Part shown: positions 1 through 64,000 of the stretch, one piece after another
Position numbering within the stretch: position 1 is the first letter of the stretch
How the letters are laid out: each line of letters opens with the position of its first letter
Assembly: GCA_017467905.1 (NCBI GenBank)
Contig: JAFUKD010000021.1
Span: 1 to 64,000, forward strand
Origin: Phascolarctobacterium sp.
GTDB lineage: Bacteria > Bacillota > Negativicutes > Acidaminococcales > Acidaminococcaceae
DNA length: 64,000 nt
Direction: 5' to 3'
Program-made: the position numbers and the translations under genes
Notes under the pieces: generated by a model
What the model saw: only the letters and a program-made list of their open reading frames with translations
Told to the model about the DNA's origin: nothing
Databases searched by the model: none

Positions 1-37
1 CAAGTAGATTTATGATTTTTAAACCGAGGTGTTGAAG

Positions 38-355
38 ATGGAAGAAAAGTTTAAGCTGCTGGGACGTAGGGTTAAGTTCCTGCGTTTGGATAAGGGGATT
101 TCGCAGACGAAGATGGCAGAGCGGATTGGACTATCCCAAACAAACTTGAGCAATATGGAAAGCGGCAGAACGGCGATTACCATCCAAAACCTATTTAAAA
201 TGCGAGAGGTGTTAGACTGCAAGATGGCAGACTTTTTCACAGAGTTTGATGATGCGGGTGAAGAAACACCTGCAGGGATGAAGAAGGCTATCAGCATTGA
301 AGAGGCGGTGCAGATTTTGAGGCTGCTTAAGGCTGTGGAGATAAAGGACGTTTAA
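38..355 (+). CDS. XRE-family helix-turn-helix regulator
   Basis: Small DNA-binding protein (105 aa), probably a transcriptional repressor. Residues about 8-65 form a Cro/C1-type helix-turn-helix; the stretch ISQTKMAERIGLSQTNLSNME is typical of helices 2-3, and TAITIQNLFKMREVL supplies the following helices. A short acidic tail contains a second helix (SIEEAVQILRLLKAVEI). I start it at the ATG at 38 because the GAGG at 26-29 is correctly spaced from it; the in-frame GTG at 29 and TTG at 32 lie on the ribosome site. It stands alone upstream of the adhesin genes and is followed by a hairpin repeat. Regulation of the adhesins is possible but nothing in the sequence shows it. Confidence 0.85.
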   Translation: MEEKFKLLGRRVKFLRLDKGISQTKMAERIGLSQTNLSNMESGRTAITIQNLFKMREVLDCKMADFFTEFDDAGEETPAGMKKAISIEEAVQILRLLKAVEIKDV

Positions 356-400
356 GGAGAGGCGTCCCTGAAAGGGGAACATAAGGAACGAGACAAATAA

Positions 401-449
401 GGCTCCCTTTTGAGGGAGCTGGCGCAACGAAGTTGCGACTGAGGGAGTT
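401..449 (+). repeat. Double-hairpin intergenic repeat (GGCTCCC type)
   Basis: Two adjacent hairpins: GGCTCCC/GGGAGC at 401-420, and CGCAAC-gaa-GTTGCG at 423-437, followed by GACTGAGGGAGTT. From memory this resembles a short repeat common between genes in gut Firmicutes, but only one full copy is seen here. There is no T-tract, so it is a poor terminator for the XRE gene. Confidence 0.45.
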
Positions 450-452
450 TGG

Positions 453-497
453 TTATATTGCTTCTCGGCAAGCGGAAGCTTTGTAATAAATATATTA
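453..497 (+). promoter_or_regulatory. 45-bp leader shared by two adhesin genes
   Basis: These 45 bases recur at 15425-15469 with one mismatch, each time just upstream of a surface-adhesin start. The core AAGC-GGAA-GCTT can form a 4-bp stem with a GNRA-type loop. TTGCTT followed by AT-rich TAATAAATATATTA could hold a promoter, but the -10 spacing is not ideal. Sharing by unrelated adhesins suggests a common promoter, operator or 5' UTR element. Confidence 0.6.
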
Positions 498-541
498 TTT
501 TTATTTTTTCGTGATGAAAAGAAAGAGAGGCGTATTTGAAA

Positions 542-2905
542 ATGTCTTTTAAGAAAAATTTGAAGAAAAGCTTGGTGCTTGGCGCACTGATGTCTTTTGT
601 TATTACTGGTAATGTGTATGCGTATTCTATTAAGATTCCTGGCACGAATATTTCATATGAGACTACTACTGGTATATTAGATATGGGTGATGGGACTAGA
701 GTTGAACTTAGTGAATTGGGTGAAACAATTAAGAATGCTACGGAAAATTCTGATGTAATTGCTGATTTAAATGACGCACTTGCAGGTGTAGAGGGTGAAG
801 ACCTCGTAGCAAAGATTGAGAATCTGCAACAAAGTGTCGCAAATAGTGCAGAACTTCAAGGTACTATTGATAGCATTAACAGTGCGCTCGAGGGTGTAGA
901 AGGTGAGACCCTTTCCGACAAACTTGCAAATCTTCAAGACAGTGCTGCCAATGGTGCAGAGCTTCAAAGTACGCTTGATAGCATTAACAGTGCGCTCGAG
1001 GGTGTAGAAGGTGAGACCCTTTCCGACAAACTTGCAAATCTTCAAGACAGTGCTGCTAACAATTCAGAGCTTCAAGGAACACTTGATAGTATTACTAATG
1101 CGCTTGAAGGTGTAGAAGGTGAAGACCTCGCAGCAAAACTTGAGAATTTACAGCAAAGTGCTGCTAATAATGCACAACTTCAAGGTACCATTGATAGTAT
1201 TACCAGTGCACTTGAAGGTGTAGAAGGTGAAGACCTCGCAGCAAAACTTGAGAATTTACAGCAAAGTGCTGCTAATAATGCGGAATTGAGTCAACAAATC
1301 ACTAACCTCACCAATCAACTCAAACAATATGAAGAGTTAAAAGAAGTTCTTGGTAATGGTGACCTTTCCCAAACTTTGAACAACCTGAACCAAGTTAAAG
1401 ATGACCTGCACAAAGTTGCAAGCTTGGCTGGTACTGTAGAAGAAACCATTGAAAAGGCTACTGCCAAAGCAGCTGAATACGAAGCATTGGCAAAAGAAAA
1501 TGCTAAATGGGTTCAAGAAAAAGTTGGTAACTTTGAAACCAAACTGGAAGCTAACATTGAGTACACCCAAAACGCACTCAAAAATAAAGTTGATGCTGTT
1601 GAAGGCAAGTTGAGCCAATATGAAGCTGCTATTGCTGGTAAAATTGACAAGGTTGAAGATAAGCTGAACTCTTACGAAGAAGCTATTAAAGACAACATCA
1701 AATATACCGATGGCAAAGTTGGCGAGCTTGCAGATGCTGTTAAGGATAATGTCGACAAAGTACAAGGCGTGATTAAAGAACAAGCTGGTATCCTTAAAGA
1801 TGTTCAAGAGAATGTCATCAAAGACATTACCTATGATAAAGAAACCGATACCACTAAAGTTGACAACAACGTGAATATTACTAAAGACTTGACTGTGGGC
1901 GGTAATGCTACTATTGGTGGCGATTTAGATGTAGCTGGTGATGCGAATATTGCTGGAACTTTGACTGCAAGCGATTTAGCTGTAACTAACAGTGCAACCA
2001 TTGGTAAAGACTTGACCGTTGGTAATGATTTCTCTGTAACCAATAATGCTACTATTGGAAATGCTTTGAATGTAGGTAATAGCATTATTGTTAACGAGGG
2101 TGAAGCTAACCAAGTTAAGATTGATGCCAACGGCATTCAAGTAGGTACTGGCTCTGTATATATGACTGGTAGTGAAGTATCTATTGGTAAAATTGGTGAA
2201 GCTGGCTCTATTCAACTGTCCACTCTTGGTGATGTTGATAAACTTGCAGGCGCTCTTGCTGGTTCTGCAACTGTTGTAGATGCGCTCAATAAAGAAGCGA
2301 ACCTTCGTGAACAAGGTGATGCTAATACTTTGGTATCTGCTAATGCTTATACTGATGATAAAGTTGCAGCTGAAGCAACTGCTCGTGAACAAGGCGATGC
2401 TAATACTTTGGCATCTGCTAAAGGCTATGCTGATGAACAAGTTGCAACTGAAGCAGCTACTCGTGAAGCAGCAGATAAAGCTTTGGCAGGCGCTGTTACC
2501 AACAATGCAGACGCAATCAGCGGCTTGAACCAACGTCTTGGCAAATTGAACGGTAAGGTTAACAAGGTGGGCGCAGGTGCAGCAGCATTGGCAGCTCTCC
2601 ATCCGTTGGAATATGATCCGGATGACAAACTGACCTTCTCTGCAGGTATGGGTAACTATGCTGGCGAAAACGCAGCTGCTTTGGGTGCTTTCTATCGTCC
2701 GAATGAAAAATTGATGTTCAGCTTGGGCGGCACCATGGGCAACGGTGAAAACATGGTTAACTTGGGCGTATCCATTGGCTTGGATGGTGCAACTGGTCTT
2801 GCTAAGATGAGCAAACGCGAACTTATCCAAAAAGTTAACTCCATGGAAGCTGAAATGGCTGAATTGAGAGCGCTTGTTATTAAGCTTGCAGCCGAGAAAA
2901 AATAA
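542..2905 (+). CDS. Trimeric autotransporter adhesin (YadA-like), short
   Basis: Surface adhesin of 787 aa, secreted by the type Vc route and anchored in the outer membrane as a trimer. A signal peptide (residues 1-28, ending VYA) is followed by about five tandem 36-aa coiled-coil repeats (108-bp DNA period, about 770-1290; two adjacent copies nearly identical), a long coiled coil, and a beta-roll-like stretch rich in NATIG/LTVGG motifs. The YadA anchor (about 660-750) contains GENMVNLGVSIGLDG. Unusually, a 38-aa coiled-coil tail follows the anchor, where YadA proteins normally end. No ESPR and no YadA head repeats are present. The ATG at 542 is preferred over the TTG at 536, which is too close to the AGAGAGG site at 524-530. 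A terminator follows. Confidence 0.9.
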   Translation: MSFKKNLKKSLVLGALMSFVITGNVYAYSIKIPGTNISYETTTGILDMGDGTRVELSELGETIKNATENSDVIADLNDALAGVEGEDLVAKIENLQQSVANSAELQGTIDSINSALEGVEGETLSDKLANLQDSAANGAELQSTLDSINSALEGVEGETLSDKLANLQDSAANNSELQGTLDSITNALEGVEGEDLAAKLENLQQSAANNAQLQGTIDSITSALEGVEGEDLAAKLENLQQSAANNAELSQQITNLTNQLKQYEELKEVLGNGDLSQTLNNLNQVKDDLHKVASLAGTVEETIEKATAKAAEYEALAKENAKWVQEKVGNFETKLEANIEYTQNALKNKVDAVEGKLSQYEAAIAGKIDKVEDKLNSYEEAIKDNIKYTDGKVGELADAVKDNVDKVQGVIKEQAGILKDVQENVIKDITYDKETDTTKVDNNVNITKDLTVGGNATIGGDLDVAGDANIAGTLTASDLAVTNSATIGKDLTVGNDFSVTNNATIGNALNVGNSIIVNEGEANQVKIDANGIQVGTGSVYMTGSEVSIGKIGEAGSIQLSTLGDVDKLAGALAGSATVVDALNKEANLREQGDANTLVSANAYTDDKVAAEATAREQGDANTLASAKGYADEQVATEAATREAADKALAGAVTNNADAISGLNQRLGKLNGKVNKVGAGAAALAALHPLEYDPDDKLTFSAGMGNYAGENAAALGAFYRPNEKLMFSLGGTMGNGENMVNLGVSIGLDGATGLAKMSKRELIQKVNSMEAEMAELRALVIKLAAEKK
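770..1290 (+). repeat. 108-bp tandem repeats in adhesin stalk
   Basis: About five units of 108 bp (36 aa) encode the ALEGVEGE..LAAKLENLQQSAANN stalk repeat. The units beginning near 868 and 976 are almost identical, as are the pair near 1130 and 1238. Such near-identical units suggest recent expansion and a tendency to vary in copy number. Confidence 0.85.
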
Positions 2906-2975
2906 TTCTATAGGCTTACTAATTAACAGGCAGTGATGCCTTTGGTGGATAATCAAATTTTTGATAGTCCTGTTA

Positions 2976-3007
2976 GGGGCTGGCGTAACAGCCAGTCCCT
3001 TTTTGTT
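2976..3007 (+). terminator. Terminator after first adhesin
   Basis: Stem GGGGCTGGC with loop GTAACA and GCCAGTCCC, followed by TTTTTGTT. It separates the two adhesin genes, so the second probably has its own promoter or depends on read-through. Confidence 0.8.
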
Positions 3008-3069
3008 AATTTTAGAGGGAGACAAACTGCATGATGGGTTGGCTACCCCGGAAGAAAAGAGGTTGTATT

Positions 3070-6000
3070 ATGAACAAGATTTACAAGGTTGTTTGGAGCA
3101 AGGTAAAGAACTGCTATGTAGTTGTATCTGAATTGGCAAAGAATGTTATAACCGGTAGCGTTAAGAGTGCGAAAGTTGGCACAGCACCCATGGTTAAAGG
3201 TATGGCAATGGGCGTGCTGATGGCGTTTATGATTACGGGGAATGTGAGTGCGTATGACCATGAGACAGTCAAAGAAAACTATCCATCCAATATTCCTGTT
3301 ACCATACCAGTTATTAATAAAACTATTAATGTACCAGTTGGTGACATAACTGAACCTTTAAATAGATTAAATAGCATTGTAAACGCTATTGGTCAAAGTG
3401 TTGATGATCTTGACGATTATGTTATTACTGGTCTAGATGTCAAATACTTAAATGGTGCAACATCTGTAAATGGTAACTTAACGGTAGGTAGTACTACTTT
3501 CCAATTTGATGAAAATGGTAAAATTACAGGTGCAACTACTACAGAAACGTTTAAAGTAGATGCAGCGAATGGTAATGTAACTGGTGGTACTTATAATGGT
3601 GTAAGGATTGCTACTAACGCAGATAGTGGTGCTGTTGTAGGTGGTATTACTTTAAGTTCTCTTGCGACTAAAACTGAAGTAAGTGGTGCAATTACTGATG
3701 CGGTAGCAAACAAAGTAGACAAAGCTACTACTTTAGCTGGCTATGGAATTACTGATGCGTATACACAAAATGAAACTAATGAGAAATTTGCAACTATAAC
3801 GCGAGTAAATGAGATTGATACAAAAGTTGCTACAAATACAACTGCTATTGCAACTAACGCAGGAAATATTACTACATTGCAAGGTAAAGTAGGCACTAAT
3901 ACAAGTGTGATTGACGCAATTAAAGCGGACTACTTGAAAGAAGCAGACAAAACTGAATTGCAAGGTAAGATTGATACTAACACAAGTAGTATTACTGCCA
4001 ATACAAGTGCGATTGACGCAATTGAAGTGGACTACTTGAAAAAAGCAGACAAAACTGAATTGCAAGGTAATATTGATACTAATACAAGTAATATTACTGC
4101 CAATACAAGTGCGATTGACGCAATTGAAGCGGACTACCTGAAGGTAGCAGATAAAACTGAATTGTCAACTGCAATTACTACAGAAAAAACACGTGCAGAA
4201 GGCATTGAAGCAGGTTTGAGAACTGATGTAGATGCAATCAAAGGCGATTACCTGAAGACAGCAGACAAAACTGAATTGGAAACTGCGTACAAAGCAGCTG
4301 ATACTGCTCTTAATACTGAGTTAAGAGATTATGTTGATCAAAAAACTACTGGTATTGCAAGTCAAGTAAATCTTGCTGAAGTACAAAATAAAACTCAAAA
4401 TATTGATAAAGATAAAACTGTATCTGGAACAACCTACTTCAATGGTAATGTAGAAGTAGGCGGTAACGTGCATTTTAATGGAATTGATTTGAATGTTGCT
4501 CTTATAAAGAAAATAGATAATAATGCGACAGGTGATTATTCTATAGCATTGGGAACCAATGCTGTTGCAAGTAAAAATATGACTGTCGCAGTTGGTACGT
4601 TAAGTGAAGCAAAGGAAGATTGTGCAGTTGCCGTAGGTAGTGGGACAAAAGCATTAGGACAGCAGGCAGTTGCTATAGGTAGTGGATCTATTTCTAACGG
4701 TGAGGGAAGTTTAGCTATTGGTGCCGCAGATTCTTTGGATTATAGTGTAGATAATGGTGGTGATGGTGCTGGTTCTACAACTGCTTCTGGTATAGGTGCT
4801 ATTGCGCTGGGCTATGGTAGTGAGGCTAATGAGGATGGTGCAATTGCACTTGGTGGTGATGGCAGAGGTAATGTATCAGAAGCTAACGGTGTAAATTCTA
4901 TTGCCTTGGGTGTTGGCGCAATTGCTAACAATGATTATAGCATTGCTCTTGGTGCTTTCTCTGTTGCAAATGAACCAAATGTTGTAAGCGTAGGATCTGG
5001 TGATGAAGATCATAAAGACACTTACCAATACAGAAGAATTGTCAATGTTGCTAATGGCTTGACTGATTATGAAGCAGTAAACTTAGGTCAATTAAAAGCA
5101 TATACCGCAAATGCACAAGGTTTGACTGCACAATCTTGGGTAGGCAATGATAAAATGACTGCTGTGAATGGTATGACCATAGGTACTGCGGCGGATTTGT
5201 ATGGTTCCGGCGATTTGATTGGCGCAAATGATGGTGATTATTTAATTGTAAGTCAAGATGGTGTTTTTAATGATTGGGGTAATGGTACTAACGTGGGTAC
5301 TATTAATTTAAGTGCAATTAATAGAAACACTCAAAACATCACTGCTGAAGCAGGAAAAACTTATATAGATGGTGAGTTGACCGTAAACAAAGGCGCAGAA
5401 AACCAAATTGTCAACGATGTAAACATTAATGACTTGGCAACACAAGTTGGAAATAACGCAATCAAGATCGGGGAAGTAGAACAAGGTTACAAAGATGCAG
5501 ACGCTGCTTTGAAGGCAGAAGTAGTAAAAGGTTATGAAGATGCAGATAAAGTATTGTCTGACAGAATTGATTCCAACGCAGCTAAGATTGATGAAGTAGA
5601 AACTGCATATAAGGCAGAGGATGCTGCAGTTAGAAGCGAATTTGCAAATGCAGACGCTGCTTTGAAGGCAGAAGTAGTAAAAGGCTATGAAGATGCAGAT
5701 AAAACATTGTCTGACAGAATTGCTTCCAACACAACTAAGATTGATGAAGTAGAAACTGCATACAAGGCAGAGGATGCTGCAATTAGAAGCGAATTTACAA
5801 ATGCAGACGCTGCTTTGAAGGCAGAAGTAGTAAAAGGTTATGAAGATGCAGATAAAGTGTTGTCTGACAGAATTGATGCTAACGCAGCAGCAATTGAAGG
5901 TTTGGATGACAGAGTAGCAAGCAATACCGAAGCGATTGCGAATGCTAATAAAGCAATTGAAGGTTTGGATGGCAGAGTAGCATCTAATACCGAAGCAATT

Positions 6001-6705
6001 GCGAATGCTAATAAAACAATTGCAGATGTGGACGGCAGAGTAGCAAGCAATACCGAAGCAATTGCGAATGCTAATACAGCAATTGAAGGTTTGGACGGCA
6101 GAGTAGCATCTAATACCGAAGCAATTGCGAATGCTAATAAAACAATTGCAGATGTGGACGGCAGAGTAGCAAGCAATACCGAAGCAATTGCCGCAGAAAC
6201 AACTGCTCGTGAAAAAGCAGACGAAGTATTGGCAGGTGCTATCAATAACAACGCAGAAGCAATCAGTGGCCTCAACCAACGTCTTGGAAAAATGAACGGC
6301 AAGATTAACAAAGTTGGCGCAGGTGCAGCAGCATTGGCAGCTCTCCATCCGCTGGATTATGATCCGGATGATAAGCTGACCTTTGCAGCAGGTGTAGGCA
6401 ACTATGCTGGTGAAAACGCAGCGGCGCTTGGTGCGTTCTATCGTCCTGATGAAAAATTCATGGTAAGCTTAGGCGGTACTATGGGTAATGGTGAAAACAT
6501 GGTTAACTTGGGTGTATCCATTGGCTTGGACGGTGCAAAAGGTACTCCTAAACTGAGCAGAAAAGAATTAGTTGAAAAAGTAAGCACTATGGAAGCTGCA
6601 AACGAAGCTCTTAAATCTGAAAATGAAGCTTTGGCAGCAAGAGTTGCAAGACTTGAAAGAATTGTTGTGGCTTTAACTGAAAAAGAAGAAGCAAACGAAA
6701 AATAA
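3070..6705 (+). CDS. Trimeric autotransporter adhesin (YadA-like), long
   Basis: Surface adhesin of 1211 aa. It begins with an extended signal peptide region (ESPR; MNKIYKVVWSKVKNCYVVVSE), then a hydrophobic signal core ending VSA. The ESPR and the AGAGG at 3058-3062 fix the start at the ATG at 3070 rather than 3031. Downstream are 34-aa coiled-coil repeats (102-bp period, about 3900-4160), YadA head repeats with SIALG/AIALG motifs (about 490-640), a neck motif (RRIVNVANGLTDYEAVNLGQL, about 655), a long stalk with 51-aa and 21-aa repeats, and a YadA anchor (about 1065-1155) almost identical to that of the upstream adhesin. A 57-aa coiled-coil tail with heptads follows the anchor. The near-identical anchors point to duplication or gene conversion. 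Confidence 0.92.
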   Translation: MNKIYKVVWSKVKNCYVVVSELAKNVITGSVKSAKVGTAPMVKGMAMGVLMAFMITGNVSAYDHETVKENYPSNIPVTIPVINKTINVPVGDITEPLNRLNSIVNAIGQSVDDLDDYVITGLDVKYLNGATSVNGNLTVGSTTFQFDENGKITGATTTETFKVDAANGNVTGGTYNGVRIATNADSGAVVGGITLSSLATKTEVSGAITDAVANKVDKATTLAGYGITDAYTQNETNEKFATITRVNEIDTKVATNTTAIATNAGNITTLQGKVGTNTSVIDAIKADYLKEADKTELQGKIDTNTSSITANTSAIDAIEVDYLKKADKTELQGNIDTNTSNITANTSAIDAIEADYLKVADKTELSTAITTEKTRAEGIEAGLRTDVDAIKGDYLKTADKTELETAYKAADTALNTELRDYVDQKTTGIASQVNLAEVQNKTQNIDKDKTVSGTTYFNGNVEVGGNVHFNGIDLNVALIKKIDNNATGDYSIALGTNAVASKNMTVAVGTLSEAKEDCAVAVGSGTKALGQQAVAIGSGSISNGEGSLAIGAADSLDYSVDNGGDGAGSTTASGIGAIALGYGSEANEDGAIALGGDGRGNVSEANGVNSIALGVGAIANNDYSIALGAFSVANEPNVVSVGSGDEDHKDTYQYRRIVNVANGLTDYEAVNLGQLKAYTANAQGLTAQSWVGNDKMTAVNGMTIGTAADLYGSGDLIGANDGDYLIVSQDGVFNDWGNGTNVGTINLSAINRNTQNITAEAGKTYIDGELTVNKGAENQIVNDVNINDLATQVGNNAIKIGEVEQGYKDADAALKAEVVKGYEDADKVLSDRIDSNAAKIDEVETAYKAEDAAVRSEFANADAALKAEVVKGYEDADKTLSDRIASNTTKIDEVETAYKAEDAAIRSEFTNADAALKAEVVKGYEDADKVLSDRIDANAAAIEGLDDRVASNTEAIANANKAIEGLDGRVASNTEAIANANKTIADVDGRVASNTEAIANANTAIEGLDGRVASNTEAIANANKTIADVDGRVASNTEAIAAETTAREKADEVLAGAINNNAEAISGLNQRLGKMNGKINKVGAGAAALAALHPLDYDPDDKLTFAAGVGNYAGENAAALGAFYRPDEKFMVSLGGTMGNGENMVNLGVSIGLDGAKGTPKLSRKELVEKVSTMEAANEALKSENEALAARVARLERIVVALTEKEEANEK
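5497..5880 (+). repeat. 153-bp tandem repeats in adhesin stalk
   Basis: Units of 153 bp (51 aa, ADAALKAEVVKGYEDADK...) begin at about 5497, 5650 and 5803. They encode coiled coil. Confidence 0.85.
5885..6195 (+). repeat. 63-bp tandem repeats in adhesin stalk
   Basis: Five 63-bp units encode 21-aa repeats of two alternating kinds, AIEGLDGRVASNTEAIANAN and TIADVDGRVASNTEAIANAN. This is coiled-coil stalk just before the membrane anchor. Confidence 0.85.
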
Positions 6706-6723
6706 AAATTAAATATGTTTTAG

Positions 6724-6757
6724 TCAATAAGGCGGCTCGTAAGAGTCGCTTTATTGA
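6724..6757 (+). terminator. Hairpin between adhesin and small exported protein
   Basis: A long imperfect stem, TCAATAAGGCGGCTC / GAGTCGCTTTATTGA with a GTAA loop, and no T-tract afterwards. It may weaken read-through or stabilise the adhesin mRNA end; the downstream gene starts only 23 bases later and may be cotranscribed. Confidence 0.5.
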
Positions 6758-6779
6758 TGATGATAAGGAGAGATATATA

Positions 6780-7205
6780 GTGAGAAAGTTTTTTATAATG
6801 GCGATTGTAACCTGCCTGATGATGATTTGTTCCGTAGGTTTGGCTGCTAATGACCACAAGGATTTAGGCAAACAACAGCAAGTAGCAGAAAGATTCATAG
6901 ATGTGTTTGATGGAGAACCTGTGCCTATGTATAGTCAAGTGAGTGCAGGTTTTTCTGTAAACTTAAAAAAGGTCGTAACTGAAAAGACTTTTGCGGAACT
7001 ACAAAAACAAGTACGTGTAAAATTTGGCACTATGAAGGAGGCAAAATTGTTTTCTTATCAACGTTTTGACCAAGTTGATCGCGTAACTTATGTTGCGTCT
7101 TTTAGCAAGGAAAAGCTTGTAAGTATGATTTTTGCTTTTGACAAACAAAATAAGCTTGTAGATTTTGCTTTTACTCCGGTGCAACAAGAGGAAGGTAAAA
7201 AATAA
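6780..7205 (+). CDS. Small exported protein, DUF3887-like
   Basis: A 141-aa protein of unknown role. A signal peptide (MRKFFIMAIVTCLMMICSVGLAA) directs it across the inner membrane, presumably to the periplasm. The mature part (AERFIDVFDGEPVPMYSQVS..., then alternating strands) has the look of the small alpha-plus-beta DUF3887/NTF2-like fold, which is a weak inference from pattern only. The start is the GTG at 6780, eight bases after AAGGAGAG. It follows the long adhesin by 74 bases and could assist in its biogenesis, but there is no direct evidence. The tail is charged (QQEEGKK). Confidence 0.7.
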   Translation: MRKFFIMAIVTCLMMICSVGLAANDHKDLGKQQQVAERFIDVFDGEPVPMYSQVSAGFSVNLKKVVTEKTFAELQKQVRVKFGTMKEAKLFSYQRFDQVDRVTYVASFSKEKLVSMIFAFDKQNKLVDFAFTPVQQEEGKK

Positions 7206-7216
7206 TTTTATGACTA

Positions 7217-7246
7217 AAAACGGCAGGCTATTTCAGCCTGTCGTTT
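7217..7246 (+). terminator. Terminator-like hairpin
   Basis: AAACGGCAGGCT / AGCCTGTCGTTT with an ATTTC loop. The T-tract is short (TTTACTAG), so efficiency is uncertain. Confidence 0.6.
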
Positions 7247-7314
7247 ACTAGTATTAGAGTATGTATGAACTCATATTGATTGTTTGAAGAAGTCAGTAAT
7301 TTTTCTGTACTCTT

Positions 7315-7343
7315 TTGCCAGAAAAGGGTTTATGTGTTAAAAT
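7315..7343 (+). promoter_or_regulatory. Promoter of rng
   Basis: TTGCCA (7315-7320), a 17-bp spacer and TAAAAT (7338-7343), about 48 bases before the gene start. It fits the housekeeping sigma factor. Confidence 0.6.
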
Positions 7344-7390
7344 AAAGTGTTCTTAAAAAATAACAGCACAAGTGCAGGAAGGAGGCAATG

Positions 7391-8806
7391 ATGACAGCGA
7401 AAATTATTATTGGTGCGACAGAAGACGAAACCCGTATGGGGCTAATTGAAAACGGACGCATGATGGAATACTTGGTAGAGCGTGCGGAAGAAAACCATTT
7501 GGTTGGCAGCATCTTTAAGGGAAGAGTGTGCAATGTGGTGCGTGGCATTCAGGCAGCATTCATTGATATTGGGCTGGAACAGAACGCCTTTTTGTACTTA
7601 GGCGATAAGATGGACGTAACCGAAGGACAAAGTATTTTGGTGCAAATTTCCAAGGATGCCCGCGGAACTAAGGGACCTACTGCTACCCGCGAGGTAACTT
7701 TACCCGGCAAGTATGTGGTGCTTTTGCCCTACGCCTCCTACATAGGCGTATCCCGTAAGATTACGGATAAGGCAGAGAGGGAGCGCTTGGTGAAAGCCTG
7801 TGAGGCAGCTAAGCCTGATGGCGTGGGTATTGTTATCCGTACTGCGGCGACAGGGGTGAGCGAGGAGCTTTTGGCTGCGGATATTGCAGAGCTGGTTGCT
7901 GCGTGGCGTGTGCTCACTGCCCGGGAAAAGCTGGCGAAGGCGCCTGCCCTTTTACGCAGGGAGCTGGATCTTGCTATTCGCATTGCACGCGATTACCTGC
8001 GTCCCGATTTAACAGAGATTATGATTGATGACCTTGCCATTTACAAGCGGGTGGAAGAGCTGATGAAGAATCTTCCCCAAGCCAGCAAGATTAAGCTTAA
8101 AATGTACCAGGGCTTGGAGGATATCTTTGCTTACTGCGGTCAGACGGAAGCCATTGCTTCTATCTCTGATAGGCAGGTGGATTTACCCAATGGTGGTTAC
8201 ATTGTCTTTGACTATACGGAGGCGATGACTGTTATTGACGTTAACAGCGGTAAGTTCAGTGGTCGTGAAAATTTAGAAGAAACCATTATGGAAATTAACC
8301 GTCAGGCAGCGGTGGAGATTGCTCGTCAGCTGCGCCTGCGTGATATTGGCGGTATTATCGTGGTGGATTTCATAGATATGCATACGGAAGAGCACAAGGT
8401 AGAAATTTTAAGCGTGTTGCAAAACGCCTTGAGCGGTGACAAGATGCACCCCAAGGTGCAGGATATAACTGTTTTGAACTTGGTGGAGATTACACGTAAG
8501 AAGTCCCGCCAAAATTTATCTTCCGTATTATATTCTCCCTGTCCTGTATGCAGTGGCAGTGGCAGAATCCAAAGTCGCGAAACTCTGACCTTGGAAATTA
8601 AGCGCCGTTTGCGTAGCCTGCTGGGACAAAGGGGCAGCTCTAAAAATGTGCTGATTGCTGCCAACCCTTGGCTTGCCGATTGGTTGAAGCAAAGGGATAT
8701 GCGCCAGTGGGAGCGGGAGCTTGCCTGCACTATTAAGATTGAGTCGGATGCTACGTTACACGCAGAATCTTTTATGATTTTGGATAACAGCAGTATTGAC
8801 AAATAA
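7391..8806 (+). CDS. rng: Ribonuclease G/E
   Basis: Single-strand-specific endoribonuclease of the RNase E/G family (471 aa), acting in rRNA maturation and mRNA turnover. An S1-type RNA-binding domain lies in the first 125 residues (GSIFKGRVCNVVRGIQAAFIDIG). The catalytic Mg2+ aspartates are in VIDVNSGKF (about 282) and VVDFIDM (about 326). The zinc-link cysteines are in CPVCSGSG (about 384). The length matches RNase G, with no RNase E scaffold tail. I choose the second of two adjacent ATGs (7391), which is better spaced from AAGGAGG. It lies upstream of the L21-L27 cluster, a common arrangement in Firmicutes. Confidence 0.95.
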   Translation: MTAKIIIGATEDETRMGLIENGRMMEYLVERAEENHLVGSIFKGRVCNVVRGIQAAFIDIGLEQNAFLYLGDKMDVTEGQSILVQISKDARGTKGPTATREVTLPGKYVVLLPYASYIGVSRKITDKAERERLVKACEAAKPDGVGIVIRTAATGVSEELLAADIAELVAAWRVLTAREKLAKAPALLRRELDLAIRIARDYLRPDLTEIMIDDLAIYKRVEELMKNLPQASKIKLKMYQGLEDIFAYCGQTEAIASISDRQVDLPNGGYIVFDYTEAMTVIDVNSGKFSGRENLEETIMEINRQAAVEIARQLRLRDIGGIIVVDFIDMHTEEHKVEILSVLQNALSGDKMHPKVQDITVLNLVEITRKKSRQNLSSVLYSPCPVCSGSGRIQSRETLTLEIKRRLRSLLGQRGSSKNVLIAANPWLADWLKQRDMRQWERELACTIKIESDATLHAESFMILDNSSIDK

Positions 8807-8824
8807 AATTATATTAGGTAAAAT

Positions 8825-8930
8825 ATTCCAGTATGGACTGCTATCAGTTCGTCCCCAACCGCGTAGAGAGGTTCCGTAAACTCGCAAGAGTACCGTATTT
8901 AGCGAGTCTATCATAAGGGAGGTGCAATAG
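8825..8930 (+). ncRNA. Ribosomal protein L21 leader (5' UTR)
   Basis: The 124-base gap between rng and rplU holds a structured-looking stretch: repeated CCGTA and CGCGTAGAGAGGTTCC, CTCGC/GCGAG complementarity, and AGGGAGGTG just before the start. Position and content fit the Rfam L21 leader, where excess L21 represses its own operon. The family name is inferred from context; I could not run a covariance model. Confidence 0.55.
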
Positions 8931-9242
8931 ATGTACGCAATTATCAAAACCGGCGGTAAACAATACCGTGTTAGCGAAGGCGAAACCGTTAAAGTTGAAA
9001 AACTGAACGTAGAAGTTGGCGCTGAAGTTGTTTTTGAAGAAGTTTTGACCGTAGTAAACGACGCTGATGTTAAAATTGGCAAACCCGTTGTTGAAGGCGC
9101 AAAAGTTGTTGCTAAAGTTGTAGAACAAGGCAAAGCAGACAAAATCTTCGTTTTCAAATACAAAGCTAAATCCAACTATCGTAAACGTCAAGGTCATCGT
9201 CAACCGTTCACTGCAGTTGAAATCGTTAAAATCGAAGCTTAA
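8931..9242 (+). CDS. rplU: 50S ribosomal protein L21
   Basis: L21 (103 aa) binds 23S rRNA in the large subunit. The sequence is full length and typical: [14 protein letters not shown] at the start, [20 protein letters not shown] near the end. AGGGAGGTG lies at the right distance before the ATG. It is the first gene of rplU-prp-rpmA, probably controlled by the preceding leader. Codon use is strongly biased, as expected for a highly expressed gene. Confidence 0.98.
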
Positions 9243-9247
9243 TTTTT

Positions 9248-9577
9248 ATGATTAAGATAGATTTACATCTGGACAATAAGGGTATGATTACAGGCTACAA
9301 GGTCAGTGGTCATGCGGAATCAGTAGCAGCAGGCGAATATGATTTGATTTGCAACTCTGTTTCCGTGTTTACGCAAGCACCCATCGTTGGACTGGAAAGA
9401 CACTTGAAACGTAAACCGTCCTATCGCGTGGATGAAGAGGACGGTATTTTAGAAGTAGCACTGAACAGTGCGCCGGATGAATTGTCGCAAGCTCTTTTGA
9501 TGACCATGTATTATGGCTTGGAAGAACTGGCGCAAGAGTTTCCGCAATATGTTCGCATCAAAGAACATAGGAGGTGA
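9248..9577 (+). CDS. prp: Ribosomal-processing cysteine protease Prp
   Basis: Protease (109 aa) that trims the N-terminal extension of ribosomal protein L27 in Firmicutes and relatives. The catalytic pair is visible: His22 in [12 protein letters not shown] and Cys35 in [11 protein letters not shown]. It lies between rplU and rpmA, five bases after rplU, and its stop codon overlaps the ribosome site of rpmA, so the three are translated as one operon. No clear Shine-Dalgarno precedes its ATG, suggesting translational coupling to rplU. The presence of Prp predicts that the neighbouring L27 carries a cleavable extension, which it does. Confidence 0.93.
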
Positions 9578-9582
9578 AAGTA

Positions 9583-9876
9583 ATGTTTAAACTTATTCTG
9601 CAATTACATGCACATAAAGTAGGTACCGGTAGCTCCAAGAACGGTCGTGACTCTAACGCTCAACGTTTGGGCACCAAAGCTCATGACACCCAATTGGTAA
9701 CCGCTGGCAGCATCATCGTTCGTCAACGTGGTACTAAATTCCATCCCGGTAACAACGTAGGTATGGGCAAAGATTACACCATCTATGCTAAAGTAGAAGG
9801 TCGCGTAAAATTTGAACGCAAAGGCCGTGACAAACGCCAAATCAGCGTATACCCCGTTGAAGAAGCAGCTATGTAA
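9583..9876 (+). CDS. rpmA: 50S ribosomal protein L27, N-extended
   Basis: L27 (97 aa) sits near the peptidyl-transferase centre. The start is the ATG at 9583, after GGAGGTGA (9571-9577), not the upstream GTG. The N-terminus [21 protein letters not shown] corresponds to the Firmicutes extension removed by Prp. Cleavage is expected after Ala10. The usual motif is LQxFA, but here it is LQLHA, with His in place of Phe. The remainder is canonical ([24 protein letters not shown]). It is followed by a strong terminator. Confidence 0.97.
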
Positions 9877-9895
9877 TTAGTGAGCGCAAAAAATT

Positions 9896-9925
9896 AACTC
9901 CGCATCTTAGGATGCGGAGTTTTTG
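9896..9925 (+). terminator. Terminator of rplU-prp-rpmA
   Basis: AACTCCGCATC / GGATGCGGAGTT with a 3-base loop and TTTTT; a strong intrinsic terminator. It may also serve the convergent symporter gene. Confidence 0.9.
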
Positions 9926-9935
9926 TATGTTTAGG

Positions 9936-11309
9936 CTAATTATCGTTGAAACATATACCATAAAGTAAAATTACAAGACCAATGATAAGACTTGGGAAAA
10001 TGCTGTTGATATACTGCCCGAAGCAAGAATCCCAGAAGCAGGAAATAATTATACCTGCTAAGATAGAGAGAACACCTGTGTAAGGATGTATGGGACGTAC
10101 ACAAAAAATAGCAAAACTTAGCGGCAGAAAGATACCACAGCCACGGAGAGCCATGGACAAGAAGTTCCATTTTAAAACTTCGGAATCTAAATTAAAATAG
10201 GTAAAGATGGTTGCTAAAATAATTACTGCAAGCACGCTTAACCGATTGGTAAGGAGTAGCTTTTGTGGCGATATGTCGTGCCAAAGCTTTTTGCAGACAT
10301 CATTGCTAAACATGGTTGAAACGCCAAGAGCTAAGCCGGATATAGAGCCAAAGGATGAGAGCAGTAGTGCTCCTATGCCTATACCACCTAAGCAATCTGG
10401 AAGATACATTATAAGGAATAGAGGGAGTGCTTCTATGGAATTGATGTTGGGGTGGTGTATGGACATAAACATTCCAATCATTACAGAAGGCAAGCCCAAA
10501 GGAATTACTATTAAAGCGGCAAGAATGCAGCCACGAAAGGCAGCTTGAGAATCCTGTGCAGAAAAAATTGCCTGCGCATAGCTTTGAGTAGAGATAACCC
10601 CGATAATCATGGACAAGATATTTACCAGACTTTGCTGCGTACCATGACTGAACAAATTAAACCAAGGGGAATAGGTAAATGTTTGTTGCATGCCAGAGAA
10701 ATATCCCATGTCATGATACGCACAAAGCCCGCCATAAAGAATAGTAAGAAGGATTGCCCCCAGCTTAAACAATCCAGTCTTGCCGGAACCGCTAATGCCT
10801 CCGAAAAAAATAATACCGGAAGTTATAATTATGATTATGCTTGCAGAGGTAAGCAAGCTTGTATTGAAGATATTTGCTATGAGATGGATAGCGGTTAAAG
10901 AGCTTGCTACGATACTAAAAAATATACCACAGGAAGCAGATAGACTACCGAGCATGCTTGCGTACGGGTTATATTTTTGTCCTAAAAGTTCGGATATTGT
11001 TGTGAGTCCACTGTTACGCAGTGTTTTAGCATAAAAGAAAGCCATAATGATTAAAGCTATACCACTACCTAAAGTAAACCACCAGGCAGCAATGCCCGTT
11101 ATAAAAGCTATTTGAGCAGTACCAACGGTGGCGGCGCCCCCAACTAACGTTCCGATGATAGTACCTGCAACAAGGAATTGGTTTGCTTTACGCCCTCCCA
11201 CATTGTAATCAGCGGCAGATTTTATTTTTTTAGCAGCCATAATTCCCGGAAGCAAGCCTAATAGGACTGTGAGCATTGCTATGAGTAGTTGAAGCTTGGA
11301 TGGTTGCAT
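9936..11309 (-). CDS. Sodium:solute symporter family transporter
   Basis: Inner-membrane transporter (457 aa, about 12-13 helices) of the SSS/SLC5 family, which couples uptake of a small solute to Na+. The family hallmark near the N-terminus is clear: KSAADYNVGGRKANQFLVAG, then TLVGGAATVGTAQ; helix-breaking glycines and a SSFGSISGLALG motif near residue 310 are also typical. The substrate cannot be deduced; pantothenate, proline and short acids are family examples. GGAGG precedes the ATG. It is divergent from a LysR regulator (11433), the usual sign that the regulator controls it. Confidence 0.85.
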   Translation of the reverse strand: MQPSKLQLLIAMLTVLLGLLPGIMAAKKIKSAADYNVGGRKANQFLVAGTIIGTLVGGAATVGTAQIAFITGIAAWWFTLGSGIALIIMAFFYAKTLRNSGLTTISELLGQKYNPYASMLGSLSASCGIFFSIVASSLTAIHLIANIFNTSLLTSASIIIIITSGIIFFGGISGSGKTGLFKLGAILLTILYGGLCAYHDMGYFSGMQQTFTYSPWFNLFSHGTQQSLVNILSMIIGVISTQSYAQAIFSAQDSQAAFRGCILAALIVIPLGLPSVMIGMFMSIHHPNINSIEALPLFLIMYLPDCLGGIGIGALLLSSFGSISGLALGVSTMFSNDVCKKLWHDISPQKLLLTNRLSVLAVIILATIFTYFNLDSEVLKWNFLSMALRGCGIFLPLSFAIFCVRPIHPYTGVLSILAGIIISCFWDSCFGQYINSIFPSLIIGLVILLYGICFNDN

Positions 11310-11432
11310 TGTTGTACCTCCAATTTAAAGAACTTGACTTTATAAGCAGCTTTCAATTATCATTATAGCAACGAGGGAACAATACTAAAAATACTTGTTT
11401 GGCATTGAACTATACTTTGAAGGTATGATGAA

Positions 11433-12311
11433 ATGGATTTACAGCAGATGCGTTATTTCTTAGCTGTAGCAGAAACCTGTAATGTTACTGCGGCAGCAAG
11501 AATGTTGAATATGGCACAGCCTCCTTTGAGCAGGCAGATAAAGCAAATAGAAGATGAATTAAGCGTGAAGCTGTTTGAACGCAGGGCTAATCGTTTATAT
11601 TTAACCGAAGCTGGAATTTTATTGAAGCAAAGAGTGCAGGAAATACTGAGTTTAAGCGAGCGCTCCTTGCAAGAGATAAAATTGATGGAACAAAATTGTG
11701 GTTATACCTTAGCATTAGGCGCTGTTGCTTCGGCGGGAACAGTGCTGTTGCCAAAGCTAGTAGTTAAATTTAAAAAGCTTTATCCCAATGTTACCTTTCA
11801 TTTGTTAGTGGGAGAAACAAGCCGTATTATTGAGTTGTTAGAAAAGAACGTTATTGAAGTAGGCATAGTACGTCATCCCTTTGATGAAGAACGGTTTGAA
11901 AGTTATTCTCTGCCTAAAGAGAGACTGATGGTTGTTTATAATGAAGAAACATTTACCGATTTAAATCTTAAACAAGAGCTGACTATTACTGAACTTGTGG
12001 CATATCCTATTTTAATTCACCGCAAGTATGAATGCCTATTAACGAATATATTTGCTAAACATCATTGCGAAAAGAATTTCTTTTGCCAGAGTGATGACAT
12101 AATGCCACTCTTAGCGTGGGCGGAGGCAGGGTTAGGATTGGCAATATTGCCAGAATCAGCCATTGATATTTCTGCTTTTAGTAAAATGCGTTGCCTATGT
12201 GTTGCTGATGAAGAAATGGTTACCAGTAGCGCGCTTATTTGGCTGAATAAACAATACCGTTCCAGGATGGCAGATAAATTTATTGAATTTTTTTGTGAGG
12301 AAATAAAATGA
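11433..12311 (+). CDS. LysR-family transcriptional regulator
   Basis: 292-aa LysR-type regulator. Residues 1-60 form the winged helix-turn-helix (MDLQQMRYFLAVAETCNVTAAARMLNMAQPPLSRQI), and residues about 90-290 the periplasmic-binding-protein-like effector domain. It is transcribed divergently from the sodium symporter with 123 bp between, the classic LysR arrangement. The intergenic region contains several partly symmetric T-N11-A candidates but none decisive. The alcohol dehydrogenase downstream is convergent, so a link to it is less likely. The effector is unknown. Confidence 0.9.
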   Translation: MDLQQMRYFLAVAETCNVTAAARMLNMAQPPLSRQIKQIEDELSVKLFERRANRLYLTEAGILLKQRVQEILSLSERSLQEIKLMEQNCGYTLALGAVASAGTVLLPKLVVKFKKLYPNVTFHLLVGETSRIIELLEKNVIEVGIVRHPFDEERFESYSLPKERLMVVYNEETFTDLNLKQELTITELVAYPILIHRKYECLLTNIFAKHHCEKNFFCQSDDIMPLLAWAEAGLGLAILPESAIDISAFSKMRCLCVADEEMVTSSALIWLNKQYRSRMADKFIEFFCEEIK

Positions 12312-12346
12312 GCTATTGCAGAAGTGTGCAATAGCTCGCTTTTGTT
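12310..12346 (+). terminator. Terminator after LysR gene
   Basis: GAGCTATTGC / GCAATAGCTC with an 8-base loop and GCTTTTGTTT. The stem overlaps the last bases of the LysR gene and lies at the end of the convergent dehydrogenase. Confidence 0.8.
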
Positions 12347-13530
12347 TATTTCGCCATTCTATAAATAGCTTCCATATCTTTAATTCCAAGAGCCTTAACC
12401 TTGCCTACGGTGCGTTTACCCATGAAGCTGCATTTGTAAGCAAGCTCTTTGATGTTTTCCTCTGTCAGTTCAATACCCATATCGCTGATTTTGGTGGGCA
12501 TATTGATGCTGCGGAAGAAGTCTTCCATTTTGGCAATGCCTTCGAGAGCAGTAGCTTCCTGGTCGCGGAAGTTGTTAGGTACGCCCATAACATTTACCGC
12601 CAGCTGTACGAAGCGGGGCAGATTGTATTTGTAAACGTAGCGTGCCCAGCTACCCCAAATTGCTGCCAAGCCTGCGCCGTGAGCAATGTCCCAAATGCCG
12701 CTCAGCTCATGTTCGATTTGGTGGCAAGCCCAGTCGCCAAAGCTGCGTTCACCGGTAGTGTCGTTATGGGAAAGGGAACCGCACCACATAATCTCTGCAC
12801 GCGCGTCGTAGTTGGTGGGGTCTTGCAGGGCGATTTGTGCGTTGCGCATGGTGTTCTTCAAAATATTTTCGCTAATTCTATCGATGATATCCAGCTGGTG
12901 AGTTTCTTTTGCAGTGAAGAAGCGTTCCAAGGTGTGCATCATAATATCAACACAGCCGCTGGCAGTTTGGTAAGCAGGCAAGGTGTAGGTCAGTTCCGGA
13001 TTCAGAATGCAGAACTTGCAGTAAGCGTAGGTGGAGGTCAAGCCACGTTTCAGCCAACCGTTTTCGTTGGTGATGACGGAGGATGTACTCATTTCGCTGC
13101 CTGCTGCCGCAATGGTAAGCACTGCCGCAGTGGGAATGCTGCCAGTAACAGCGCGCTTGCCTTCGTAATATTCCCACACGTCTCCTTCGTTGGCGAGACC
13201 GTAAGCAATGGCTTTGGCGCTGTCAATTACGCTGCCACCGCCTACTGCCAAGATAAAGTCTACTCCTTCTGCCTTGGCAAGCTCAATGCCTTCATAAACT
13301 TTAGAAAGACGTGGATTGGGAACAACGCCGCCTAAAAGCGCATATTCAAGACCTGCTTCTTTAAGGCTTGCGCACACTCTATCCAGCAAACCGGATTTTT
13401 GCGCACTGCTTCCGCCAAAGTGAACTAAAACTTTATGGGCGCCATATTGCTTGCACAATGCACCTGCCTGGGCTTCGGTGTTCTTGCCAAAAATGACGCG
13501 GGTGGGGGCTTGGAAGTTGAAATTATCCAT
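12346..13530 (-). CDS. Iron-containing alcohol dehydrogenase (butanol-dehydrogenase type)
   Basis: NAD(P)H-dependent group III alcohol dehydrogenase (394 aa), reducing aldehydes to alcohols in fermentation. The dinucleotide motif GGGSVIDSAKAIA is at about 97-109. Metal ligands are Asp195 and His199 (VDIMMH), with His270 and His284 (HQIEH...DIAHG). It resembles YqhD/BdhA-like enzymes more than FucO. The start at 13530 follows AAAAGGAGATATAG; a longer reading to 13584 would only translate part of an upstream repeat. It is monocistronic. A structured repeat copy lies directly upstream in its 5' region. Confidence 0.92.
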   Translation of the reverse strand: MDNFNFQAPTRVIFGKNTEAQAGALCKQYGAHKVLVHFGGSSAQKSGLLDRVCASLKEAGLEYALLGGVVPNPRLSKVYEGIELAKAEGVDFILAVGGGSVIDSAKAIAYGLANEGDVWEYYEGKRAVTGSIPTAAVLTIAAAGSEMSTSSVITNENGWLKRGLTSTYAYCKFCILNPELTYTLPAYQTASGCVDIMMHTLERFFTAKETHQLDIIDRISENILKNTMRNAQIALQDPTNYDARAEIMWCGSLSHNDTTGERSFGDWACHQIEHELSGIWDIAHGAGLAAIWGSWARYVYKYNLPRFVQLAVNVMGVPNNFRDQEATALEGIAKMEDFFRSINMPTKISDMGIELTEENIKELAYKCSFMGKRTVGKVKALGIKDMEAIYRMAK

Positions 13531-13559
13531 AACTATATCTCCTTTTCGAAACGCGTGGT

Positions 13560-13657
13560 AAGTACCATCCAACTGTGTTGTCATAAAATTGCCTGCTCGA
13601 CCTGCGCCAAGTATGCCTTCTCGACACAGCCTTACTTCGCCTTGTTATAGGGTACTT
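13560..13657 (-). repeat. Structured intergenic repeat, copy 5 (minus strand)
   Basis: On the minus strand: closing stem AAGTACC (13657-13651) with GGTACTT (13566-13560), and internal GAAGGCATACTTGG and GGTCGAGCAGGCAA matching the family core GAAGGCGTACT and CGTCGAGCAAG. It lies in the 5' untranslated region of the alcohol dehydrogenase. Its closing-stem bases differ from those of copies 3 and 4 yet still pair. Confidence 0.75.
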
Positions 13658-13775
13658 CTGACGTGTTTGGTTACAATATATTTTATAAATTAATTTTAGC
13701 ACCCGTATAGGAGCTTGTAAATAACACCTGTAATTTGTTATAATATTACGGATATTGTTTGTGAAGAGGTGTGGA

Positions 13776-14843
13776 ATGAAATACGTTGCTTGTTTTGGCG
13801 ATTCCTTAATTCAAGGTTTCCCTTATAATAATCAAAACTCCTGGATTGCAGAAGCAGAGAAGCGTTCTGGAATAAAAATGCTTAACTATGGTGTGTGCGG
13901 CGAATGCTGTGATGACATTCTTGCGCGCTTGAAGATGACCAAGCTTCCCGAATATGTGCGTCACATTTTGTTCTTGGGTGGTGCCAATGATGTTATCGAA
14001 GGTAAGCCGGAAAAATATATTTTAGAAGACATTGCAAAATTAGCTAAATGGTGCGAAGAACAACGCTACGAGCTGTGCATAGTATTACCTTTGATTAGTG
14101 CAGAGCCCATGCTCAACGTGCAGCTTCAATCCCTTGGCAGAGCCTTGCAGGAAAAATTTGCAGACAAGGCGTACCTTTTGGATTTGCAGCCTTCCGTAGG
14201 CATGAGTTCCCTTGAACGCAGACGTGCTTATTTGGATGGTGTGCATCCGAAGGCTACTACCTACAAAGCTATGGGGGTGTACGCTGCTCCCTTGGTAAAT
14301 GAGTGGCTGGAAAAAACTGCTATGGCAAAGCTTGAGGAAGTGGCTCAAGAAGTAGAGGCGATAAGCGAAGAAGATTTTGAAGGCATTGCTTCCTGCCTGC
14401 TGGAAACCCCCATTGGTAACTTGCGTATCAGCGCGAGCAACAAGGGCATTGTGGAGATTGTCTTTACTGACGAAGAAGTAACTGCCTTTGGTGCGAACGA
14501 AAACAAATTCTTAGCAGAAGCCTGCAAGCAGCTGCAAGAGTATTTTGCTAAGGAGCGTACCAGCTTTGACCTGACTTTGGACGTGCAAGGTACGGAGTTC
14601 CAAGAAAAGGTGTGGGAAGAGTTAAAGAAGATTCCTTATGGTGAAGTGCGTACCTATCAAGATATTGCTACAGCTTTAGGTAATCCCAAGGCTGTGCGTG
14701 CAGTTGGTATGGCAAATAACCGCAACCCCATCTGCATTGTTGTTCCCTGCCATCGTGTGATTGGTAAAAATAATAAGCTTACCGGCTACGCAGGTGGTGT
14801 CGAGAAGAAAGAGTACTTGCTGAATTTGGAAAGCGGTAAGTAA
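13776..14843 (+). CDS. SGNH/GDSL hydrolase fused to O6-alkylguanine-DNA alkyltransferase
   Basis: 355-aa two-domain protein. Residues 1-195 are an SGNH (GDSL) esterase: FGDSLIQG with Ser10, GGAND as block III, and LDGVHP with Asp154 and His157. Residues about 208-355 are a methylated-DNA-protein cysteine methyltransferase (Ogt): the acceptor Cys325 in VVPCHRVIG, the helix-turn-helix YGEVRTYQDIATALGNPKAVRAVG, and LTGYAGGVEKK. A linker rich in Glu joins them. Ogt repairs O6-alkylguanine by suicide transfer; the esterase substrate is unknown. There is no stop or frameshift between the domains. The start is the ATG at 13776 after AGAGGTG. It is followed by a terminator and appears monocistronic. 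Confidence 0.9.
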   Translation: MKYVACFGDSLIQGFPYNNQNSWIAEAEKRSGIKMLNYGVCGECCDDILARLKMTKLPEYVRHILFLGGANDVIEGKPEKYILEDIAKLAKWCEEQRYELCIVLPLISAEPMLNVQLQSLGRALQEKFADKAYLLDLQPSVGMSSLERRRAYLDGVHPKATTYKAMGVYAAPLVNEWLEKTAMAKLEEVAQEVEAISEEDFEGIASCLLETPIGNLRISASNKGIVEIVFTDEEVTAFGANENKFLAEACKQLQEYFAKERTSFDLTLDVQGTEFQEKVWEELKKIPYGEVRTYQDIATALGNPKAVRAVGMANNRNPICIVVPCHRVIGKNNKLTGYAGGVEKKEYLLNLESGK

Positions 14844-14863
14844 AATTACATAGTTTTAATTTT

Positions 14864-14900
14864 AAGAGTGTGCTACGAAAAAGGTAGTGCACTCTTTTTG
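14864..14900 (+). terminator. Terminator after SGNH-Ogt gene
   Basis: AGAGTGTGCTAC / GTAGTGCACTCT (with G-T pairs), then TTTTTGTTTTG. Confidence 0.8.
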
Positions 14901-15000
14901 TTTTGCTCAAAATAAAAGCCTGTGGCTTGCTTTAGGGAGAGCAGCTACAGGCTTGATGGAACTGGTTTGAATTTAGAAAGATACCTATGGACGACTAAAC

Positions 15001-15028
15001 TGTACCAAAAAGTGTACTTTTTGGTACA
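15001..15028. promoter_or_regulatory. Near-perfect 28-bp palindrome, candidate operator
   Basis: TGTACCAAAAAGT and ACTTTTTGGTACA form 13-bp arms around GT. A related site, TGTACCGAAAAC...CTTTTGGTTCA, lies at 15119-15146. Similar half-sites occur at 23973-23984 (CACCTTTTGGTG) and 31141-31159. Dyads of this kind are usual for dimeric repressors; no regulator can be named. Confidence 0.5.
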
Positions 15029-15118
15029 CTCTTGCCACGTAAAAGTATAACACAAAAAAGACATTTTTGTTACAAAATTTTACGACTCCAACAAATAATT
15101 TGTAATGTAAAAGTAACT

Positions 15119-15146
15119 GTACCGAAAACTACACCTTTTGGTTCAA
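15119..15146. promoter_or_regulatory. Second, imperfect copy of the 28-bp palindrome
   Basis: TGTACC-GAAAA and CTTTTGGTTCA arms match the 15001 palindrome at most positions. It lies 118 bp downstream, consistent with a two-operator arrangement. Confidence 0.4.
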
Positions 15147-15251
15147 ATTGCGTTTGTTATGGTTAAAAAGGAGTTAATGCATCAAAATTTATTGCTTTCT
15201 CGCAACAAGCAAAAAGCTTCGGTAGGTAGTGCTGGCTTAAAGTCAGTGTAA

Positions 15252-15411
15252 CGCTCCTTTCAGTATGAAAATATCGCTGTCCACATATGCGCTCCTAAGT
15301 TACTCGCAATAATTTACAAAGTGCAGCTTAGGATGTGTCCTTAGCGATATTTTCTTGAATTGTTGTCGCTGCTTTTTGCTAATCGTTGCTTTGAAAGCAG
15401 ATAAATTTTGT
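15252..15411 (+). repeat. Structured hairpin element, copy A
   Basis: A 160-bp element whose ends GAAAATATCGCT (15267-15278) and AGCGATATTTTC (15343-15354) form a perfect 12-bp stem. The stem continues as CACAT and CCTAAG paired with CTTAGG and ATGTG around a bulge ATGCGCT. A second copy lies on the minus strand at 31379-31226, with matching flanks on both sides. The outer stem changes T-A to C-G between copies. It could be a small RNA, a 5' regulatory structure for the adhesin, or a non-autonomous mobile element. Confidence 0.7.
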
Positions 15412-15424
15412 TCGTGAGGTTAGA

Positions 15425-15469
15425 TTATATTGCTTCTTGGCAAGCGGAAGCTTTGTAATAAATATATTA
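15425..15469 (+). promoter_or_regulatory. 45-bp leader shared by two adhesin genes (second copy)
   Basis: Matches 453-497 at 44 of 45 positions. It ends 29 bp before the ATG of the classical autotransporter; the first copy ends 45 bp before the short trimeric adhesin. Confidence 0.6.
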
Positions 15470-15497
15470 CTCTAATTTTTGAAAGAGGTGTTTTTCT

Positions 15498-17705
15498 ATG
15501 GATAAGAAGATATTGAAAAGGAGCTTGGTACTTAGTGCGTTGATGGCGTTTGTTATTACTGGTAGTGCCATGGCGGGGAATATGGTAGAAAGTAATTTCC
15601 CTGCAACGGGTTCTGCTTCAGGTCAATTGGACTACGCTGAATTTGATTTTACGAAAACATATGACAATATTGTTATTACGAATATTAATAATACGGCAAG
15701 TTCTTCTATAGGTTACTATGGTGTGGCTATGGTTGGTCAAGATGAAAAAGAATTAAATGCAAACGCAAGCATTGTGATTAGTGCTAGTGATATAGGTATT
15801 ACAGCATTGGATGCAGGTAGTGTGCTTACTGTGAGCGCTCCTGAAATATATATTAAGGATATGAAAACAAAACATGGAGGTATTCATTTAGCTAGACAAA
15901 ATTCTAAATTGTACGTTAAAGATTTCACTAAATTCTCTATACAAACTGAATTTAATGAGAGCAATGGTATTAGAGTTCACGAGCCAGGTGCATTAGTGCA
16001 CGCTATTGGTAAGACAGGTAGTTCTATTAAAATAGATGTGGGTTGTAGTGGTGTTGTAATGACGGCACAAGGAACAATAAAACTTTCGGCAGACGAAATT
16101 GATATAACTACTAAAGGGCGTAATACTAGTTCAGAAAAACCTTATAGAGCGAAAGCTGTTGCTAATACTGGTGGTGGAACAATAGATATTTTAGCTGTAA
16201 AGAAAATTAACCTTACTAATACTAGAAACGAAGCGGGAAAACCTAGAGATGTGGTGTATGCTGACAAAGGCGTCATAAATATTGGTACTGTTGATGGCAT
16301 TAATAATAAAGCTGATGTAATAGTTACTGGCGATGTAAAGGCAAAAGATAACGGCAAAATTAATTTAAATTTGGAAACAGCTAAATCTGTTTTAAACGGG
16401 ACTGTTAAAGATGAAAACATTACAGGCGAAGGCAATGGTACTAATCTTACATTAAGTAACGGTGCAATATGGAATAACTCTGGGGAAAGTAATGTTACTT
16501 TTCTTGACTTGAATGGTGGTATAGTTAAACAAAGTACCGGAGCAGGTGTTGTTGGAGTTGGAACCCTTTCTGGTAATGGTACTTTTGAAGTAGCAGATGG
16601 TACTGCTAAACAGATGGTTGTTCAGAAGAAAGAAGAAGGGGCTGAACTTACTGTTTCTACCAGTGATGAAGATACAAGCTTAAAAGACTTGACTGATGTT
16701 GCTATTATGTCAACGTCTACAGAGGAAGACTTAGTGGTTGCTGCTGATTATGTTGAAAAAACTGGTGGTTCTATTTATGAAAAAATAAGTGCTGCTGTAA
16801 ATGAAGATGGTTCCCTTGGTGAAACCACCAAAGTTGTAGATGCTGGTAACCTTGCTGCTAACGATATGGCTGCAATTGCTTTAATGTCTTGGCGTGCGGA
16901 AATGAACGATATGAATAAGCGTATGGGTGAATTGCGTAATGCTAATGGTGACCTTGGTGTTTGGGTTCGTATGGTTCGTGGTGAGTCTGAATATAATAGC
17001 GTAAAAAATCAATATAACCAATATCATTTAGGCTATGATGAAAAGCTTAGTGTTGATAAACGTTGGACTGTTGGTGCTGCACTTAGCTATACTGACGCTG
17101 AAAACAGCTTTGCACAAGGTAATGGCGAAAGCACTAACAAAGCATTATCTATTTATGGTAGCAAACTGAATGATGACGGTACTTTCATTGACTTGATTGC
17201 TAAGTACGCTCGTCTTGAAAACGAATTTGATATTGTTAGCGGTATGGGCGATGCTGATTACAGTACCAACGGCTATAGCTTTAGTGCAGAATTTGGTAAA
17301 CGCATTCAACAAGGTAAAGGCTTGTGGATTGAACCGCAAGTTGAACTGACTTATGGTAAAGTATCTGCTGTTGACTATGTAACCGCAAATGGTGTTAACG
17401 TAGCACAGGATGGTATGGAATCTTTGGTTGGTCGCATTGGCTTTAGCCTTGGCAAAGACATTGAAAAAGGTAATGTATATGCTCGTGCTTCTTACTTGTA
17501 TGATTTTGACGGCGAAACTAAAGCAACCTTGGACAATGACGCTGTTCTTACAAATGATCTTGGTGGTGACTGGTGGGAAGTTGGCGTAGGTGCTAACATT
17601 AATTTGTCTAAAGCAACCTATATCTACGCTGATGTTGAAAAGACTTTTGGCGGCGAAGCAGATACCAACTGGCAATGGAACTTGGGCGTACGTTATTCCT
17701 TCTAA
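15498..17705 (+). CDS. Classical (type Va) autotransporter
   Basis: 735-aa outer-membrane autotransporter. The signal peptide ends at SAMA (about 26) and shares the pattern LVLxALMxFVITG with both trimeric adhesins. Residues 27 to about 465 form the passenger, rich in beta-helix-like strands (NGIRVHEPGALVHAIG, NLTLSNGAIWNN). A linker helix (about 450-485) precedes the 12-strand beta-barrel (about 485-735: GVWVRMVRGESEY, HLGYDEKL, WTVGAALSYT), ending in the aromatic WNLGVRYSF signature recognised by BamA. GAAAGAGGTG precedes the ATG. The passenger has no visible protease triad, so an adhesin role is the likeliest inference. Confidence 0.9.
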   Translation: MDKKILKRSLVLSALMAFVITGSAMAGNMVESNFPATGSASGQLDYAEFDFTKTYDNIVITNINNTASSSIGYYGVAMVGQDEKELNANASIVISASDIGITALDAGSVLTVSAPEIYIKDMKTKHGGIHLARQNSKLYVKDFTKFSIQTEFNESNGIRVHEPGALVHAIGKTGSSIKIDVGCSGVVMTAQGTIKLSADEIDITTKGRNTSSEKPYRAKAVANTGGGTIDILAVKKINLTNTRNEAGKPRDVVYADKGVINIGTVDGINNKADVIVTGDVKAKDNGKINLNLETAKSVLNGTVKDENITGEGNGTNLTLSNGAIWNNSGESNVTFLDLNGGIVKQSTGAGVVGVGTLSGNGTFEVADGTAKQMVVQKKEEGAELTVSTSDEDTSLKDLTDVAIMSTSTEEDLVVAADYVEKTGGSIYEKISAAVNEDGSLGETTKVVDAGNLAANDMAAIALMSWRAEMNDMNKRMGELRNANGDLGVWVRMVRGESEYNSVKNQYNQYHLGYDEKLSVDKRWTVGAALSYTDAENSFAQGNGESTNKALSIYGSKLNDDGTFIDLIAKYARLENEFDIVSGMGDADYSTNGYSFSAEFGKRIQQGKGLWIEPQVELTYGKVSAVDYVTANGVNVAQDGMESLVGRIGFSLGKDIEKGNVYARASYLYDFDGETKATLDNDAVLTNDLGGDWWEVGVGANINLSKATYIYADVEKTFGGEADTNWQWNLGVRYSF

Positions 17706-17727
17706 TTTGATATTGGATATAAAAATT

Positions 17728-17757
17728 GCGGCTCTGCGATATGCGGAGCCGCTTTTT
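17728..17757 (+). terminator. Terminator after autotransporter
   Basis: GCGGCTCTGC / GCGGAGCCGC followed by TTTTT. Confidence 0.9.
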
Positions 17758-17847
17758 GAACTTTGTGTGTACTTTCTTTAGAATTATTGTAATGAAAGGC
17801 AAGGGCTTGTTATAATATAGGTAATCAATAGAGATTGAGGTGATGTT

Positions 17848-18222
17848 ATGAAATATATTTTGTTGGCAGTATTGGTTATCGGTGGTTTATTTATGTTCAT
17901 GCAACGTGGAGGTGTCAATGAGGTTATGAGTTACGAAGAATTAAAAAATAAATTAGATAGTAAGGCGAACTTTGTTCTGGTGGACGTGCGCACCAAGGAA
18001 GAGTATGATGCAGGGCACATTCCCACTGCCATCTTACTCCCTTATGACGAGGTGAATACCAAGGCAGCAATTGTTCTTCCTGATAAAGAGAAGGAGATTG
18101 TAGTTTATTGCCGTAGCGGTAGGCGCAGTGCTATTGCTAAGAAAGCATTGCTGGAATTAGGCTACACCAATGTTGCAGACTTCGGTGGTATCAACAGATG
18201 GCAGGGCGCACTAGAAAAGTAA
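17848..18222 (+). CDS. Membrane-anchored rhodanese-like protein
   Basis: 124-aa single-domain rhodanese with one N-terminal membrane helix or uncleaved signal (KYILLAVLVIGGLFMFM). The domain runs from about 28 to 124: VLVDVRTKEEYDAGHIPTA is the CH2A motif, VVYCRSGRRS the active-site loop with the sulfur-accepting cysteine, and DFGGINRW the end. Rhodaneses transfer sulfane sulfur; the natural donor and acceptor cannot be inferred. It is flanked by terminators on both sides, so it is monocistronic. The rhodanese domain should face the periplasm. Confidence 0.9.
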   Translation: MKYILLAVLVIGGLFMFMQRGGVNEVMSYEELKNKLDSKANFVLVDVRTKEEYDAGHIPTAILLPYDEVNTKAAIVLPDKEKEIVVYCRSGRRSAIAKKALLELGYTNVADFGGINRWQGALEK

Positions 18223-18252
18223 GTGGTAAAATTTTAATATGACCTAAAAAAT

Positions 18253-18286
18253 AAAAGCTGTACTGCGATTTGCGGTACAGCTTTTG
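18253..18286 (+). terminator. Terminator after rhodanese gene
   Basis: AAAAGCTGTAC / GGTACAGCTTTT with an inner TGC-GATT-TGC loop; T-rich on both strands. Confidence 0.85.
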
Positions 18287-18324
18287 TACAGATAAGTATA
18301 TTAGTAGATGTTAAAAATAATTAG

Positions 18325-18418
18325 AAGTGCTGGGCAGCAAGGTGGAACAATATTGTATGGCGAAGGCGTGCTGCTTGTGCGTCGAGCAATCGCAGTTCCA
18401 CAAAGTTAGGCGATGTTC
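18325..18418 (+). repeat. Structured intergenic repeat, copy 1
   Basis: Core GCGAAGGCGTGCTGCTTGTG and CGTCGAGCAATCG (18360-18393) matches the family. This is the most divergent copy: the closing stem is not well paired. Its end overlaps the stop codon of the convergent EamA gene (18417-18419). Confidence 0.65.
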
Positions 18419-19322
18419 ATTGCGAGCTTTTTGAGGGCATGGGAATCTGCGCCAAGATGATTGCTACAAAAACTAACGCGCAACCCCACAGCTCACGAGT
18501 GGTGAGTACTTGTCCCAAGAGCAACCAGCCGCTGAGCATGGCGAAGACGCTTTCCAGGCTCATAAGCATGGAGGCAATGACGGAGCTGACATGCTTTTGG
18601 CCGATGATTTGCAGGGTGTAACCAACACCGCTACTCATGATGCCTGCGTAGGCAACTGCTTCCCAAGCAAGAGTTAAGTTTTTCCAAGAGGGCGTTTCAA
18701 AAATAAACATCAGGACACCATTTATTAGGGCGCAAACAAAAAGCTGGATAAAGGATAGGCGTACACCGTCCAAGCCTTGGATAACGCTTTCGATGCATAA
18801 GATGTGAATTGTAAAGCAAAAGGCACAGGTCAGAATGAACATATCACCTTTGTTTATGGTGAAGGCTTCGTTGATGCAGATAAAGTACATGCCGACAGTA
18901 GCAATGACTACGCTGAGCCATTGCAGGATGTTGACCTTGTTTTTAAAGAAGAGCATACCTAGAATTGGTACGATGACAATATATAATGAAGTGATGAAGC
19001 CTGCTTTGCCAACAGTTGTGTGCGCCATACCTATTTGCTGGAAAAGGCTGGCAATGGCAAGCGCCACACCACAGATGACGCCACCGCGCAGCAGCTTTTG
19101 ACGAGTGGCTTTGTCTTTCGTTCCCCACAGGCTAAGTGGTTTGCCGGCAAGCTTATCAAAAATAAGAAAGCAGGGCAATAAAAAGAGTGCTGCAAAAAAA
19201 CTACGGGCGCAGTTAAAGGTAAGAGGCTCTAAATATTCTGCACCTACACTTTGGGCGATGAAGGCGGTACCCCAAATGAGGGAACACATGGTCAGCATGA
19301 TGATGCCGCTAAAATTATACAT
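18417..19322 (-). CDS. EamA/DMT-family transporter
   Basis: 301-aa inner-membrane protein with ten predicted helices, two EamA repeats, of the drug/metabolite transporter superfamily, typically exporters of amino acids or small metabolites. Hallmarks are the N-terminal IIMLTMCSLIWGTAFIAQSVG, the FNCARSFFAALFLLP helix, and the second repeat (about 150-300) ending with SLESVFAMLSGWLLLGQ. The start at 19322 is chosen because GGGAGT lies seven bases away; earlier in-frame starts would add a cysteine-rich, non-family N-terminus. Its stop codon lies inside a structured repeat copy. The substrate is unknown. Confidence 0.87.
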   Translation of the reverse strand: MYNFSGIIMLTMCSLIWGTAFIAQSVGAEYLEPLTFNCARSFFAALFLLPCFLIFDKLAGKPLSLWGTKDKATRQKLLRGGVICGVALAIASLFQQIGMAHTTVGKAGFITSLYIVIVPILGMLFFKNKVNILQWLSVVIATVGMYFICINEAFTINKGDMFILTCAFCFTIHILCIESVIQGLDGVRLSFIQLFVCALINGVLMFIFETPSWKNLTLAWEAVAYAGIMSSGVGYTLQIIGQKHVSSVIASMLMSLESVFAMLSGWLLLGQVLTTRELWGCALVFVAIILAQIPMPSKSSQ

Positions 19323-19572
19323 ACGCATACTCCCGAATAAAAAGATTAACAAGAGGTATTGTACCACTTTTTGACGCGAGGGGGAATATGTAGAGGACGT
19401 TTTCTGAAAACAATGGGGACACTGCAAGGACAAAGGGTTTGCTTATTTTTTGAAGTGGTTTGGTTTCGAAATATGCTCTAACGCAAGACTCGATTGTAAA
19501 GTCAAGAGTGATTTTCCTAAGTGTTTTAAGATTTTTTGCAACAGTGCTTACGGTAAAGTTTTTCTAAATTTT

Positions 19573-19619
19573 TACTACATATTGTTCTGCTTCTTATTGA
19601 TATACACGATATATTGTGA
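19573..19619 (+). promoter_or_regulatory. Pair of NrdR boxes in the nrdD promoter
   Basis: Box 1 TACTACATATTGTTCT (19573-19588, degenerate) and box 2 ACACGATATATTGTGA (19604-19619, close to the ACACWATATMTTGTGT consensus) are separated by 15 bp, so their centres are 31 bp apart, as NrdR requires. Box 2 fills the spacer of a promoter TTGATA (19597-19602), 17 bp, TAAAAT (19620-19625). NrdR with ATP/dATP would block transcription of nrdDG. Confidence 0.8.
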
Positions 19620-19704
19620 TAAAATTTTACCAGTGGAAAGCAAGGATAGTTGCTTCGTTTAAGATTTTAGTATTTGTGCAGATTAGGGAGAAGGAGTTTT
19701 AATC

Positions 19705-21831
19705 ATGAAAGTTATTAAGCGCGATGGTACTACCGTTGATTTTGATGGCAGTAAAATTGTTATCGCTATTCAAAAAGCTAACGCTGTTGTTGACGCTCAA
19801 GATAGAATTGATGAAGAGAAAATTCAAGAGATTGCCAGAAACGTTCAAGCTCGCAACAGAATGCGCTTGCTTGTAGAAGACATCCAGGACATTGTTGAAC
19901 ATAGCTTGATGGACGCCGGCAAATTTGAACTGGCAAAGCAGTATATTATTTACCGTTACAAACGTGCTTTGGTGCGTAAGGCTAATACTACTGACGAATC
20001 CATCCTGTCTTTGATTCGCAACAGCAACAAGGATGTAATGGAAGAAAACTCCAATAAAAATGCTGTTATGGCAGCAACTCAACGCGACTTGATTGCCGGC
20101 GAGGTTTCCAAGGATTTGACCAGACGTATCATCCTGCCGGAAAAAATCTCTGTTGCTCATGACGAAGGCGTGCTGCACTTCCATGATGCGGATTATTTTA
20201 TTCAGCCTATTTTTAACTGCTGCCTGATTAATATCAGCGACATGCTTGATAATGGTACGGTTATGAATGGCAAGATGATTGAAAGCCCCAAGAGCTTCCA
20301 AGTTGCCTGCACCGTTATGACCCAAATCATTGCTTCTGTTGCTTCCAGCCAATATGGTGGTCAATCCGTAGATATTTGCCATTTGGGTAAATACCTGCGT
20401 CGTAGCTATGACAAGTTCAAACGCAATATTTTGGAAACTGCCAACGGCAAGCTGGATGAAGAAACTTTAGAAAATTTAGTACAGGAGCGTTTGCGTGCTG
20501 AACTGCAAAGTGGCGTGCAAACCATTCAATATCAAATCAATACCTTGATGACCACCAATGGTCAATCTCCCTTTGTTACCCTGTTCCTGCATTTGAAAGA
20601 GGATGACCCCTATCTGAAAGAAAATGCTATGATTGTGGAAGAGATTTTGCGCCAACGTTTGCAAGGTATCAAAAACGACAAAGGCGTGTATGTTACTCCT
20701 GCCTTCCCCAAACTGGTTTATGTTCTGGATGAAATCAACTGCCTGAAAGGCGGTAAGTACGATTACATTACTCGTTTGGCAGTAAAATGCAGTGCTAAGC
20801 GTATGTATCCTGACTATATCAGCGCTAAGAAAATGCGCGAAAACTACGAGGGCAATGTGTTCTCTCCCATGGGCTGCCGCAGCTTCTTGGCACCTTGGAA
20901 GGATGAAAATGGTAAGTACCAATTTGAAGGACGCTTTAACCAAGGTGTTGTTTCCATCAACCTGCCGCAGATTGGTATTATCTCCGGCAAGGACGAAAAG
21001 AAGTTCTGGGAGCTTTTGGAAGAACGTTTGCAGCTTTGCTACGAAGCCTTGATGTGCCGTCACAATGCTTTGAAGGCTATTCGCAGTGATGTTAGCCCCG
21101 TGCATTGGCAATATGGCGCAATTGCTCGTTTGGGTAAGGGCGAAAGCATTGAAAAGTTCCTTTATGGTGGTTATTCCTCTATTTCCCTGGGTTACATTGG
21201 CTTGTACGAGGTTACTATGGCGGTTAAGGGCTGCAGCCACACCGAACCTGAGGGCAAGGACTTTGCTTTGCGCGTAATGCAACGCTTGCGTGGTGCTTGT
21301 GATAAATGGAAGGCACAAACCAATATTGGCTTTGCTTTGTACGGAACTCCGGCAGAAAGCCTGTGCTACCGCTTCGCACGTATTGATAAGGAACGCTTTG
21401 GTAGCATTGCTGACATTACTGATAAAGGCTATTACACTAACTCTTATCATATTGATGTACGCGAAAACATTGATGCCTTTGAAAAATTCACCTTTGAAAG
21501 CCAATTCCAAAAGATTTCTTCCGGCGGCGCTATCTCTTATGTAGAAATTCCCAATATGCGTCATAACACCGAGGCTTTGGAAGATGTTGTACGCTTTATT
21601 TACGATAACATTCAGTACGCAGAGTTCAATACCAAGTCTGACTACTGCCATGTATGCGGCTTTGATGGAGAGATTATCATCAACGACGAGGGTGAGTGGG
21701 AATGTCCTGCTTGCGGTAACAAGGACCACGCTTTGATGAATGTTACCCGTCGTACCTGCGGTTACTTGGGAGAAAACTTCTGGAACGTAGGCAAGACCAA
21801 GGAAATTAAAGCGCGTGTACTGCATCTGTAA
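19705..21831 (+). CDS. nrdD: Anaerobic ribonucleoside-triphosphate reductase
   Basis: Class III ribonucleotide reductase (708 aa) that makes deoxyribonucleotides without oxygen, using a glycyl radical. Residues 1-95 form the ATP-cone that senses dATP (MKVIKRDGTTVDFDGSKI). The catalytic barrel follows. Near the C-terminus four zinc cysteines (CHVC at about 648-651, CPAC at about 667-670) precede RTCGYLGENFW, with Gly686 as the radical site. nrdG, its activating enzyme, begins 12 bases after the stop. The promoter carries two NrdR boxes, so the operon should be repressed when dNTPs are plentiful. GGGAGAAGGAG precedes the ATG. Confidence 0.98.
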   Translation: MKVIKRDGTTVDFDGSKIVIAIQKANAVVDAQDRIDEEKIQEIARNVQARNRMRLLVEDIQDIVEHSLMDAGKFELAKQYIIYRYKRALVRKANTTDESILSLIRNSNKDVMEENSNKNAVMAATQRDLIAGEVSKDLTRRIILPEKISVAHDEGVLHFHDADYFIQPIFNCCLINISDMLDNGTVMNGKMIESPKSFQVACTVMTQIIASVASSQYGGQSVDICHLGKYLRRSYDKFKRNILETANGKLDEETLENLVQERLRAELQSGVQTIQYQINTLMTTNGQSPFVTLFLHLKEDDPYLKENAMIVEEILRQRLQGIKNDKGVYVTPAFPKLVYVLDEINCLKGGKYDYITRLAVKCSAKRMYPDYISAKKMRENYEGNVFSPMGCRSFLAPWKDENGKYQFEGRFNQGVVSINLPQIGIISGKDEKKFWELLEERLQLCYEALMCRHNALKAIRSDVSPVHWQYGAIARLGKGESIEKFLYGGYSSISLGYIGLYEVTMAVKGCSHTEPEGKDFALRVMQRLRGACDKWKAQTNIGFALYGTPAESLCYRFARIDKERFGSIADITDKGYYTNSYHIDVRENIDAFEKFTFESQFQKISSGGAISYVEIPNMRHNTEALEDVVRFIYDNIQYAEFNTKSDYCHVCGFDGEIIINDEGEWECPACGNKDHALMNVTRRTCGYLGENFWNVGKTKEIKARVLHL

Positions 21832-21843
21832 GAGGTGAGCTGA

Positions 21844-22389
21844 ATGAATTATGCAACCATTAAAAAAATAGATGTAGCTAATGGTCCTGGTGTGCGTGTA
21901 TCCATTTTCGTAAGCGGCTGCACCCACCATTGCAAGGGCTGCTTTAATCCGGAAGCTTGGGACTTTGGTTACGGAGAAGAGTTTACCCCTGCAGTAGAGG
22001 ATGAGATTTTAGAAGCATTGAAGCCTGCCTATGTGAAAGGCTTGTCCCTGCTTGGCGGCGAACCCTTTGAGCCTGCTAATCAGGCTGCGCTCCTACCGCT
22101 GCTTCGTCGCTTCAAGGCGATGTATCCGGAAAAGACCGTGTGGTGCTACAGCGGTTACGATTTTGAAAAGGATATGCTTACCGGCAGCCTTGGTCCTTGG
22201 GAAGTTACCAAGGAAATGCTTTCCTACATTGACGTTTTGGTTGACGGGGAATTTGTTTTGGAATTAAAGAACCCCAACCTACGCTTCCGTGGCAGTGCTA
22301 ATCAACGTGTTATCCGCGTGCAGGAATCCTTGCAGGAAGATAAGGTTGTACTGTGGGATGATAATGAAGGCCTGTTTGAAGGCAGATAA
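21844..22389 (+). CDS. nrdG: Anaerobic ribonucleotide reductase activase
   Basis: Radical-SAM enzyme (181 aa) that installs the glycyl radical on NrdD. The [4Fe-4S] motif is CTHHCKGC with Cys26, Cys30 and Cys33. LLGGEPFEP is the GGE motif that binds the SAM amino group. It lies directly downstream of nrdD in the same operon, after AAGAGGTGAGCTGA. The length is usual for NrdG. A strong terminator follows. Confidence 0.97.
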   Translation: MNYATIKKIDVANGPGVRVSIFVSGCTHHCKGCFNPEAWDFGYGEEFTPAVEDEILEALKPAYVKGLSLLGGEPFEPANQAALLPLLRRFKAMYPEKTVWCYSGYDFEKDMLTGSLGPWEVTKEMLSYIDVLVDGEFVLELKNPNLRFRGSANQRVIRVQESLQEDKVVLWDDNEGLFEGR

Positions 22390-22412
22390 TTTAATAGGTG
22401 TATATAAATAGG

Positions 22413-22442
22413 AAGGAACTCCTTGGCGGGAGTTCCTTTTTT
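22413..22442 (+). terminator. Terminator of nrdDG
   Basis: GGAACTCC-TTGGC-GGGAGTTCC with TTTTTTG. Confidence 0.9.
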
Positions 22443-22448
22443 GTGTCA

Positions 22449-23180
22449 TTATTTGTGAGTATTGGCTTCTTTGTTGTTCGTATCCTTGCTCTTTTTATCG
22501 GGCTTGTTACGTTCCCAAAGGAAAAGTCCCAACAGCATTTGGGCGAAGATGCCGCCTAAAAGGAAGTTGTCTATGAGCAGGAGGACAGTAATGCCCACGC
22601 CAATGAGCATTGTTTCTGTAGAAGAAAGGTTGAAGAAGGAAGTTTCTTCTTCGTTGTAGGTAACATTGTTTAATTGTATGCCTGCCTCTTTGGCAACTGC
22701 GCCTGCGATGGAGGCGTAACCTTGCATGATGCCCTTGCTGTAATTGCCTTGGTCAAAGAAGGGTTGAATGTTTTGGGTTTGAATATTGTACACCAAGCTA
22801 TTGGGCAGCGCTCCCTTTAGTGCATTGCCAACTGCAATGTAGCTTTGCTTTTCTTTTGTAGAAATTACGAGAAGCGCACCATTGTGACTTTCCCTGCTGC
22901 CTAAGTTCCAGGCATCAAGAACAGCGTAGGAATAGGCTTCGATAGGTTGTTTGTCCAGTTCCTTCACTGTCAGTACCACTACCTGCGCCGTAGTTCTGTC
23001 CTGTAATTCCCTGCCAATGTCCAAAATCCTCGCCCTGTCAATGGGGGCAACCACCTCTGCGTAATCCTGCACATACATATCAGCTCCCGCAGGTTTTGGA
23101 GGAATAACAGGATTGGCGTGTGCTGCTGCGACGCATAACACTTGAACTAACAGTAAAAAAGTTAATAATAATTTTTTCAT
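22449..23180 (-). CDS. TPM-domain membrane protein (YgcG-like)
   Basis: 243-aa exported protein with a TPM_phosphatase (PF04536) domain. A signal peptide (KKLLLTFLLLVQVLCVAAAHA) is followed by the TPM domain, about 35-165: VQDYAEVVAPIDRARILDIGREL and NGALLVISTKEKQSYIAVGNALKGALPN are characteristic. One or two membrane helices (about 185-225) come next, then a charged cytoplasmic tail. GGAGCTTATC precedes the ATG at 23180. It lies downstream of a LemA gene on the same strand; LemA and TPM proteins are often paired, with a role in envelope homeostasis still unclear. Confidence 0.88.
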   Translation of the reverse strand: MKKLLLTFLLLVQVLCVAAAHANPVIPPKPAGADMYVQDYAEVVAPIDRARILDIGRELQDRTTAQVVVLTVKELDKQPIEAYSYAVLDAWNLGSRESHNGALLVISTKEKQSYIAVGNALKGALPNSLVYNIQTQNIQPFFDQGNYSKGIMQGYASIAGAVAKEAGIQLNNVTYNEEETSFFNLSSTETMLIGVGITVLLLIDNFLLGGIFAQMLLGLFLWERNKPDKKSKDTNNKEANTHK

Positions 23181-23281
23181 GATAAGCTCCGTGACCAATT
23201 TAATTACTCTTAAGCAACATCAGGGAATTTTTAAAAATTTTCCGTTGCGGAGAGTATTAAATTTGTTCTTATAACCTTTAC

Positions 23282-23836
23282 TTAGTAATTGATCTCCGGC
23301 AAATTTTGAGACCCTGCAACCTCTTTGAAATACTCCTTGTTATAATAGCCAAGAGGACCGGCGAAAATAGAATCCGGCAGAGATTTAATGCTGGTGTTCA
23401 TCTTTTGTACATATGCATTGTAATCCATACGGCTGGCTGCCAAAAGATTGTTGGCCTTTATCAATTCTTCGCGAGCTGCGGTGAAGGCTTCGTTGGCTTT
23501 AAGTTCAGGATAGGTTTCTGCTAAAGCTAACAGCTTGTCAACAGAAGCATCCAGCTCCTTGTTGGCAGCCTGCAGTTCTGCAACGGTCTTGGCTTCTGCC
23601 AATTTGGTACGAGCCTCTGTGATTTGGGCAAAGAGCGCTTCCTCGTGGGCAGCATAGTCTTTGACGGAATCAGTTAGCTGTGGAATGAGCTCACTTTTTT
23701 CGTGGAGCTGCACCTCTATTTGTGCAAGCTTGCCGTCTACGGCTTCGTTAAGGGTGAGCAGACGATTGTAACTGTTATAAGCTGCTCCTGCAATCAAAAG
23801 CAGGATGACTACTATTGCTACATAAATTTTTTTCAT
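23282..23836 (-). CDS. LemA family protein
   Basis: 184-aa LemA-family protein: one N-terminal membrane helix (YVAIVVILLLIAGAAYNSYN) and a helical domain, probably periplasmic. Typical features are NEAVDGKLAQIEVQLHEKSELIPQL, LLALAETYPELKANEAF, and ending FKEVAG. GGAGGTACTTATT precedes the ATG at 23836. The TPM-domain gene follows after about 100 bases, so they probably form an operon. The molecular function of LemA is not established. Confidence 0.9.
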   Translation of the reverse strand: MKKIYVAIVVILLLIAGAAYNSYNRLLTLNEAVDGKLAQIEVQLHEKSELIPQLTDSVKDYAAHEEALFAQITEARTKLAEAKTVAELQAANKELDASVDKLLALAETYPELKANEAFTAAREELIKANNLLAASRMDYNAYVQKMNTSIKSLPDSIFAGPLGYYNKEYFKEVAGSQNLPEINY

Positions 23837-24009
23837 AATAAGTACCTCCATGTGGAATTTGGTTATCCACCTAAATTGTAGAATTCTTGCGGAAGAGAGT
23901 CAAATGACTACGGGGCAGGGGCGTGACGTGGCGGTAAACAGTTTTTGAATTTTACTGCGGAAAAAAGAAGTTCACCTTTTGGTGCGAGGCTTTGTCAAAA
24001 TATTTTCAC

Positions 24010-24038
24010 TTGCGGAAAGTCGAAAAGTCAAATATAAT
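24010..24038 (+). promoter_or_regulatory. ctsR promoter with CtsR-like operator
   Basis: TTGCGG (24010-24015), a 17-bp spacer and a perfect TATAAT (24033-24038). The spacer is AAAGTCGAAAAGTCAAA, close to the CtsR heptad direct repeat (RGTCAAA-NAN-RGTCAAA). Binding there would block RNA polymerase, implying autoregulation of ctsR-clpC. A palindrome, CACCTTTTGGTG, lies upstream at 23973-23984. Confidence 0.75.
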
Positions 24039-24093
24039 AAAGTAAAACGCTATACATTATCAGCTCTTGTGGCAATTTAAGGTGGTATATATT

Positions 24094-24510
24094 ATGAGAA
24101 ATTTAGCAGATGCTATTGAGAATTTTATTATTCAGGAGTTTATGCGCGACAGGGACGATGCCTTGCTGGTGAAGCGTAATGATTTGGCAGAAAAGCTATC
24201 CTGCGCTCCGTCCCAGATAAGCTATGTTTTGAGTACCCGTTTTACACCGGAGCGTGGCTTCATTGTAGAATCACGTCGTGGCAGCGGTGGCTTCGTGCGA
24301 ATTGTGCGCGTTGTTCCCAAGGAGGAGGTTCCAGAAAAGGAACCTACCGCCATGGAATTGGTGCAGCATTTGGCACAAAAGCGAATGATTACCGCAAGGG
24401 AAGCAAGGCTTTTACAATTTCTTTTAGATATTATTGATATTGACGAGGAACAGAAGAAGGTCATTCTGCAGCAAGCAATTGGACAGATGACTGGCAGTGG
24501 CCAGGGGTGA
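24094..24510 (+). CDS. ctsR: Transcriptional repressor CtsR
   Basis: 138-aa class III heat-shock repressor. The N-terminal winged helix-turn-helix covers about 1-70: NLADAIENFIIQ, then CAPSQISYVLSTRFTPERGF, and the beta-wing RRGSGGFVRIVRV. The C-terminal dimerisation domain has ITAREARLLQF. The start at 24094 follows AAGGTGG; upstream in-frame starts lack a site. A CtsR-like operator lies inside its promoter. clpC follows after only four bases; mcsA and mcsB, usually between them in Bacillus, are absent, so the release mechanism (McsB-dependent in Bacillus) must differ or act from elsewhere. Confidence 0.96.
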   Translation: MRNLADAIENFIIQEFMRDRDDALLVKRNDLAEKLSCAPSQISYVLSTRFTPERGFIVESRRGSGGFVRIVRVVPKEEVPEKEPTAMELVQHLAQKRMITAREARLLQFLLDIIDIDEEQKKVILQQAIGQMTGSGQG

Positions 24511-24514
24511 AGAT

Positions 24515-27241
24515 ATGAGTGAGATTATTTGCGAAAAATGCGGCAAGAAGCCTGCAAGAGTACATGTTGTTGCCCTGATGGGCGAAAAGAAGGTTGACCA
24601 ATGGCTGTGCGAGGACTGCGCTAAAGAATTTATGCCCTTTGCCGGCGGAGAGCTTCCTTTTACTCCGGAAGCAGCCAAAAGCTTTTTTGAGGATATGCTT
24701 AAAATTAGCCAAGCGCCTGAGCCTGAGGTATCCAAGGATGGCTTTTCCACAAGAGCTTCCAAAATTATTAGCGGTGCCATTGGGAAAGCAGTGGATATGG
24801 GCAGCGAGCGCATGGGAACGGAGCATTTGCTGTGGAGCATGCTCTCTATGGAAAACAACCTTGCCAAAAAAATTATTACCGGCTTTGGGGTGAAGGTGGA
24901 TACTTTATTGCAAGAGCTGGATGGCTGGATGGATAAAGGTGTAAAAAAGGAAGGCAATGTTTTTGTGCCCTATAGCCCCATGGCTACCAAGGTTTTGGAA
25001 AAGGCAGGAGAAGCTGCCAAAGAAATTGGACAGGGCTTTGTAGGAAGCCAGCAAATTTTGCTTGGCCTTTTAGCAGCCGGTGAAGGAATTGCCTGCAAGG
25101 TGCTGAACAAATTTGGCGTTACCTATGAAAATGTGGCAGAGGTAATCCGACAGATAGATGAACATCGCAAGGCGCTTTCCGGTAAAGGCCCCCGCGCTAA
25201 GAGCGGCGAAAAGAATAAGGATGTTCTGGAAGTGTTGAGCGGTTTTGGACGCAACCTTAACGAGGCAGCACGTCTTGGCAAGAGCGATCCGGTTATTGGA
25301 CGTGAGGAGGAAGTTGAACGCCTCATTCAAATTTTGTGCCGTCGTACCAAGAATAATCCGGTAATCATCGGTGAAGCTGGGGTAGGCAAGACTGCCATTG
25401 CGGAAGCCTTGGCGCAAAAGATTGTGAAGGGCGAAGTGCCCGACTTCCTGGAAAATAAAATTGTTTTCTCTTTGGAATTGGGTATGCTGGTAGCTGGTGC
25501 CAAATACCGTGGCGAATTTGAAGACCGCTTGAAGGAAATTTTGGAGCTTATCCGCAAGGACCAACGGATTATCCTCTTTGTGGATGAGCTGCACACCATT
25601 ATTGGTGCCGGCAGTGCGGAAGGCAGTATAGATGCTGCCAATATTGTGAAGCCTGCCCTTGCCCGCGGTGAGCTGCAGGTGATTGGCGCAACCACTATTA
25701 CGGAATATCGCAAGCATATTGAGAAGGATGCTGCCTTAGAGCGTCGCTTCCAGCCTGTGCTGGTTAACGTGCCCAATGCAGAAGCCAGTGAAAAAATGCT
25801 CCTTGGCTTGCGGAAGCGTTACGAAAAATTCCATGGCTTGAAGATTGAAGAAGCTGCCATCAAGGCGGCAGTAGAGCTTTCTGATAGATATATTACCGAT
25901 AGAAATTTGCCTGACAAGGCGATAGACTTAATGGACGAGGCTTGCGCCCGCCTGCGTATTAAAACCTATAAACGTTCCTTGCCTGCTCGCAAGCTGCAGG
26001 AAGAATTGGAATATGTGCAGCTGGAAAAGGAAGAAGCTGTAGAAGAACAAAAATACGAGCTGGCTGCGGAGCTGCGTGATAAGGAAAACAGCTTACAGGA
26101 AAAATTGGCGGCTGCTTTGGTAGAAGCAAGCGGAGATTATTCTGTAACTGAAGAGGACGTAGCAGAAGTTGTAGCGTCCTGGACTGGTATTCCTGTGCAG
26201 AAGCTTACGGAAGGCGAAAGCAACAGGTTGCTAAAACTGGAGTCGAAGCTGCACAAGCGCATCATTGGTCAGGATGCAGCAGTTGTAGCGGTGAGCAAGG
26301 CAATCCGCCGTGCCCGCGCAGGCTTTAAGGATAAGAACAGACCTGTTGGCAGCTTCCTCTTCCTTGGGCCAACCGGTGTGGGCAAAACAGAACTGGCGAA
26401 AGCCTTGGCAGAGGATTTGTTCGGTGACGAGCGCGCCATGCTCCGCTTCGACATGAGCGAGTATATGGAAAAGCACACTACCGCACGCCTTTTGGGTGCG
26501 CCTCCGGGTTATGTTGGCTACGAAGAAGGTGGTCAGCTGACGGACGCAGTGCGCCGTAAGCCTTACTGCGTAGTGCTGCTTGACGAAATTGAAAAGGCAC
26601 ATCCTGATGTGTTCAACGTGCTGCTGCAGATTATGGAAGATGGGCGCCTGACTGACGGTCAGGGTAGAACCGTTGACTTCCGTAACGCGGTAATCATTAT
26701 GACCAGCAACGCAGGTGCCCAAAAATTAAGTATGACAAGGCCTTTGGGCTTTGCTTCCGATAGCGCCAGCGAATTGAAGAACCGCAAGGAGCAGGTGCTT
26801 GCTGAAATTAAGCACATCTTCCGTCCGGAATTTTTGAACCGCGTGGATGAGATTTTAGTATTCGACCCCTTAGGTGCAAAAGAGCTGGAGCAAATTGCTG
26901 ACAATATGCTGGCAGAGCTGAACCAGCGTATGCAAGCCAATGGTTTGGAAATTGAATTGGTACCTTCTGCCAAAGAGCTGCTGCTTGCGGAAGGCAGTGA
27001 CAGCAAGTACGGAGCGAGACCTTTGCGTCGAGCACTGCGCAAGCTGATTGAGGACCCCGTAAGCGATTTATTCTTGGCTGGCAAGTTTACTAAGGGCGAT
27101 AAGATTATTGCAGAGCTTGGCAAGGACAAGGAGCTGCAATTTCATAAGGCTGTGGAAGCAGAGCACTTCATCATCGAATTGCCTGTGAATTTTGCAGAGC
27201 CTGCCTATACGGTAAAGGGAGATGCTCATGGCGAAGACTAA
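24515..27241 (+). CDS. clpC: ClpC ATPase with N-terminal McsA-like zinc finger
   Basis: AAA+ unfoldase (908 aa) that feeds substrates to ClpP. Residues 1-50 form an unusual four-cysteine zinc finger (Cys6, Cys9, Cys32, Cys35; [24 protein letters not shown]) resembling the first zinc finger of McsA. A Clp_N double domain spans about 70-210. D1 has GEAGVGKT at about 285; the middle domain carries a UVR-like [20 protein letters not shown] (about 500-525); D2 has [14 protein letters not shown] at about 617. It appears translationally coupled to ctsR and overlaps radA by 14 bases. The start at 24515 lies a few bases after AGGGGTGA. Fusion of the zinc finger may replace the missing McsA adaptor. 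Confidence 0.95.
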
Positions 27242-28592
27242 GTATCATTTTGTGTGCCAAAGCTGTGGCTACACCACCGGCAAATGGTTGGGACGTTGCC
27301 CTGAATGTGGTGCGTGGGATTCTTTAAGTGAAGAAGCAGAGGTGGCGGCAAAGAGCAGAAGCTTTTTGCCCACCAATGCAGAGAAAATAAAACCAAAGAC
27401 TATTGCCAGCGTTGCCCAAACTAAGGTGGAGCGTTTGGCGACAGGCATCCGCGAGTTCGACAGAGTGCTTGGCGGTGGTGTTGTACCCGGTAGCCTGGTG
27501 TTGTTGGGCGGCACTCCCGGTATTGGCAAATCTACTATTTTGCTGGATGCAGGCCTGCGCTTTGGACAGCAGGGTATCAAGACCCTGTATGTCAGCGGCG
27601 AAGAATCCGAGGAGCAGACAGCAATGCGCGCTGCCCGTTTGGGTGGTGCCAATGATAATCTTTTGATTATGACGGCGACGGACTTGGATGCCATTTTAGT
27701 ACAGGCTCAAAACCTTGCGCCTAAGCTTTTGATAATCGACTCTATCCAGACTATGTACAATCCTGAACTGCAAACTGCGGCAGGCAGCGTGGGGCAGGTG
27801 CGTGAGTGTACAGCTAAGCTTTTACAATTTGCTAAGACTTCGGGCATTGCAGTACTGCTTATCGGTCACGTTACCAAGGACGGCAATATTGCAGGGCCTC
27901 GCTTGTTGGAGCATATGGTTGACGTGGTGCTACAGTTTGAAGGCGACCGCTCCTATTCCTTCCGCGTATTGCGTGCCTTGAAGAACCGCTTTGGCAGCAC
28001 CAATGAAAGTGGAATTTTTTCCATGGAAGCTGGCGGCTTGCAAGAAGTTGCTAACCCCGCAGGCTTGTTCCTTGAAGACAGGGATGGGGAAGCAGCAGGC
28101 AGTGTCATTGGCGCGTGTATGGAAGGCAACCGTCCGATTATGGTAGAGTTCCAAGCTCTTGTGGCGAAGACTCCTTATGGTATGCCCCGCAGGACTGCTG
28201 TTGGCTTTGACTATAACAGGGTGAATATGCTGCTCGCCATTTTGGAAAGACGTATGGGTTTTGACTTTGGTGTGTACGATGCCTACATCAATATTGTTGG
28301 CGGTATGCGCGTTACGGAGCCTGCGGCTGATTTGGCTGTAGCGGTGGCACTGGTTTCTAGTTATCGTAACAAGCCTGTGCCCAAAGGTGTACTTGCTTTT
28401 GGCGAGGTTGGGTTGACTGGCGAGGTACGTCGCGTGAGTGCGCCGGAGCGTCGCATTGCGGACGGTATCAACCTTGGGTTTACCAAGTTTATTGTTCCGG
28501 ACAGCAACATTGCCTTGAAAACTGATGCCAAGGTGCAGATTATAAAAGTAAAAACTTTAGAGCAGGCGTTGAGGGCTATGTTCTACGAATAA
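27228..28592 (+). CDS. radA: DNA repair protein RadA
   Basis: 454-aa RecA-like branch-migration helicase involved in recombination repair. The N-terminal C4 zinc finger (Cys10, Cys13, Cys24, Cys27) is followed by a RecA-type ATPase with Walker A GGTPGIGKST (about 93-102), the RadA-specific KNRFG motif (about 251), and a Lon-protease-like C-terminal domain (FGVYDAYINIVGG onward) that lacks the Lon catalytic role. The second ATG (27228) is preferred because GGGAG is six bases upstream; this gives a 14-base overlap with clpC. ctsR-clpC-radA is a familiar Firmicutes order. Confidence 0.97.
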   Translation: MAKTKYHFVCQSCGYTTGKWLGRCPECGAWDSLSEEAEVAAKSRSFLPTNAEKIKPKTIASVAQTKVERLATGIREFDRVLGGGVVPGSLVLLGGTPGIGKSTILLDAGLRFGQQGIKTLYVSGEESEEQTAMRAARLGGANDNLLIMTATDLDAILVQAQNLAPKLLIIDSIQTMYNPELQTAAGSVGQVRECTAKLLQFAKTSGIAVLLIGHVTKDGNIAGPRLLEHMVDVVLQFEGDRSYSFRVLRALKNRFGSTNESGIFSMEAGGLQEVANPAGLFLEDRDGEAAGSVIGACMEGNRPIMVEFQALVAKTPYGMPRRTAVGFDYNRVNMLLAILERRMGFDFGVYDAYINIVGGMRVTEPAADLAVAVALVSSYRNKPVPKGVLAFGEVGLTGEVRRVSAPERRIADGINLGFTKFIVPDSNIALKTDAKVQIIKVKTLEQALRAMFYE

Positions 28593-28598
28593 AAAATG

Positions 28599-28631
28599 AA
28601 GGAGACTTCCTACAATGGAGGTCTCCTTTTT
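28599..28631 (+). terminator. Terminator after radA
   Basis: AAGGAGACTTCC / GGAGGTCTCCTT with TTTTTG. Confidence 0.9.
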
Positions 28632-28701
28632 GTATAGTGTAAATGGTGTGAATGTATGGGAACTATTGCAGTTCAATAAATATCAAAAGTTTTGTTATGT
28701 G

Positions 28702-29565
28702 TTATCTAAAAAAGTATTTATAGATTTTTTCTCCATTCTTTTTTCCTCTATTATATTCTTTCAAGAGAGCATCTCTAATTTCAATAGAAGAATTAATGGA
28801 GAAAGCAAAAGTTCTAGGATTTTTATGCCAATCATATTTTGCGAGCACTACATAATTTTTATTTTTATATCTTTGATGACTGACAGTTATATAATTTTCG
28901 GGATGGGGGTATATTGTTCCGTAATTTTTGAAAAGTAACCATCCTTGTGATGATGTATTGTTGGTAACCTTGATTTTATCTTTTTTATTAAAAGCTTCAG
29001 CAATACGGTGTGCAATAAATTCAGAAACTGAAACCGGTATTGCAAAATTTCTAGGTTTCCTTCTTTTAAAGATTTTGCTGAGTACAACATAGTGTTTTTT
29101 ATTATAAATCTGATAACTTATACATATCTCTGTGTTGTTGTCAATTTTAACTCTATTAATAGAGCTGACAACTTTCCAACCACTTCGTTGAATAGATATA
29201 TTAGGATATTTTTCAATGGTATCAGATTTTTGTAAAGTTATTGGTGTTTCTGAAGTAATATTAATGTCTATATACTCACTGCTTCCTGTATTTAGGTTAG
29301 CGCTCTCAGAATGATTGTTAGCAACACTACTTGTACCATTTTTGTTTGAAGCATCATCTTCATTAAGCTTTTTGTTAATAAAATCAGAAATGTAATCATC
29401 ATCATCATTGGAATAGTATATATAATCATTTATCCAAAAATCATTTTTGTTATATCCTATTTCTTTAAAACTCTTAAACTTTTGATCTACAATTGCATCA
29501 TCTTCGTCAAAAATATCAGATTCAGTATTAAAAAATATTGTTTCAGGAACTTCTGTAAAACTCAT
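28702..29565 (-). CDS. Unknown protein with tandem duplicated domain
   Basis: 287-aa protein I do not recognise. The first 120 residues are acidic and low-complexity (YYSNDDDDYISDF, many Asn/Ser). Two copies of a roughly 75-residue module follow, about 123-195 and 199-275; matching cores are YNKKHYVVLSKIFKRRKPRNF and YKNKNYVVLAKYDWHKNPRTF, each followed by a helix (FIAHRIAEAFNK, EIRDALLKEYNR). The strand-strand-strand-helix order and basic residues recall AP2-like DNA-binding modules of phage endonucleases, only a guess. It is AT-rich compared with neighbours and last in a minus-strand group of unknown genes. GGAGAG precedes the ATG. Confidence 0.7.
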   Translation of the reverse strand: MSFTEVPETIFFNTESDIFDEDDAIVDQKFKSFKEIGYNKNDFWINDYIYYSNDDDDYISDFINKKLNEDDASNKNGTSSVANNHSESANLNTGSSEYIDINITSETPITLQKSDTIEKYPNISIQRSGWKVVSSINRVKIDNNTEICISYQIYNKKHYVVLSKIFKRRKPRNFAIPVSVSEFIAHRIAEAFNKKDKIKVTNNTSSQGWLLFKNYGTIYPHPENYITVSHQRYKNKNYVVLAKYDWHKNPRTFAFSINSSIEIRDALLKEYNRGKKNGEKIYKYFFR

Positions 29566-29595
29566 AACAATCTCTCCATTTATGCTAAGAATATA

Positions 29596-30003
29596 CTACC
29601 TTTTTACATTCATTTTGTTAGCATGTATTGTAGCAGCTTCCATTAATTTAGGTAGCATTGATGCTATTTCTTTCCATCTATTGTCGGGATGCTTTTCTAA
29701 TAAACTTACAGGTCTTTTTTGAACATCTATTATTTTATCATTACTATCTTTTTGATTACTGCTTATTCCATAGGTATGTGAGTAGTCTAAAATATCAGGA
29801 AGAATTTTAGTAAGCATGCTTATAGGTATGGTAATTACTTGGTTTTTATGGTTGAAATCATCCTCTTTAAAGATTTCGAGGTAATATTCATTCGTTTCTT
29901 TAAGTTGTAAAACACATAGGTCAAAGGCATAGACGTCGTTTCTTATAAATCTTTTGCCTTCTTTAAGTGTATAAATTTGATTATCTATAACTACATTTGC
30001 CAT
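29596..30003 (-). CDS. Unknown 135-aa protein
   Basis: Unrecognised soluble protein. The N-terminus reads as a small beta-rich unit (MANVVIDNQIYTLKEGKRF, then LQLKETNEYYLEIF), followed by helices near the C-terminus (RWKEIASMLPKLMEAATIHA). It has a good ribosome site (GGAGGTAATTAATA before ATG) and is 30 bases upstream of the duplicated-domain gene, so the two are probably cotranscribed. Both are AT-rich. Confidence 0.65.
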   Translation of the reverse strand: MANVVIDNQIYTLKEGKRFIRNDVYAFDLCVLQLKETNEYYLEIFKEDDFNHKNQVITIPISMLTKILPDILDYSHTYGISSNQKDSNDKIIDVQKRPVSLLEKHPDNRWKEIASMLPKLMEAATIHANKMNVKR

Positions 30004-30108
30004 TATTAATTACCTCCAGAAATTTTTGATAATGTAACATATAAAGTGTTGTTTTGTCAAATTCAACGTCAACACAACAAAAAAGTTAGTAGATTGATAA
30101 GTTGCGTC

Positions 30109-30426
30109 CTAATTAAACAACATAAGCAAATAACCTATGCCAACCATTGTCAGTAATCCTAGTAAATATATGATGGCACCAATTAGAATGTATCCAATAA
30201 TACCGAGATAAAAATATGCACCTTCCCACCAATGTTTATTTTTCTTTGAACTAACATTTTTTCTTTTGGAAAATATGATATGGGGTATGTGCTTTATGAA
30301 AGGTATCAATGGTAGGCGTTTAGATTCTTTTCTACAGAATTCTTTATATTCGTAATAGAAAGTAACAACTACTGCTATGATGAACAAAGTAATTACGAAT
30401 ATAACGTAAGGTAAGAAGATATACAT
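30109..30426 (-). CDS. Unknown small membrane protein
   Basis: 105-aa protein with two hydrophobic segments: residues 2-24 (YIFLPYVIFVITLFIIAVVV) and about 72-100 (LGIIGYILIGAIIYLLGLLT). A basic loop between them (RKESKRLPLIPFIKH, SKRKNVSSKKNKHWW) should face the cytoplasm. I start it at 30426 after AAGGAGCTGACACT rather than at 30534, since the longer form would overlap the end of the upstream gene. No family is recognised. It belongs to the same minus-strand island. Confidence 0.65.
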   Translation of the reverse strand: MYIFLPYVIFVITLFIIAVVVTFYYEYKEFCRKESKRLPLIPFIKHIPHIIFSKRKNVSSKKNKHWWEGAYFYLGIIGYILIGAIIYLLGLLTMVGIGYLLMLFN

Positions 30427-30476
30427 AGTGTCAGCTCCTTGTGTAGGTAGAAATATATTTTGTAAGCAAGATATTT

Positions 30477-30968
30477 TTACGCGCTCCAAACTTTTAAATG
30501 GAAGTGTATATTGTTTTCTTCTTTCCATTTCCACAGTTCGTGTGTTAGTTGACTCTGTAGCCAGCGCCTTGCATTATTGTACTGCGTAGGACGATAACAT
30601 AGTTTTCTGTTTGATGCAGGTTTGTTGAATTTTGGGTGTAGCCTGTGACGTTCATACCAAGTTATTATTTTATCGTGTATTATGGTTAACTTCTCGTCTT
30701 CAAATATAGCTAACGGATACAGATTTTCTATATCTTCAATCCTATTTTCAAGTTTTGCATAAAGTAAGTACCATTTAAGCGTCCACTGCCAAGCAAACCA
30801 ATTAGCAGGAATTCTATTACAGTCATCTTTGTTATATATCGGGAAGTAGCCTAAATTTCTATAAGTGGTATACTCATAATTAATATCATTGGTTAGAATC
30901 CAGTTTGTTAGGTCGTTGAAAATTTCATAATACAAATCATCGTATAATTTTAGAATTTTCTTAGTCAT
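30477..30968 (-). CDS. Unknown 163-aa protein
   Basis: Unrecognised soluble protein rich in Trp, Tyr and Asn (NWILTNDINYEYTTY, NWFAWQWTLKWYLLYAKL, ARRWLQSQLTHELWKWKEEN). It looks mostly helical, with no signal peptide. GGAAGGTAG precedes the ATG at 30968. It is the first full-size gene of the four-gene minus-strand island. Just upstream lie a terminator-like hairpin and a short leader-like reading frame with its own promoter, so expression of the group may be attenuated. Confidence 0.6.
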   Translation of the reverse strand: MTKKILKLYDDLYYEIFNDLTNWILTNDINYEYTTYRNLGYFPIYNKDDCNRIPANWFAWQWTLKWYLLYAKLENRIEDIENLYPLAIFEDEKLTIIHDKIITWYERHRLHPKFNKPASNRKLCYRPTQYNNARRWLQSQLTHELWKWKEENNIHFHLKVWSA

Positions 30969-31006
30969 AACTATATCTACCTTCCATCTTCTTCATAATA
31001 AAGCAA

Positions 31007-31042
31007 AAAACTTTGTGTTACGAAACTATAACACAAAGTTTT
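31007..31042 (-). terminator. Perfect 14-bp hairpin, terminator or attenuator
   Basis: AAAACTTTGTGTTA and TAACACAAAGTTTT around an 8-base loop. On the minus strand it is followed by TTTTTTGC, directly after the 21-codon frame and 39 bases before the start of the 30968 gene; it is also T-rich on the plus strand. Confidence 0.75.
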
Positions 31043-31106
31043 ATCGGATTGAGAGCATATTTAATGATTTTAATATAGTGGTTGTCGATGATTTTCTTCG
31101 CCTCAT
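31041..31106 (-). CDS. Candidate 21-aa leader-like small protein
   Basis: A very short frame beginning MRRRKSSTTTILKSLN. Support is contextual: a strong ribosome site AGGAGGTG (31119-31112) six bases or so before the ATG, a promoter TTGACA further upstream, and a stop codon that touches the terminator-like hairpin. The three consecutive Thr codons followed by Ile-Leu recall amino-acid leader peptides of attenuators, but the downstream genes are not recognisable biosynthetic genes. It could equally be a small basic peptide with its own role. Confidence 0.4.
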   Translation of the reverse strand: MRRRKSSTTTILKSLNMLSIR

Positions 31107-31132
31107 GAAAGCACCTCCTGAAATTTTTTCCT

Positions 31133-31162
31133 ACTTTAGCACAACTTTTTGGTGCTTGTCAA
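31133..31162 (-). promoter_or_regulatory. Promoter with palindrome in its spacer
   Basis: Minus strand TTGACA (31162-31157), 18-bp spacer, TAAAGT (31138-31133). The spacer region contains AGCACCAAAAAGTTGTGCT (31159-31141 read on the minus strand), a dyad with AGCAC/GTGCT ends that resembles the 15001 palindrome half-site ACCAAAAAGT. A repressor bound there would block the promoter. Confidence 0.55.
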
Positions 31163-31225
31163 ATTTTTTAGAAAATGTAAAGTAGAATGTCCTAAAATGA
31201 TTTGAATAAACTGGTAATGAAAATA

Positions 31226-31379
31226 AGCAAAAATTCGCTTTCCAAGCAACGATTGTAAAAAATAGCGACGATAAAAGAAAACATCGCGACGTTCCACATC
31301 CTAAGCTGCACGTACAAGATTTTTGTAAGCAATTTGGAAGCGCATATGTGGACAGCGATGTTTTCAACTAAAAGGAGCG
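31226..31379 (-). repeat. Structured hairpin element, copy B
   Basis: Minus-strand relative of the element at 15252-15411. The outer stem is GAAAACATCGC (31365-31355) with GCGATGTTTTC (31287-31277). The blocks CGCTCCTTT, TGTCCACATATGCGCT and GTGCAGCTTAGGATGTG are conserved, as is the downstream TCGTTGCTT. Versus copy A, the outer stem has C-G instead of T-A on both sides. Confidence 0.7.
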
Positions 31380-31535
31380 TATATTTTTTACTGTTGCGGG
31401 AAAGTGATTTTTTGCGTGTAAAATCTGCTTGTTAAAAATATAGAAGTATACTTTATAATGAAGGCATCTTGTAGCAGGATTTACAACTACTTACATATAA
31501 TATAGTAAAGATAACAACAACGCGAGGTGCGACAT

Positions 31536-32726
31536 ATGATTAAGATTGTTTCCAATAAAAGCAATAGACAGGATAAATACCCCATTCAAGATTACGGTGT
31601 GAAGGTGGCGCAGGAGGTTTGCGCCTACCACCAAGGTTATCCGGAATATTCTATGACGCCGCTGGTGAAACTGGATGCCTTGGCGAATGAGCTGGGCGTG
31701 AGCAAGCTGTTGCTCAAAGATGAAAGCAAACGCTTTGGCTTGAACGCCTTTAAGGTGTTGGGTGGAAGCTACTGCATTGGCAAGTACATTGCGGAGAAGC
31801 TTAAATTGCCTGCGGATAAGTTTAATTTTGCAACGCTGGTGAGCGATGAAGTGAAGGGGCAGCTGGGCGAGCTGACCTTCGTAACTGCAACGGACGGCAA
31901 TCATGGTAGGGGCGTAGCTTGGACTGCCAACCGCCTTGGACACAAGAGCGTGGTCTTTATGCCCAAGGGTACTGTCCCCGAACGCTTGGAGAACATCCGT
32001 AAATTGGGAAGTGATGCTTCCATTACGGATATGATTTACGATGATTGCGTGCGTAAGGCGAAGGCTTGCGCTGATGAGTTTGGCTGGGTGGTTACTCAGG
32101 ACACTGCTTGGGAAGGCTACGAGGAAATTCCCAAATGGATTATGCAGGGCTACACCACCATTGCTTACGAAATTTTACAGCAGCTTGATGGCGAAATGCC
32201 TACTCATATTTTCCTGCAAGCGGGTGTTGGCTCTATGGCAGGGGCGATTACCGCTTTTTTTGCAGATTACTACGGTGAGGACTGCCCTGTGATTACCATT
32301 GTGGAGCCTAACGGAGCGGACTGCATTTACCGAACTGCAGAAGCCAACGACGGCAAGCTCCACTTTGTTACGGAGGACCTACATTCCATTATGGCAGGCT
32401 TATGCTGTGGCGAGCCTTGCACCATTGCCTGGGAAATTATGGAAAGCTACGCTAAGCATTTCGTTTCCATGCCTGATTGGGTGGCGGCGAAGGGGATGCG
32501 GGTTTTGGGCAACCCCTTGGGTGCAGATGAACGCGTTGTTTCCGGTGAAAGCGGAGCATCCTGCTTTGGTTTGGTGGTAGAAGCTTTACAAAATCCGGAG
32601 CTTGCTTGGCTTGGAGAGCAGCTTGGTTTGAATGAAGAGTCTAAGATTTTGTGCATCTCTACTGAGGGCGATACTGATAAGAAAAATTACAGAAGCATAG
32701 TGTGGGACGGTGCGTACCATAAATAA
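31536..32726 (+). CDS. dpaL: Diaminopropionate ammonia-lyase
   Basis: PLP enzyme (396 aa) of fold type II that converts 2,3-diaminopropionate to pyruvate and two ammonia, also acting on D-serine in some members. The cofactor lysine is Lys73 in FGLNAFKVLGGSY; TATDGNHGRGVAW is the PLP phosphate/asparagine loop; GSMAGAITAFF (about 235) is the glycine-rich phosphate site. The ATG at 31536 is preferred over the GTG at 31527, which overlaps GAGGTG. The FAH-family gene follows after 19 bases in the same operon. Such lyases feed amino-acid nitrogen and pyruvate to fermentation. Confidence 0.93.
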   Translation: MIKIVSNKSNRQDKYPIQDYGVKVAQEVCAYHQGYPEYSMTPLVKLDALANELGVSKLLLKDESKRFGLNAFKVLGGSYCIGKYIAEKLKLPADKFNFATLVSDEVKGQLGELTFVTATDGNHGRGVAWTANRLGHKSVVFMPKGTVPERLENIRKLGSDASITDMIYDDCVRKAKACADEFGWVVTQDTAWEGYEEIPKWIMQGYTTIAYEILQQLDGEMPTHIFLQAGVGSMAGAITAFFADYYGEDCPVITIVEPNGADCIYRTAEANDGKLHFVTEDLHSIMAGLCCGEPCTIAWEIMESYAKHFVSMPDWVAAKGMRVLGNPLGADERVVSGESGASCFGLVVEALQNPELAWLGEQLGLNEESKILCISTEGDTDKKNYRSIVWDGAYHK

Positions 32727-32745
32727 TGAAGAGAGGTAGAAAAAA

Positions 32746-33654
32746 ATGCGTTTTTATACTGCAGAAATCAATGGTAAAGAAGAAATATTAGTAGCTTTTG
32801 CGGAAGGAAGCATTGCTTATAGAATGGTTCGCCTGCAAAAATTAGTACCCGCTCTAAACTTTAGGGATATGAATGAGCTGATTTGCAATATCCATGCAGA
32901 GCTTTGGGAAAAGCTGGCACGCTTGGCTGCCAACGAAGACGTTTTGTCCGGGGCAGCAGTGCGCTTGGAAGAAGTGAAGCTGTGCGCTCCCATTGTGCGT
33001 CCGCGACAGGATGTGATCTGCTTGGGTATTAACTATGATGCTCATGCTAAGGAAGCCGGTAAATTTTCTGATGAAGCTTTTGGTGGCGAACGTCCTTATA
33101 CTATTTACTTTTCTAAGCGCGTAAACAAAGCTGTTGCCACTGGTGAGGCTATTCCTGCTTACGAGGGCTTGGTAGATAGCTTGGACTACGAGGTGGAATT
33201 AGGTGTTGTGCTCGGCAAGTATGCTAAGGGAGTAACTAAGGAAGAAGCTTTGGATTATGTTTTTGGTTATACCATTATCAACGACGTGAGCGCTCGCAAC
33301 CTGCAAACACGTCATAAGCAATGGTACTTGGGCAAAAGCTTGGATGGCTTTACCCCCATGGGTCCTTGCATTGTAACTGCGGATGAGATTGAAGATGTGC
33401 AAAATCTTAATATCAGCTGCGTTGTCAATGATGAGGTACGCCAAAACAGCAATACTAAATATATGATGCAAACCGTTGCCGGAGCTATCGCAGAGCTTTC
33501 CCAAGGCATGACGTTACAGGCGGGAACGATTATCGCTACTGGCACGCCTGCCGGTGTAGGTATGGGTATGAATCCGCCTTGCTTCTTAAAACGTGGGGAT
33601 AGAATTATTTGCGAAGTAGAAAAAATTGGGAAGCTGACTAATTTTGTTGAATAA
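32746..33654 (+). CDS. Fumarylacetoacetate hydrolase family protein
   Basis: 302-aa FAH-superfamily enzyme: Mg2+-dependent cleavage or decarboxylation of oxo-acids. The catalytic domain runs from about 75 to 300: GINYDAHAKEAG, SLDYEVELGVVLG with metal-binding Glu/Asp (about 147-153), YTIINDVSARNLQ, and ATGTPAGVGMGMNPP. The N-terminal 70 residues form the small domain. It sits 19 bases after dpaL with its own GAGAGG site. The pairing suggests a shared catabolic route or handling of an enolic by-product, but the substrate is not evident. Confidence 0.88.
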   Translation: MRFYTAEINGKEEILVAFAEGSIAYRMVRLQKLVPALNFRDMNELICNIHAELWEKLARLAANEDVLSGAAVRLEEVKLCAPIVRPRQDVICLGINYDAHAKEAGKFSDEAFGGERPYTIYFSKRVNKAVATGEAIPAYEGLVDSLDYEVELGVVLGKYAKGVTKEEALDYVFGYTIINDVSARNLQTRHKQWYLGKSLDGFTPMGPCIVTADEIEDVQNLNISCVVNDEVRQNSNTKYMMQTVAGAIAELSQGMTLQAGTIIATGTPAGVGMGMNPPCFLKRGDRIICEVEKIGKLTNFVE

Positions 33655-33804
33655 AATATAGAAGTTAGTTTCTTGTGTATAAGCAAGAATGTATTTCAAA
33701 AATCTACAAAGTACAGAAGCTATCCAAATAAATGTTAAATTTTAACACTATTTGTTGCTTTAGAGATGGAAAACTAAAAAAAACCTACTAATTTGACTAT
33801 TTTA

Positions 33805-33833
33805 TTGCTTTTTGTAGAAATATACAATAAAAT
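33805..33833 (+). promoter_or_regulatory. Promoter of the DUF1508 gene
   Basis: TTGCTT (33805-33810), 17 bp, TAAAAT (33828-33833); 39 bases before the ATG. Confidence 0.55.
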
Positions 33834-33872
33834 ATGGTTAGAAACCACTTGATTTTAAAGGAGGCGCTCCCT

Positions 33873-34244
33873 ATGGGCAAATTTGTTATTCGCAAAACTA
33901 ATACTGGTATTAAATTTGATTTGAAAGCTGGTAATGGCGAAGTCATCGCTACTTCCGAAGTATATTCCTCTGAAAATGCTTGCCGTAAAGGTATTGCAAG
34001 TGTTATGAAAAATGCTCCTGTTGCTGGTGTGCAAGACCAAACTGTTGAAGGTTATGCGCCTGTTAAACATCCTAAATTTGAAATTTACAAGGACAAAGCC
34101 GGTGAATTCCGCTTCCGCCTGAAAGCTACTAATGGTCAAGTAATCGCTACCGGTGAAGGCTATAAGGCTTTGGCTGGCTGCAAGAATGGCATTGAATCCA
34201 TTAAGAAAAATGCTCCTGACGCTGTTGTAGTAATGGCTGAATAA
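33873..34244 (+). CDS. DUF1508 (YegP-like) tandem-repeat protein
   Basis: 123-aa protein with two DUF1508 units, about 1-48 and 65-115; each has the pattern KFxI.K...FxFxLKA.NGxVIATxExY....C..GI.S+.KNAP. YegP-type proteins are small, soluble and of unknown function. AAAGGAGG precedes the ATG at 33873. Strong codon bias suggests high expression. It is monocistronic between a promoter and a strong terminator. Confidence 0.92.
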   Translation: MGKFVIRKTNTGIKFDLKAGNGEVIATSEVYSSENACRKGIASVMKNAPVAGVQDQTVEGYAPVKHPKFEIYKDKAGEFRFRLKATNGQVIATGEGYKALAGCKNGIESIKKNAPDAVVVMAE

Positions 34245-34262
34245 AACCTATACATAAAAATT

Positions 34263-34293
34263 AACGCTCGCTGAATTTCAGCGAGCGTTTTTG
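34263..34293 (+). terminator. Terminator after DUF1508 gene
   Basis: AACGCTCGCTG-AATTT-CAGCGAGCGTT with TTTTTG. Confidence 0.92.
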
Positions 34294-34322
34294 TGTCTAA
34301 GCACTCCCTTAAAAAGGGGGAG

Positions 34323-34422
34323 AAATACTGGAAGGTGCGAAGCAACGAAGCTTGTGCCGCGATGGCGTACTAGTAGTACGTCGAGCAAGTAAATGAGTTG
34401 CGACACAGCATAATGGTGCTTA
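34323..34422 (+). repeat. Structured intergenic repeat, copy 2
   Basis: Core GATGGCGTACTAGTAGTACG and TCGAGCAAGTAAATGAGTTG (34361-34400), with the internal hairpin CGTACT-AGT-AGTACG. The ends AAATACT and GGTGCTT pair with one mismatch. The last three bases are the stop codon of the convergent metallophosphoesterase gene. A short extra hairpin, CTCCCTT/AGGGGGAG, precedes it. Confidence 0.75.
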
Positions 34423-35508
34423 TAGCGATTTTAGATTGATGACTATAATTTCGGGGGCGATTTCCGTTCGTACCGGCGGACCCCAAAAACCATAACCATT
34501 GCTGGTAATGGCAATCATACTTCCAAAGTTGGCACGTCCGTAATCAAGCTTGTACATTTTTTGAGTAACCAGGCGGTTAGGGAAGAGCTGTCCCGTGTGG
34601 GTATGCCCTGCCACATACAGGTCGTAGCCTGCAGCACTGGCGGCATCCATCTTACGAGGCTGATGGTCAATCAAAATACTGTAGTAGGCAGCGTTGTCGG
34701 TGCTTAATTTTTCTAAGGAAGCTGTACCTTTATTGCGGCTAAAATCGTTCAAACCGCTAATCTTTAGCTTGTTATCTACTATTATACTTGTGTCTCGTAA
34801 AACTTTAATGTTGGTTGCCTCAAGCATATGCTGCCATAATTGAGGTCTGTCTAAATAATCATGGTTGCCGTAAGCAGCGTACACTCCTAAGGGCGCGTTA
34901 AGCTTTGCCAAAGGGCTAAGGGAATCTTCCTGTTCTACATATCTAATTCTTTCGTCCAGCATATCGCCTGCCAAAAGTACAAGGTCTGGCTGCTGGGCAT
35001 TTATTTTTTGTACTAAGTCTTTGGCATAAGAATTACCTAAGATTCTGCCTAAATGAATGTCGCTGACAAGGACTATTTTATAATTTGTTCCGGTGGGCAA
35101 TTTATGAGTGGCAATCTCTTCTGTACGGATGGTTGGGTTGAAAGCGCGGAAGGTACCCCAAGCAATGAAAAGCAGGATGAAAGCAAGACCTGCGGTAGCA
35201 AGCTTTTGCTGGGGTAGGGCAAAGTGCAAGAGCTTGCTTCCTAAGAAGATTACTCCGTGGAGGATTGCCAATAGCACAGAATAATACATAAAGGCAATCC
35301 ACAAACCGCTTAGCCAGGAGGAAGCCTTTAAGATGAACAGGGGCGTCGCTTTCGGTAAGATGCGGGAGCCTACGGTGTTGGCTGCCAAGAATAAATATAG
35401 GAAGAAAAACGTCCAAGTTTTGGCAAAGGCAAAGTTTTGTCTATAATAAATATAAGAAACTGCGCTGAGAATAAAATCTATTGCGCCCAGAAAGAATATA
35501 ACCTTCAT
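34420..35508 (-). CDS. Membrane-anchored metallophosphoesterase (YkuE-like)
   Basis: 362-aa calcineurin-like phosphoesterase. Four N-terminal helices (1-120) anchor it in the membrane. The catalytic domain begins at about 145 with the di-metal ligands in order: SDIHLG (Asp150, His152), GDMLDER (Asp182), YGNHD (Asn215, His216), and GHTHTGQLFP (about 305). Family members hydrolyse phosphodiesters or UDP-diacylglucosamine-type lipids; the substrate is not evident. AAGGAG precedes the ATG. The last codons and stop fall within a structured repeat copy. Confidence 0.9.
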   Translation of the reverse strand: MKVIFFLGAIDFILSAVSYIYYRQNFAFAKTWTFFFLYLFLAANTVGSRILPKATPLFILKASSWLSGLWIAFMYYSVLLAILHGVIFLGSKLLHFALPQQKLATAGLAFILLFIAWGTFRAFNPTIRTEEIATHKLPTGTNYKIVLVSDIHLGRILGNSYAKDLVQKINAQQPDLVLLAGDMLDERIRYVEQEDSLSPLAKLNAPLGVYAAYGNHDYLDRPQLWQHMLEATNIKVLRDTSIIVDNKLKISGLNDFSRNKGTASLEKLSTDNAAYYSILIDHQPRKMDAASAAGYDLYVAGHTHTGQLFPNRLVTQKMYKLDYGRANFGSMIAITSNGYGFWGPPVRTEIAPEIIVINLKSL

Positions 35509-35728
35509 AGAAATCTCCTTATAATATAATTTATATAACTATTATAAAGCGTTAGCTTTGGTGTAAGTCAAGAAGAATATGTGAAAAAGTATTGCATTTT
35601 ATAAAGAGTTCACAAAGCTTAGATTTAGTTTGATTGACTGACACACAATAATTTTGACAATGCTTTATACTATGTTTGACGATAGGGATGCAGATGGGAA
35701 GAGGCTACCTGCGAAGGAGGTTAAGGAT

Positions 35729-36124
35729 ATGAAAGCAGTAAAATGGTTTTCTCAGGCTATGACCTTGGGATTTATCTTCTTCATGGCTTTATTGTTGGTT
35801 AAGCCTGCCAACAGCATCGAGTTTATAGCGATGATTCCGGTGGGAGCCTTCATTGCTTACCTGTTTACGGAACAATATGGCGAAGATGAAGAAAAGGATC
35901 ACGGTGTTCACGAAATGGAACACAAGAAAATGTTTTTCTTCGGGCTCATTGGTGGTGTTATCATGAGCTACGGTGCTATGTTGGCAGATGGTGGCTTGGA
36001 AGGGAATATTGTTAGTGGCGTGGTGTACGGAACCATCAGCAGCTACGCTTTTGTATTGGCAACCCTGTTCACTGCTGTTCCCGTTGCTATTCTAATGAAG
36101 GAATACTCCGAAAGGAGGGCTTAG
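35729..36124 (+). CDS. Unknown membrane protein
   Basis: 131-aa protein with four predicted helices (AMTLGFIFFMALLLV, FIAMIPVGAFIAYLF, KMFFFGLIGGVIMSYGAML, SSYAFVLATLFTAVPVAIL) and an acidic, His-containing loop (EDEEKDHGVHEMEHK). GGAGG lies eight bases before the ATG at 35729; a longer frame from 35654 would add a polar, unrelated stretch. The next gene begins two bases after its stop, so the two are coupled and may form a complex. I do not recognise the family. Confidence 0.65.
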   Translation: MKAVKWFSQAMTLGFIFFMALLLVKPANSIEFIAMIPVGAFIAYLFTEQYGEDEEKDHGVHEMEHKKMFFFGLIGGVIMSYGAMLADGGLEGNIVSGVVYGTISSYAFVLATLFTAVPVAILMKEYSERRA

Positions 36125-36125
36125 T

Positions 36126-36689
36126 ATGTATGACACTTTAGTTACTATGGCTTTAGGACTGTGCTTAGGCTTCACACTTTACTGGGCAGGAATATCCAAT
36201 CGCAAATGGGTACGCTCGTCTCTGCGTTTGGAAAACCTTACCGTTATGAAGATTATGGTGTACGCAGTAGGTTATGCAGTCTTTCTTTTAGCGCTTACTA
36301 CTTATATGGATTACTTTTCTACGGAAACCCTTGCTCTGAAAAAGATGAGCCTTGCCGTCGTTATTGGTGGGATGCTGTTTGGCCTGGGACTGGGAATGGT
36401 TGGCAATTGCTTTAGTCTAAGCCTGGCGGCATTGCCCCATGGTCATAAATGTAAAACCTTTGGCATTATCGCAGGCAGTATTTTAGGTTACTACCTGTAT
36501 AAGCTGAGCCATGGATATTGGCAGGACACGGGAGTGTTTTCTGCTTGGAATCTTAACGAAGTGACAGTGTATAAGATGAACGAAAGCGTTGCTTCGCTTT
36601 TGCCCTATGGGTATGAAGGGATACTGTTCTTTAGTTTCATTGTTATGGCGCTGGCTGTGGAAATGCCCACTCATTTTAGAGGTAAATAG
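36126..36689 (+). CDS. Unknown membrane protein, faintly YeeE/YedE-like
   Basis: 187-aa protein with five or six helices. GGMLFGLGLGMVGNCFSLSLAALPHG resembles the glycine-rich channel loop with a conserved cysteine of YeeE/YedE sulfur transporters, but the match is partial and the protein is about half their usual length. If related, it and the preceding small membrane protein could form one transporter from two parts. It lies after GAAAGGAGGG within the preceding gene's end. A terminator follows. Confidence 0.6.
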   Translation: MYDTLVTMALGLCLGFTLYWAGISNRKWVRSSLRLENLTVMKIMVYAVGYAVFLLALTTYMDYFSTETLALKKMSLAVVIGGMLFGLGLGMVGNCFSLSLAALPHGHKCKTFGIIAGSILGYYLYKLSHGYWQDTGVFSAWNLNEVTVYKMNESVASLLPYGYEGILFFSFIVMALAVEMPTHFRGK

Positions 36690-36693
36690 AAAG

Positions 36694-36730
36694 AAGCAGG
36701 CAACTTGCTCAAAAGGTTGCCTGCTTTTTT
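36694..36730 (+). terminator. Terminator after membrane-protein pair
   Basis: AAGCAGGCAAC / GTTGCCTGCTT with TTTTTT. Confidence 0.9.
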
Positions 36731-36866
36731 GTGGCGTGTAGGGATGGAGTTTACATTTTAATTTGTATACATAATAAATTACGATACAATATTGATTTTT
36801 TGCGTTCAGTATAGTAAAGTAATAAGTAATTTATAAGTTATTTGCACGAGGAAAGGTGTGTTATTT

Positions 36867-37709
36867 ATGAACTTGAAGAAAATGTTGAAATTTGCTGCTT
36901 GCGGCGCAATGGTTGCTGCATTGGCTATGACTGCTGGCTGCGGCGGTGACGAGAAGAAAGCTGACCAAAAAGTTTTGAAAGTTGGTATGGAATGTGCGTA
37001 CGCTCCTTACAACTGGTCCCAAACCACTGCTGATGGCGGCGCTGTTCAAATTGCAGGCTCCAAAGAATACGCTTACGGCTATGACGTAATCATCGCTAAA
37101 AAATTGGCTGATTCCATGGGCGCAAAACTTGAAGTACACAAAATTGAATGGGATGGCTTGCCCCCTGCAGTAGTATCCGGTAAAATTGATGCTGCTATCG
37201 CTGGCATGTCCATTACTTCTAAACGTAAAGAAACCGTTGACTTCACTCTGCCGTACTACTATGCAAACGTAGTTGCTCTTGTTAAAAAAGGCACTCCCCA
37301 GGCAGAAGCTAAAAGTGTTGCTGATTTGAAAGGTGCTACCGCTACTTCTCAAATCAATACCATCTGGTACGACCAAATCGACCAAGTTCCCGAAGTTAAC
37401 AAGCTGCCTGCTATCGACAATGTTCCTGGTATGATTGTTGCTTTGAAATCTGGCAAAGCTAACCTTATCGTAACCGATATCCCCACTGCTAAAGCTGCTG
37501 AATTCGCTAACCCCGAATTGCAAATGATTACCTTCCCCGAAGGTCAAGGCTTCAAAACTTCCCGTGAAGACGTAGAAATTGGTATTGCAGTTAAAAAAGG
37601 CAACAAAGAATTGGTTGATGCTATGAACAAAGTTCTGGGCGGCATGAAAGAAGCTGACTTCAACAAGATTATGGACGAAGCTATCCAAAAACAACCTTTG
37701 GCTCAATAA
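36867..37709 (+). CDS. Amino-acid ABC transporter binding lipoprotein
   Basis: 280-aa family-3 solute-binding lipoprotein. The lipobox AMTAGC gives a lipidated cysteine at about residue 25, so the mature protein is tethered to the inner membrane. The binding domain shows YGYDVIIAKKLADSMG, IDAAIAGMSITSKRKETVDFTLPYY, and IVTDIPTAKA. Substrate is likely a polar amino acid. The ATG at 36867 is used rather than the GTG at 36858. Codon bias is strong. The permease and ATPase follow, after a terminator-like hairpin and a structured repeat that may lower their expression relative to this gene. Confidence 0.9.
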   Translation: MNLKKMLKFAACGAMVAALAMTAGCGGDEKKADQKVLKVGMECAYAPYNWSQTTADGGAVQIAGSKEYAYGYDVIIAKKLADSMGAKLEVHKIEWDGLPPAVVSGKIDAAIAGMSITSKRKETVDFTLPYYYANVVALVKKGTPQAEAKSVADLKGATATSQINTIWYDQIDQVPEVNKLPAIDNVPGMIVALKSGKANLIVTDIPTAKAAEFANPELQMITFPEGQGFKTSREDVEIGIAVKKGNKELVDAMNKVLGGMKEADFNKIMDEAIQKQPLAQ

Positions 37710-37730
37710 TCTGATACAGATTTAATTATA

Positions 37731-37756
37731 GGGCGGCGAAATCGTCGCCCTTTTTT
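37731..37756 (+). terminator. Terminator between binding protein and permease
   Basis: GGGCGGCG-AAAT-CGTCGCCC with TTTTTT. Inside an operon such a site usually limits transcription of the permease and ATPase. Confidence 0.8.
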
Positions 37757-37790
37757 CCTATTGTAATAATGTTACTAAAGAAATTGGTGG

Positions 37791-37889
37791 AAGTATCGGA
37801 AGGCGCGAAGCAATGAAATTCGTGAAGGGATGGCGTACTGGTGGTACGTCGAGCAAGCGGATGAATTGCGACAAAGCATAACGATGCTT
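37791..37889 (+). repeat. Structured intergenic repeat, copy 3
   Basis: Closing stem AAGTATCG (37791-37798) with CGATGCTT (37882-37889), core GGATGGCGTACTGGTGGTAC and GTCGAGCAAGCGG, and the inner AAGCAT-AACG-ATGCTT alternative hairpin at the end. It lies inside the ABC operon, 31 bases upstream of the permease start. Confidence 0.8.
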
Positions 37890-37919
37890 ATGGCAATTTC
37901 ACGAGAAAGGGTTTTAAAA

Positions 37920-38717
37920 ATGCCAACAACATTCTTCGGCTGGGTTCTCTTCTTAATGGAAGAATACGGTCCGGTTTTGCTTACCGGCGCTGGTGTTACC
38001 TTACTCCTTGCTGTTGTAGGTACCTTTATTGGGTGCTTGATTGGTTTGGTAGTAGGTATTATTCAAACTATTCCAATGGAAGATAACGACAGCGCTTTGA
38101 AAAAAACTACTATCAAAATAGCACAGCGTCTGCTTGATGCTTATGTAGAAGTTTTTCGCGGTACTCCTATGATTGTACAAGCCATGGTTGTGTACTATGG
38201 TGCAATGAGCGTGTTTAATATTGATATGTCCCCTATGTTTGCCGGCTTCTTTGTTGTTTCCATCAACACCGGTGCTTACATGGCGGAAACAGTTCGTGGT
38301 GGTATTGAATCCGTTGATCCCGGTCAAAAGGAAGCTGCAATCGCCATCGGGATGGATCACTTCCAAATTATGTATAACGTAATTCTGCCTCAAGCTTTGC
38401 GTAACGTAATGCCCCAACTTGGCAACAACCTGATTATCAATATTAAAGATACTTCCGTATTGAACGTAATCTCCGTAACAGAATTGTATTTCGCATCCAA
38501 ATCTGCTGCAGGCGTTTACTACAAATACTTTGAAATTTTCTTCTTGACTTGCGTAATCTATTTCATTATGACTTTCACTGCTTCCCGTCTGCTGCGCTGG
38601 ATTGAAAGCAAGATGGATGGCCCGAAGGATTACCAGCTGGTTAACTACGACCCCATGGCTGATCCTTGCGGTCACGTTCCCCTGCCTACTAAAAAACAGA
38701 AAGGACGGTTTGAATAA
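37920..38717 (+). CDS. Amino-acid ABC transporter permease
   Basis: 265-aa HisM/GlnP-type permease with five helices. The EAA loop [20 protein letters not shown] and the N-terminal [21 protein letters not shown] are diagnostic. The C-terminal extension ([15 protein letters not shown]) is hydrophilic. The start at 37920 follows GAGAAAGGG; an earlier frame from 37830 merely translates the upstream repeat. Its stop overlaps the ATPase start by one base. Confidence 0.9.
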
Positions 38718-39463
38718 TGGCACAAGATAGAGAGCTTTTAGTATCCGTTCATGATCTGCAAAAGGCATTTGGTGAACGCGAGATTTTAAAAGGCATTAGC
38801 TTTGACATTTATCGTGGTGATGTGGTGTGTGTTATTGGTCCTTCCGGCAGCGGCAAGTCCACTCTCATTCGTTGCATCAACTATTTGGAGCATCCCACTG
38901 GCGGCGATATCTGCTATCGTGGCGAATCTGTAATGAAGCATTTTAAGAAGCTTACCCTGTTCCGTACCAAGGTTGGTATGGTGTTCCAATCCTTTAATTT
39001 GTTCAACAACATGACCGTTCTGGAAAACTGTATGGTTGGGCAGGTTAAGGTTTTAGGAAAATCTAAGGAAGAGGCAAAGGCTACTGCTTTGAAATATTTG
39101 AAGCACGTTGGTATGGATAGCTATGTGAATGCTAAACCCCATCAGCTTTCCGGTGGTCAAAAACAACGTGTTGCCATCGCCCGCGCATTGGCGTTGGAAC
39201 CGGAAGTGCTTTTGATGGATGAACCTACCTCTGCTCTTGACCCGGAAATGGTAGGCGAGGTACTGCGTGTTATCCGCGATTTGGCGGAATCCGGTTTTAC
39301 TATGGTTATCGTAACTCACGAAATGGCTTTTGCCCGTGACGTTTCAAATCGTGTTATCTTCATTGACCAAGGCGTAATTGCTGAGGACGCTGCGCCGGAC
39401 GTACTCTTTAAAAATCCTAAAAACCCCAGAACCAAGGAGTTTTTGTGTCGTTTTCAACAATAA
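38717..39463 (+). CDS. Amino-acid ABC transporter ATPase
   Basis: 248-aa ATPase of the HisP/GlnQ family. Walker [11 protein letters not shown]-loop FQSFNLF, signature LSGGQKQR, Walker [13 protein letters not shown] and the H-loop VTHEM are all present. It overlaps the permease by one base (TAATG) and completes a binding protein-permease-ATPase importer. A terminator follows. The usual length and motifs leave little doubt about function; the amino acid carried is not known. Confidence 0.95.
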
Positions 39464-39482
39464 GTGAATATGGCAGGATTAC

Positions 39483-39525
39483 TAGCCCTAATTGTAGAAC
39501 TTTACGATTAGGGCTATTTTGTATT
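39483..39525 (+). terminator. Terminator after ABC operon
   Basis: TAGCCCTAAT / ATTAGGGCTA around a 15-base loop with TTTTGTATTTTT. Confidence 0.85.
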
Positions 39526-39565
39526 TTTACGCCTTTGGGCGCTACATAGAAAAGAGTTGATGATT

Positions 39566-41158
39566 ATGAAGTGCTTACGTTTAATTTTATTAGCACTAAT
39601 GCTGTTGTACTGTCAAAGCCTGTGGGCTGCTTCGCCTATCCGCGGAACATTACTGTATATTCCCTTAGACGATAGACCTGTTTGCTTGGCTTATCCGGTG
39701 CAGACTATGAAGGCTGCCGGTTGGGAAGTAAAGACTCCGCCCTTGGAATACATTGCCGGTGCGGAAAGGGGAGGTAACCCTGAAGCTCTATACGATTGGC
39801 TGCTGAACAACGCTGATGAATCCTTAGGGATGGTTGTGTCTTCTGACGCGCTCATTTACGGAGGCTTAGTAGATTCCAGAACACATTTCCTTCCGTGGGA
39901 AGTGTTGCGTTCTCGTGCCGAAAGACTTGTGGAATTGAAGAAGGAGTTTCGCAATCAGGAAGTTTATGTTTTTACGACAATCATGCGCTCGCCCAAACGC
40001 AGTGCTGCTCCCGTAGAGCCTGCTTATTACAAAGAGTGGGGAGCAAAAATTTTTCGTTTAGGTGAATTGGAAGATAAGCGGGAAGCTAAAGAGATTGGCA
40101 GGCGCGAGCTGCGAGAGCTAAAAGAACTGCGCCAAACTATTCCCCGGGAAATTTTAGTTGATATGTATACCCGTCGCGAAAATAATATTAAGGCTACGGA
40201 GCTGCTTCTGCACGGAGTAGAGAGTGGAGATTTTGATTACCTGCTGGTTGGGCGTGATGACACTGCGCAATTTAGCCAGGCTCACCGCGAAGCAAGGAAT
40301 ATGGATATTTTGGTGAACGAGCTTCCCAAAGAGCGCATCCGCTTTTTTGCAGGAGCTGACCAGTTAGGGATGCTGCTGCTTAGCCGTGCTTCTACTAAAT
40401 TGCAATACGAGATTCCCTTAGTGCAAATTGTGTACGCTCCCGGCAAGGGCGGTGCTACCGTGCCTGCTTATGAGGATAACACTATTGCTGCGAGCGCAAG
40501 ACAACATGTGTATGCAGCAGGCGGCGTTCCTATTTTGGGACATAAGCGTGCAGATTTAGTGCTTGCTATTAATACACCCAAGGATGGCGTAACTTTGGAA
40601 GCAAGTAGTCCTGAAAATGATTACCTGGTCACTCCGGAAGTGGAGAAGTTTACGAAGCTATTAGAAGCCATGTGCAATCAGGACAAGCGGGTTGCGGTAG
40701 CTGATGTTAAGTACGGCAACGGTGCTGACAATGCCTTGGTAAGTAACATTTTTGCTAATGCTTTAGAATACAGGCTTGCTGCTTACGGCGGTTGGAATAC
40801 TGCAGGCAATTCCATTGGCTATGCCTTGGCGCAAGGCTTGTTAAGTAAAGCCTATAGCTTCGATGACAGGCAGGAGCTTTTACAGGTGCGTTACTTGGAC
40901 GATTGGGCATATCAAGCCAACGTGCGCATGGATGTGTACCGTAATCTGATTTGGAAAAATTATTGGCCCAACAGCGGTCTTAGTGCAGAGCAAACTGTCA
41001 TTGCGGAAGCAGATATTACTAATTTGATGAATAGCGTTGCAGAGCCTATGTTGGGCGAAGCTGTTAAGGATTATCGTTTTACCCTGCCTTGGAACAGAAT
41101 GTTTGAGGTTTATGTGGAAAAAGCTTCTGCAACGGAAAGCTGTTCTGAAAATAAGTAA
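39566..41158 (+). CDS. DUF4127 exported protein
   Basis: 530-aa protein of the DUF4127 family, function unknown. A signal peptide (LRLILLALMLLYCQSLWAA) precedes family motifs: YIPLDDRPVCLAYP, VVSSDALIYGGLVDSR, LLVGRDDTAQFSQ, FFAGADQLGMLLLSR and YGGWNTAGNSIG. Conserved Asp/Arg/Asn residues suggest an enzyme acting in the periplasm or on the envelope. The ATG at 39566 has the best spacing from AAAGAG among three closely spaced starts. It seems monocistronic. Confidence 0.88.
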   Translation: MKCLRLILLALMLLYCQSLWAASPIRGTLLYIPLDDRPVCLAYPVQTMKAAGWEVKTPPLEYIAGAERGGNPEALYDWLLNNADESLGMVVSSDALIYGGLVDSRTHFLPWEVLRSRAERLVELKKEFRNQEVYVFTTIMRSPKRSAAPVEPAYYKEWGAKIFRLGELEDKREAKEIGRRELRELKELRQTIPREILVDMYTRRENNIKATELLLHGVESGDFDYLLVGRDDTAQFSQAHREARNMDILVNELPKERIRFFAGADQLGMLLLSRASTKLQYEIPLVQIVYAPGKGGATVPAYEDNTIAASARQHVYAAGGVPILGHKRADLVLAINTPKDGVTLEASSPENDYLVTPEVEKFTKLLEAMCNQDKRVAVADVKYGNGADNALVSNIFANALEYRLAAYGGWNTAGNSIGYALAQGLLSKAYSFDDRQELLQVRYLDDWAYQANVRMDVYRNLIWKNYWPNSGLSAEQTVIAEADITNLMNSVAEPMLGEAVKDYRFTLPWNRMFEVYVEKASATESCSENK

Positions 41159-41227
41159 GTTTTTAAATTTAGGGTAAGTTAGATTTATAAGGAAGCTTTT
41201 ATTTTGTAGATTGGTGAGGGGATGTAG

Positions 41228-41833
41228 ATGAATTATAAAATTAGACCAGTGCAGTTAAGTGATGCGGGGCAGATTATTAAAGTATATGCTCCCTTTATAA
41301 CTGATACCTGTATCTCTTTTGAATACACTGTGCCAAATTTGGAAGAATTTACCCAACGGATAAAGGGAATCGCTGAGGAATATCCTTACATAGTTTTAGA
41401 AGCTGAGGGTGAAATTGTAGGATACGCCTATGCACACCGTTACTTGGAACGTGTTGCCTACAGTTGGGATGTGGAAGTAACGATTTATTTAGCACCGCAG
41501 GTGCAGGGCAGGGGGTTAGGCATACTTTTGTATGACGCCTTAGAAAAGCTGATGGCGCTGCAAAATATTAAGAACCTTTATTCCTGTATTACGGGTGATA
41601 ATGTGCATAGCATTGAGATGCACCGCGCCATTGGCTACGAATATATAGGAACTTTTCCAAAAGCAGGCTTTAAGCACGATAGATGGTTAGACGTTGTGTG
41701 GATGGCAAAGAGCATTGGGGAAAAGGAAGAGGCTCCGCTGCCTTTCGTTAAGTTTCCGGAGGTGGATGCTGTGGAAATACAAAAGGTTCTGCGAGAGATT
41801 AACGCAGTGCTTAGAAAAAGAATTAACGTATAA
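41228..41833 (+). CDS. GNAT acetyltransferase (phosphinothricin-acetyltransferase-like)
   Basis: 201-aa N-acetyltransferase. The first 165 residues form a GNAT fold of the Pat/MnaT type: IRPVQLSDAGQIIKVYAPFI, ISFEYTVPNLEEF, EVTIYLAPQVQGRGLGILLYDAL (acetyl-CoA loop QGRGLG) and RAIGYEYIGTFPKAGFKHDRW. Relatives acetylate methionine sulfone, sulfoximine or phosphinothricin. A 35-residue helical tail is extra. GGTGAGGGG precedes the ATG. It shares a bidirectional terminator with the convergent asparaginase gene. Confidence 0.88.
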   Translation: MNYKIRPVQLSDAGQIIKVYAPFITDTCISFEYTVPNLEEFTQRIKGIAEEYPYIVLEAEGEIVGYAYAHRYLERVAYSWDVEVTIYLAPQVQGRGLGILLYDALEKLMALQNIKNLYSCITGDNVHSIEMHRAIGYEYIGTFPKAGFKHDRWLDVVWMAKSIGEKEEAPLPFVKFPEVDAVEIQKVLREINAVLRKRINV

Positions 41834-41846
41834 AAAATAAAACAAA

Positions 41847-41873
41847 AAATACCTGCTTTATAAGCAGGTATTT
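41847..41873. terminator. Bidirectional terminator between GNAT and asparaginase genes
   Basis: AAATACCTGC-TTTATAA-GCAGGTATTT, T-rich on both sides. The last six or so codons and the stop of the asparaginase gene lie in it. Confidence 0.85.
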
Positions 41874-42808
41874 CTTTGTTTTCCAAGCTCTTTCATCAAT
41901 TTGGTAAGAGCTGCTTCGATTGTAAGTGTTCCAGCGGATTCAGCACCGAGCTTTTTAGCGAGAGTACCAATGGGGTAAACAGAAAGGTTCACTCCGTCGT
42001 AGATGCATTGGGTTGCACAAAGGACGCGCACGCCATTAGCAATGAGCTTTGCGACCATGGGGAGCCAGTTGTTTTCGTCATTGGGCACTCCGCCCGCGCC
42101 GAAGCTTTCTAAAATTACACCTTTGTACCCGCGGTCAAGGTAGTAGTTTAAAATGTCTGGCGGTAAACCTGGGGTAACCTTCACAACGGCAACCTTTTCT
42201 TCCAATTTCGTACCAACGCTAAAGGTTTCGCCGCTCGTTCCTGCACCTTCGTAAGAATTCCAGTTCAGCGTGTGCTTGTCAATGGTTGCCAAATGTTCAC
42301 GGTTAATACTGTAGAAGCCATCAAAGTTTTCACTACACATTTTTTTAGCGTGCAAGCCGTGAATGACAAATCTTCCGAAAACAAGAGCGACACCTTGCAA
42401 ATTGCTGGTGGCTGCCAAGAAAGCGTGGTACACATTGCCCTTGGCGTCGGTGCCTTCGGCTTCAATGGGGAGCTGTGCTCCTGTAAAGACAACAGGTTTT
42501 TTACAGCCTTTTACCATCCAGCTCAACGCAGCTGCGGAATACGCCATGGTGTCTGTGCCATGGGTAATGACGAAGCCGTCGTAATTATTGTAATCAAGGG
42601 CAAGCGCTTTAGCAATAATTTTCCAATGCGTGGGAGTAATGTTGCTGCTGTCTAAATTCAGAATTTGTTTATAATCTATTTGGCACAAGCCGTCAAGAGC
42701 AGGAACCATTTTTACTAAGGTCTTGCCGTCGAGAGCAGGAATAAGTCCATTTTCAGAGGGAACACAGGCAATGGTACCGCCTGTTCCTAGCATTAAAATT
42801 TTCTTCAT
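41858..42808 (-). CDS. Type I L-asparaginase
   Basis: 316-aa cytoplasmic-type asparaginase that hydrolyses asparagine to aspartate and ammonia. The two catalytic threonine motifs are LGTGGTIA (Thr12) and ITHGTDTMAY (Thr85, Asp86). There is no signal peptide, and the length matches AnsA-type enzymes. It is monocistronic. Notably its 3' coding end is part of a bidirectional intrinsic terminator, so the final residues (KQRNTCL) may reflect terminator sequence rather than protein constraint. Confidence 0.94.
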   Translation of the reverse strand: MKKILMLGTGGTIACVPSENGLIPALDGKTLVKMVPALDGLCQIDYKQILNLDSSNITPTHWKIIAKALALDYNNYDGFVITHGTDTMAYSAAALSWMVKGCKKPVVFTGAQLPIEAEGTDAKGNVYHAFLAATSNLQGVALVFGRFVIHGLHAKKMCSENFDGFYSINREHLATIDKHTLNWNSYEGAGTSGETFSVGTKLEEKVAVVKVTPGLPPDILNYYLDRGYKGVILESFGAGGVPNDENNWLPMVAKLIANGVRVLCATQCIYDGVNLSVYPIGTLAKKLGAESAGTLTIEAALTKLMKELGKQRNTCL

Positions 42809-42974
42809 GATTAGTTCTCCAAAATAAAGTCGTTGTAAAATTTATTATACCATTTTTTTCGAAAGGTTGTTAGGAAAACAAAAGAGGGACAAAAAAAGTC
42901 CGAGTATAGATTTACAAGTCCCTGCGATTTTACATAGATTTAATTAAAAAATGTCACAAATTTGACGTTTTTTC

Positions 42975-43004
42975 TTGACAAGGCTTTGATGTCCCCCTTA
43001 CAAT
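42975..43004 (+). promoter_or_regulatory. Promoter of the Ugp-like ABC operon
   Basis: Consensus TTGACA (42975-42980), 18 bp, TACAAT (42999-43004), about 57 bases before the ATG. Confidence 0.75.
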
Positions 43005-43060
43005 GGAGATAGTTAGTTTAGAATTTTAAATACTTTCTTGATTCTAAGGAGGAGTAAAAC

Positions 43061-44356
43061 ATGAAATTGAAAAAAGTTTTAGCTGCTGCTATGATTTCCC
43101 TGTTTGCAACTGGTGCAATCGTAGGCTGCGGTGGCGGCGAAAAGAAACAAGCTGACGCTGGCAAAAAAGTACAAATCGAATATTGGCACGTAGCTGCTGA
43201 AAGCTTCGGCGGCGCTACCGTTAAAGAATTGGTTAAAGACTTTAACGCTAAAAACCCCGGCATTGAAGTTGTAGAAAAATACAACCCGGATATGTACAAA
43301 GGCTTGACCCAAAACCTGCAAGCTGCTATTGCTTCCGGTAAAAATCCGGACGTTGTTCAAATGGGTTACTCCTTCTTGAATTACGCTGCTGAAAACTTCC
43401 AATCCGTAAACCTGAATGACGCATTCGCTAAAGCTGGCGACCCGAAATTCTTGCAAGACAACTTCCTGCCCAACGTATTGGAATTGGCTCAAACCGAAGA
43501 CGGCAAACAAGTTGGCTTGCCCTATTCCATCTCCGTACCCGTTCTTTATTACAACCCGGAAATTTTCGCAGCTGCTGGCTTGACTGAAGCTCCGAAAACT
43601 TGGGCTGATGTTAAATCCTACGCTAAAATCATTAAAGATAAAACCGGCAACATGGGCTTCTTCATGCAAGAATATGCTGACAACTGGGCTCAACAAGCAA
43701 TCATCGAATCCAATGGTGGCGTAATGCTGAAAAAAGTTGACGGCAAAGTTCAAGCTGGCTTTGATACTCCGGAAGCTGCAGAAGCTTTCCAATTGATGGC
43801 TGATATGGTTAAAGAAGGCAGCGGCTTGCACGCTACCAACGAAGAAGGCTTCCAAGCTTACCTGTCTGGCAAACTTGGTATGGTTTGCACCACTATCGGT
43901 AAACGTGCTAACTTCGAAAAAACTGCTAAATTCCCTGTTAAGGTTGCGTCCTTCCCTGAATTCGAAGGCAAACCGGTTCGCGTTGCTGCAGGCGGTAACT
44001 TCTTGATGGTATTCTCCAAAGATGCTGCTAAAGAAAAAGCTGCTTGTGAATTCATTAAATACCTGCAATCCCCCGAAGCTCTCGTAAAATGGTCTACTGG
44101 CACCGGTTATTTGCCGCCTCGCAAAGGCATTGCTGAAGATCCCAAAGGCTTCAAGAAAATGGCTGAAGAAAACCAAAACATTCAAGTTGCATTGTCTTTG
44201 ATGCCGAAAGCTGTTAAATGGGCTTCCTTCCCCGGCGCTAATGGCTTACAAGCTGAACAAATGTTGATTGACGTTCGTGACGTTATCTTGAGCGGTGAGA
44301 AACCTGCTGCTGAAGCACTGAAAGAAACTGCTAAAAAAGTTAACGATTTGCTGTAA
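43061..44356 (+). CDS. Carbohydrate/glycerol-phosphate ABC binding lipoprotein
   Basis: 431-aa family-1 (UgpB-like) solute-binding lipoprotein. The lipobox AIVGC gives the lipidated cysteine at about 23. Motifs include VQIEYWHVAAESFGGATVKEL, NPDVVQMGYSFLNYA, WADVKSYAKIIKDKTG and a GGNFLMVFSKD strand. UgpB relatives bind glycerol-3-phosphate or its diesters, others sugars; I cannot choose. Codon bias is strong. A terminator-like hairpin after it should make it more abundant than the following permeases. Confidence 0.9.
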   Translation: MKLKKVLAAAMISLFATGAIVGCGGGEKKQADAGKKVQIEYWHVAAESFGGATVKELVKDFNAKNPGIEVVEKYNPDMYKGLTQNLQAAIASGKNPDVVQMGYSFLNYAAENFQSVNLNDAFAKAGDPKFLQDNFLPNVLELAQTEDGKQVGLPYSISVPVLYYNPEIFAAAGLTEAPKTWADVKSYAKIIKDKTGNMGFFMQEYADNWAQQAIIESNGGVMLKKVDGKVQAGFDTPEAAEAFQLMADMVKEGSGLHATNEEGFQAYLSGKLGMVCTTIGKRANFEKTAKFPVKVASFPEFEGKPVRVAAGGNFLMVFSKDAAKEKAACEFIKYLQSPEALVKWSTGTGYLPPRKGIAEDPKGFKKMAEENQNIQVALSLMPKAVKWASFPGANGLQAEQMLIDVRDVILSGEKPAAEALKETAKKVNDLL

Positions 44357-44366
44357 TGTGACGCTG

Positions 44367-44392
44367 AGGGCTGTCTCTTATGAGGCAGCCCT
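44367..44392 (+). terminator. Partial terminator inside the ABC operon
   Basis: AGGGCTG / CAGCCCT with a 12-base loop, followed by TCTATGTGTTTTT. Weak; probably an attenuator between binding protein and permeases. Confidence 0.55.
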
Positions 44393-44453
44393 TCTATGTG
44401 TTTTTACGGAAGGCTTAAAAAATGACTATTTTTGGCTTATTTAAGGAGTTTTT

Positions 44454-45332
44454 ATGAGTAGAAATGTCAAGGAAGCTTTAGTATATTTGGTTCCGTCCAT
44501 AGTATTGTTTTTAGTATTCTTCTATTGGCCGCTGATTCAAAACATCTATCTGAGCTTCTTTTCTTGGAATATGGTAAGCCCCACCATGAAATATGTGGGC
44601 TTCAAAAACTTTGCTGAGATCTTATCCAGCCCTGAGCTGATTAAGATTATGATTAACACTGTGTTCTATGTTGGCTTCATGTTGATTTTGATTTTTGTAC
44701 TGCCCTACTTCTATTCTTATATTTTGGGTCATCTCATCAAAAAATGGAGTAACTTCTACCGTAGTGCATTGTTCTTGCCGGCAACCTTGTCCTTGGCTGT
44801 AGCAAGTATCTTGTTCTTGTGGATTTACAATCCTTTGGCTGGTCCTATTAATATCATTCTCAGTATGTTTGATATTACTTCTCCCAGATGGTTTAAAGAA
44901 AACTATTTGGTAATTTTCGCAATCTGCTCCATCGTTGGTTGGAAGTTCTTTGGCTACAACCTTATTGTTATGTTGGCGGCAATGGTTGCTGTTCCCAAAG
45001 AAATGATTGAAGCTGCTAAATTGGAAAACGCTTCCAACTGGGTAATCTTCAAAAAAATCATTTTGCCGATGACCTCTTCCACTGCTATATACGTATTTAC
45101 TATTACTGTAGTATTCAGTTTGCAACATATTTTGGTGCCTGTAAACATGCTCACCTACGGTGGCCCTGACCAAGGTTCTTCTAACTTGGTTTACATCGTT
45201 TACCAATATGCATTTACCTTCTTCCAAACCGGTAAAGCTGCTGCTTACGCTGTAATCACTATGTTCGTTTATATGGCATTCCTTTATGTGAAGAATAAAT
45301 ATCTGGAGAAGAAAGTATATTATGAAAACTGA
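44454..45332 (+). CDS. Sugar-type ABC transporter permease (UgpA/MalF-like)
   Basis: 292-aa permease with six helices. The EAA motif is AAKLENASNWVIFKKIILPM; the typical N-terminus is LVYLVPSIVLFLVFFYWPLIQNI and ends near TYGGPDQGSSNLVYIVYQYAF. AAGGAG precedes the ATG. It overlaps the next permease by 11 bases, a sign of tight coupling. With the partner permease it forms the membrane channel of the importer. Confidence 0.93.
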   Translation: MSRNVKEALVYLVPSIVLFLVFFYWPLIQNIYLSFFSWNMVSPTMKYVGFKNFAEILSSPELIKIMINTVFYVGFMLILIFVLPYFYSYILGHLIKKWSNFYRSALFLPATLSLAVASILFLWIYNPLAGPINIILSMFDITSPRWFKENYLVIFAICSIVGWKFFGYNLIVMLAAMVAVPKEMIEAAKLENASNWVIFKKIILPMTSSTAIYVFTITVVFSLQHILVPVNMLTYGGPDQGSSNLVYIVYQYAFTFFQTGKAAAYAVITMFVYMAFLYVKNKYLEKKVYYEN

Positions 45333-46149
45333 GACAAGAAACGAATTAATTTGGCATGGTTTCCTGGTTGTAGCTATCTTCTTAACTTTGTGGCCCATCG
45401 TGTTCATGATTTCCACTTCCTTCAAAGACTTGAGCCAAGTATTTGAATCTACCTTGAACCCGTTGCCCTGGCCTATCACTTTTGATAACTATACTACCGT
45501 ATTAGGAAACTTCCCCTTATTTACTTATATCTGGAACACTTTCCTGATTGCAGCAATTGTTACTGTTTCTAAAACTTTGACTAGTGTTTTGTCTGCATTT
45601 GCTTTTGTATATTATGATTTCAAATATAAAGAAAGCCTTTTCAACGGTATGTTGTTGACCTTCTTTATTCCTATCACCGTATTGGTTATGCCCAACTATT
45701 TGATGATGTCCAAACTTGGCCTTTTGAACACTCCTTGGGGTGTTGTATTGCCTTGCTTGGTAGACGGTATGGGCGTGTTCCTGATGCGTCAAACCATGCG
45801 TTGCGTACCTAAAGCGCTTCTCGAAGCTGCTATTTTGGACGGTGCTAAACCTCGCCAAGTTTTGACCAAAGTTATTATGCCTTTGATCAAACCTGCATTG
45901 TTGGCTAACTCCATCCTGTTCTTTATTAACTCTTGGAACGAATATTTCTGGCCCTTGCTGATTTTGCAAGATAAAGATTCCTACACTTTGCCCTTGGCGT
46001 TGCAAATGTTTATCAGTGCCGAAGGTGGCAGTGAATGGGGTATTGCAATGGCAGTAGCAACTTTGACAAGTTTGCCGCCGTTGATTTTGTATGGCTTCTG
46101 CCAAAAATTCATTATCAATACATTTATGAGCTCGGGGGTTAAAGGCTAA
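45322..46149 (+). CDS. Sugar-type ABC transporter permease (UgpE/MalG-like)
   Basis: 275-aa permease with six helices. The EAA loop is LLEAAILDGAKPRQVLTKVIMPL, and MISTSFKDLSQVF near the N-terminus is typical of MalG-type subunits. The final FINTFMSSGVKG matches the conserved GxxxGAVKG-like end of the family. It overlaps the previous gene by 11 bases and the ATPase gene by one base (TAATG). Confidence 0.93.
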   Translation: MKTETRNELIWHGFLVVAIFLTLWPIVFMISTSFKDLSQVFESTLNPLPWPITFDNYTTVLGNFPLFTYIWNTFLIAAIVTVSKTLTSVLSAFAFVYYDFKYKESLFNGMLLTFFIPITVLVMPNYLMMSKLGLLNTPWGVVLPCLVDGMGVFLMRQTMRCVPKALLEAAILDGAKPRQVLTKVIMPLIKPALLANSILFFINSWNEYFWPLLILQDKDSYTLPLALQMFISAEGGSEWGIAMAVATLTSLPPLILYGFCQKFIINTFMSSGVKG

Positions 46150-47228
46150 TGGAACATAGTATTGTATTTTCTCACGTAGATAAAGCATACGGTAAAACCG
46201 TTGTTATTAAAGACTTAAACTTAGAAATTCGTAGAGGCGAACGCTTAATTCTTTTGGGACCTTCTGGTTGCGGTAAAACTACTACCCTGCGCATGATGGC
46301 AGGCTTTGAAGATATCTCCGCTGGCGAACTTTACATGGATGGTAAAGTTGTAAATGATGTTCCTCCCGGAGAACGTAATATTGCAATGGTATTCCAAAGC
46401 TATGCATTGTTCCCCCACTTGAGCGTATGGGACAACATCACCTTTGGTTTGGTATTGCAAAAACTTCCTAAAGAAGAAATCGAAAAACGTACTTACCAAG
46501 CATTGGACATCCTCCACTTGCGTGGGCAAGAACATAAAAAGACACACGAGCTTTCCGGTGGTCAAAAACAACGCGTTGCTCTGTGTCGTGCGCTTGTTAA
46601 ACAATCTCCGTTCTTCTTCTTGGACGAACCTCTTTCCAACCTTGACGCTCAATTGCGCCAAAAAGCTCGTACTGAATTGGTTAAGATTCACGAAATGTTC
46701 CGTCCCACTATGATTTATGTAACCCATGACCAAATCGAAGCAATGACTGTTGCTGACCGTATCGCGGTTATGAATAAAGGTAAGGTTCAACAAATTGATA
46801 CTCCGGATACCATTTATCATCATCCGGCAAACGTGTTCGTTGCTACCTTTATCGGTTCCCCTGCAATGAACGTAGTTAAAGCTCGCATTGAAGGTACCAA
46901 AATTGTAATCGGTGAATGTGCTGTTGAAATCCCTGCTGAATGGCTTAAAATCGTTGGCACTCGCAAAGAAGTTATCTTCGGTTTGCGTCCTGAAGCAGCT
47001 AAACCTAACTTTGACAATGCCATGGTTAAAGGTACCGTTGACTTCTTGGAAAATACCGGTAACCTTAAAACTGCTAGCTTGACTTTGTCTGATGGTCAAA
47101 ACTTCTTTATCCAAGATAGCAACCAAAACATTGACCTGCGTAATGTTAGCGGCTTTGACTTTGATTGGAATAATGTAAACTTGTTTGACGTGGAAACCGA
47201 AATGAATATCGGTTACGTGAAGGAGTAA
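46149..47228 (+). CDS. ABC transporter ATPase (UgpC/MsmX-like)
   Basis: 359-aa ATPase of the carbohydrate uptake class. Walker A GPSGCGKTT, Q-loop VFQSYALFPH, signature LSGGQKQR, Walker B FFLDEPLSNLD and H-loop YVTHDQ; residues about 240-359 form the C-terminal TOBE/OB regulatory domain, with FGLRPEAAKP. Its presence in the operon gives this importer a dedicated ATPase. The N-terminus is typical, and the start overlaps the permease stop. Confidence 0.94.
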   Translation: MEHSIVFSHVDKAYGKTVVIKDLNLEIRRGERLILLGPSGCGKTTTLRMMAGFEDISAGELYMDGKVVNDVPPGERNIAMVFQSYALFPHLSVWDNITFGLVLQKLPKEEIEKRTYQALDILHLRGQEHKKTHELSGGQKQRVALCRALVKQSPFFFLDEPLSNLDAQLRQKARTELVKIHEMFRPTMIYVTHDQIEAMTVADRIAVMNKGKVQQIDTPDTIYHHPANVFVATFIGSPAMNVVKARIEGTKIVIGECAVEIPAEWLKIVGTRKEVIFGLRPEAAKPNFDNAMVKGTVDFLENTGNLKTASLTLSDGQNFFIQDSNQNIDLRNVSGFDFDWNNVNLFDVETEMNIGYVKE

Positions 47229-47231
47229 GAA

Positions 47232-47987
47232 ATGAAAATTGCAGTAAGTGATTTGCTTTTCCCCGGTTTCAGAAAGTTTGGCATCCGTCCGCTGAACACT
47301 GAATACGGAATTGAATTTTTTTATGAATTTGGTTGGGACTATTATTGGGATGAAGAGGTTGCTGCTTGGGGCGACCGCGAATTTAGTATTCATGGTCCTT
47401 GTGTAGCAGTTGATTTGGCAGATAAGGACAATTTGAACTACCTGTCCGCTTTTGAAGCAACCTTCAAATATGCGCAAAAGATTGGTGCAAAATTCGTAGT
47501 AGTACATACTAATGAATGCTTGCCGGAAGATATCAAGGCTGGTCAAGAGCTGGTAATCTCTCGCTTGGCAGAGCTGCTGGAAATGGCAAAGGGTTATGGC
47601 GTGAACCTGGTTATTGAAAACGTAGGCTTGCGCTCCAAAGGCAATGTACTCTTTAATTTGGAAGAATACTATGCGCTCTTTGAACGCTTCCCTCAAGCTT
47701 TATCCTTAATTGATACCGGTCATGCTCATGTAAATGGTTGGGATATTCCTGCTGTTGTAGAAAAATTAGGTAACAAATTATTTGCCTTCCACATTCATGA
47801 CAACGATGGCAATGGCGACGACCACTTGCCCGTATGGCAAGGTACTATTCCTTGGGACAAGCTGTTCCCCGCTATTAAGGAACATGCTTCCAACGCAATT
47901 CTTGTAATGGAATATTGCTGCGGCTTTGAAAACACTGCAGAGCTGGAAGCTCACCTTACTGAACTGAAAGCTAAATACGAGCTGTAA
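47232..47987 (+). CDS. Sugar-phosphate isomerase/epimerase-like TIM barrel
   Basis: 251-aa protein of the xylose-isomerase-like/AP-endonuclease-2 TIM-barrel superfamily. Metal-binding positions are visible: SIHGP, VVVHTNE, VIENVG (Glu), LIDTGHAHV (Asp, His), FHIHDNDG and VMEYC (Glu). It begins three bases after the ATPase stop, so it is the last gene of the ABC operon and probably acts on the imported compound or its product. Candidate roles are epimerase, isomerase or phosphodiesterase; the sequence does not decide. Confidence 0.87.
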   Translation: MKIAVSDLLFPGFRKFGIRPLNTEYGIEFFYEFGWDYYWDEEVAAWGDREFSIHGPCVAVDLADKDNLNYLSAFEATFKYAQKIGAKFVVVHTNECLPEDIKAGQELVISRLAELLEMAKGYGVNLVIENVGLRSKGNVLFNLEEYYALFERFPQALSLIDTGHAHVNGWDIPAVVEKLGNKLFAFHIHDNDGNGDDHLPVWQGTIPWDKLFPAIKEHASNAILVMEYCCGFENTAELEAHLTELKAKYEL

Positions 47988-47995
47988 AATAAATT

Positions 47996-48039
47996 AATCC
48001 ACTTTGTTTTAGAACTACTCTAAAGCAAGGTGGATTTTT
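47996..48039 (+). terminator. Terminator of the Ugp-like operon
   Basis: AATCCACTTTGTTTTAG / CTAAAGCAAGGTGGATT with TTTTTAT, imperfect but long. Confidence 0.8.
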
Positions 48040-48116
48040 ATATTTGCTCTTGTTTGTCATTTGTAGTAATTTACTTTATAATTGAAGCAAGATATTTTAA
48101 TGGAGGATGGACCATT

Positions 48117-49502
48117 ATGAAAAGGCTTTTGGTAAAAATTTTATTGTCCTGCATTTTGTGCTCCTTGCAATTTTCCTGCTTCGCTGCAGAAAAATCTATA
48201 AAGGAACAGCTGCACGACACATATTATACATCCATATCTGCTGCTTCCTGCTTGGGAGTGTACCTGCCTGAGAATTCTACAGAGTTTAGCTTTATGCGTA
48301 GTCATGGCTGGGAGATTGCTCCTTATGCGTTTGAGGATGAAAGCGTGCGCACTAACTTTTCCATAGCGCGCAATGTTTGTGCTGATTGCGGTAAGGAACT
48401 GTATATGGTTACTTTCCGTGGTACTACTAGCAAGAAGGACTGGGGGATAAATCTCAAAACCTCTCACACTGCTTACGGTGGAAATACTTTGGAAGAGATG
48501 GAAGCTATTGCGAAGAAGGCTCCGGAGGAAAAGAAGCCAGCCGTACATGAGGGCTTCAATACTTATGTGGATTCTGTGCTGCGTTCTTCCGTAGTGAATG
48601 CCCAAAGTAAGTTCAAGGGTGTTTTTAAAAGAGTGTACGAAACGGATAACACCCATTTGATTTTGACGGGGCATAGCTTAGGCGGTGCAGCCGCAACTTT
48701 ATTAGGGGAAAGATTGATAAGCTTGGGGATGCCCAAGGACAAATTTACAGTTATTACTTTTGGTGCGCCTGCTGTTGGTAATGACGAGTTTGCTTTGGAA
48801 CACGGGGATAAAATCAATTTGCTACGCGTTACCAATACTTCTGACCCTATTCCGGGAAGTTTGCAAACTTTCTTTGGCGGCTATAAACAGTTTGGCGAGC
48901 ATGTAAAGTATCATATCTCTCCGAAGATTAGCAGTAATAATCATGACATAGCTATGTATTTGGATCATAGCGTTAGCGAATACTACAAAGCTTTTGATAA
49001 GGCAGCTGCTGCAGGCATTGCTCAACCCTTGCCGTATAACAGAACTACTTCCGGAAAACCATTGGTTGCTTTATGGCTGCACTCCGCTCCTGGCGTGGAA
49101 AAGCGTCCTTACGTTCCTGATATCAAGCGCCTAATTGCGGAAGAGTATATGGGTATACTTCCTTCCTATGTGGTTATGGACGATGCTCTGGATATTAACA
49201 GCTTCTATCGTCACGAGGATATTATGCGTTTAAGCAGAGAGGTTGGCGCAGAATACGTTTTGGTTTGCGGCATTGACGGCAATCAGGCTAAGGACAAGGA
49301 TTATTGGTATGTCGTTCTGAACCAAGGCTTATTTAAGGCAGATGGTTCTTTGTTAAGCATTGTTACCTTGGCAAAGAAGGTTTCTCCGGCAGCAGGCAAT
49401 ATCCAAGCTACAGGCGAAAACCTGTTGAACGCTAAGGCTGAGCTGGAAAGATACTTGCCCTTTGTAATTACAGAGCGTCAAAGACTTTTATGTAATTTTT
49501 AA
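48117..49502 (+). CDS. Exported class 3 lipase-family hydrolase
   Basis: 461-aa alpha/beta hydrolase. A signal peptide (LLVKILLSCILCSLQFSCFAA) precedes a Lipase_3 domain (about 60-290): LYMVTFRGTTSKKDW, VHEGFNTYVDSVL, the nucleophile elbow LTGHSLGGAAATLLGERL (Ser187), TFGAPAVGNDEFA, and the acid region NTSDPIPGSL; the His is probably in HVKYH. Residues 310-461 form a second, unrecognised domain. GGAGG precedes the ATG at 48117. Substrate is probably a lipid ester, either periplasmic or released through the outer membrane. It is followed 20 bases later by the glycosylase gene. Confidence 0.87.
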   Translation: MKRLLVKILLSCILCSLQFSCFAAEKSIKEQLHDTYYTSISAASCLGVYLPENSTEFSFMRSHGWEIAPYAFEDESVRTNFSIARNVCADCGKELYMVTFRGTTSKKDWGINLKTSHTAYGGNTLEEMEAIAKKAPEEKKPAVHEGFNTYVDSVLRSSVVNAQSKFKGVFKRVYETDNTHLILTGHSLGGAAATLLGERLISLGMPKDKFTVITFGAPAVGNDEFALEHGDKINLLRVTNTSDPIPGSLQTFFGGYKQFGEHVKYHISPKISSNNHDIAMYLDHSVSEYYKAFDKAAAAGIAQPLPYNRTTSGKPLVALWLHSAPGVEKRPYVPDIKRLIAEEYMGILPSYVVMDDALDINSFYRHEDIMRLSREVGAEYVLVCGIDGNQAKDKDYWYVVLNQGLFKADGSLLSIVTLAKKVSPAAGNIQATGENLLNAKAELERYLPFVITERQRLLCNF

Positions 49503-49522
49503 TTTGACAGGGGGAAGTGGCT

Positions 49523-50161
49523 GTGGATTTAAAAGATTTAGAAATAGAACTGAATAATTGTAACCAGTGCTCATTTCGTAAAGACTGCATCAGTCCGGTG
49601 GGCTGGTATGGCAATCCTGAAAGTCCCATTGTATTTGTGGGAGAGGGACCTGGCGGTGTGGAAGATGAATATGGCTGCCCTTTGATTGGACCTTCGGGAC
49701 AATTATTGGATAAAGCTCTGTGGGCGGCGAAGATGACCCGTGACAGAGTGCTGGCTACCAATGTTATCAAATGTCGTCCTAAAAATAATCGCACTCCCGA
49801 CGTGGCAGAGGCAGATTTTTGTGGACGTGCTTGGCTTGATAAGGAATTACAAATTATTCAGCCCAAGGTTATTGTTGCTTTAGGTGGTGTAGCACTACAT
49901 TATTTGGGAACTTCTGAAATGCGCATCACGCGTGATAGAGGGCAGTGGTTCCGAACACGTCAGGGGTTTGACTGTATAGCCACTTATCATCCTGCGTTTT
50001 TATTGCGCTTGTACGGCAAGCAGCTTGTTACTGCCAAATGGGATGTGTTCCATGATTTAGAGATGGCGCGTAATCGTGCGGCAGAGCTTGCTCCTGGTTA
50101 TCAGTTTATGTCTGAAGAAAAAGTGGATTTGTTTAAGCTTTTTCATAAACGCTCTATGTAA
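49523..50161 (+). CDS. Uracil-DNA glycosylase, Fe-S (family 4/5 type)
   Basis: 212-aa glycosylase that removes uracil from DNA. It carries the four [4Fe-4S] cysteines (Cys13, Cys16, and two at about 86 and 102), motif A VGEGPGGVEDEYGCPLIG, and motif B YHPAFLLR. The usual GEAPG is here GEGPG. The GTG at 49523 has good spacing from AGGGGGA; the GTG at 49517 does not. It lies close behind the lipase gene, which need not be functionally related. The C-terminal 20 residues are extra. Confidence 0.9.
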   Translation: MDLKDLEIELNNCNQCSFRKDCISPVGWYGNPESPIVFVGEGPGGVEDEYGCPLIGPSGQLLDKALWAAKMTRDRVLATNVIKCRPKNNRTPDVAEADFCGRAWLDKELQIIQPKVIVALGGVALHYLGTSEMRITRDRGQWFRTRQGFDCIATYHPAFLLRLYGKQLVTAKWDVFHDLEMARNRAAELAPGYQFMSEEKVDLFKLFHKRSM

Positions 50162-50193
50162 ACAATGCTATGCGTGAAATGATTGTGAAAGCA

Positions 50194-50222
50194 TTGTATT
50201 GTCTATGATTTAAGGTTATAAT
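50194..50222 (+). promoter_or_regulatory. Promoter of desulfoferrodoxin gene
   Basis: TTGTAT (50194-50199), 17 bp, TATAAT (50217-50222). A 70-base leader follows. Confidence 0.7.
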
Positions 50223-50293
50223 GGGGGCATAAAAGGTCAAGGTTTCTCTACAGAAACAAGCAAAATTTAACATAATTTAAGGAGTGAGAAATT

Positions 50294-50671
50294 ATGAAAA
50301 AATTTTTCCTGTGCAAACATTGTGGCAATATGATTGGCTTACTTCATGACGGTGGTGTTCCGATGATGTGCTGTGGTGAGAAGATGGTAGAATTAGTTCC
50401 CAATACCACTGATGGCGCTCACGAAAAACACGTTCCTGTTGCTACCATTGAGGGCAATAAGGTTGCGGTTAACATCGGTAGTGTTGATCATCCCATGATT
50501 GATGCTCACTGGATTGAATGGGTATATTTGGAAACCGATAAAGGTGGTCATCGTAAAGTACTGAAACCGGGAGACAAGCCCCATGTAGAATTCGCTCTTA
50601 CTGAAGATGAAACACCGGTTGCAGTTTATGAATACTGCAATTTGCATGGTTTGTGGATGACAAAAATTTAA
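50294..50671 (+). CDS. dfx: Desulfoferrodoxin (superoxide reductase)
   Basis: 125-aa two-iron superoxide reductase that reduces superoxide to peroxide in anaerobes. Centre I (rubredoxin-like, FeS4) uses Cys7, Cys10, Cys26 and Cys27 (FLCKHCGN, MMCCGEKM). Centre II ligands are visible as EKHVPV, VDHPMIDAHWIEW and EYCNLHGLW. Both centres are complete, so this is the two-iron (Dfx) form, not neelaredoxin. It has its own promoter and terminator. Its presence supports a strictly anaerobic host. Confidence 0.96.
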   Translation: MKKFFLCKHCGNMIGLLHDGGVPMMCCGEKMVELVPNTTDGAHEKHVPVATIEGNKVAVNIGSVDHPMIDAHWIEWVYLETDKGGHRKVLKPGDKPHVEFALTEDETPVAVYEYCNLHGLWMTKI

Positions 50672-50747
50672 AATACGTTATAAGCACTGTCTTCCTGCGT
50701 TGGAATTTCAATTGCTTGACGTACGCTAAATGACTTATAAAAAAATT

Positions 50748-50780
50748 AAAGGCATCACCCAGGCGGGCGATGCCTTTGTT
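50748..50780 (+). terminator. Terminator after dfx
   Basis: AAAGGCATCACCC-AGGC-GGGCGATGCCTTT, then GTT. Confidence 0.8.
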
Positions 50781-50812
50781 CATTAGTGTATAAGATTTTT
50801 AGAAATGCCAGA

Positions 50813-50901
50813 AGGCGAGGAACAGCGAAATTTATGAAGCGAAGGCGTAATTGGTGTACGTCGAGCAAGTAAATGAGCTGTGACAAAGCATAATGGCATT
50901 T
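50813..50901 (+). repeat. Structured intergenic repeat, copy 4
   Basis: Closing stem AAATGCC (50813-50819) with GGCATTT (50895-50901), core AGCGAAGGCGTAATTGGTGT and CGTCGAGCAAGTAAATGAG. It lies 12 bases from the stop codon of the convergent ABC-F gene. Confidence 0.78.
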
Positions 50902-50913
50902 ATAGGAATTTTA

Positions 50914-52470
50914 TTATATGATTTTGGTTGTCCAGTCCTCGATATTCCAAACCTTGTCAATCCAACCTTCGTAGAATTCAGGTTCGTGGGAAACGAGGAG
51001 CACGCTGCCTTTAAAGTCTTTAATGGCGCGTTGCAGTTCTTCTTTTGCGTCCACGTCCAAGTGGTTAGTGGGTTCGTCCAATACCAGCCAGTTGATGTCT
51101 TTAAGCATCAGCTTGCACAGACGTACCTTGGCAGCTTCGCCACCACTCAAAACAAAAACTTTACTGGTGATATGCTCGTTGGTTAAACCACAGCCTGCGA
51201 GAGCCGCGCGAACTTCGTAATTGGTAAGGCCTGGATATTCGTCCCAAACATCTTCCAAAGCAGTCTTTTCATTTTTCTCGCGTTCTTCCTGTTCGAAATA
51301 ACCGGGGGCAAGAAATTCACCTAACTCAACCTTGCCGCTGACGGGGGGAATAATACCTAAAATGGTTTTCAACAAGGTTGTTTTACCCAAGCCGTTTACG
51401 CCGCGGATAGCAATCTTTTGACCACGCTCCAAGTTAAAGGTAACGGGGCGGGTAAGGGGGGAGTCGTAACCGAGTACCAAGTCTTTAGCTTCAACAATGA
51501 AGCGGCTGGGAGTACGAGCTTCGCGGAATTTGAAGGTAGGTTTAATTTTCTCACGAGGCTTTTCAATCATTTCCATCTTGTCAAGTTTACGTTGACGGCT
51601 TTTTGCCATATTGGTTGTGGCTACGCGAGCTTTGTTGCGGGCAATGAAATCTTCCAGTTTGGCAACTTCCTGTTGTTGGCGTTCGTAAGCAGCTTCCTGC
51701 TGAGATTTGTAGATAGCATACATTTCTTGGAATCTGTCGTAGTTACCTGTGTAGCGGGTAAGATTGCTGTTTTCCAAATGGTAGATTACGTTTACTACAT
51801 TATTAAGGAAGGTAACGTCATGGGATATAAGAATGAAGGCGTGCTCATAGTTTTGTAAAAACTTGGTGAGCCATTCGATATGTTCTACGTCCAGATAGTT
51901 GGTAGGTTCGTCCAAAAGCAGAATGTTGGAGTTCTGCAATAAAAGTTTAGTTAGCAAAACCTTGCTGCGTTGACCGCCGGAAAGGTCGGCAACATCTCTG
52001 TCCAAGCCTACGCTACCCAAACCCAAGCCGTTAGCAACTTCTTCGATTTTGGCATCAAGGGAGTAGAAGCCGCTGTGCTCCAATTCAGATTGGATTTCAC
52101 CAACGGTGTTCATCATCTTGTCCAGTTCTTCTGGGGTAGCATCGCCCATCTTGTCGTACAAGTCCAGCATTTGCTGTTCCATTTCGTACATATTTTGGAA
52201 AGCAGTGCGCAGTACTTCGCGAATGGTCATACCCTTTTCCAAAGTGCTTTGCTGGTCTAAGTATCCAACACTTACTTTGCCAGGCCATTCTACTTTACCT
52301 TCGTCCGGTTGTAAGTGGCCGGTAACAATATTCAAGAAAGTGGATTTGCCTTCGCCGTTAGCGCCAACCAAGCCAACATGTTCGCCGCGCAGTAATTTGA
52401 AGGAAACATCTTCTAAAATTTGGCGACCACCAAAGGAGTGGGAAACATTAGTAACGTTTAAGTAACTCAT
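50914..52470 (-). CDS. ABC-F family ATPase (YbiT-like)
   Basis: 518-aa protein with two ABC ATPase domains and no membrane segment, an ABC-F translation factor. First domain: GANGEGKST, LSGGQRSK, LLLDEPTNYLD. Between the domains (about 240-315) is the linker rich in Lys/Arg/Glu (YERQQQEVAKLEDFIARNKAR). Second domain: GVNGLGKTT, LSGGEAAKVRL, LVLDEPTNHLD. ABC-F proteins bind the ribosomal E site; subfamilies handle stalled ribosomes or give antibiotic resistance. The architecture is closer to housekeeping YbiT/Uup types than to resistance forms. It is monocistronic. Confidence 0.92.
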   Translation of the reverse strand: MSYLNVTNVSHSFGGRQILEDVSFKLLRGEHVGLVGANGEGKSTFLNIVTGHLQPDEGKVEWPGKVSVGYLDQQSTLEKGMTIREVLRTAFQNMYEMEQQMLDLYDKMGDATPEELDKMMNTVGEIQSELEHSGFYSLDAKIEEVANGLGLGSVGLDRDVADLSGGQRSKVLLTKLLLQNSNILLLDEPTNYLDVEHIEWLTKFLQNYEHAFILISHDVTFLNNVVNVIYHLENSNLTRYTGNYDRFQEMYAIYKSQQEAAYERQQQEVAKLEDFIARNKARVATTNMAKSRQRKLDKMEMIEKPREKIKPTFKFREARTPSRFIVEAKDLVLGYDSPLTRPVTFNLERGQKIAIRGVNGLGKTTLLKTILGIIPPVSGKVELGEFLAPGYFEQEEREKNEKTALEDVWDEYPGLTNYEVRAALAGCGLTNEHITSKVFVLSGGEAAKVRLCKLMLKDINWLVLDEPTNHLDVDAKEELQRAIKDFKGSVLLVSHEPEFYEGWIDKVWNIEDWTTKII

Positions 52471-52565
52471 TTTATACCTCTTAAAATCTGTTTTCGTGCA
52501 TAGATATTAAAATTTTAATATGCAAGCCTGTATTTGTAAAGTGTTATGAGGGAATTATAATAAAT

Positions 52566-52595
52566 TTGTTATTATGGCTTGCGTTGTGATAAAAT
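52566..52595 (+). promoter_or_regulatory. Promoter of the YhcH-family gene
   Basis: TTGTTA (52566-52571), 18 bp, TAAAAT (52590-52595). Confidence 0.5.
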
Positions 52596-52628
52596 AATCA
52601 TATCAATAAAGAACAGAAGGTGATTAAG

Positions 52629-53096
52629 ATGATTACTGGTAATAAAAGTGATATCGCAAAAATGCTTCCCTATGTTGACGAAGGCTTACAAAAAGCTTTG
52701 GCATACATTGCGGCAACTGATTTTGCTCACATTGAAAACGGCGAATATGAAATTGATGGACGCAATGTGTTTGCTCGCGTAAATACTTACGCGACTGAGC
52801 CTAAGGTAGAACGCCGTAGCGAAAAACATAATGAGTACATTGACGTACAATTCATTGCTCGTGGTGAGGAAGAAATCTGGTTTGCGCCTTACGAAGAAAA
52901 ATATGTGGTTACTGAGGATTTGAGCAAAGAAAACGACGTGCTCTTTTACGAAGACCCTCAAGAATTGAACAGTGTAAAACTTAACGCAGGTGATTTTGCC
53001 ATTTTCTTTCCCTGGGAGCTGCATCGTCCTAACTGCCGTAAAGGTGAGGAAGCGGTTGATGTCCAAAAGATAGTGGTCAAGGTAAAAGCTCTTTAA
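52629..53096 (+). CDS. YhcH/YjgK/YiaL family (DUF386) protein
   Basis: 155-aa cupin-like beta-barrel protein. Typical signatures are FARVNTYATEP, RRSEKHNEYIDVQFIARGEEEI and FAIFFPWELHRPNCR; the His and Glu residues form the metal site. YhcH members are linked with sialic acid or anomeric sugar metabolism, some proposed as anomerases, but there are no such genes beside this one. The start at 52629 fits GAAGGTG; the GTG at 52620 is in the ribosome site. Confidence 0.92.
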   Translation: MITGNKSDIAKMLPYVDEGLQKALAYIAATDFAHIENGEYEIDGRNVFARVNTYATEPKVERRSEKHNEYIDVQFIARGEEEIWFAPYEEKYVVTEDLSKENDVLFYEDPQELNSVKLNAGDFAIFFPWELHRPNCRKGEEAVDVQKIVVKVKAL

Positions 53097-53136
53097 AGCT
53101 GTTCTAAAATTTTTTAAAAAAGTTTTATAAAAAGTG

Positions 53137-53165
53137 TTGACAAACTCACGGATTATCTATATAAT
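53137..53165 (+). promoter_or_regulatory. tRNA operon promoter
   Basis: Perfect TTGACA (53137-53142), 17 bp, perfect TATAAT (53160-53165), 40 bases before tRNA-Asn. Confidence 0.92.
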
Positions 53166-53205
53166 AACATTCGTGATGTTGAGCAACGCAAAACATCAAG
53201 GAAAT

Positions 53206-53281
53206 TCCCCGATAGTTCAGCCGGTAGAACGGCGGACTGTTAATCCGTATGTCGTAGGTTCGAGTCCTACTCGGGGAGCCA
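53206..53281 (+). tRNA. tRNA-Asn (GTT)
   Basis: 76 nt with encoded CCA. Acceptor TCCCCGA/TCGGGGA, discriminator G, anticodon loop CTGTTAA giving GTT, T-loop TTCGAGT. First of three tRNAs transcribed from the strong promoter upstream. Confidence 0.97.
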
Positions 53282-53284
53282 CCT

Positions 53285-53359
53285 GGCCGGTTGGTCAAGC
53301 GGTTAAGACACCGCCCTTTCACGGCGGTATCAGGGGTTCGATTCCCCTACCGGTCACCA
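53285..53359 (+). tRNA. tRNA-Glu (TTC)
   Basis: 75 nt with encoded CCA. Acceptor GGCCGGT/ACCGGTC (one G-T pair), anticodon loop CTTTCAC giving TTC, T-arm GGGGTTCGATTCCCC. Three bases after tRNA-Asn. Confidence 0.97.
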
Positions 53360-53361
53360 AT

Positions 53362-53437
53362 GGTCGCTTAGCTCAGCTGGGAGAGCGTCTGCCTTACAAG
53401 CAGAATGTCGGCGGTTCGATCCCGTCAGCGACCACCA
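53362..53437 (+). tRNA. tRNA-Val (TAC)
   Basis: 76 nt with encoded CCA. Acceptor GGTCGCT/AGCGACC, anticodon loop CTTACAA giving TAC, D-arm GCTCAGCTGGGAGAGC. Last of the three tRNAs. Confidence 0.97.
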
Positions 53438-53446
53438 CTGAAATTT

Positions 53447-53477
53447 AGCACTTCAACTTCGGTTGGAGTGCTTTTTG
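53447..53477 (+). terminator. Terminator of tRNA operon
   Basis: AGCACTTCAAC-TTCG-GTTGGAGTGCT with TTTTTG; a UUCG tetraloop. Confidence 0.9.
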
Positions 53478-53522
53478 TTTTATTAGTATTCAGTTATCAA
53501 TCGTGTGAATGGTATAAAAAAC

Positions 53523-53570
53523 AAAAACTCTGACTTGCTTACTTGGTGTGTAAGGTGGTCAGAGTTTTTC
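53523..53570 (-). terminator. Terminator of the HD-GYP gene
   Basis: AAAAACTCTGAC / GTCAGAGTTTTT around a long loop; T-rich on the minus strand (GTTTTTT). One arm includes the last codons and stop of the HD-GYP gene. Confidence 0.75.
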
Positions 53571-54185
53571 TGCTTTATGAAGTTCGATGGCTTGGGGCAG
53601 GACGCTTTCGATAAATGCCTTAACGATATGCGGGTCAAAATCTTGTCCTGCTTTATCCTGCAGCTCGGTGATTGCTTCGGCGTGAGTTTTTTGCCAATGT
53701 TGAGTACAGGGATTAATGTAACGGTCGTAATAATTGGCAACTGCGATGATGCGCGCGCCCAAGGGAATGTTCTGCCCTTTTAAGCGTTTGGGGTAACCAG
53801 TGCCATCATATTTTTCGTGATGGGAACGAATGATGCTGATGATGCTACCGAACTCCGGAAAGTTTTCCAGCATGGCTGCCCCTGCTAAACAGTGACGTTT
53901 GTAAGCAGCCTCTTCGCGTTTGGTAAGGTAGGGGACTTTAGAAAGCACCAGGTTAGGTACAGAAAGCTGACCGATATCGTGAAGTAGTGCTGCAGTTTTG
54001 ATGCAGGCAACTTCAGCAGGAGGTAAGCCAATTTTTGCTGCGATACTTGCGGAGTAGTTGGCAACCTGCTTGCTGTGCATATAGATGCTTTTATTTTTTA
54101 TTTCTAATATCTGTAGGTAAAAGTCACAGACTTCCCGACTACGATCATCGTAGGGGAACTCCAGACATTGTGGTAAAGCAATCAT
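53559..54185 (-). CDS. HD-GYP domain phosphohydrolase
   Basis: 208-aa stand-alone HD-GYP-type protein. Metal-binding motifs: MHSKQVANYS (first His), LLHDIGQLSVP (HD), KRHCLAGAAML, SHHEKYDGTGYP (the HHExxDGxGYP signature of HD-GYP), and NYYDRYIN. Such domains hydrolyse cyclic di-GMP or related cyclic dinucleotides. It lacks the receiver, PAS or GGDEF partner usually attached, and no cyclic dinucleotide synthase lies nearby. GGGCGG precedes the ATG. It is divergent from the structured RNA candidate. Confidence 0.9.
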   Translation of the reverse strand: MIALPQCLEFPYDDRSREVCDFYLQILEIKNKSIYMHSKQVANYSASIAAKIGLPPAEVACIKTAALLHDIGQLSVPNLVLSKVPYLTKREEAAYKRHCLAGAAMLENFPEFGSIISIIRSHHEKYDGTGYPKRLKGQNIPLGARIIAVANYYDRYINPCTQHWQKTHAEAITELQDKAGQDFDPHIVKAFIESVLPQAIELHKAEKL

Positions 54186-54256
54186 TTTTTATCCGCCCAT
54201 CATAGGTTAGTGTACTTAGTAGTATATCACTTTCTTCATGAATGTGAAATAGAGGC

Positions 54257-54285
54257 TTGCAGAAAATTTTTGGAAAGAATATAAT
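54257..54285 (+). promoter_or_regulatory. Promoter of the 54.3-kb structured RNA
   Basis: TTGCAG (54257-54262), 17 bp, perfect TATAAT (54280-54285). The predicted start (about 54292) coincides with the first base of the RNA's closing stem. Confidence 0.8.
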
Positions 54286-54292
54286 GTCATAG

Positions 54293-54509
54293 TGCAACCC
54301 GGGTCTGTGGTTGAAAGTCGATGCCAGTTGCAGGCGAAACGATCCACGTAAGCAGCATAAAATTTGCTGTGAGCACGGTGCAGCTTAGAAGTAAGTCCTG
54401 CCGCAATAATAAATTTTCGGCGAGAGGGGTAGTAGTGGGGAGCTGAAGCTTAGGAGCGAACCCTCCAGCAGGCGAGTGTGGGGGCGAAGACCAGGTCAGC
54501 CGGGTTGCA
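54293..54509 (+). ncRNA. Candidate structured non-coding RNA (217 nt), possibly raiA-motif
   Basis: No reading frame of note spans this GC-richer segment. Its ends, TGCAACCCGG (54293-54302) and CCGGGTTGCA (54500-54509), form a perfect 10-bp closing stem. Internal stems include AGCAGCA/TTGCTGT near 54350-54370, GCAG/CTGC with CTTA-GAAG-TAAG at 54380-54400, and GCCG/CGGC at 54401-54422. Two related segments, GCAGCTTAGAAGTAAGTCC and GAAGCTTAGGAGCGAACCC, recur internally. It is not tmRNA, SRP RNA, RNase P RNA or a tRNA by their signature sequences. The raiA motif of Firmicutes is a guess from size and nearby hpf/raiA gene (3.4 kb away). Confidence 0.7.
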
Positions 54510-54551
54510 TAAACATTTAATAGAATTTTAATTAAATTATGAAAGAGTTGC

Positions 54552-54580
54552 TTGCTGTTTAATTTGAATGGGTATATAAT
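54552..54580 (+). promoter_or_regulatory. Promoter of amino-acid ABC operon
   Basis: TTGCTG (54552-54557), 17 bp, TATAAT (54575-54580), 55 bases before the ATG. Confidence 0.7.
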
Positions 54581-54635
54581 TATACATAAATTTTATGCAG
54601 GAATCTTTATTAAATTTTGAAAGGAGATTATCAAA

Positions 54636-55406
54636 ATGAAGAAACTTCTTGTTTTGATGATGACCATCATTGCTGCGGTTGCAATGTTGGTTGCAGGTTG
54701 TGGCGGCGGAGAAAAGAAAGCTGCTGAAAAAGTTTTGCGTGTAGGTACAGAGCCTACCTTCGCACCCTTTGAGTTCCAAAAAGAAGGCAGCAGTGAATTT
54801 ACTGGCTTTGATATGGATTTGATTCGTGCCATTGGTAAGCAAGCAGGCTACAAAGTTGAAATTATGAATATGGGCTTTGATGCTCTTATTCCTGCTTTGA
54901 ACGCAGGCAATATTGATGCTGCCATCGCTGGTATGACCATTACCGACGAACGCAAAAATGCTGTAAACTTTTCTGAGCCCTATTACACTTCTGGTTTGAT
55001 TATCATGGTTAACAAGGATAATAATGAAATCAAATCCATTGACGATTTGAAAGGCAAAAAGATTGCTTGCCAAATCGGTACTACTGGTGAAAACAAATCC
55101 AGAACCATTGAAGGTGCTAAGGTTGTTGCTTTCAATACCAATACCGAAGCCGCAATGGAACTGAAAAACAAAGGCGTTGATGCTGTAATCAATGACAGCC
55201 CGGTTGTTGGCTACTACCTGGCACAAGGCGGTAACGAAACTGCTAAGACTGTTGGCGAAGTTATGGAAGCTGAACAATATGGTATTGCCGTTAAAAAAGG
55301 TAACGACAAATTGGTTGGCGAAATCAACAAGGCTATGGCTGAGCTGAAAAAGAATGGCGAATTTGACAAGATTTACAAAACCTGGTTTGGTGAAGTGAAG
55401 AAATAA
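54636..55406 (+). CDS. Amino-acid ABC binding lipoprotein (paralog 1)
   Basis: 256-aa family-3 solute-binding lipoprotein. The lipobox MLVAGC places the lipidated cysteine at about 22. Binding domain motifs are GTEPTFAPFEFQKEGSSEFT, GFDMDLIRAIGKQAGYKVEI and IDAAIAGMTITDERKNAVNFS, which match glutamine/polar amino-acid binders. AAAGGAGATT precedes the ATG. A very similar gene follows directly. Between them is a terminator-like hairpin, so this first copy may be the more abundant. Confidence 0.92.
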   Translation: MKKLLVLMMTIIAAVAMLVAGCGGGEKKAAEKVLRVGTEPTFAPFEFQKEGSSEFTGFDMDLIRAIGKQAGYKVEIMNMGFDALIPALNAGNIDAAIAGMTITDERKNAVNFSEPYYTSGLIIMVNKDNNEIKSIDDLKGKKIACQIGTTGENKSRTIEGAKVVAFNTNTEAAMELKNKGVDAVINDSPVVGYYLAQGGNETAKTVGEVMEAEQYGIAVKKGNDKLVGEINKAMAELKKNGEFDKIYKTWFGEVKK

Positions 55407-55421
55407 TATTCGGTTCTTGAA

Positions 55422-55465
55422 GGAGCACAGTGTGGGTTTAAGACGCTTGTGCTCCGATTTTTATT
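55422..55465 (+). terminator. Terminator-like hairpin between the paralogs
   Basis: GGAGCACA / TGTGCTCC around a long loop, followed by GATTTTTATTTT. Probably partial, since the downstream genes need transcription. Confidence 0.6.
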
Positions 55466-55493
55466 TTGATAGAAAATACGAGGGGGATTATCC

Positions 55494-56261
55494 ATGAAAA
55501 AAATATTAATTCTGATGATGGCGGTTTTGGCTGCTTGCAGTATGCTTTTGGCAGGCTGTGGCGGTGAAGAAAAGAAAGCTTCTGAAAAAGTTTTGCGTGT
55601 AGCAACTGAACCTTCCTTTGCTCCTTTTGAGTTCCAAAAAGAAGGCAGCAAGGAATTTACCGGCTTTGACATTGACCTTATTCGTGCTATCGGTAAGCAG
55701 GCAGGCTACAAGGTAGAAATTCAAAACATGGGCTTTGATGCTCTTATTCCTGCATTGACCAGTGATAATATTGACGTTGCCATCGCTGGTATGAGCATTA
55801 CTGAAGAACGTAAAAAAGTAATTACTTTCTCCGACCCGTACTATACTTCCGGTTTGATTGTAATGGTTGCTAAAGACAATAACGAAATCAAATCCATTGA
55901 CGATTTGAAGGGCAAACGCATTGCCTGCCAAATCGGTACTACCGGCGAAAAGAAATCCAGAAGCATTGAGGGTGCAGTGGTTACTGCTTTCAATACTCAA
56001 AGCGAAGCATCCATGGAATTGAAAAATGGTGGCGCTGATGCTGTAATTAACGACGCTCCGGTTGTTGGCTATTATTTGGCTCAAGGTGGCAGCAAGGTTG
56101 CTAAAACTGTTGGCGAAGTTATGGAAGCTGAAGAATACGGCATTGCTGTAAATAAAAAGAACACTCAACTTGTTCAAGACATCAATAAAGCTATGGCTGA
56201 ACTGAAAAAGAACGGCGAGTTCGACAAAATCTATAAAACCTGGTTTGGTGAAAAGAAATAA
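55494..56261 (+). CDS. Amino-acid ABC binding lipoprotein (paralog 2)
   Basis: 255-aa paralog of the preceding gene; by eye about three quarters of residues are identical. The lipobox MLLAGC is at about 18-22. Most pocket-forming segments match (TEPSFAPFEFQKEGS, NMGFDALIPAL, IAGMSITEERKK, SRSIEGA), with differences scattered on the surface and few in the pocket. The tandem copies probably arose by duplication and may offer two affinities or two substrates to one permease. The permease and ATPase follow. Confidence 0.92.
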   Translation: MKKILILMMAVLAACSMLLAGCGGEEKKASEKVLRVATEPSFAPFEFQKEGSKEFTGFDIDLIRAIGKQAGYKVEIQNMGFDALIPALTSDNIDVAIAGMSITEERKKVITFSDPYYTSGLIVMVAKDNNEIKSIDDLKGKRIACQIGTTGEKKSRSIEGAVVTAFNTQSEASMELKNGGADAVINDAPVVGYYLAQGGSKVAKTVGEVMEAEEYGIAVNKKNTQLVQDINKAMAELKKNGEFDKIYKTWFGEKK

Positions 56262-56326
56262 TCGCTACCATATTTAGAAGTTAGGTAAAAAGCTATTGGT
56301 GTCCCAATGTAGAAGGGATGAAGAGG

Positions 56327-56983
56327 ATGGATTTAAATTTTGATTTGATTGCAAGTTCTTTTCCGCTGCTTTTGGCTGGCGCAGCCATTACTGTGGAAAT
56401 CACTGCTTTAAGTGTAGGCTTTGGTCTGTTGATTGGCTGTATGGTTGGTATTGCACGCTTGTGTAATGTTAAACCCTTGCGCTATTTGGCAAATATATAT
56501 GTAGATTTTATTCGTGGCACCCCTTTGCTGGTACAAATCTTTTTGGTTTATTTTGCGTTGCCCGGTATTACCGGTAGCCGTGTAGACCCTTTTTTTGCAG
56601 CAATCTCTGCTTGCTCTATTAACTCCGGTGCGTACATTGCAGAAATTTTCCGTGCAGGTATTCAATCCATTGATAAAGGGCAAATGGAAGCAGGTCGTAG
56701 CTTGGGTATGAGCTGGGCGCAAACTATGCGTTACATTATAATGCCTCAGGCTTTCAAACGCATTATCCCGCCCTTGGGTAATGAGTTTATTGCCATGTTG
56801 AAGGATTCTTCCCTGGTTTCCGTTATCGGTTTTGAAGAACTAACCCGCCGCGGACAGCTTATTATTGCCCGTACCTATGCATCCTTTGAAATTTGGATGT
56901 GTGTTGCTCTGATTTACCTGGTAATGGTATTTATGGTTGCAAGACTGGTTGCTATGCTTGAAAGGAAGTTTGATACGAAATGA
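56327..56983 (+). CDS. Amino-acid ABC transporter permease
   Basis: 218-aa GlnP/HisQ-type permease with five helices. Diagnostic segments are [36 protein letters not shown] and the EAA loop [20 protein letters not shown]. The ATG at 56327 is preferred; the ATG at 56318 abuts the AGAAGGG ribosome site. The stop overlaps the ATPase start by four bases (ATGA). A single permease gene suggests a homodimeric channel. Confidence 0.94.
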
Positions 56984-57711
56984 CAAAGGAAATGATTAAA
57001 GTAACAAACCTGCAAAAAAGCTTCGGCAACTTGCACGTTTTAAAAGGCGTAAACCTTACCATTACAGAAAAAGAAGTAGTGGTTATCATTGGTCCTTCCG
57101 GTAGCGGCAAGAGTACCTTGCTCCGTTGTATGAACTATCTGGAAGAACCAACTGGTGGCAGCGTTGTTATTGATGGTATTCCCCTGACCAATGATGCTAA
57201 TATTAACGAGGTGCGCAAGGAAGTTGGAATGGTGTTCCAACGTTTTAACTTGTTCCCTCACATGACTGTACTGGAAAATTTGATGCTTGCACCCATGAAG
57301 GTGCGTGGCATTATAAAAAGTGAAGCAGAGGCTACTGCGAAAATGTACTTGGAAAAGGTTGGCTTGGCTGATAAGGCGAATACCTATCCCGAACAGCTTA
57401 GTGGCGGTCAACAGCAGCGTGTTGCCATTGCCCGCGCTTTGTGTATGAAACCTAAGGCTTTACTTTTTGACGAACCAACTTCCGCACTGGATCCGGAAAT
57501 GATTAACGAAGTTTTGGACGTTATGAAGAGCTTGGCTCATGAGGGTATGACTATGGCTGTTGTTACTCACGAAATGGGCTTTGCCCGTGAAGTAGGTGAC
57601 CGTGTTGTTTTTGTAGATGGCGGTGTAATTTTGGAAGAAGGTACTCCTGATGACATTTTCTTCCACGCTAAAGAAGAAAGAACCAGAAGCTTCCTTTCTA
57701 AAATTCTCTAA
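56980..57711 (+). CDS. Amino-acid ABC transporter ATPase (GlnQ-like)
   Basis: 243-aa ATPase with Walker [11 protein letters not shown]-loop [10 protein letters not shown], signature LSGGQQQR, Walker [13 protein letters not shown] and H-loop VTHEMGFA. It is the last gene of the four-gene operon and overlaps the permease by four bases. The family carries polar amino acids; with two binding proteins feeding it, the system may serve more than one substrate. Confidence 0.96.
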
Positions 57712-57731
57712 AGCTGTAAAGATGTTACACT

Positions 57732-57759
57732 TTGTTGCCTAAACGATTAAGTTTATAAT
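57732..57759 (+). promoter_or_regulatory. Promoter of hpf
   Basis: TTGTTG (57732-57737), 16 bp, TATAAT (57754-57759). The leader of about 100 bases ends in CCTTG-AAGTAT-CAAGG (57838-57853), whose right arm overlaps the ribosome site AAGGAGG. Confidence 0.65.
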
Positions 57760-57864
57760 AATTATGATAGATTTTGCAGGAATTACAGACTTTGTGGCGA
57801 ACTAATAAAGCAACAAAGGAAGTAACATTCCTTAATACCTTGAAGTATCAAGGAGGTAAGATCT

Positions 57865-58398
57865 ATGAGTATTAATGTAAAAGGCAGAAACGTTGATGTA
57901 ACTCCGGCAATGAAAGATTATGTTGAAAAGAAGATTGCCAAAATCACCAAACAGTTCAAAGCAGTAGATGACATTACCGCAGTGCTGAAAATTGAGCACG
58001 GTTATCATATCGCTGAAATTACTGTTCCCGCAAGTGGTATCTTGCTGAGAGCTCAAGAATCTACTAAAGATATGTATTCTTCCATTGATTTGGTTGTAGA
58101 AAAAATCGAACGTCAAATTCACAAATATAAAACTCGCCTGATGAAGAGAAAATATGCTAACTTTGCAGAAGCTCCTGTATCCGCTCCAGTACCTGCTGCT
58201 GAAGATGATGGCGAATTTGAAATCATTAAGAGTAAAAAGTTTACCCTGCGTCCTATGAATGTAGAGGAAGCAATTTTACAAATGAACCTTTTGAATCATG
58301 ACTTCTTCGTATTCTATGACCCTGAACTTGACGGCGTGAATGTTGTTTATCGACGTAAAGATGGTAAGTATGGTCTGCTCTCTCCCGAATTAAAATAG
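57865..58398 (+). CDS. hpf: Ribosome hibernation promoting factor, long form
   Basis: 177-aa long HPF that pairs ribosomes into inactive 100S dimers in stationary phase. The N-terminal S30AE domain (1-100) begins SINVKGRNVDVTPAMKDYVEKKI; the C-terminal dimerisation domain (about 122-177) has KSKKFTLRPMNVEEAILQMNLLNHDFFVFYD. A linker with APVSAPVPAAEDD joins them. AAGGAGGTAAGATCT precedes the ATG. The gene lies upstream of secA and prfB, the usual Firmicutes order (hpf-secA-prfB). Confidence 0.97.
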   Translation: MSINVKGRNVDVTPAMKDYVEKKIAKITKQFKAVDDITAVLKIEHGYHIAEITVPASGILLRAQESTKDMYSSIDLVVEKIERQIHKYKTRLMKRKYANFAEAPVSAPVPAAEDDGEFEIIKSKKFTLRPMNVEEAILQMNLLNHDFFVFYDPELDGVNVVYRRKDGKYGLLSPELK

Positions 58399-58426
58399 AA
58401 AACCATTAAAATACTTAAACTTCACA

Positions 58427-58460
58427 AAAAAGCGCAGAACTTTGTTCTGTGCTTTTTTGC
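58427..58460 (+). terminator. Terminator after hpf
   Basis: AAAAAGCGCAGAAC / GTTCTGTGCTTTTTT, a strong hairpin with T-tract separating hpf from secA. Confidence 0.88.
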
Positions 58461-58540
58461 TTTTCAAAAATATTTCTGCTATAATTTAATATTAGGTGTA
58501 GTGTCTTTATTTGCATCATATAATTCAAGGAGTGATAGTT

Positions 58541-60961
58541 TTGCTCGATAGTATCTTAAAGAAAATTTTTGGTGACCCTAACGAAAAAGAATTAAAACAA
58601 ATTAGAGTTATTGTAGATAAGATTAATAGTTTGGAAAAATCTATGGAATCTTTAAGCTCTGCAAATCTTGCTGCTAAGACCAGCGAGTTTAAAGTGCGTC
58701 TGCAAAAAGGTGAAACCTTAGATGATTTGCTGCCGGAAGCTTTTGCAGTAGTGCGCGAGGCTTCTCGTCGTGTTACCGGCATGCGTCATTTTGATGTACA
58801 AATGATTGGTGGTATTGTTTTGCATCGCGGTAAAATTTCTGAAATGCGTACCGGCGAAGGCAAAACCTTAGTTGCAACCCTGCCTGTATATTTGAATGCT
58901 TTAACCGGCAAGGGCGTACACGTTGTAACTGTTAACGATTATCTTGCTAAACGCGACAGCGAAGATATGGGTCGCATTTATAAGTTCTTGGGTTTAAGTG
59001 TGGGCTTGATTGTTCACGATATGAATCCCCATGAACGTCGTGCTGCTTATATGGCAGATGTTACTTACGGAACTAATAATGAATTTGGCTTTGACTACCT
59101 GCGTGATAATATGGTAGTAAACATGGACCAAATGGTGCAACGTGAATTGAACTATTGCATCGTTGACGAAGTTGACAGTATCTTGATTGACGAAGCTCGT
59201 ACTCCGCTCATCATCTCTGGTCCTGGCGAAAAGTCTACAGATTTATACAGAATCATTGCACAAGTTGTCAGCACCATGTCCGAAGGTGAAGATTACACTG
59301 TAGACGAAAAACAAAAACAAGTTGCTCCTACAGAAGTGGGCATTGCTAAAGCAGAAAAAATGCTTGGCATTAAAAATATGTACGATACAGAACATGGCAT
59401 TGACTTCTCCCATCAACTGATGTGTGCTTTGAAGGCAAAGGCTTTGATGCACCGCGACCGTGACTACGTTGTTAAAGATGGTCAGGTTATCATCGTTGAC
59501 GAATTCACTGGACGTTTGATGTTTGGCCGCCGCTTCTCCGAAGGCTTGCACCAAGCAATCGAAGCTAAGGAAGGCGTAAAGGTAGAACGCGAGAGCCAAA
59601 CCCTGGCAACCATCACCTTCCAAAATTATTTCCGTATGTACAAAAAATTGGCTGGTATGACCGGTACTGCTAAGACCGAGGAACAAGAGTTCCAAAAAAT
59701 TTATGGTTTAAGCGTAGTGGTTGTTCCTACCAATAAACCTATGATTCGTACTGATGCGCCGGACGTAATCTACAAAACCAAGCTTGCCAAGTACAAGGCA
59801 GCTGTTAACGAGATTGAAGAGTGTCATAAATCCGGCAGACCTGTTCTGGTTGGTACTACTTCTATCGCTCAATCTGAAGAGCTTTCCGCAATGCTTAAAC
59901 GTCGCGGTATCGCTCACAATGTATTGAACGCTAAGTATCATGAACAGGAAGCAGAGATTATTTCTCATGCAGGTCAATATGGTGCAGTTACCATTGCTAC
60001 TAATATGGCAGGTCGTGGTACTGACATTGTGTTAGGCGAAGGCGTACCTGAACTTGGCGGCTTGCACATCATTGGTACCGAACGTCATGAAAGCCGTCGT
60101 ATTGATAACCAATTGCGTGGTCGTTGTGCTCGTCAAGGTGACCCTGGTTCTTCTAAATTCTTCCTGTCCTTGGAAGATGATTTGATGCGTCTGTTTGGCA
60201 GTGATAATATTGCCGGTATTATGGATAAATTGGGTATGGAAGATGACGAACCCATTGAGCACAGCCTCGTAACCAAATCCATTGAAAATGCGCAAAAGAA
60301 AGTTGAAGGACGCAACTTTAACATTCGTAAATACGTTTTGGAATATGACGACGTTATGAATCAACAGCGTGAAGTTATTTACGCTCAACGTAAAAAGATT
60401 CTTGCTAAGGCAGATTTGCGCGAAAACATTATGGAAATGGTAGAAAAGGTTGTAAACCGTACCATGGCAATGTACGCTCCTCCCGAAGTTTATTCCGAAG
60501 ATTGGGATTTGCCGGCACTCATCCGCTATGCAGAAGAATTCTTCGCTCCTCATGGCTTGCTTAAAGCAGAAGAGCTGGGCAACTTTAGTCGCGAGGAATT
60601 AGATGAATATCTGCACAAGGTTGCAGAAGAGCACTACAAAGCTCGCGAAGCTGCCATTGGTTCCGAGCTGATGCGTGAATTGGAAAACTTGGTAATGCTC
60701 AAGGTAGTGGATAATCACTGGATGGAACATCTGGATTCTATGGACTTGCTCCGTGAAGGCGTGGGCTTGAGAGCTTATGGACAAAAAGACCCCTTGGTAG
60801 AATACAAATTTGAAGCTTACGATATGTTCGAAGCCATGATTGATGCTATTCAAGATGATGTTGTCCGCTATATTTACCATGTAAATGTTGTTACTGAACA
60901 ACAACCGGCGCAAGCTGATGGTATCGAGGAAGCTGAAATCGTAGAAGACGACAAAAAATAA
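58541..60961 (+). CDS. secA: Protein translocase ATPase SecA
   Basis: 806-aa motor of the Sec pathway, driving preproteins through SecYEG. The start is a TTG at 58541, eight bases after AAGGAG, giving [21 protein letters not shown] like other SecA starts. NBD1 has [29 protein letters not shown] is the DEAD-like box; NBD2 has [16 protein letters not shown]. The C-terminus ([10 protein letters not shown]) lacks the cysteine-rich SecB/lipid-binding zinc domain of many SecAs. prfB follows 57 bases later. Confidence 0.97.
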
Positions 60962-61018
60962 TTGGCAGTGCAGGCTGCGTAGAATAACTAAATTTGCTTA
61001 GGAAAGGTTGTTAAGAAC

Positions 61019-62125
61019 TTGCTGATTGAAGAATACAGACCTGAAATCAACAATTTACAGGCAAAATTAGAGGAAATGAAGGTTTCTTTAGACATAGTTG
61101 TTAAAGAGGACCGCATTTCTGAATTAGAGCATAGAATGGGTGACCCCACTTTTTGGGATGACCCGGAAAAGGCGCAAAAGATAGCGCAGGATGTTAATTC
61201 TCTTAAAGAAGAGGTTGATGGTTTCCATAAGCTTTCCGGTGACGTTGATGACTTGGAAGCTTTATGGGAGATGGCTACTGAAGAAGGCGACGAGAGCCTT
61301 GTTCCTGAAATGGACGAGCTGCTGGCAAAATGCAAGGCAGATTTGGAGCATTTGGAATTAGGTATGCTTTTGAGCGGTGAGTACGATGCAAGCAATGCTA
61401 TTTTGACCTTGCATGCAGGTGCAGGCGGTACTGAAGCTCAAGACTGGACTTCCATGTTGTACCGTATGTTTACCCGTTTTGCAGAACAAAATGGTTTTTC
61501 CGTGGAGGTGCTGGACTTTTTGCCCGGTGATGAAGCCGGAGTAAAGAGTGCAACCATACAAATTAATGGACACAATGCCTATGGCTTTATGAAATCTGAA
61601 AAGGGTGTGCACCGTTTGGTACGCATTTCTCCTTTCGATTCCAACGCACGCCGTCACACTTCCTTTGCAGCGGTTGACGTTATGCCTGAAATTGACGATT
61701 CCGTAGAAGTTAACATTAATATGGATGAAGTTCGTGTTGATACCTACCGTGCTTCCGGCGCAGGCGGACAACACGTAAATAAAACTTCCTCTGCAGTGCG
61801 CATGACACATGAACCTACAGGCATCGTGGTACAATGCCAAACCCAGCGTTCTCAAATCCAAAACCGTGAACGCTGCTTACAACTCTTGCGTGCTAAATTA
61901 TATGAATACGAAAAGGCTAAACAGGATGCTATGATTAATGACCTTGCAGGTGATTATCAAGCTATTGAATGGGGCAGCCAAATTCGTTCCTACGTATTCC
62001 AACCCTACACTTTGGTTAAAGACCATCGTACAGGTTGTGAATCCGGGAACATTCAAGCTGTTATGGATGGTGATTTGATGAACTTCATCGAAACCTACCT
62101 GCGCAGCCAACAAAGAAAAGTGTAA
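61019..62125 (+). CDS. prfB: Peptide chain release factor 2
   Basis: 368-aa RF2, recognising UAA and UGA. The stop-codon-reading tripeptide SPF is in RISPFDSNARRHTSF, and the catalytic GGQ in SGAGGQHVNKTSS (about 249-251). The frame is uninterrupted from a TTG at 61019; at the place where many prfB genes carry the programmed +1 frameshift (CTT TGA C), this one reads TCT TTA GAC in frame, so autoregulation by frameshifting is absent. AGGAAAGG lies 11 bases before the start. It belongs to the secA-prfB unit. Confidence 0.97.
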   Translation: MLIEEYRPEINNLQAKLEEMKVSLDIVVKEDRISELEHRMGDPTFWDDPEKAQKIAQDVNSLKEEVDGFHKLSGDVDDLEALWEMATEEGDESLVPEMDELLAKCKADLEHLELGMLLSGEYDASNAILTLHAGAGGTEAQDWTSMLYRMFTRFAEQNGFSVEVLDFLPGDEAGVKSATIQINGHNAYGFMKSEKGVHRLVRISPFDSNARRHTSFAAVDVMPEIDDSVEVNINMDEVRVDTYRASGAGGQHVNKTSSAVRMTHEPTGIVVQCQTQRSQIQNRERCLQLLRAKLYEYEKAKQDAMINDLAGDYQAIEWGSQIRSYVFQPYTLVKDHRTGCESGNIQAVMDGDLMNFIETYLRSQQRKV

Positions 62126-62153
62126 TTCAAGTTTACGAAAAAGGTGAAATTTA

Positions 62154-64000
62154 ATGAAGAGCCGTTATAATCCGGTGCTTGTAGCTATTATATTTGTAGG
62201 TTTAGTTTGTGCTTTGTGGATTAACTGGAACCGCCATGAAATTGAACAAAGAAACAATACTGTGGAAATGGCCATGGAGTACGAAAATCTGCGCAAGCTG
62301 GCAGCACTGGAGGGCGTTTCAGAGGAAAGCGTGTTGAAGCAATTTCAGGATGCAGGTATCAACTCTTTAATGGTGTTCGATACTACTCTGGAACGTTTGG
62401 CGAAAATGGGTGCCATTAATATTGCTACTGGTGGCGAGCTGCGTCAGGCAAGAGCCCTAGGAGCTGATACCGGTGTGTTTGCTCCTGTAAAAGAGCTGCA
62501 GGAAAATGCAGTTTATATTGCAGAAGGTAGTGACAGAGTTGCCTTTGAGGAAGCCTGGGAAGATTTACGTATCCACTACGGGGCAGAGCGTTCCAAAATG
62601 ATTAGTAGTAATCCGCCTATTATTGAGGTTCTTGGCAGCACTGAGCTGGTTGCAGAAGACAAATACAATGAACCCCGTGGTATTTTGCAGGCTCCCTTAG
62701 GTTTATCCAGCAGTGAAATGCGTAAGGTAGCAGATTATGGCTTCAATGTAATTGTTCGCCCGCAAAATTTCGTAAACGTAAATGAAGCAAAGATTGATAG
62801 TATTTTCAAACGCATTGTTAAATCAGGTGTGAAAGTAAATACCTATATGCCCGCTGGTCGTGAGGTTGTAGGATTTCCTGACAAAATCGACTATATGGCG
62901 CAGAAGCTTGGTGAGCGCAAATTAGTTATGCTGGAACATTATACCCAGCTGCAATTTGCGAAGATTGATGGCTTGGTGCCCTTGGCAGAAGCCCTTAATT
63001 ACAGAGCTGTCCGTTCCTACGTGATTGACAGCTTGGAACAAAAAAAGATTACCGTGGGCGAAGGCTTGCGTCGTTGGGCTTTAACTGACGAAGAGCGCAA
63101 CGTGCGTGTTAATTATATTCGTCCCTATATGCTGCCCCAAAATGGGCAGGATATTTTGACCATGAACCTGCAGTATGTAAAGGACATTGCTGCTAATGTT
63201 AAGGGTCGTGGTTTTGTGATTGGTGAAGCAGGTTTGTTTGAAGCACAGCCTTCCGCAGAGAAGAATGGCTATAGCGGACCATACTTCCCCAATAAAGTTT
63301 TCTTCATTATAATAGGTGCTGCCATCATTGCAGGTGGAGTACTCTATCTGGCTCAGCTGTTTACTCTTGGCAATGGCAAACAGATTATGCTTTGGGCTGC
63401 CTTAACCGCAGTTATGGCACTGGTGCTTTTGGCAGGACGTGGCTTGGTGATGCGCCAGGCTCTTGCCTTTGGGGCGGCGGTGTTCTTCCCCGTGTTGTCC
63501 ATGAATGTAATTCTGGATATTTGGGATAAAGGTAGAGCAAGCACGGTCAGTGCGGTAAAGGTTATCTGTGCTGCTACCTGGCAGTTGGCTTTGGCAGTTC
63601 TTATGTCCTTAGTAGGGGGCATGTACTTGGCTGCTATTTTGGCAGATAGCCGCTTCCTTTTGGAGATTGATATTTATCGTGGCGTAAAGCTAACCTTTGT
63701 TATGCCACTAGTGCTGATGACCATTCTTTATGTTAAGCGTTATGATATGCTGGGTGTAATGGGGGCAGGCATCAAAGCTTCTTTCAGCAGAGTTAACGAG
63801 CTATTAAGCAAGCCTATTACCTTTAAGCACATTGCTGTTTTAGGTGTGCTGGGGATTATTCTGTTGTATTTTGTAGCTCGCAGCGGTCATAGTGCCGGCG
63901 TTCCTGTTGCTGCCATTGAAGTAAAGATGCGTCTTTTCTTAGAGCAGCTGATGTACGCTCGCCCTCGTCAAAAAGAATTTATGATTGGGCATCCCGCCTT
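62154..64000 (+). CDS. DUF5693 membrane protein (partial, runs off window)
   Basis: At least 615 aa, continuing past the end of the window. An N-terminal helix (VLVAIIFVGLVCALWINW) precedes a soluble domain (about 30-370) with EGVSEESVLKQFQDAGINSLMVF, FNVIVRPQNFVN and KLVMLEHYTQLQFAKIDGL, typical of DUF5693. Many helices follow from about 380. The family is often encoded next to the polysaccharide pyruvyltransferase CsaB, which in some bacteria modifies wall polymers that hold S-layer proteins, a link worth testing in this diderm. AAAGGTG precedes the ATG; it begins 28 bases after prfB. Confidence 0.85.
   Translation, partial: MKSRYNPVLVAIIFVGLVCALWINWNRHEIEQRNNTVEMAMEYENLRKLAALEGVSEESVLKQFQDAGINSLMVFDTTLERLAKMGAINIATGGELRQARALGADTGVFAPVKELQENAVYIAEGSDRVAFEEAWEDLRIHYGAERSKMISSNPPIIEVLGSTELVAEDKYNEPRGILQAPLGLSSSEMRKVADYGFNVIVRPQNFVNVNEAKIDSIFKRIVKSGVKVNTYMPAGREVVGFPDKIDYMAQKLGERKLVMLEHYTQLQFAKIDGLVPLAEALNYRAVRSYVIDSLEQKKITVGEGLRRWALTDEERNVRVNYIRPYMLPQNGQDILTMNLQYVKDIAANVKGRGFVIGEAGLFEAQPSAEKNGYSGPYFPNKVFFIIIGAAIIAGGVLYLAQLFTLGNGKQIMLWAALTAVMALVLLAGRGLVMRQALAFGAAVFFPVLSMNVILDIWDKGRASTVSAVKVICAATWQLALAVLMSLVGGMYLAAILADSRFLLEIDIYRGVKLTFVMPLVLMTILYVKRYDMLGVMGAGIKASFSRVNELLSKPITFKHIAVLGVLGIILLYFVARSGHSAGVPVAAIEVKMRLFLEQLMYARPRQKEFMIGHPA

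Follow-up and report, generated by a model that had tools for sequence, protein, structure and literature searches.

raiA RNA is an abundant bacterial noncoding RNA that occurs in more than 2,500 species and for which structures have been solved, and we know of no mechanism for it. The Clostridium acetobutylicum copy folds into helices P1-P8 and a 7-bp pseudoknot, pk-1 (PMC11751092), and the cryo-EM structures are monomeric (PMC11751092, PMC12286853). The clostridial RNA has one sigma-A start and in C. difficile, where it is called ModT, there is a short form of 215 nt, two 3' isoforms are made, and deletion raises c-di-GMP and lowers sporulation (PMC11706538). The neighbourhood of comFC and raiA(hpf) is common for this RNA but not obligatory (PMC11706538), and genes for periplasmic binding proteins have been noted downstream of it earlier (PMC11477304).

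Here we describe a raiA RNA locus of Phascolarctobacterium sp. (Negativicutes; Acidaminococcaceae), contained in a 64,000-nt stretch of contig JAFUKD010000021.1 which we refer to as the window (Table 1). The locus shares with described raiA RNA/ModT the full-length match to the Rfam model RF03072, the elements P1, P3, pk-1 and P4-P8 with the invariant single-stranded positions, a predicted sigma-A-type promoter at the 5' end, and hpf(raiA) and secA downstream in the wider neighbourhood. C. difficile ModT likewise has its own sigma-A promoter, and its short form is of similar length. It differs in having a divergent HD-GYP gene upstream with comFC behind it or absent, in the amino-acid transporter operon that lies between the RNA and hpf, and in a host without Spo0A and GGDEF, unlike C. 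difficile with its link to sporulation and c-di-GMP. The fold class and the 7-bp pk-1 (AGUUGCA/UGCAGCU in the window) are those of the C. acetobutylicum RNA; sequence and host differ, and the solved structure is that of the clostridial copy.

Table 1 Features of the raiA RNA locus, in window positions
Feature	Position	Strand	Basis or remarks
Divergent HD-GYP domain gene, 208 aa	53559..54185	-	PF13487, 135 bits; only HD_5 gene of the genome
Likely HD-GYP gene promoter, TTCACA-N16-TATACT, extended -10	54221..54248	-	Scan
Predicted RNA promoter, sigma-A-type, TTGCAG-N17-TATAAT	54257..54285	+	Sequence; conserved in relatives
P1 helix, 5' strand	54293..54302	+	Perfect inverted repeat; strong covariation in 41 sequences
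Full-length raiA RNA (ModT), bounded by the P1 closing helix	54294..54508	+	cmscan, RF03072; single copy
pk-1 pseudoknot, 5' strand AGUUGCA, in P3 loop	54326..54332	+	7 bp with 54379-54385
pk-1 pseudoknot, 3' strand UGCAGCU	54379..54385	+	Pairs with 54326..54332
P1 helix, 3' strand	54500..54509	+	Perfect inverted repeat; strong covariation in 41 sequences
Predicted downstream transporter promoter, TTGCTG-N17-TATAAT	54552..54580	+	Sequence; kept in four genus members
Polar amino-acid ABC transporter operon, between RNA and hpf	54636..57711	+	PF00497, PF00497, PF00528, PF00005
hpf/raiA ribosome hibernation factor gene, namesake of the RNA	57865..58398	+	PF02482 and PF16321

Identification and structure of the RNA

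Scanning the window with cmscan against all 4227 Rfam families, with the gathering scores as cut-off, gave four matches, three of them tRNAs and the fourth a raiA RNA which spans model positions 1-209 and scores 202.4 bits against a gathering score of 101.3 (E 4.3e-52). A sequence-only reading had described this segment as a structured RNA with raiA as one possible identity and had found the signatures of tmRNA, SRP RNA, RNase P and tRNA to be missing, both of which agree with the scan, as raiA is the sole family at 54294-54508 and 6S, ROOL or any other of the 4227 families scanned is absent there. The segment is a raiA RNA, a known class, and its identity is settled. The perfect 10-bp closing stem reported in the same reading is present as an exact inverted repeat, the several internal stems correspond to helices that are kept and covary across relatives, and the segment holds no gene, in that no ORF of at least 50 aa occurs inside 54293-54509. 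The genome has this one copy, and raiA RNA scored above the cut-off in 52 of 61 genomes (this one and relatives) and in 38 of the 39 genomes of the family that are at least 90% complete.

Covariation was assessed in 41 sequences from the family and the class with P1, P3-P8 and pk-1 written out and P2 outside the tested structure. Standard pairs were found in 97.2% of cells compared with 31-45% in slid controls, a percentage which is favoured by our mapping of the helices, made on the window sequence with the Rfam line and the published description as guides, an effect that does not extend to the compensatory counts. Compensatory cells numbered 268, whereas shuffles gave 83 +/- 9 and the slid controls 25-46, and 26 pairs had changes on both sides. 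In pk-1, where seven pairs join the P3 loop to the pk-loop, 99% of cells were paired and two pairs were doubly changed. The raiA RNA structure at this locus, including the 7-bp pseudoknot, is supported by covariation. Two related internal segments had also been noticed from the sequence and are indeed 70% identical over 27 nt (54379-54405 and 54444-54470); we rejected them as a meaningful duplication because both belong to the normal raiA fold, one as the pk-1 strand with its junction and the other as the P7-P8 arm.

Variant and missing raiA RNAs in relatives

Outside the family a number of divergent forms were seen. Two further families of the phylum have raiA-like RNAs of 113-120 nt (L107-L111, 1501-1613; L112, 1501-1619; L113, 1501-1620) which keep the promoter, P1, P3 and a seemingly shortened pk-1, while P5-P8 have given way to a single small hairpin whose paired positions vary together. 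They score 42-59 bits, below the Rfam cut-off, are followed by the same zinc-ribbon gene, and are possibly an undescribed minimal form of raiA RNA. A 105-nt raiA RNA in a 95% complete Negativicutes genome (L081:9507-9611) has lost the P3/pk-1 region and kept the 3' part, an internal deletion that may be genuine or may stem from faulty assembly. The same sequence has a match resembling the cspA thermoregulator (6376-6757, minus strand; 66 bits with a cut-off of 78) over a cold-shock gene near hpf. Under stricter filters a raiA RNA match was absent from G051, G202, G227, G251, G275 and G297, all at least 99% complete members of Negativicutes family f15, which suggests loss of the RNA in that family.

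Promoter and transcript boundaries

The predicted RNA promoter consists of TTGCAG (54257-54262) and TATAAT (54280-54285) with a 17-nt spacer. It ends 7-8 nt upstream of the stem and would place the start at about 54292-54293, at the stem itself, in agreement with what had been proposed from the sequence alone. A TTGC-type -35 box together with a properly spaced -10 box lies in the final 60 nt upstream at 48 of 65 raiA loci, against 2.4% of shuffled upstream regions, and the loci without a TTGC-type -35 mostly have another TTG-type promoter; this conservation backs the earlier claim that the RNA has its own promoter, and from it we infer that the promoter functions. A scan detected no intrinsic terminator directly after the closing stem or between the RNA and 54636. 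The predicted promoter of the downstream transporter retains its -35 TTGC and TATAAT in the four genus members. The description of the segment as a stand-alone RNA therefore gains from its conserved promoter and from the separate downstream promoter and loses from the missing terminator, so that a stand-alone transcript of ~217 nt appears supported, not proven.

Gene neighbourhood

The order at the locus is HD-GYP (minus strand), raiA RNA, two substrate-binding proteins, a permease, an ATPase, hpf(raiA), secA and prfB, with hpf 3.4 kb downstream of the RNA and not adjacent to it. The gene order of the transporter operon is the same in most relatives, and the tandem duplication of the substrate-binding protein gene (54636-56261) recurs in most of them. 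Across the family a substrate-binding protein gene follows the RNA in 38 of 43 genomes, while hpf is in the neighbourhood in 34 of 39 and yhcH in 9 of 39; comFC is absent within 2.5 kb of the RNA here and present in 7 of 40 relatives. Outside the family, Negativicutes loci usually carry a zinc-ribbon gene immediately after the RNA, with the transporter behind it. Elsewhere in the window a tRNA-Asn, tRNA-Glu and tRNA-Val cluster (53137-53472) starts with a promoter that matches the consensus exactly, TTGACA-N17-TATAAT (53137-53165), and ends in a good terminator (53447-53472).

The divergent HD-GYP gene

The predicted promoters of the HD-GYP gene and the RNA are arranged back to back, and the block GTATATCACTTT is conserved in the relatives displayed. 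A divergent HD-GYP gene lies no more than about 400 nt from the RNA in all 45 testable family genomes, meaning those in which the upstream side of the RNA is readable. It is a more constant neighbour than hpf(raiA) (45/45 versus 34/39), and in G018 and G034 it is the only marker gene that stays beside the RNA. Two apparent exceptions were discarded, since both are contig ends, 154 nt upstream of the RNA in G067 and some 190 nt beyond the match to the HD domain in G028. The pairing is specific to the family. None of 19 loci from Negativicutes outside it had an HD-GYP gene next to the RNA (in one of them an HD gene lies at a distance of 3 kb), and none was found beside the RNA in the short flanks searched from other families of the phylum. 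The HD-GYP protein thus cannot, as far as gene order goes, be a general partner of raiA RNA. No paper naming both 'raiA motif' and 'HD-GYP' was found in a search whose coverage ends short of the main synteny study (Soares 2024).

The best named relatives found with the protein are Phascolarctobacterium MAGs, in keeping with a host in the Acidaminococcaceae. Its gene is under strong purifying selection, with dN/dS of 0.008-0.12 for measurable pairs, one further pair being without an amino-acid difference and one saturated. Like HD-GYP phosphodiesterases the protein belongs to the HD fold family and has the HD and HHExxDGxGYP motifs with the metal-binding His and Asp residues, and its closest PDB sequence is 5z7c, a 3'3'-cGAMP phosphodiesterase. 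It differs from them as a stand-alone protein of 208 aa without a sensor or receiver domain. The ligands H37, H69, D70, H98, H122 and H123 are invariant in the 45 proteins and GYP is mostly kept. In typical HD-GYP enzymes the Lys after HDIG and the last metal-ligand Asp matter; here the Lys is kept in 2 of 45 and lost in 43, and the Asp is replaced by Asn in 28 of 45. As the window protein itself has Gln at 73 and Asn at 151 we make no claim of an active c-di-GMP phosphodiesterase, and these losses, taken with conservation and selection, suggest a protein for which c-di-GMP is not a necessary substrate.

Cyclic dinucleotides and sporulation

Domains were counted in the 39 family genomes that are at least 90% complete. 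GGDEF, the c-di-GMP synthase domain, is absent from 23 of them, the host included, and GGDEF proteins occur in the other 16; absence of a synthase refers here to GGDEF domains and not to other cyclic-dinucleotide synthases such as CD-NTases, and while MAGs may miss genes the absence recurs in near-complete genomes of several genera. In 22 of the 23 GGDEF-less genomes the HD-GYP gene is the sole HD_5 gene (this includes G028, where adjacency to the RNA is unreadable at the contig end). Extra HD_5 genes occur in 1 of 23 GGDEF-less and 9 of 16 GGDEF genomes (Fisher p = 0.0004), counts that come from related genomes and are not independent events. Spo0A was found in none of the 39 genomes. The core of the raiA RNA is unchanged in the family despite the missing Spo0A and the mostly missing GGDEF. 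We also considered c-di-AMP, which may still be a substrate of the HD protein, and did not adopt it. A diadenylate cyclase domain is encoded in the genome and the PgpH 7TM-HD domain is lacking, but because there is a DHH protein that is GdpP-like by architecture (L130, 692 aa) no enzyme gap points to the HD protein.

Discussion

We give a probability of roughly 0.88 to the reading that the segment is a raiA RNA gene, transcribed separately and acting in trans. That it is a chance intergenic structure or a decayed gene could draw on the unremarkable folding energy (MFE z = -1.3), which is not significant and was excluded as evidence; the significance of the segment comes from the covariance-model E-value of 4e-52, the covariation and the promoter, and with raiA RNA kept across the class this explanation is refuted, its probability being negligible. 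A riboswitch-like element that acts in cis at the 5' end of the operon for the amino-acid transporter (and hpf) fits the Rfam type label of RF03072 (Cis-reg; riboswitch), the substrate-binding protein gene that comes next in most family genomes, the zinc-ribbon and transporter genes directly 3' of the RNA in other families and the failure to find a clear terminator ahead of the transporter gene. The transporter of the genus however has its own predicted promoter and the RNA is kept without an adjoining transporter in G009, G018, G022, G024 and G034, both of which weaken such a leader; the stem closes fully with no alternative expression platform seen, and the RNA has been complemented in trans in C. 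difficile, as is also reported for C. acetobutylicum (PMC11706538). We consider the cis element very unlikely. For the trans-acting RNA gene, the sigma-A promoter would give a short RNA of about 217 nt with the compact raiA fold. By analogy with published work in other species we infer that this RNA would act in trans here, being stable, probably protein-bound and an aid to changes of growth state as in Clostridium.

In the Acidaminococcaceae the most likely working partner or regulatory target of the RNA would be the divergently encoded HD-GYP protein, which, given the genomes without GGDEF, would probably not serve c-di-GMP in most members; we advance this tentatively, at rather less than even odds. 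Should the RNA instead lower c-di-GMP by way of this protein, as a c-di-GMP phosphodiesterase, the HD-GYP family motifs, the raised c-di-GMP of delta-modT C. difficile (PMC11706538) and the GGDEF proteins of 16 family genomes would be accounted for, while the 23 genomes without the domain, this one among them, and the frequent loss of the Lys and the last metal Asp would not, and we think this unlikely. An equally serious rival, which concerns the partner step alone and to which we give an even chance, is that the pair is kept by interlocked promoters with no functional link. Divergent pairs with short gaps tend to persist and can, where they share a short promoter region, do so without functional coupling, about 8 bp separate the two predicted -35 boxes within a conserved block, and the association is limited to one family. 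Against this, the gap is 220-400 nt in many g13 and g14 genomes, leaving room to separate the promoters, and the pair is still kept; the flanking genes on either outer side of the RNA-HD pair have been exchanged; and because GGDEF-less genomes retain the HD gene as their one HD_5 gene, it is itself required for something.

Our proposal of a single functional unit in the Acidaminococcaceae, made up of raiA RNA and the divergently encoded HD-GYP protein and independent of c-di-GMP and sporulation, is thus possible and short of probable. In such a unit the protein may bind, process or be controlled by the RNA, or it may turn over a nucleotide that the RNA senses. Because the family keeps the RNA without Spo0A and mostly without GGDEF, the clostridial phenotypes are probably downstream effects; neither sporulation nor c-di-GMP is probably the core function of raiA RNA in this family, with the shared role probably upstream of the two. 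The family context offers a concrete lead on raiA RNA function, with one named candidate partner in genomes of about 1.8 Mb that have few alternatives and, if true, the unit of RNA and HD-GYP protein would expose the core activity of raiA RNA.
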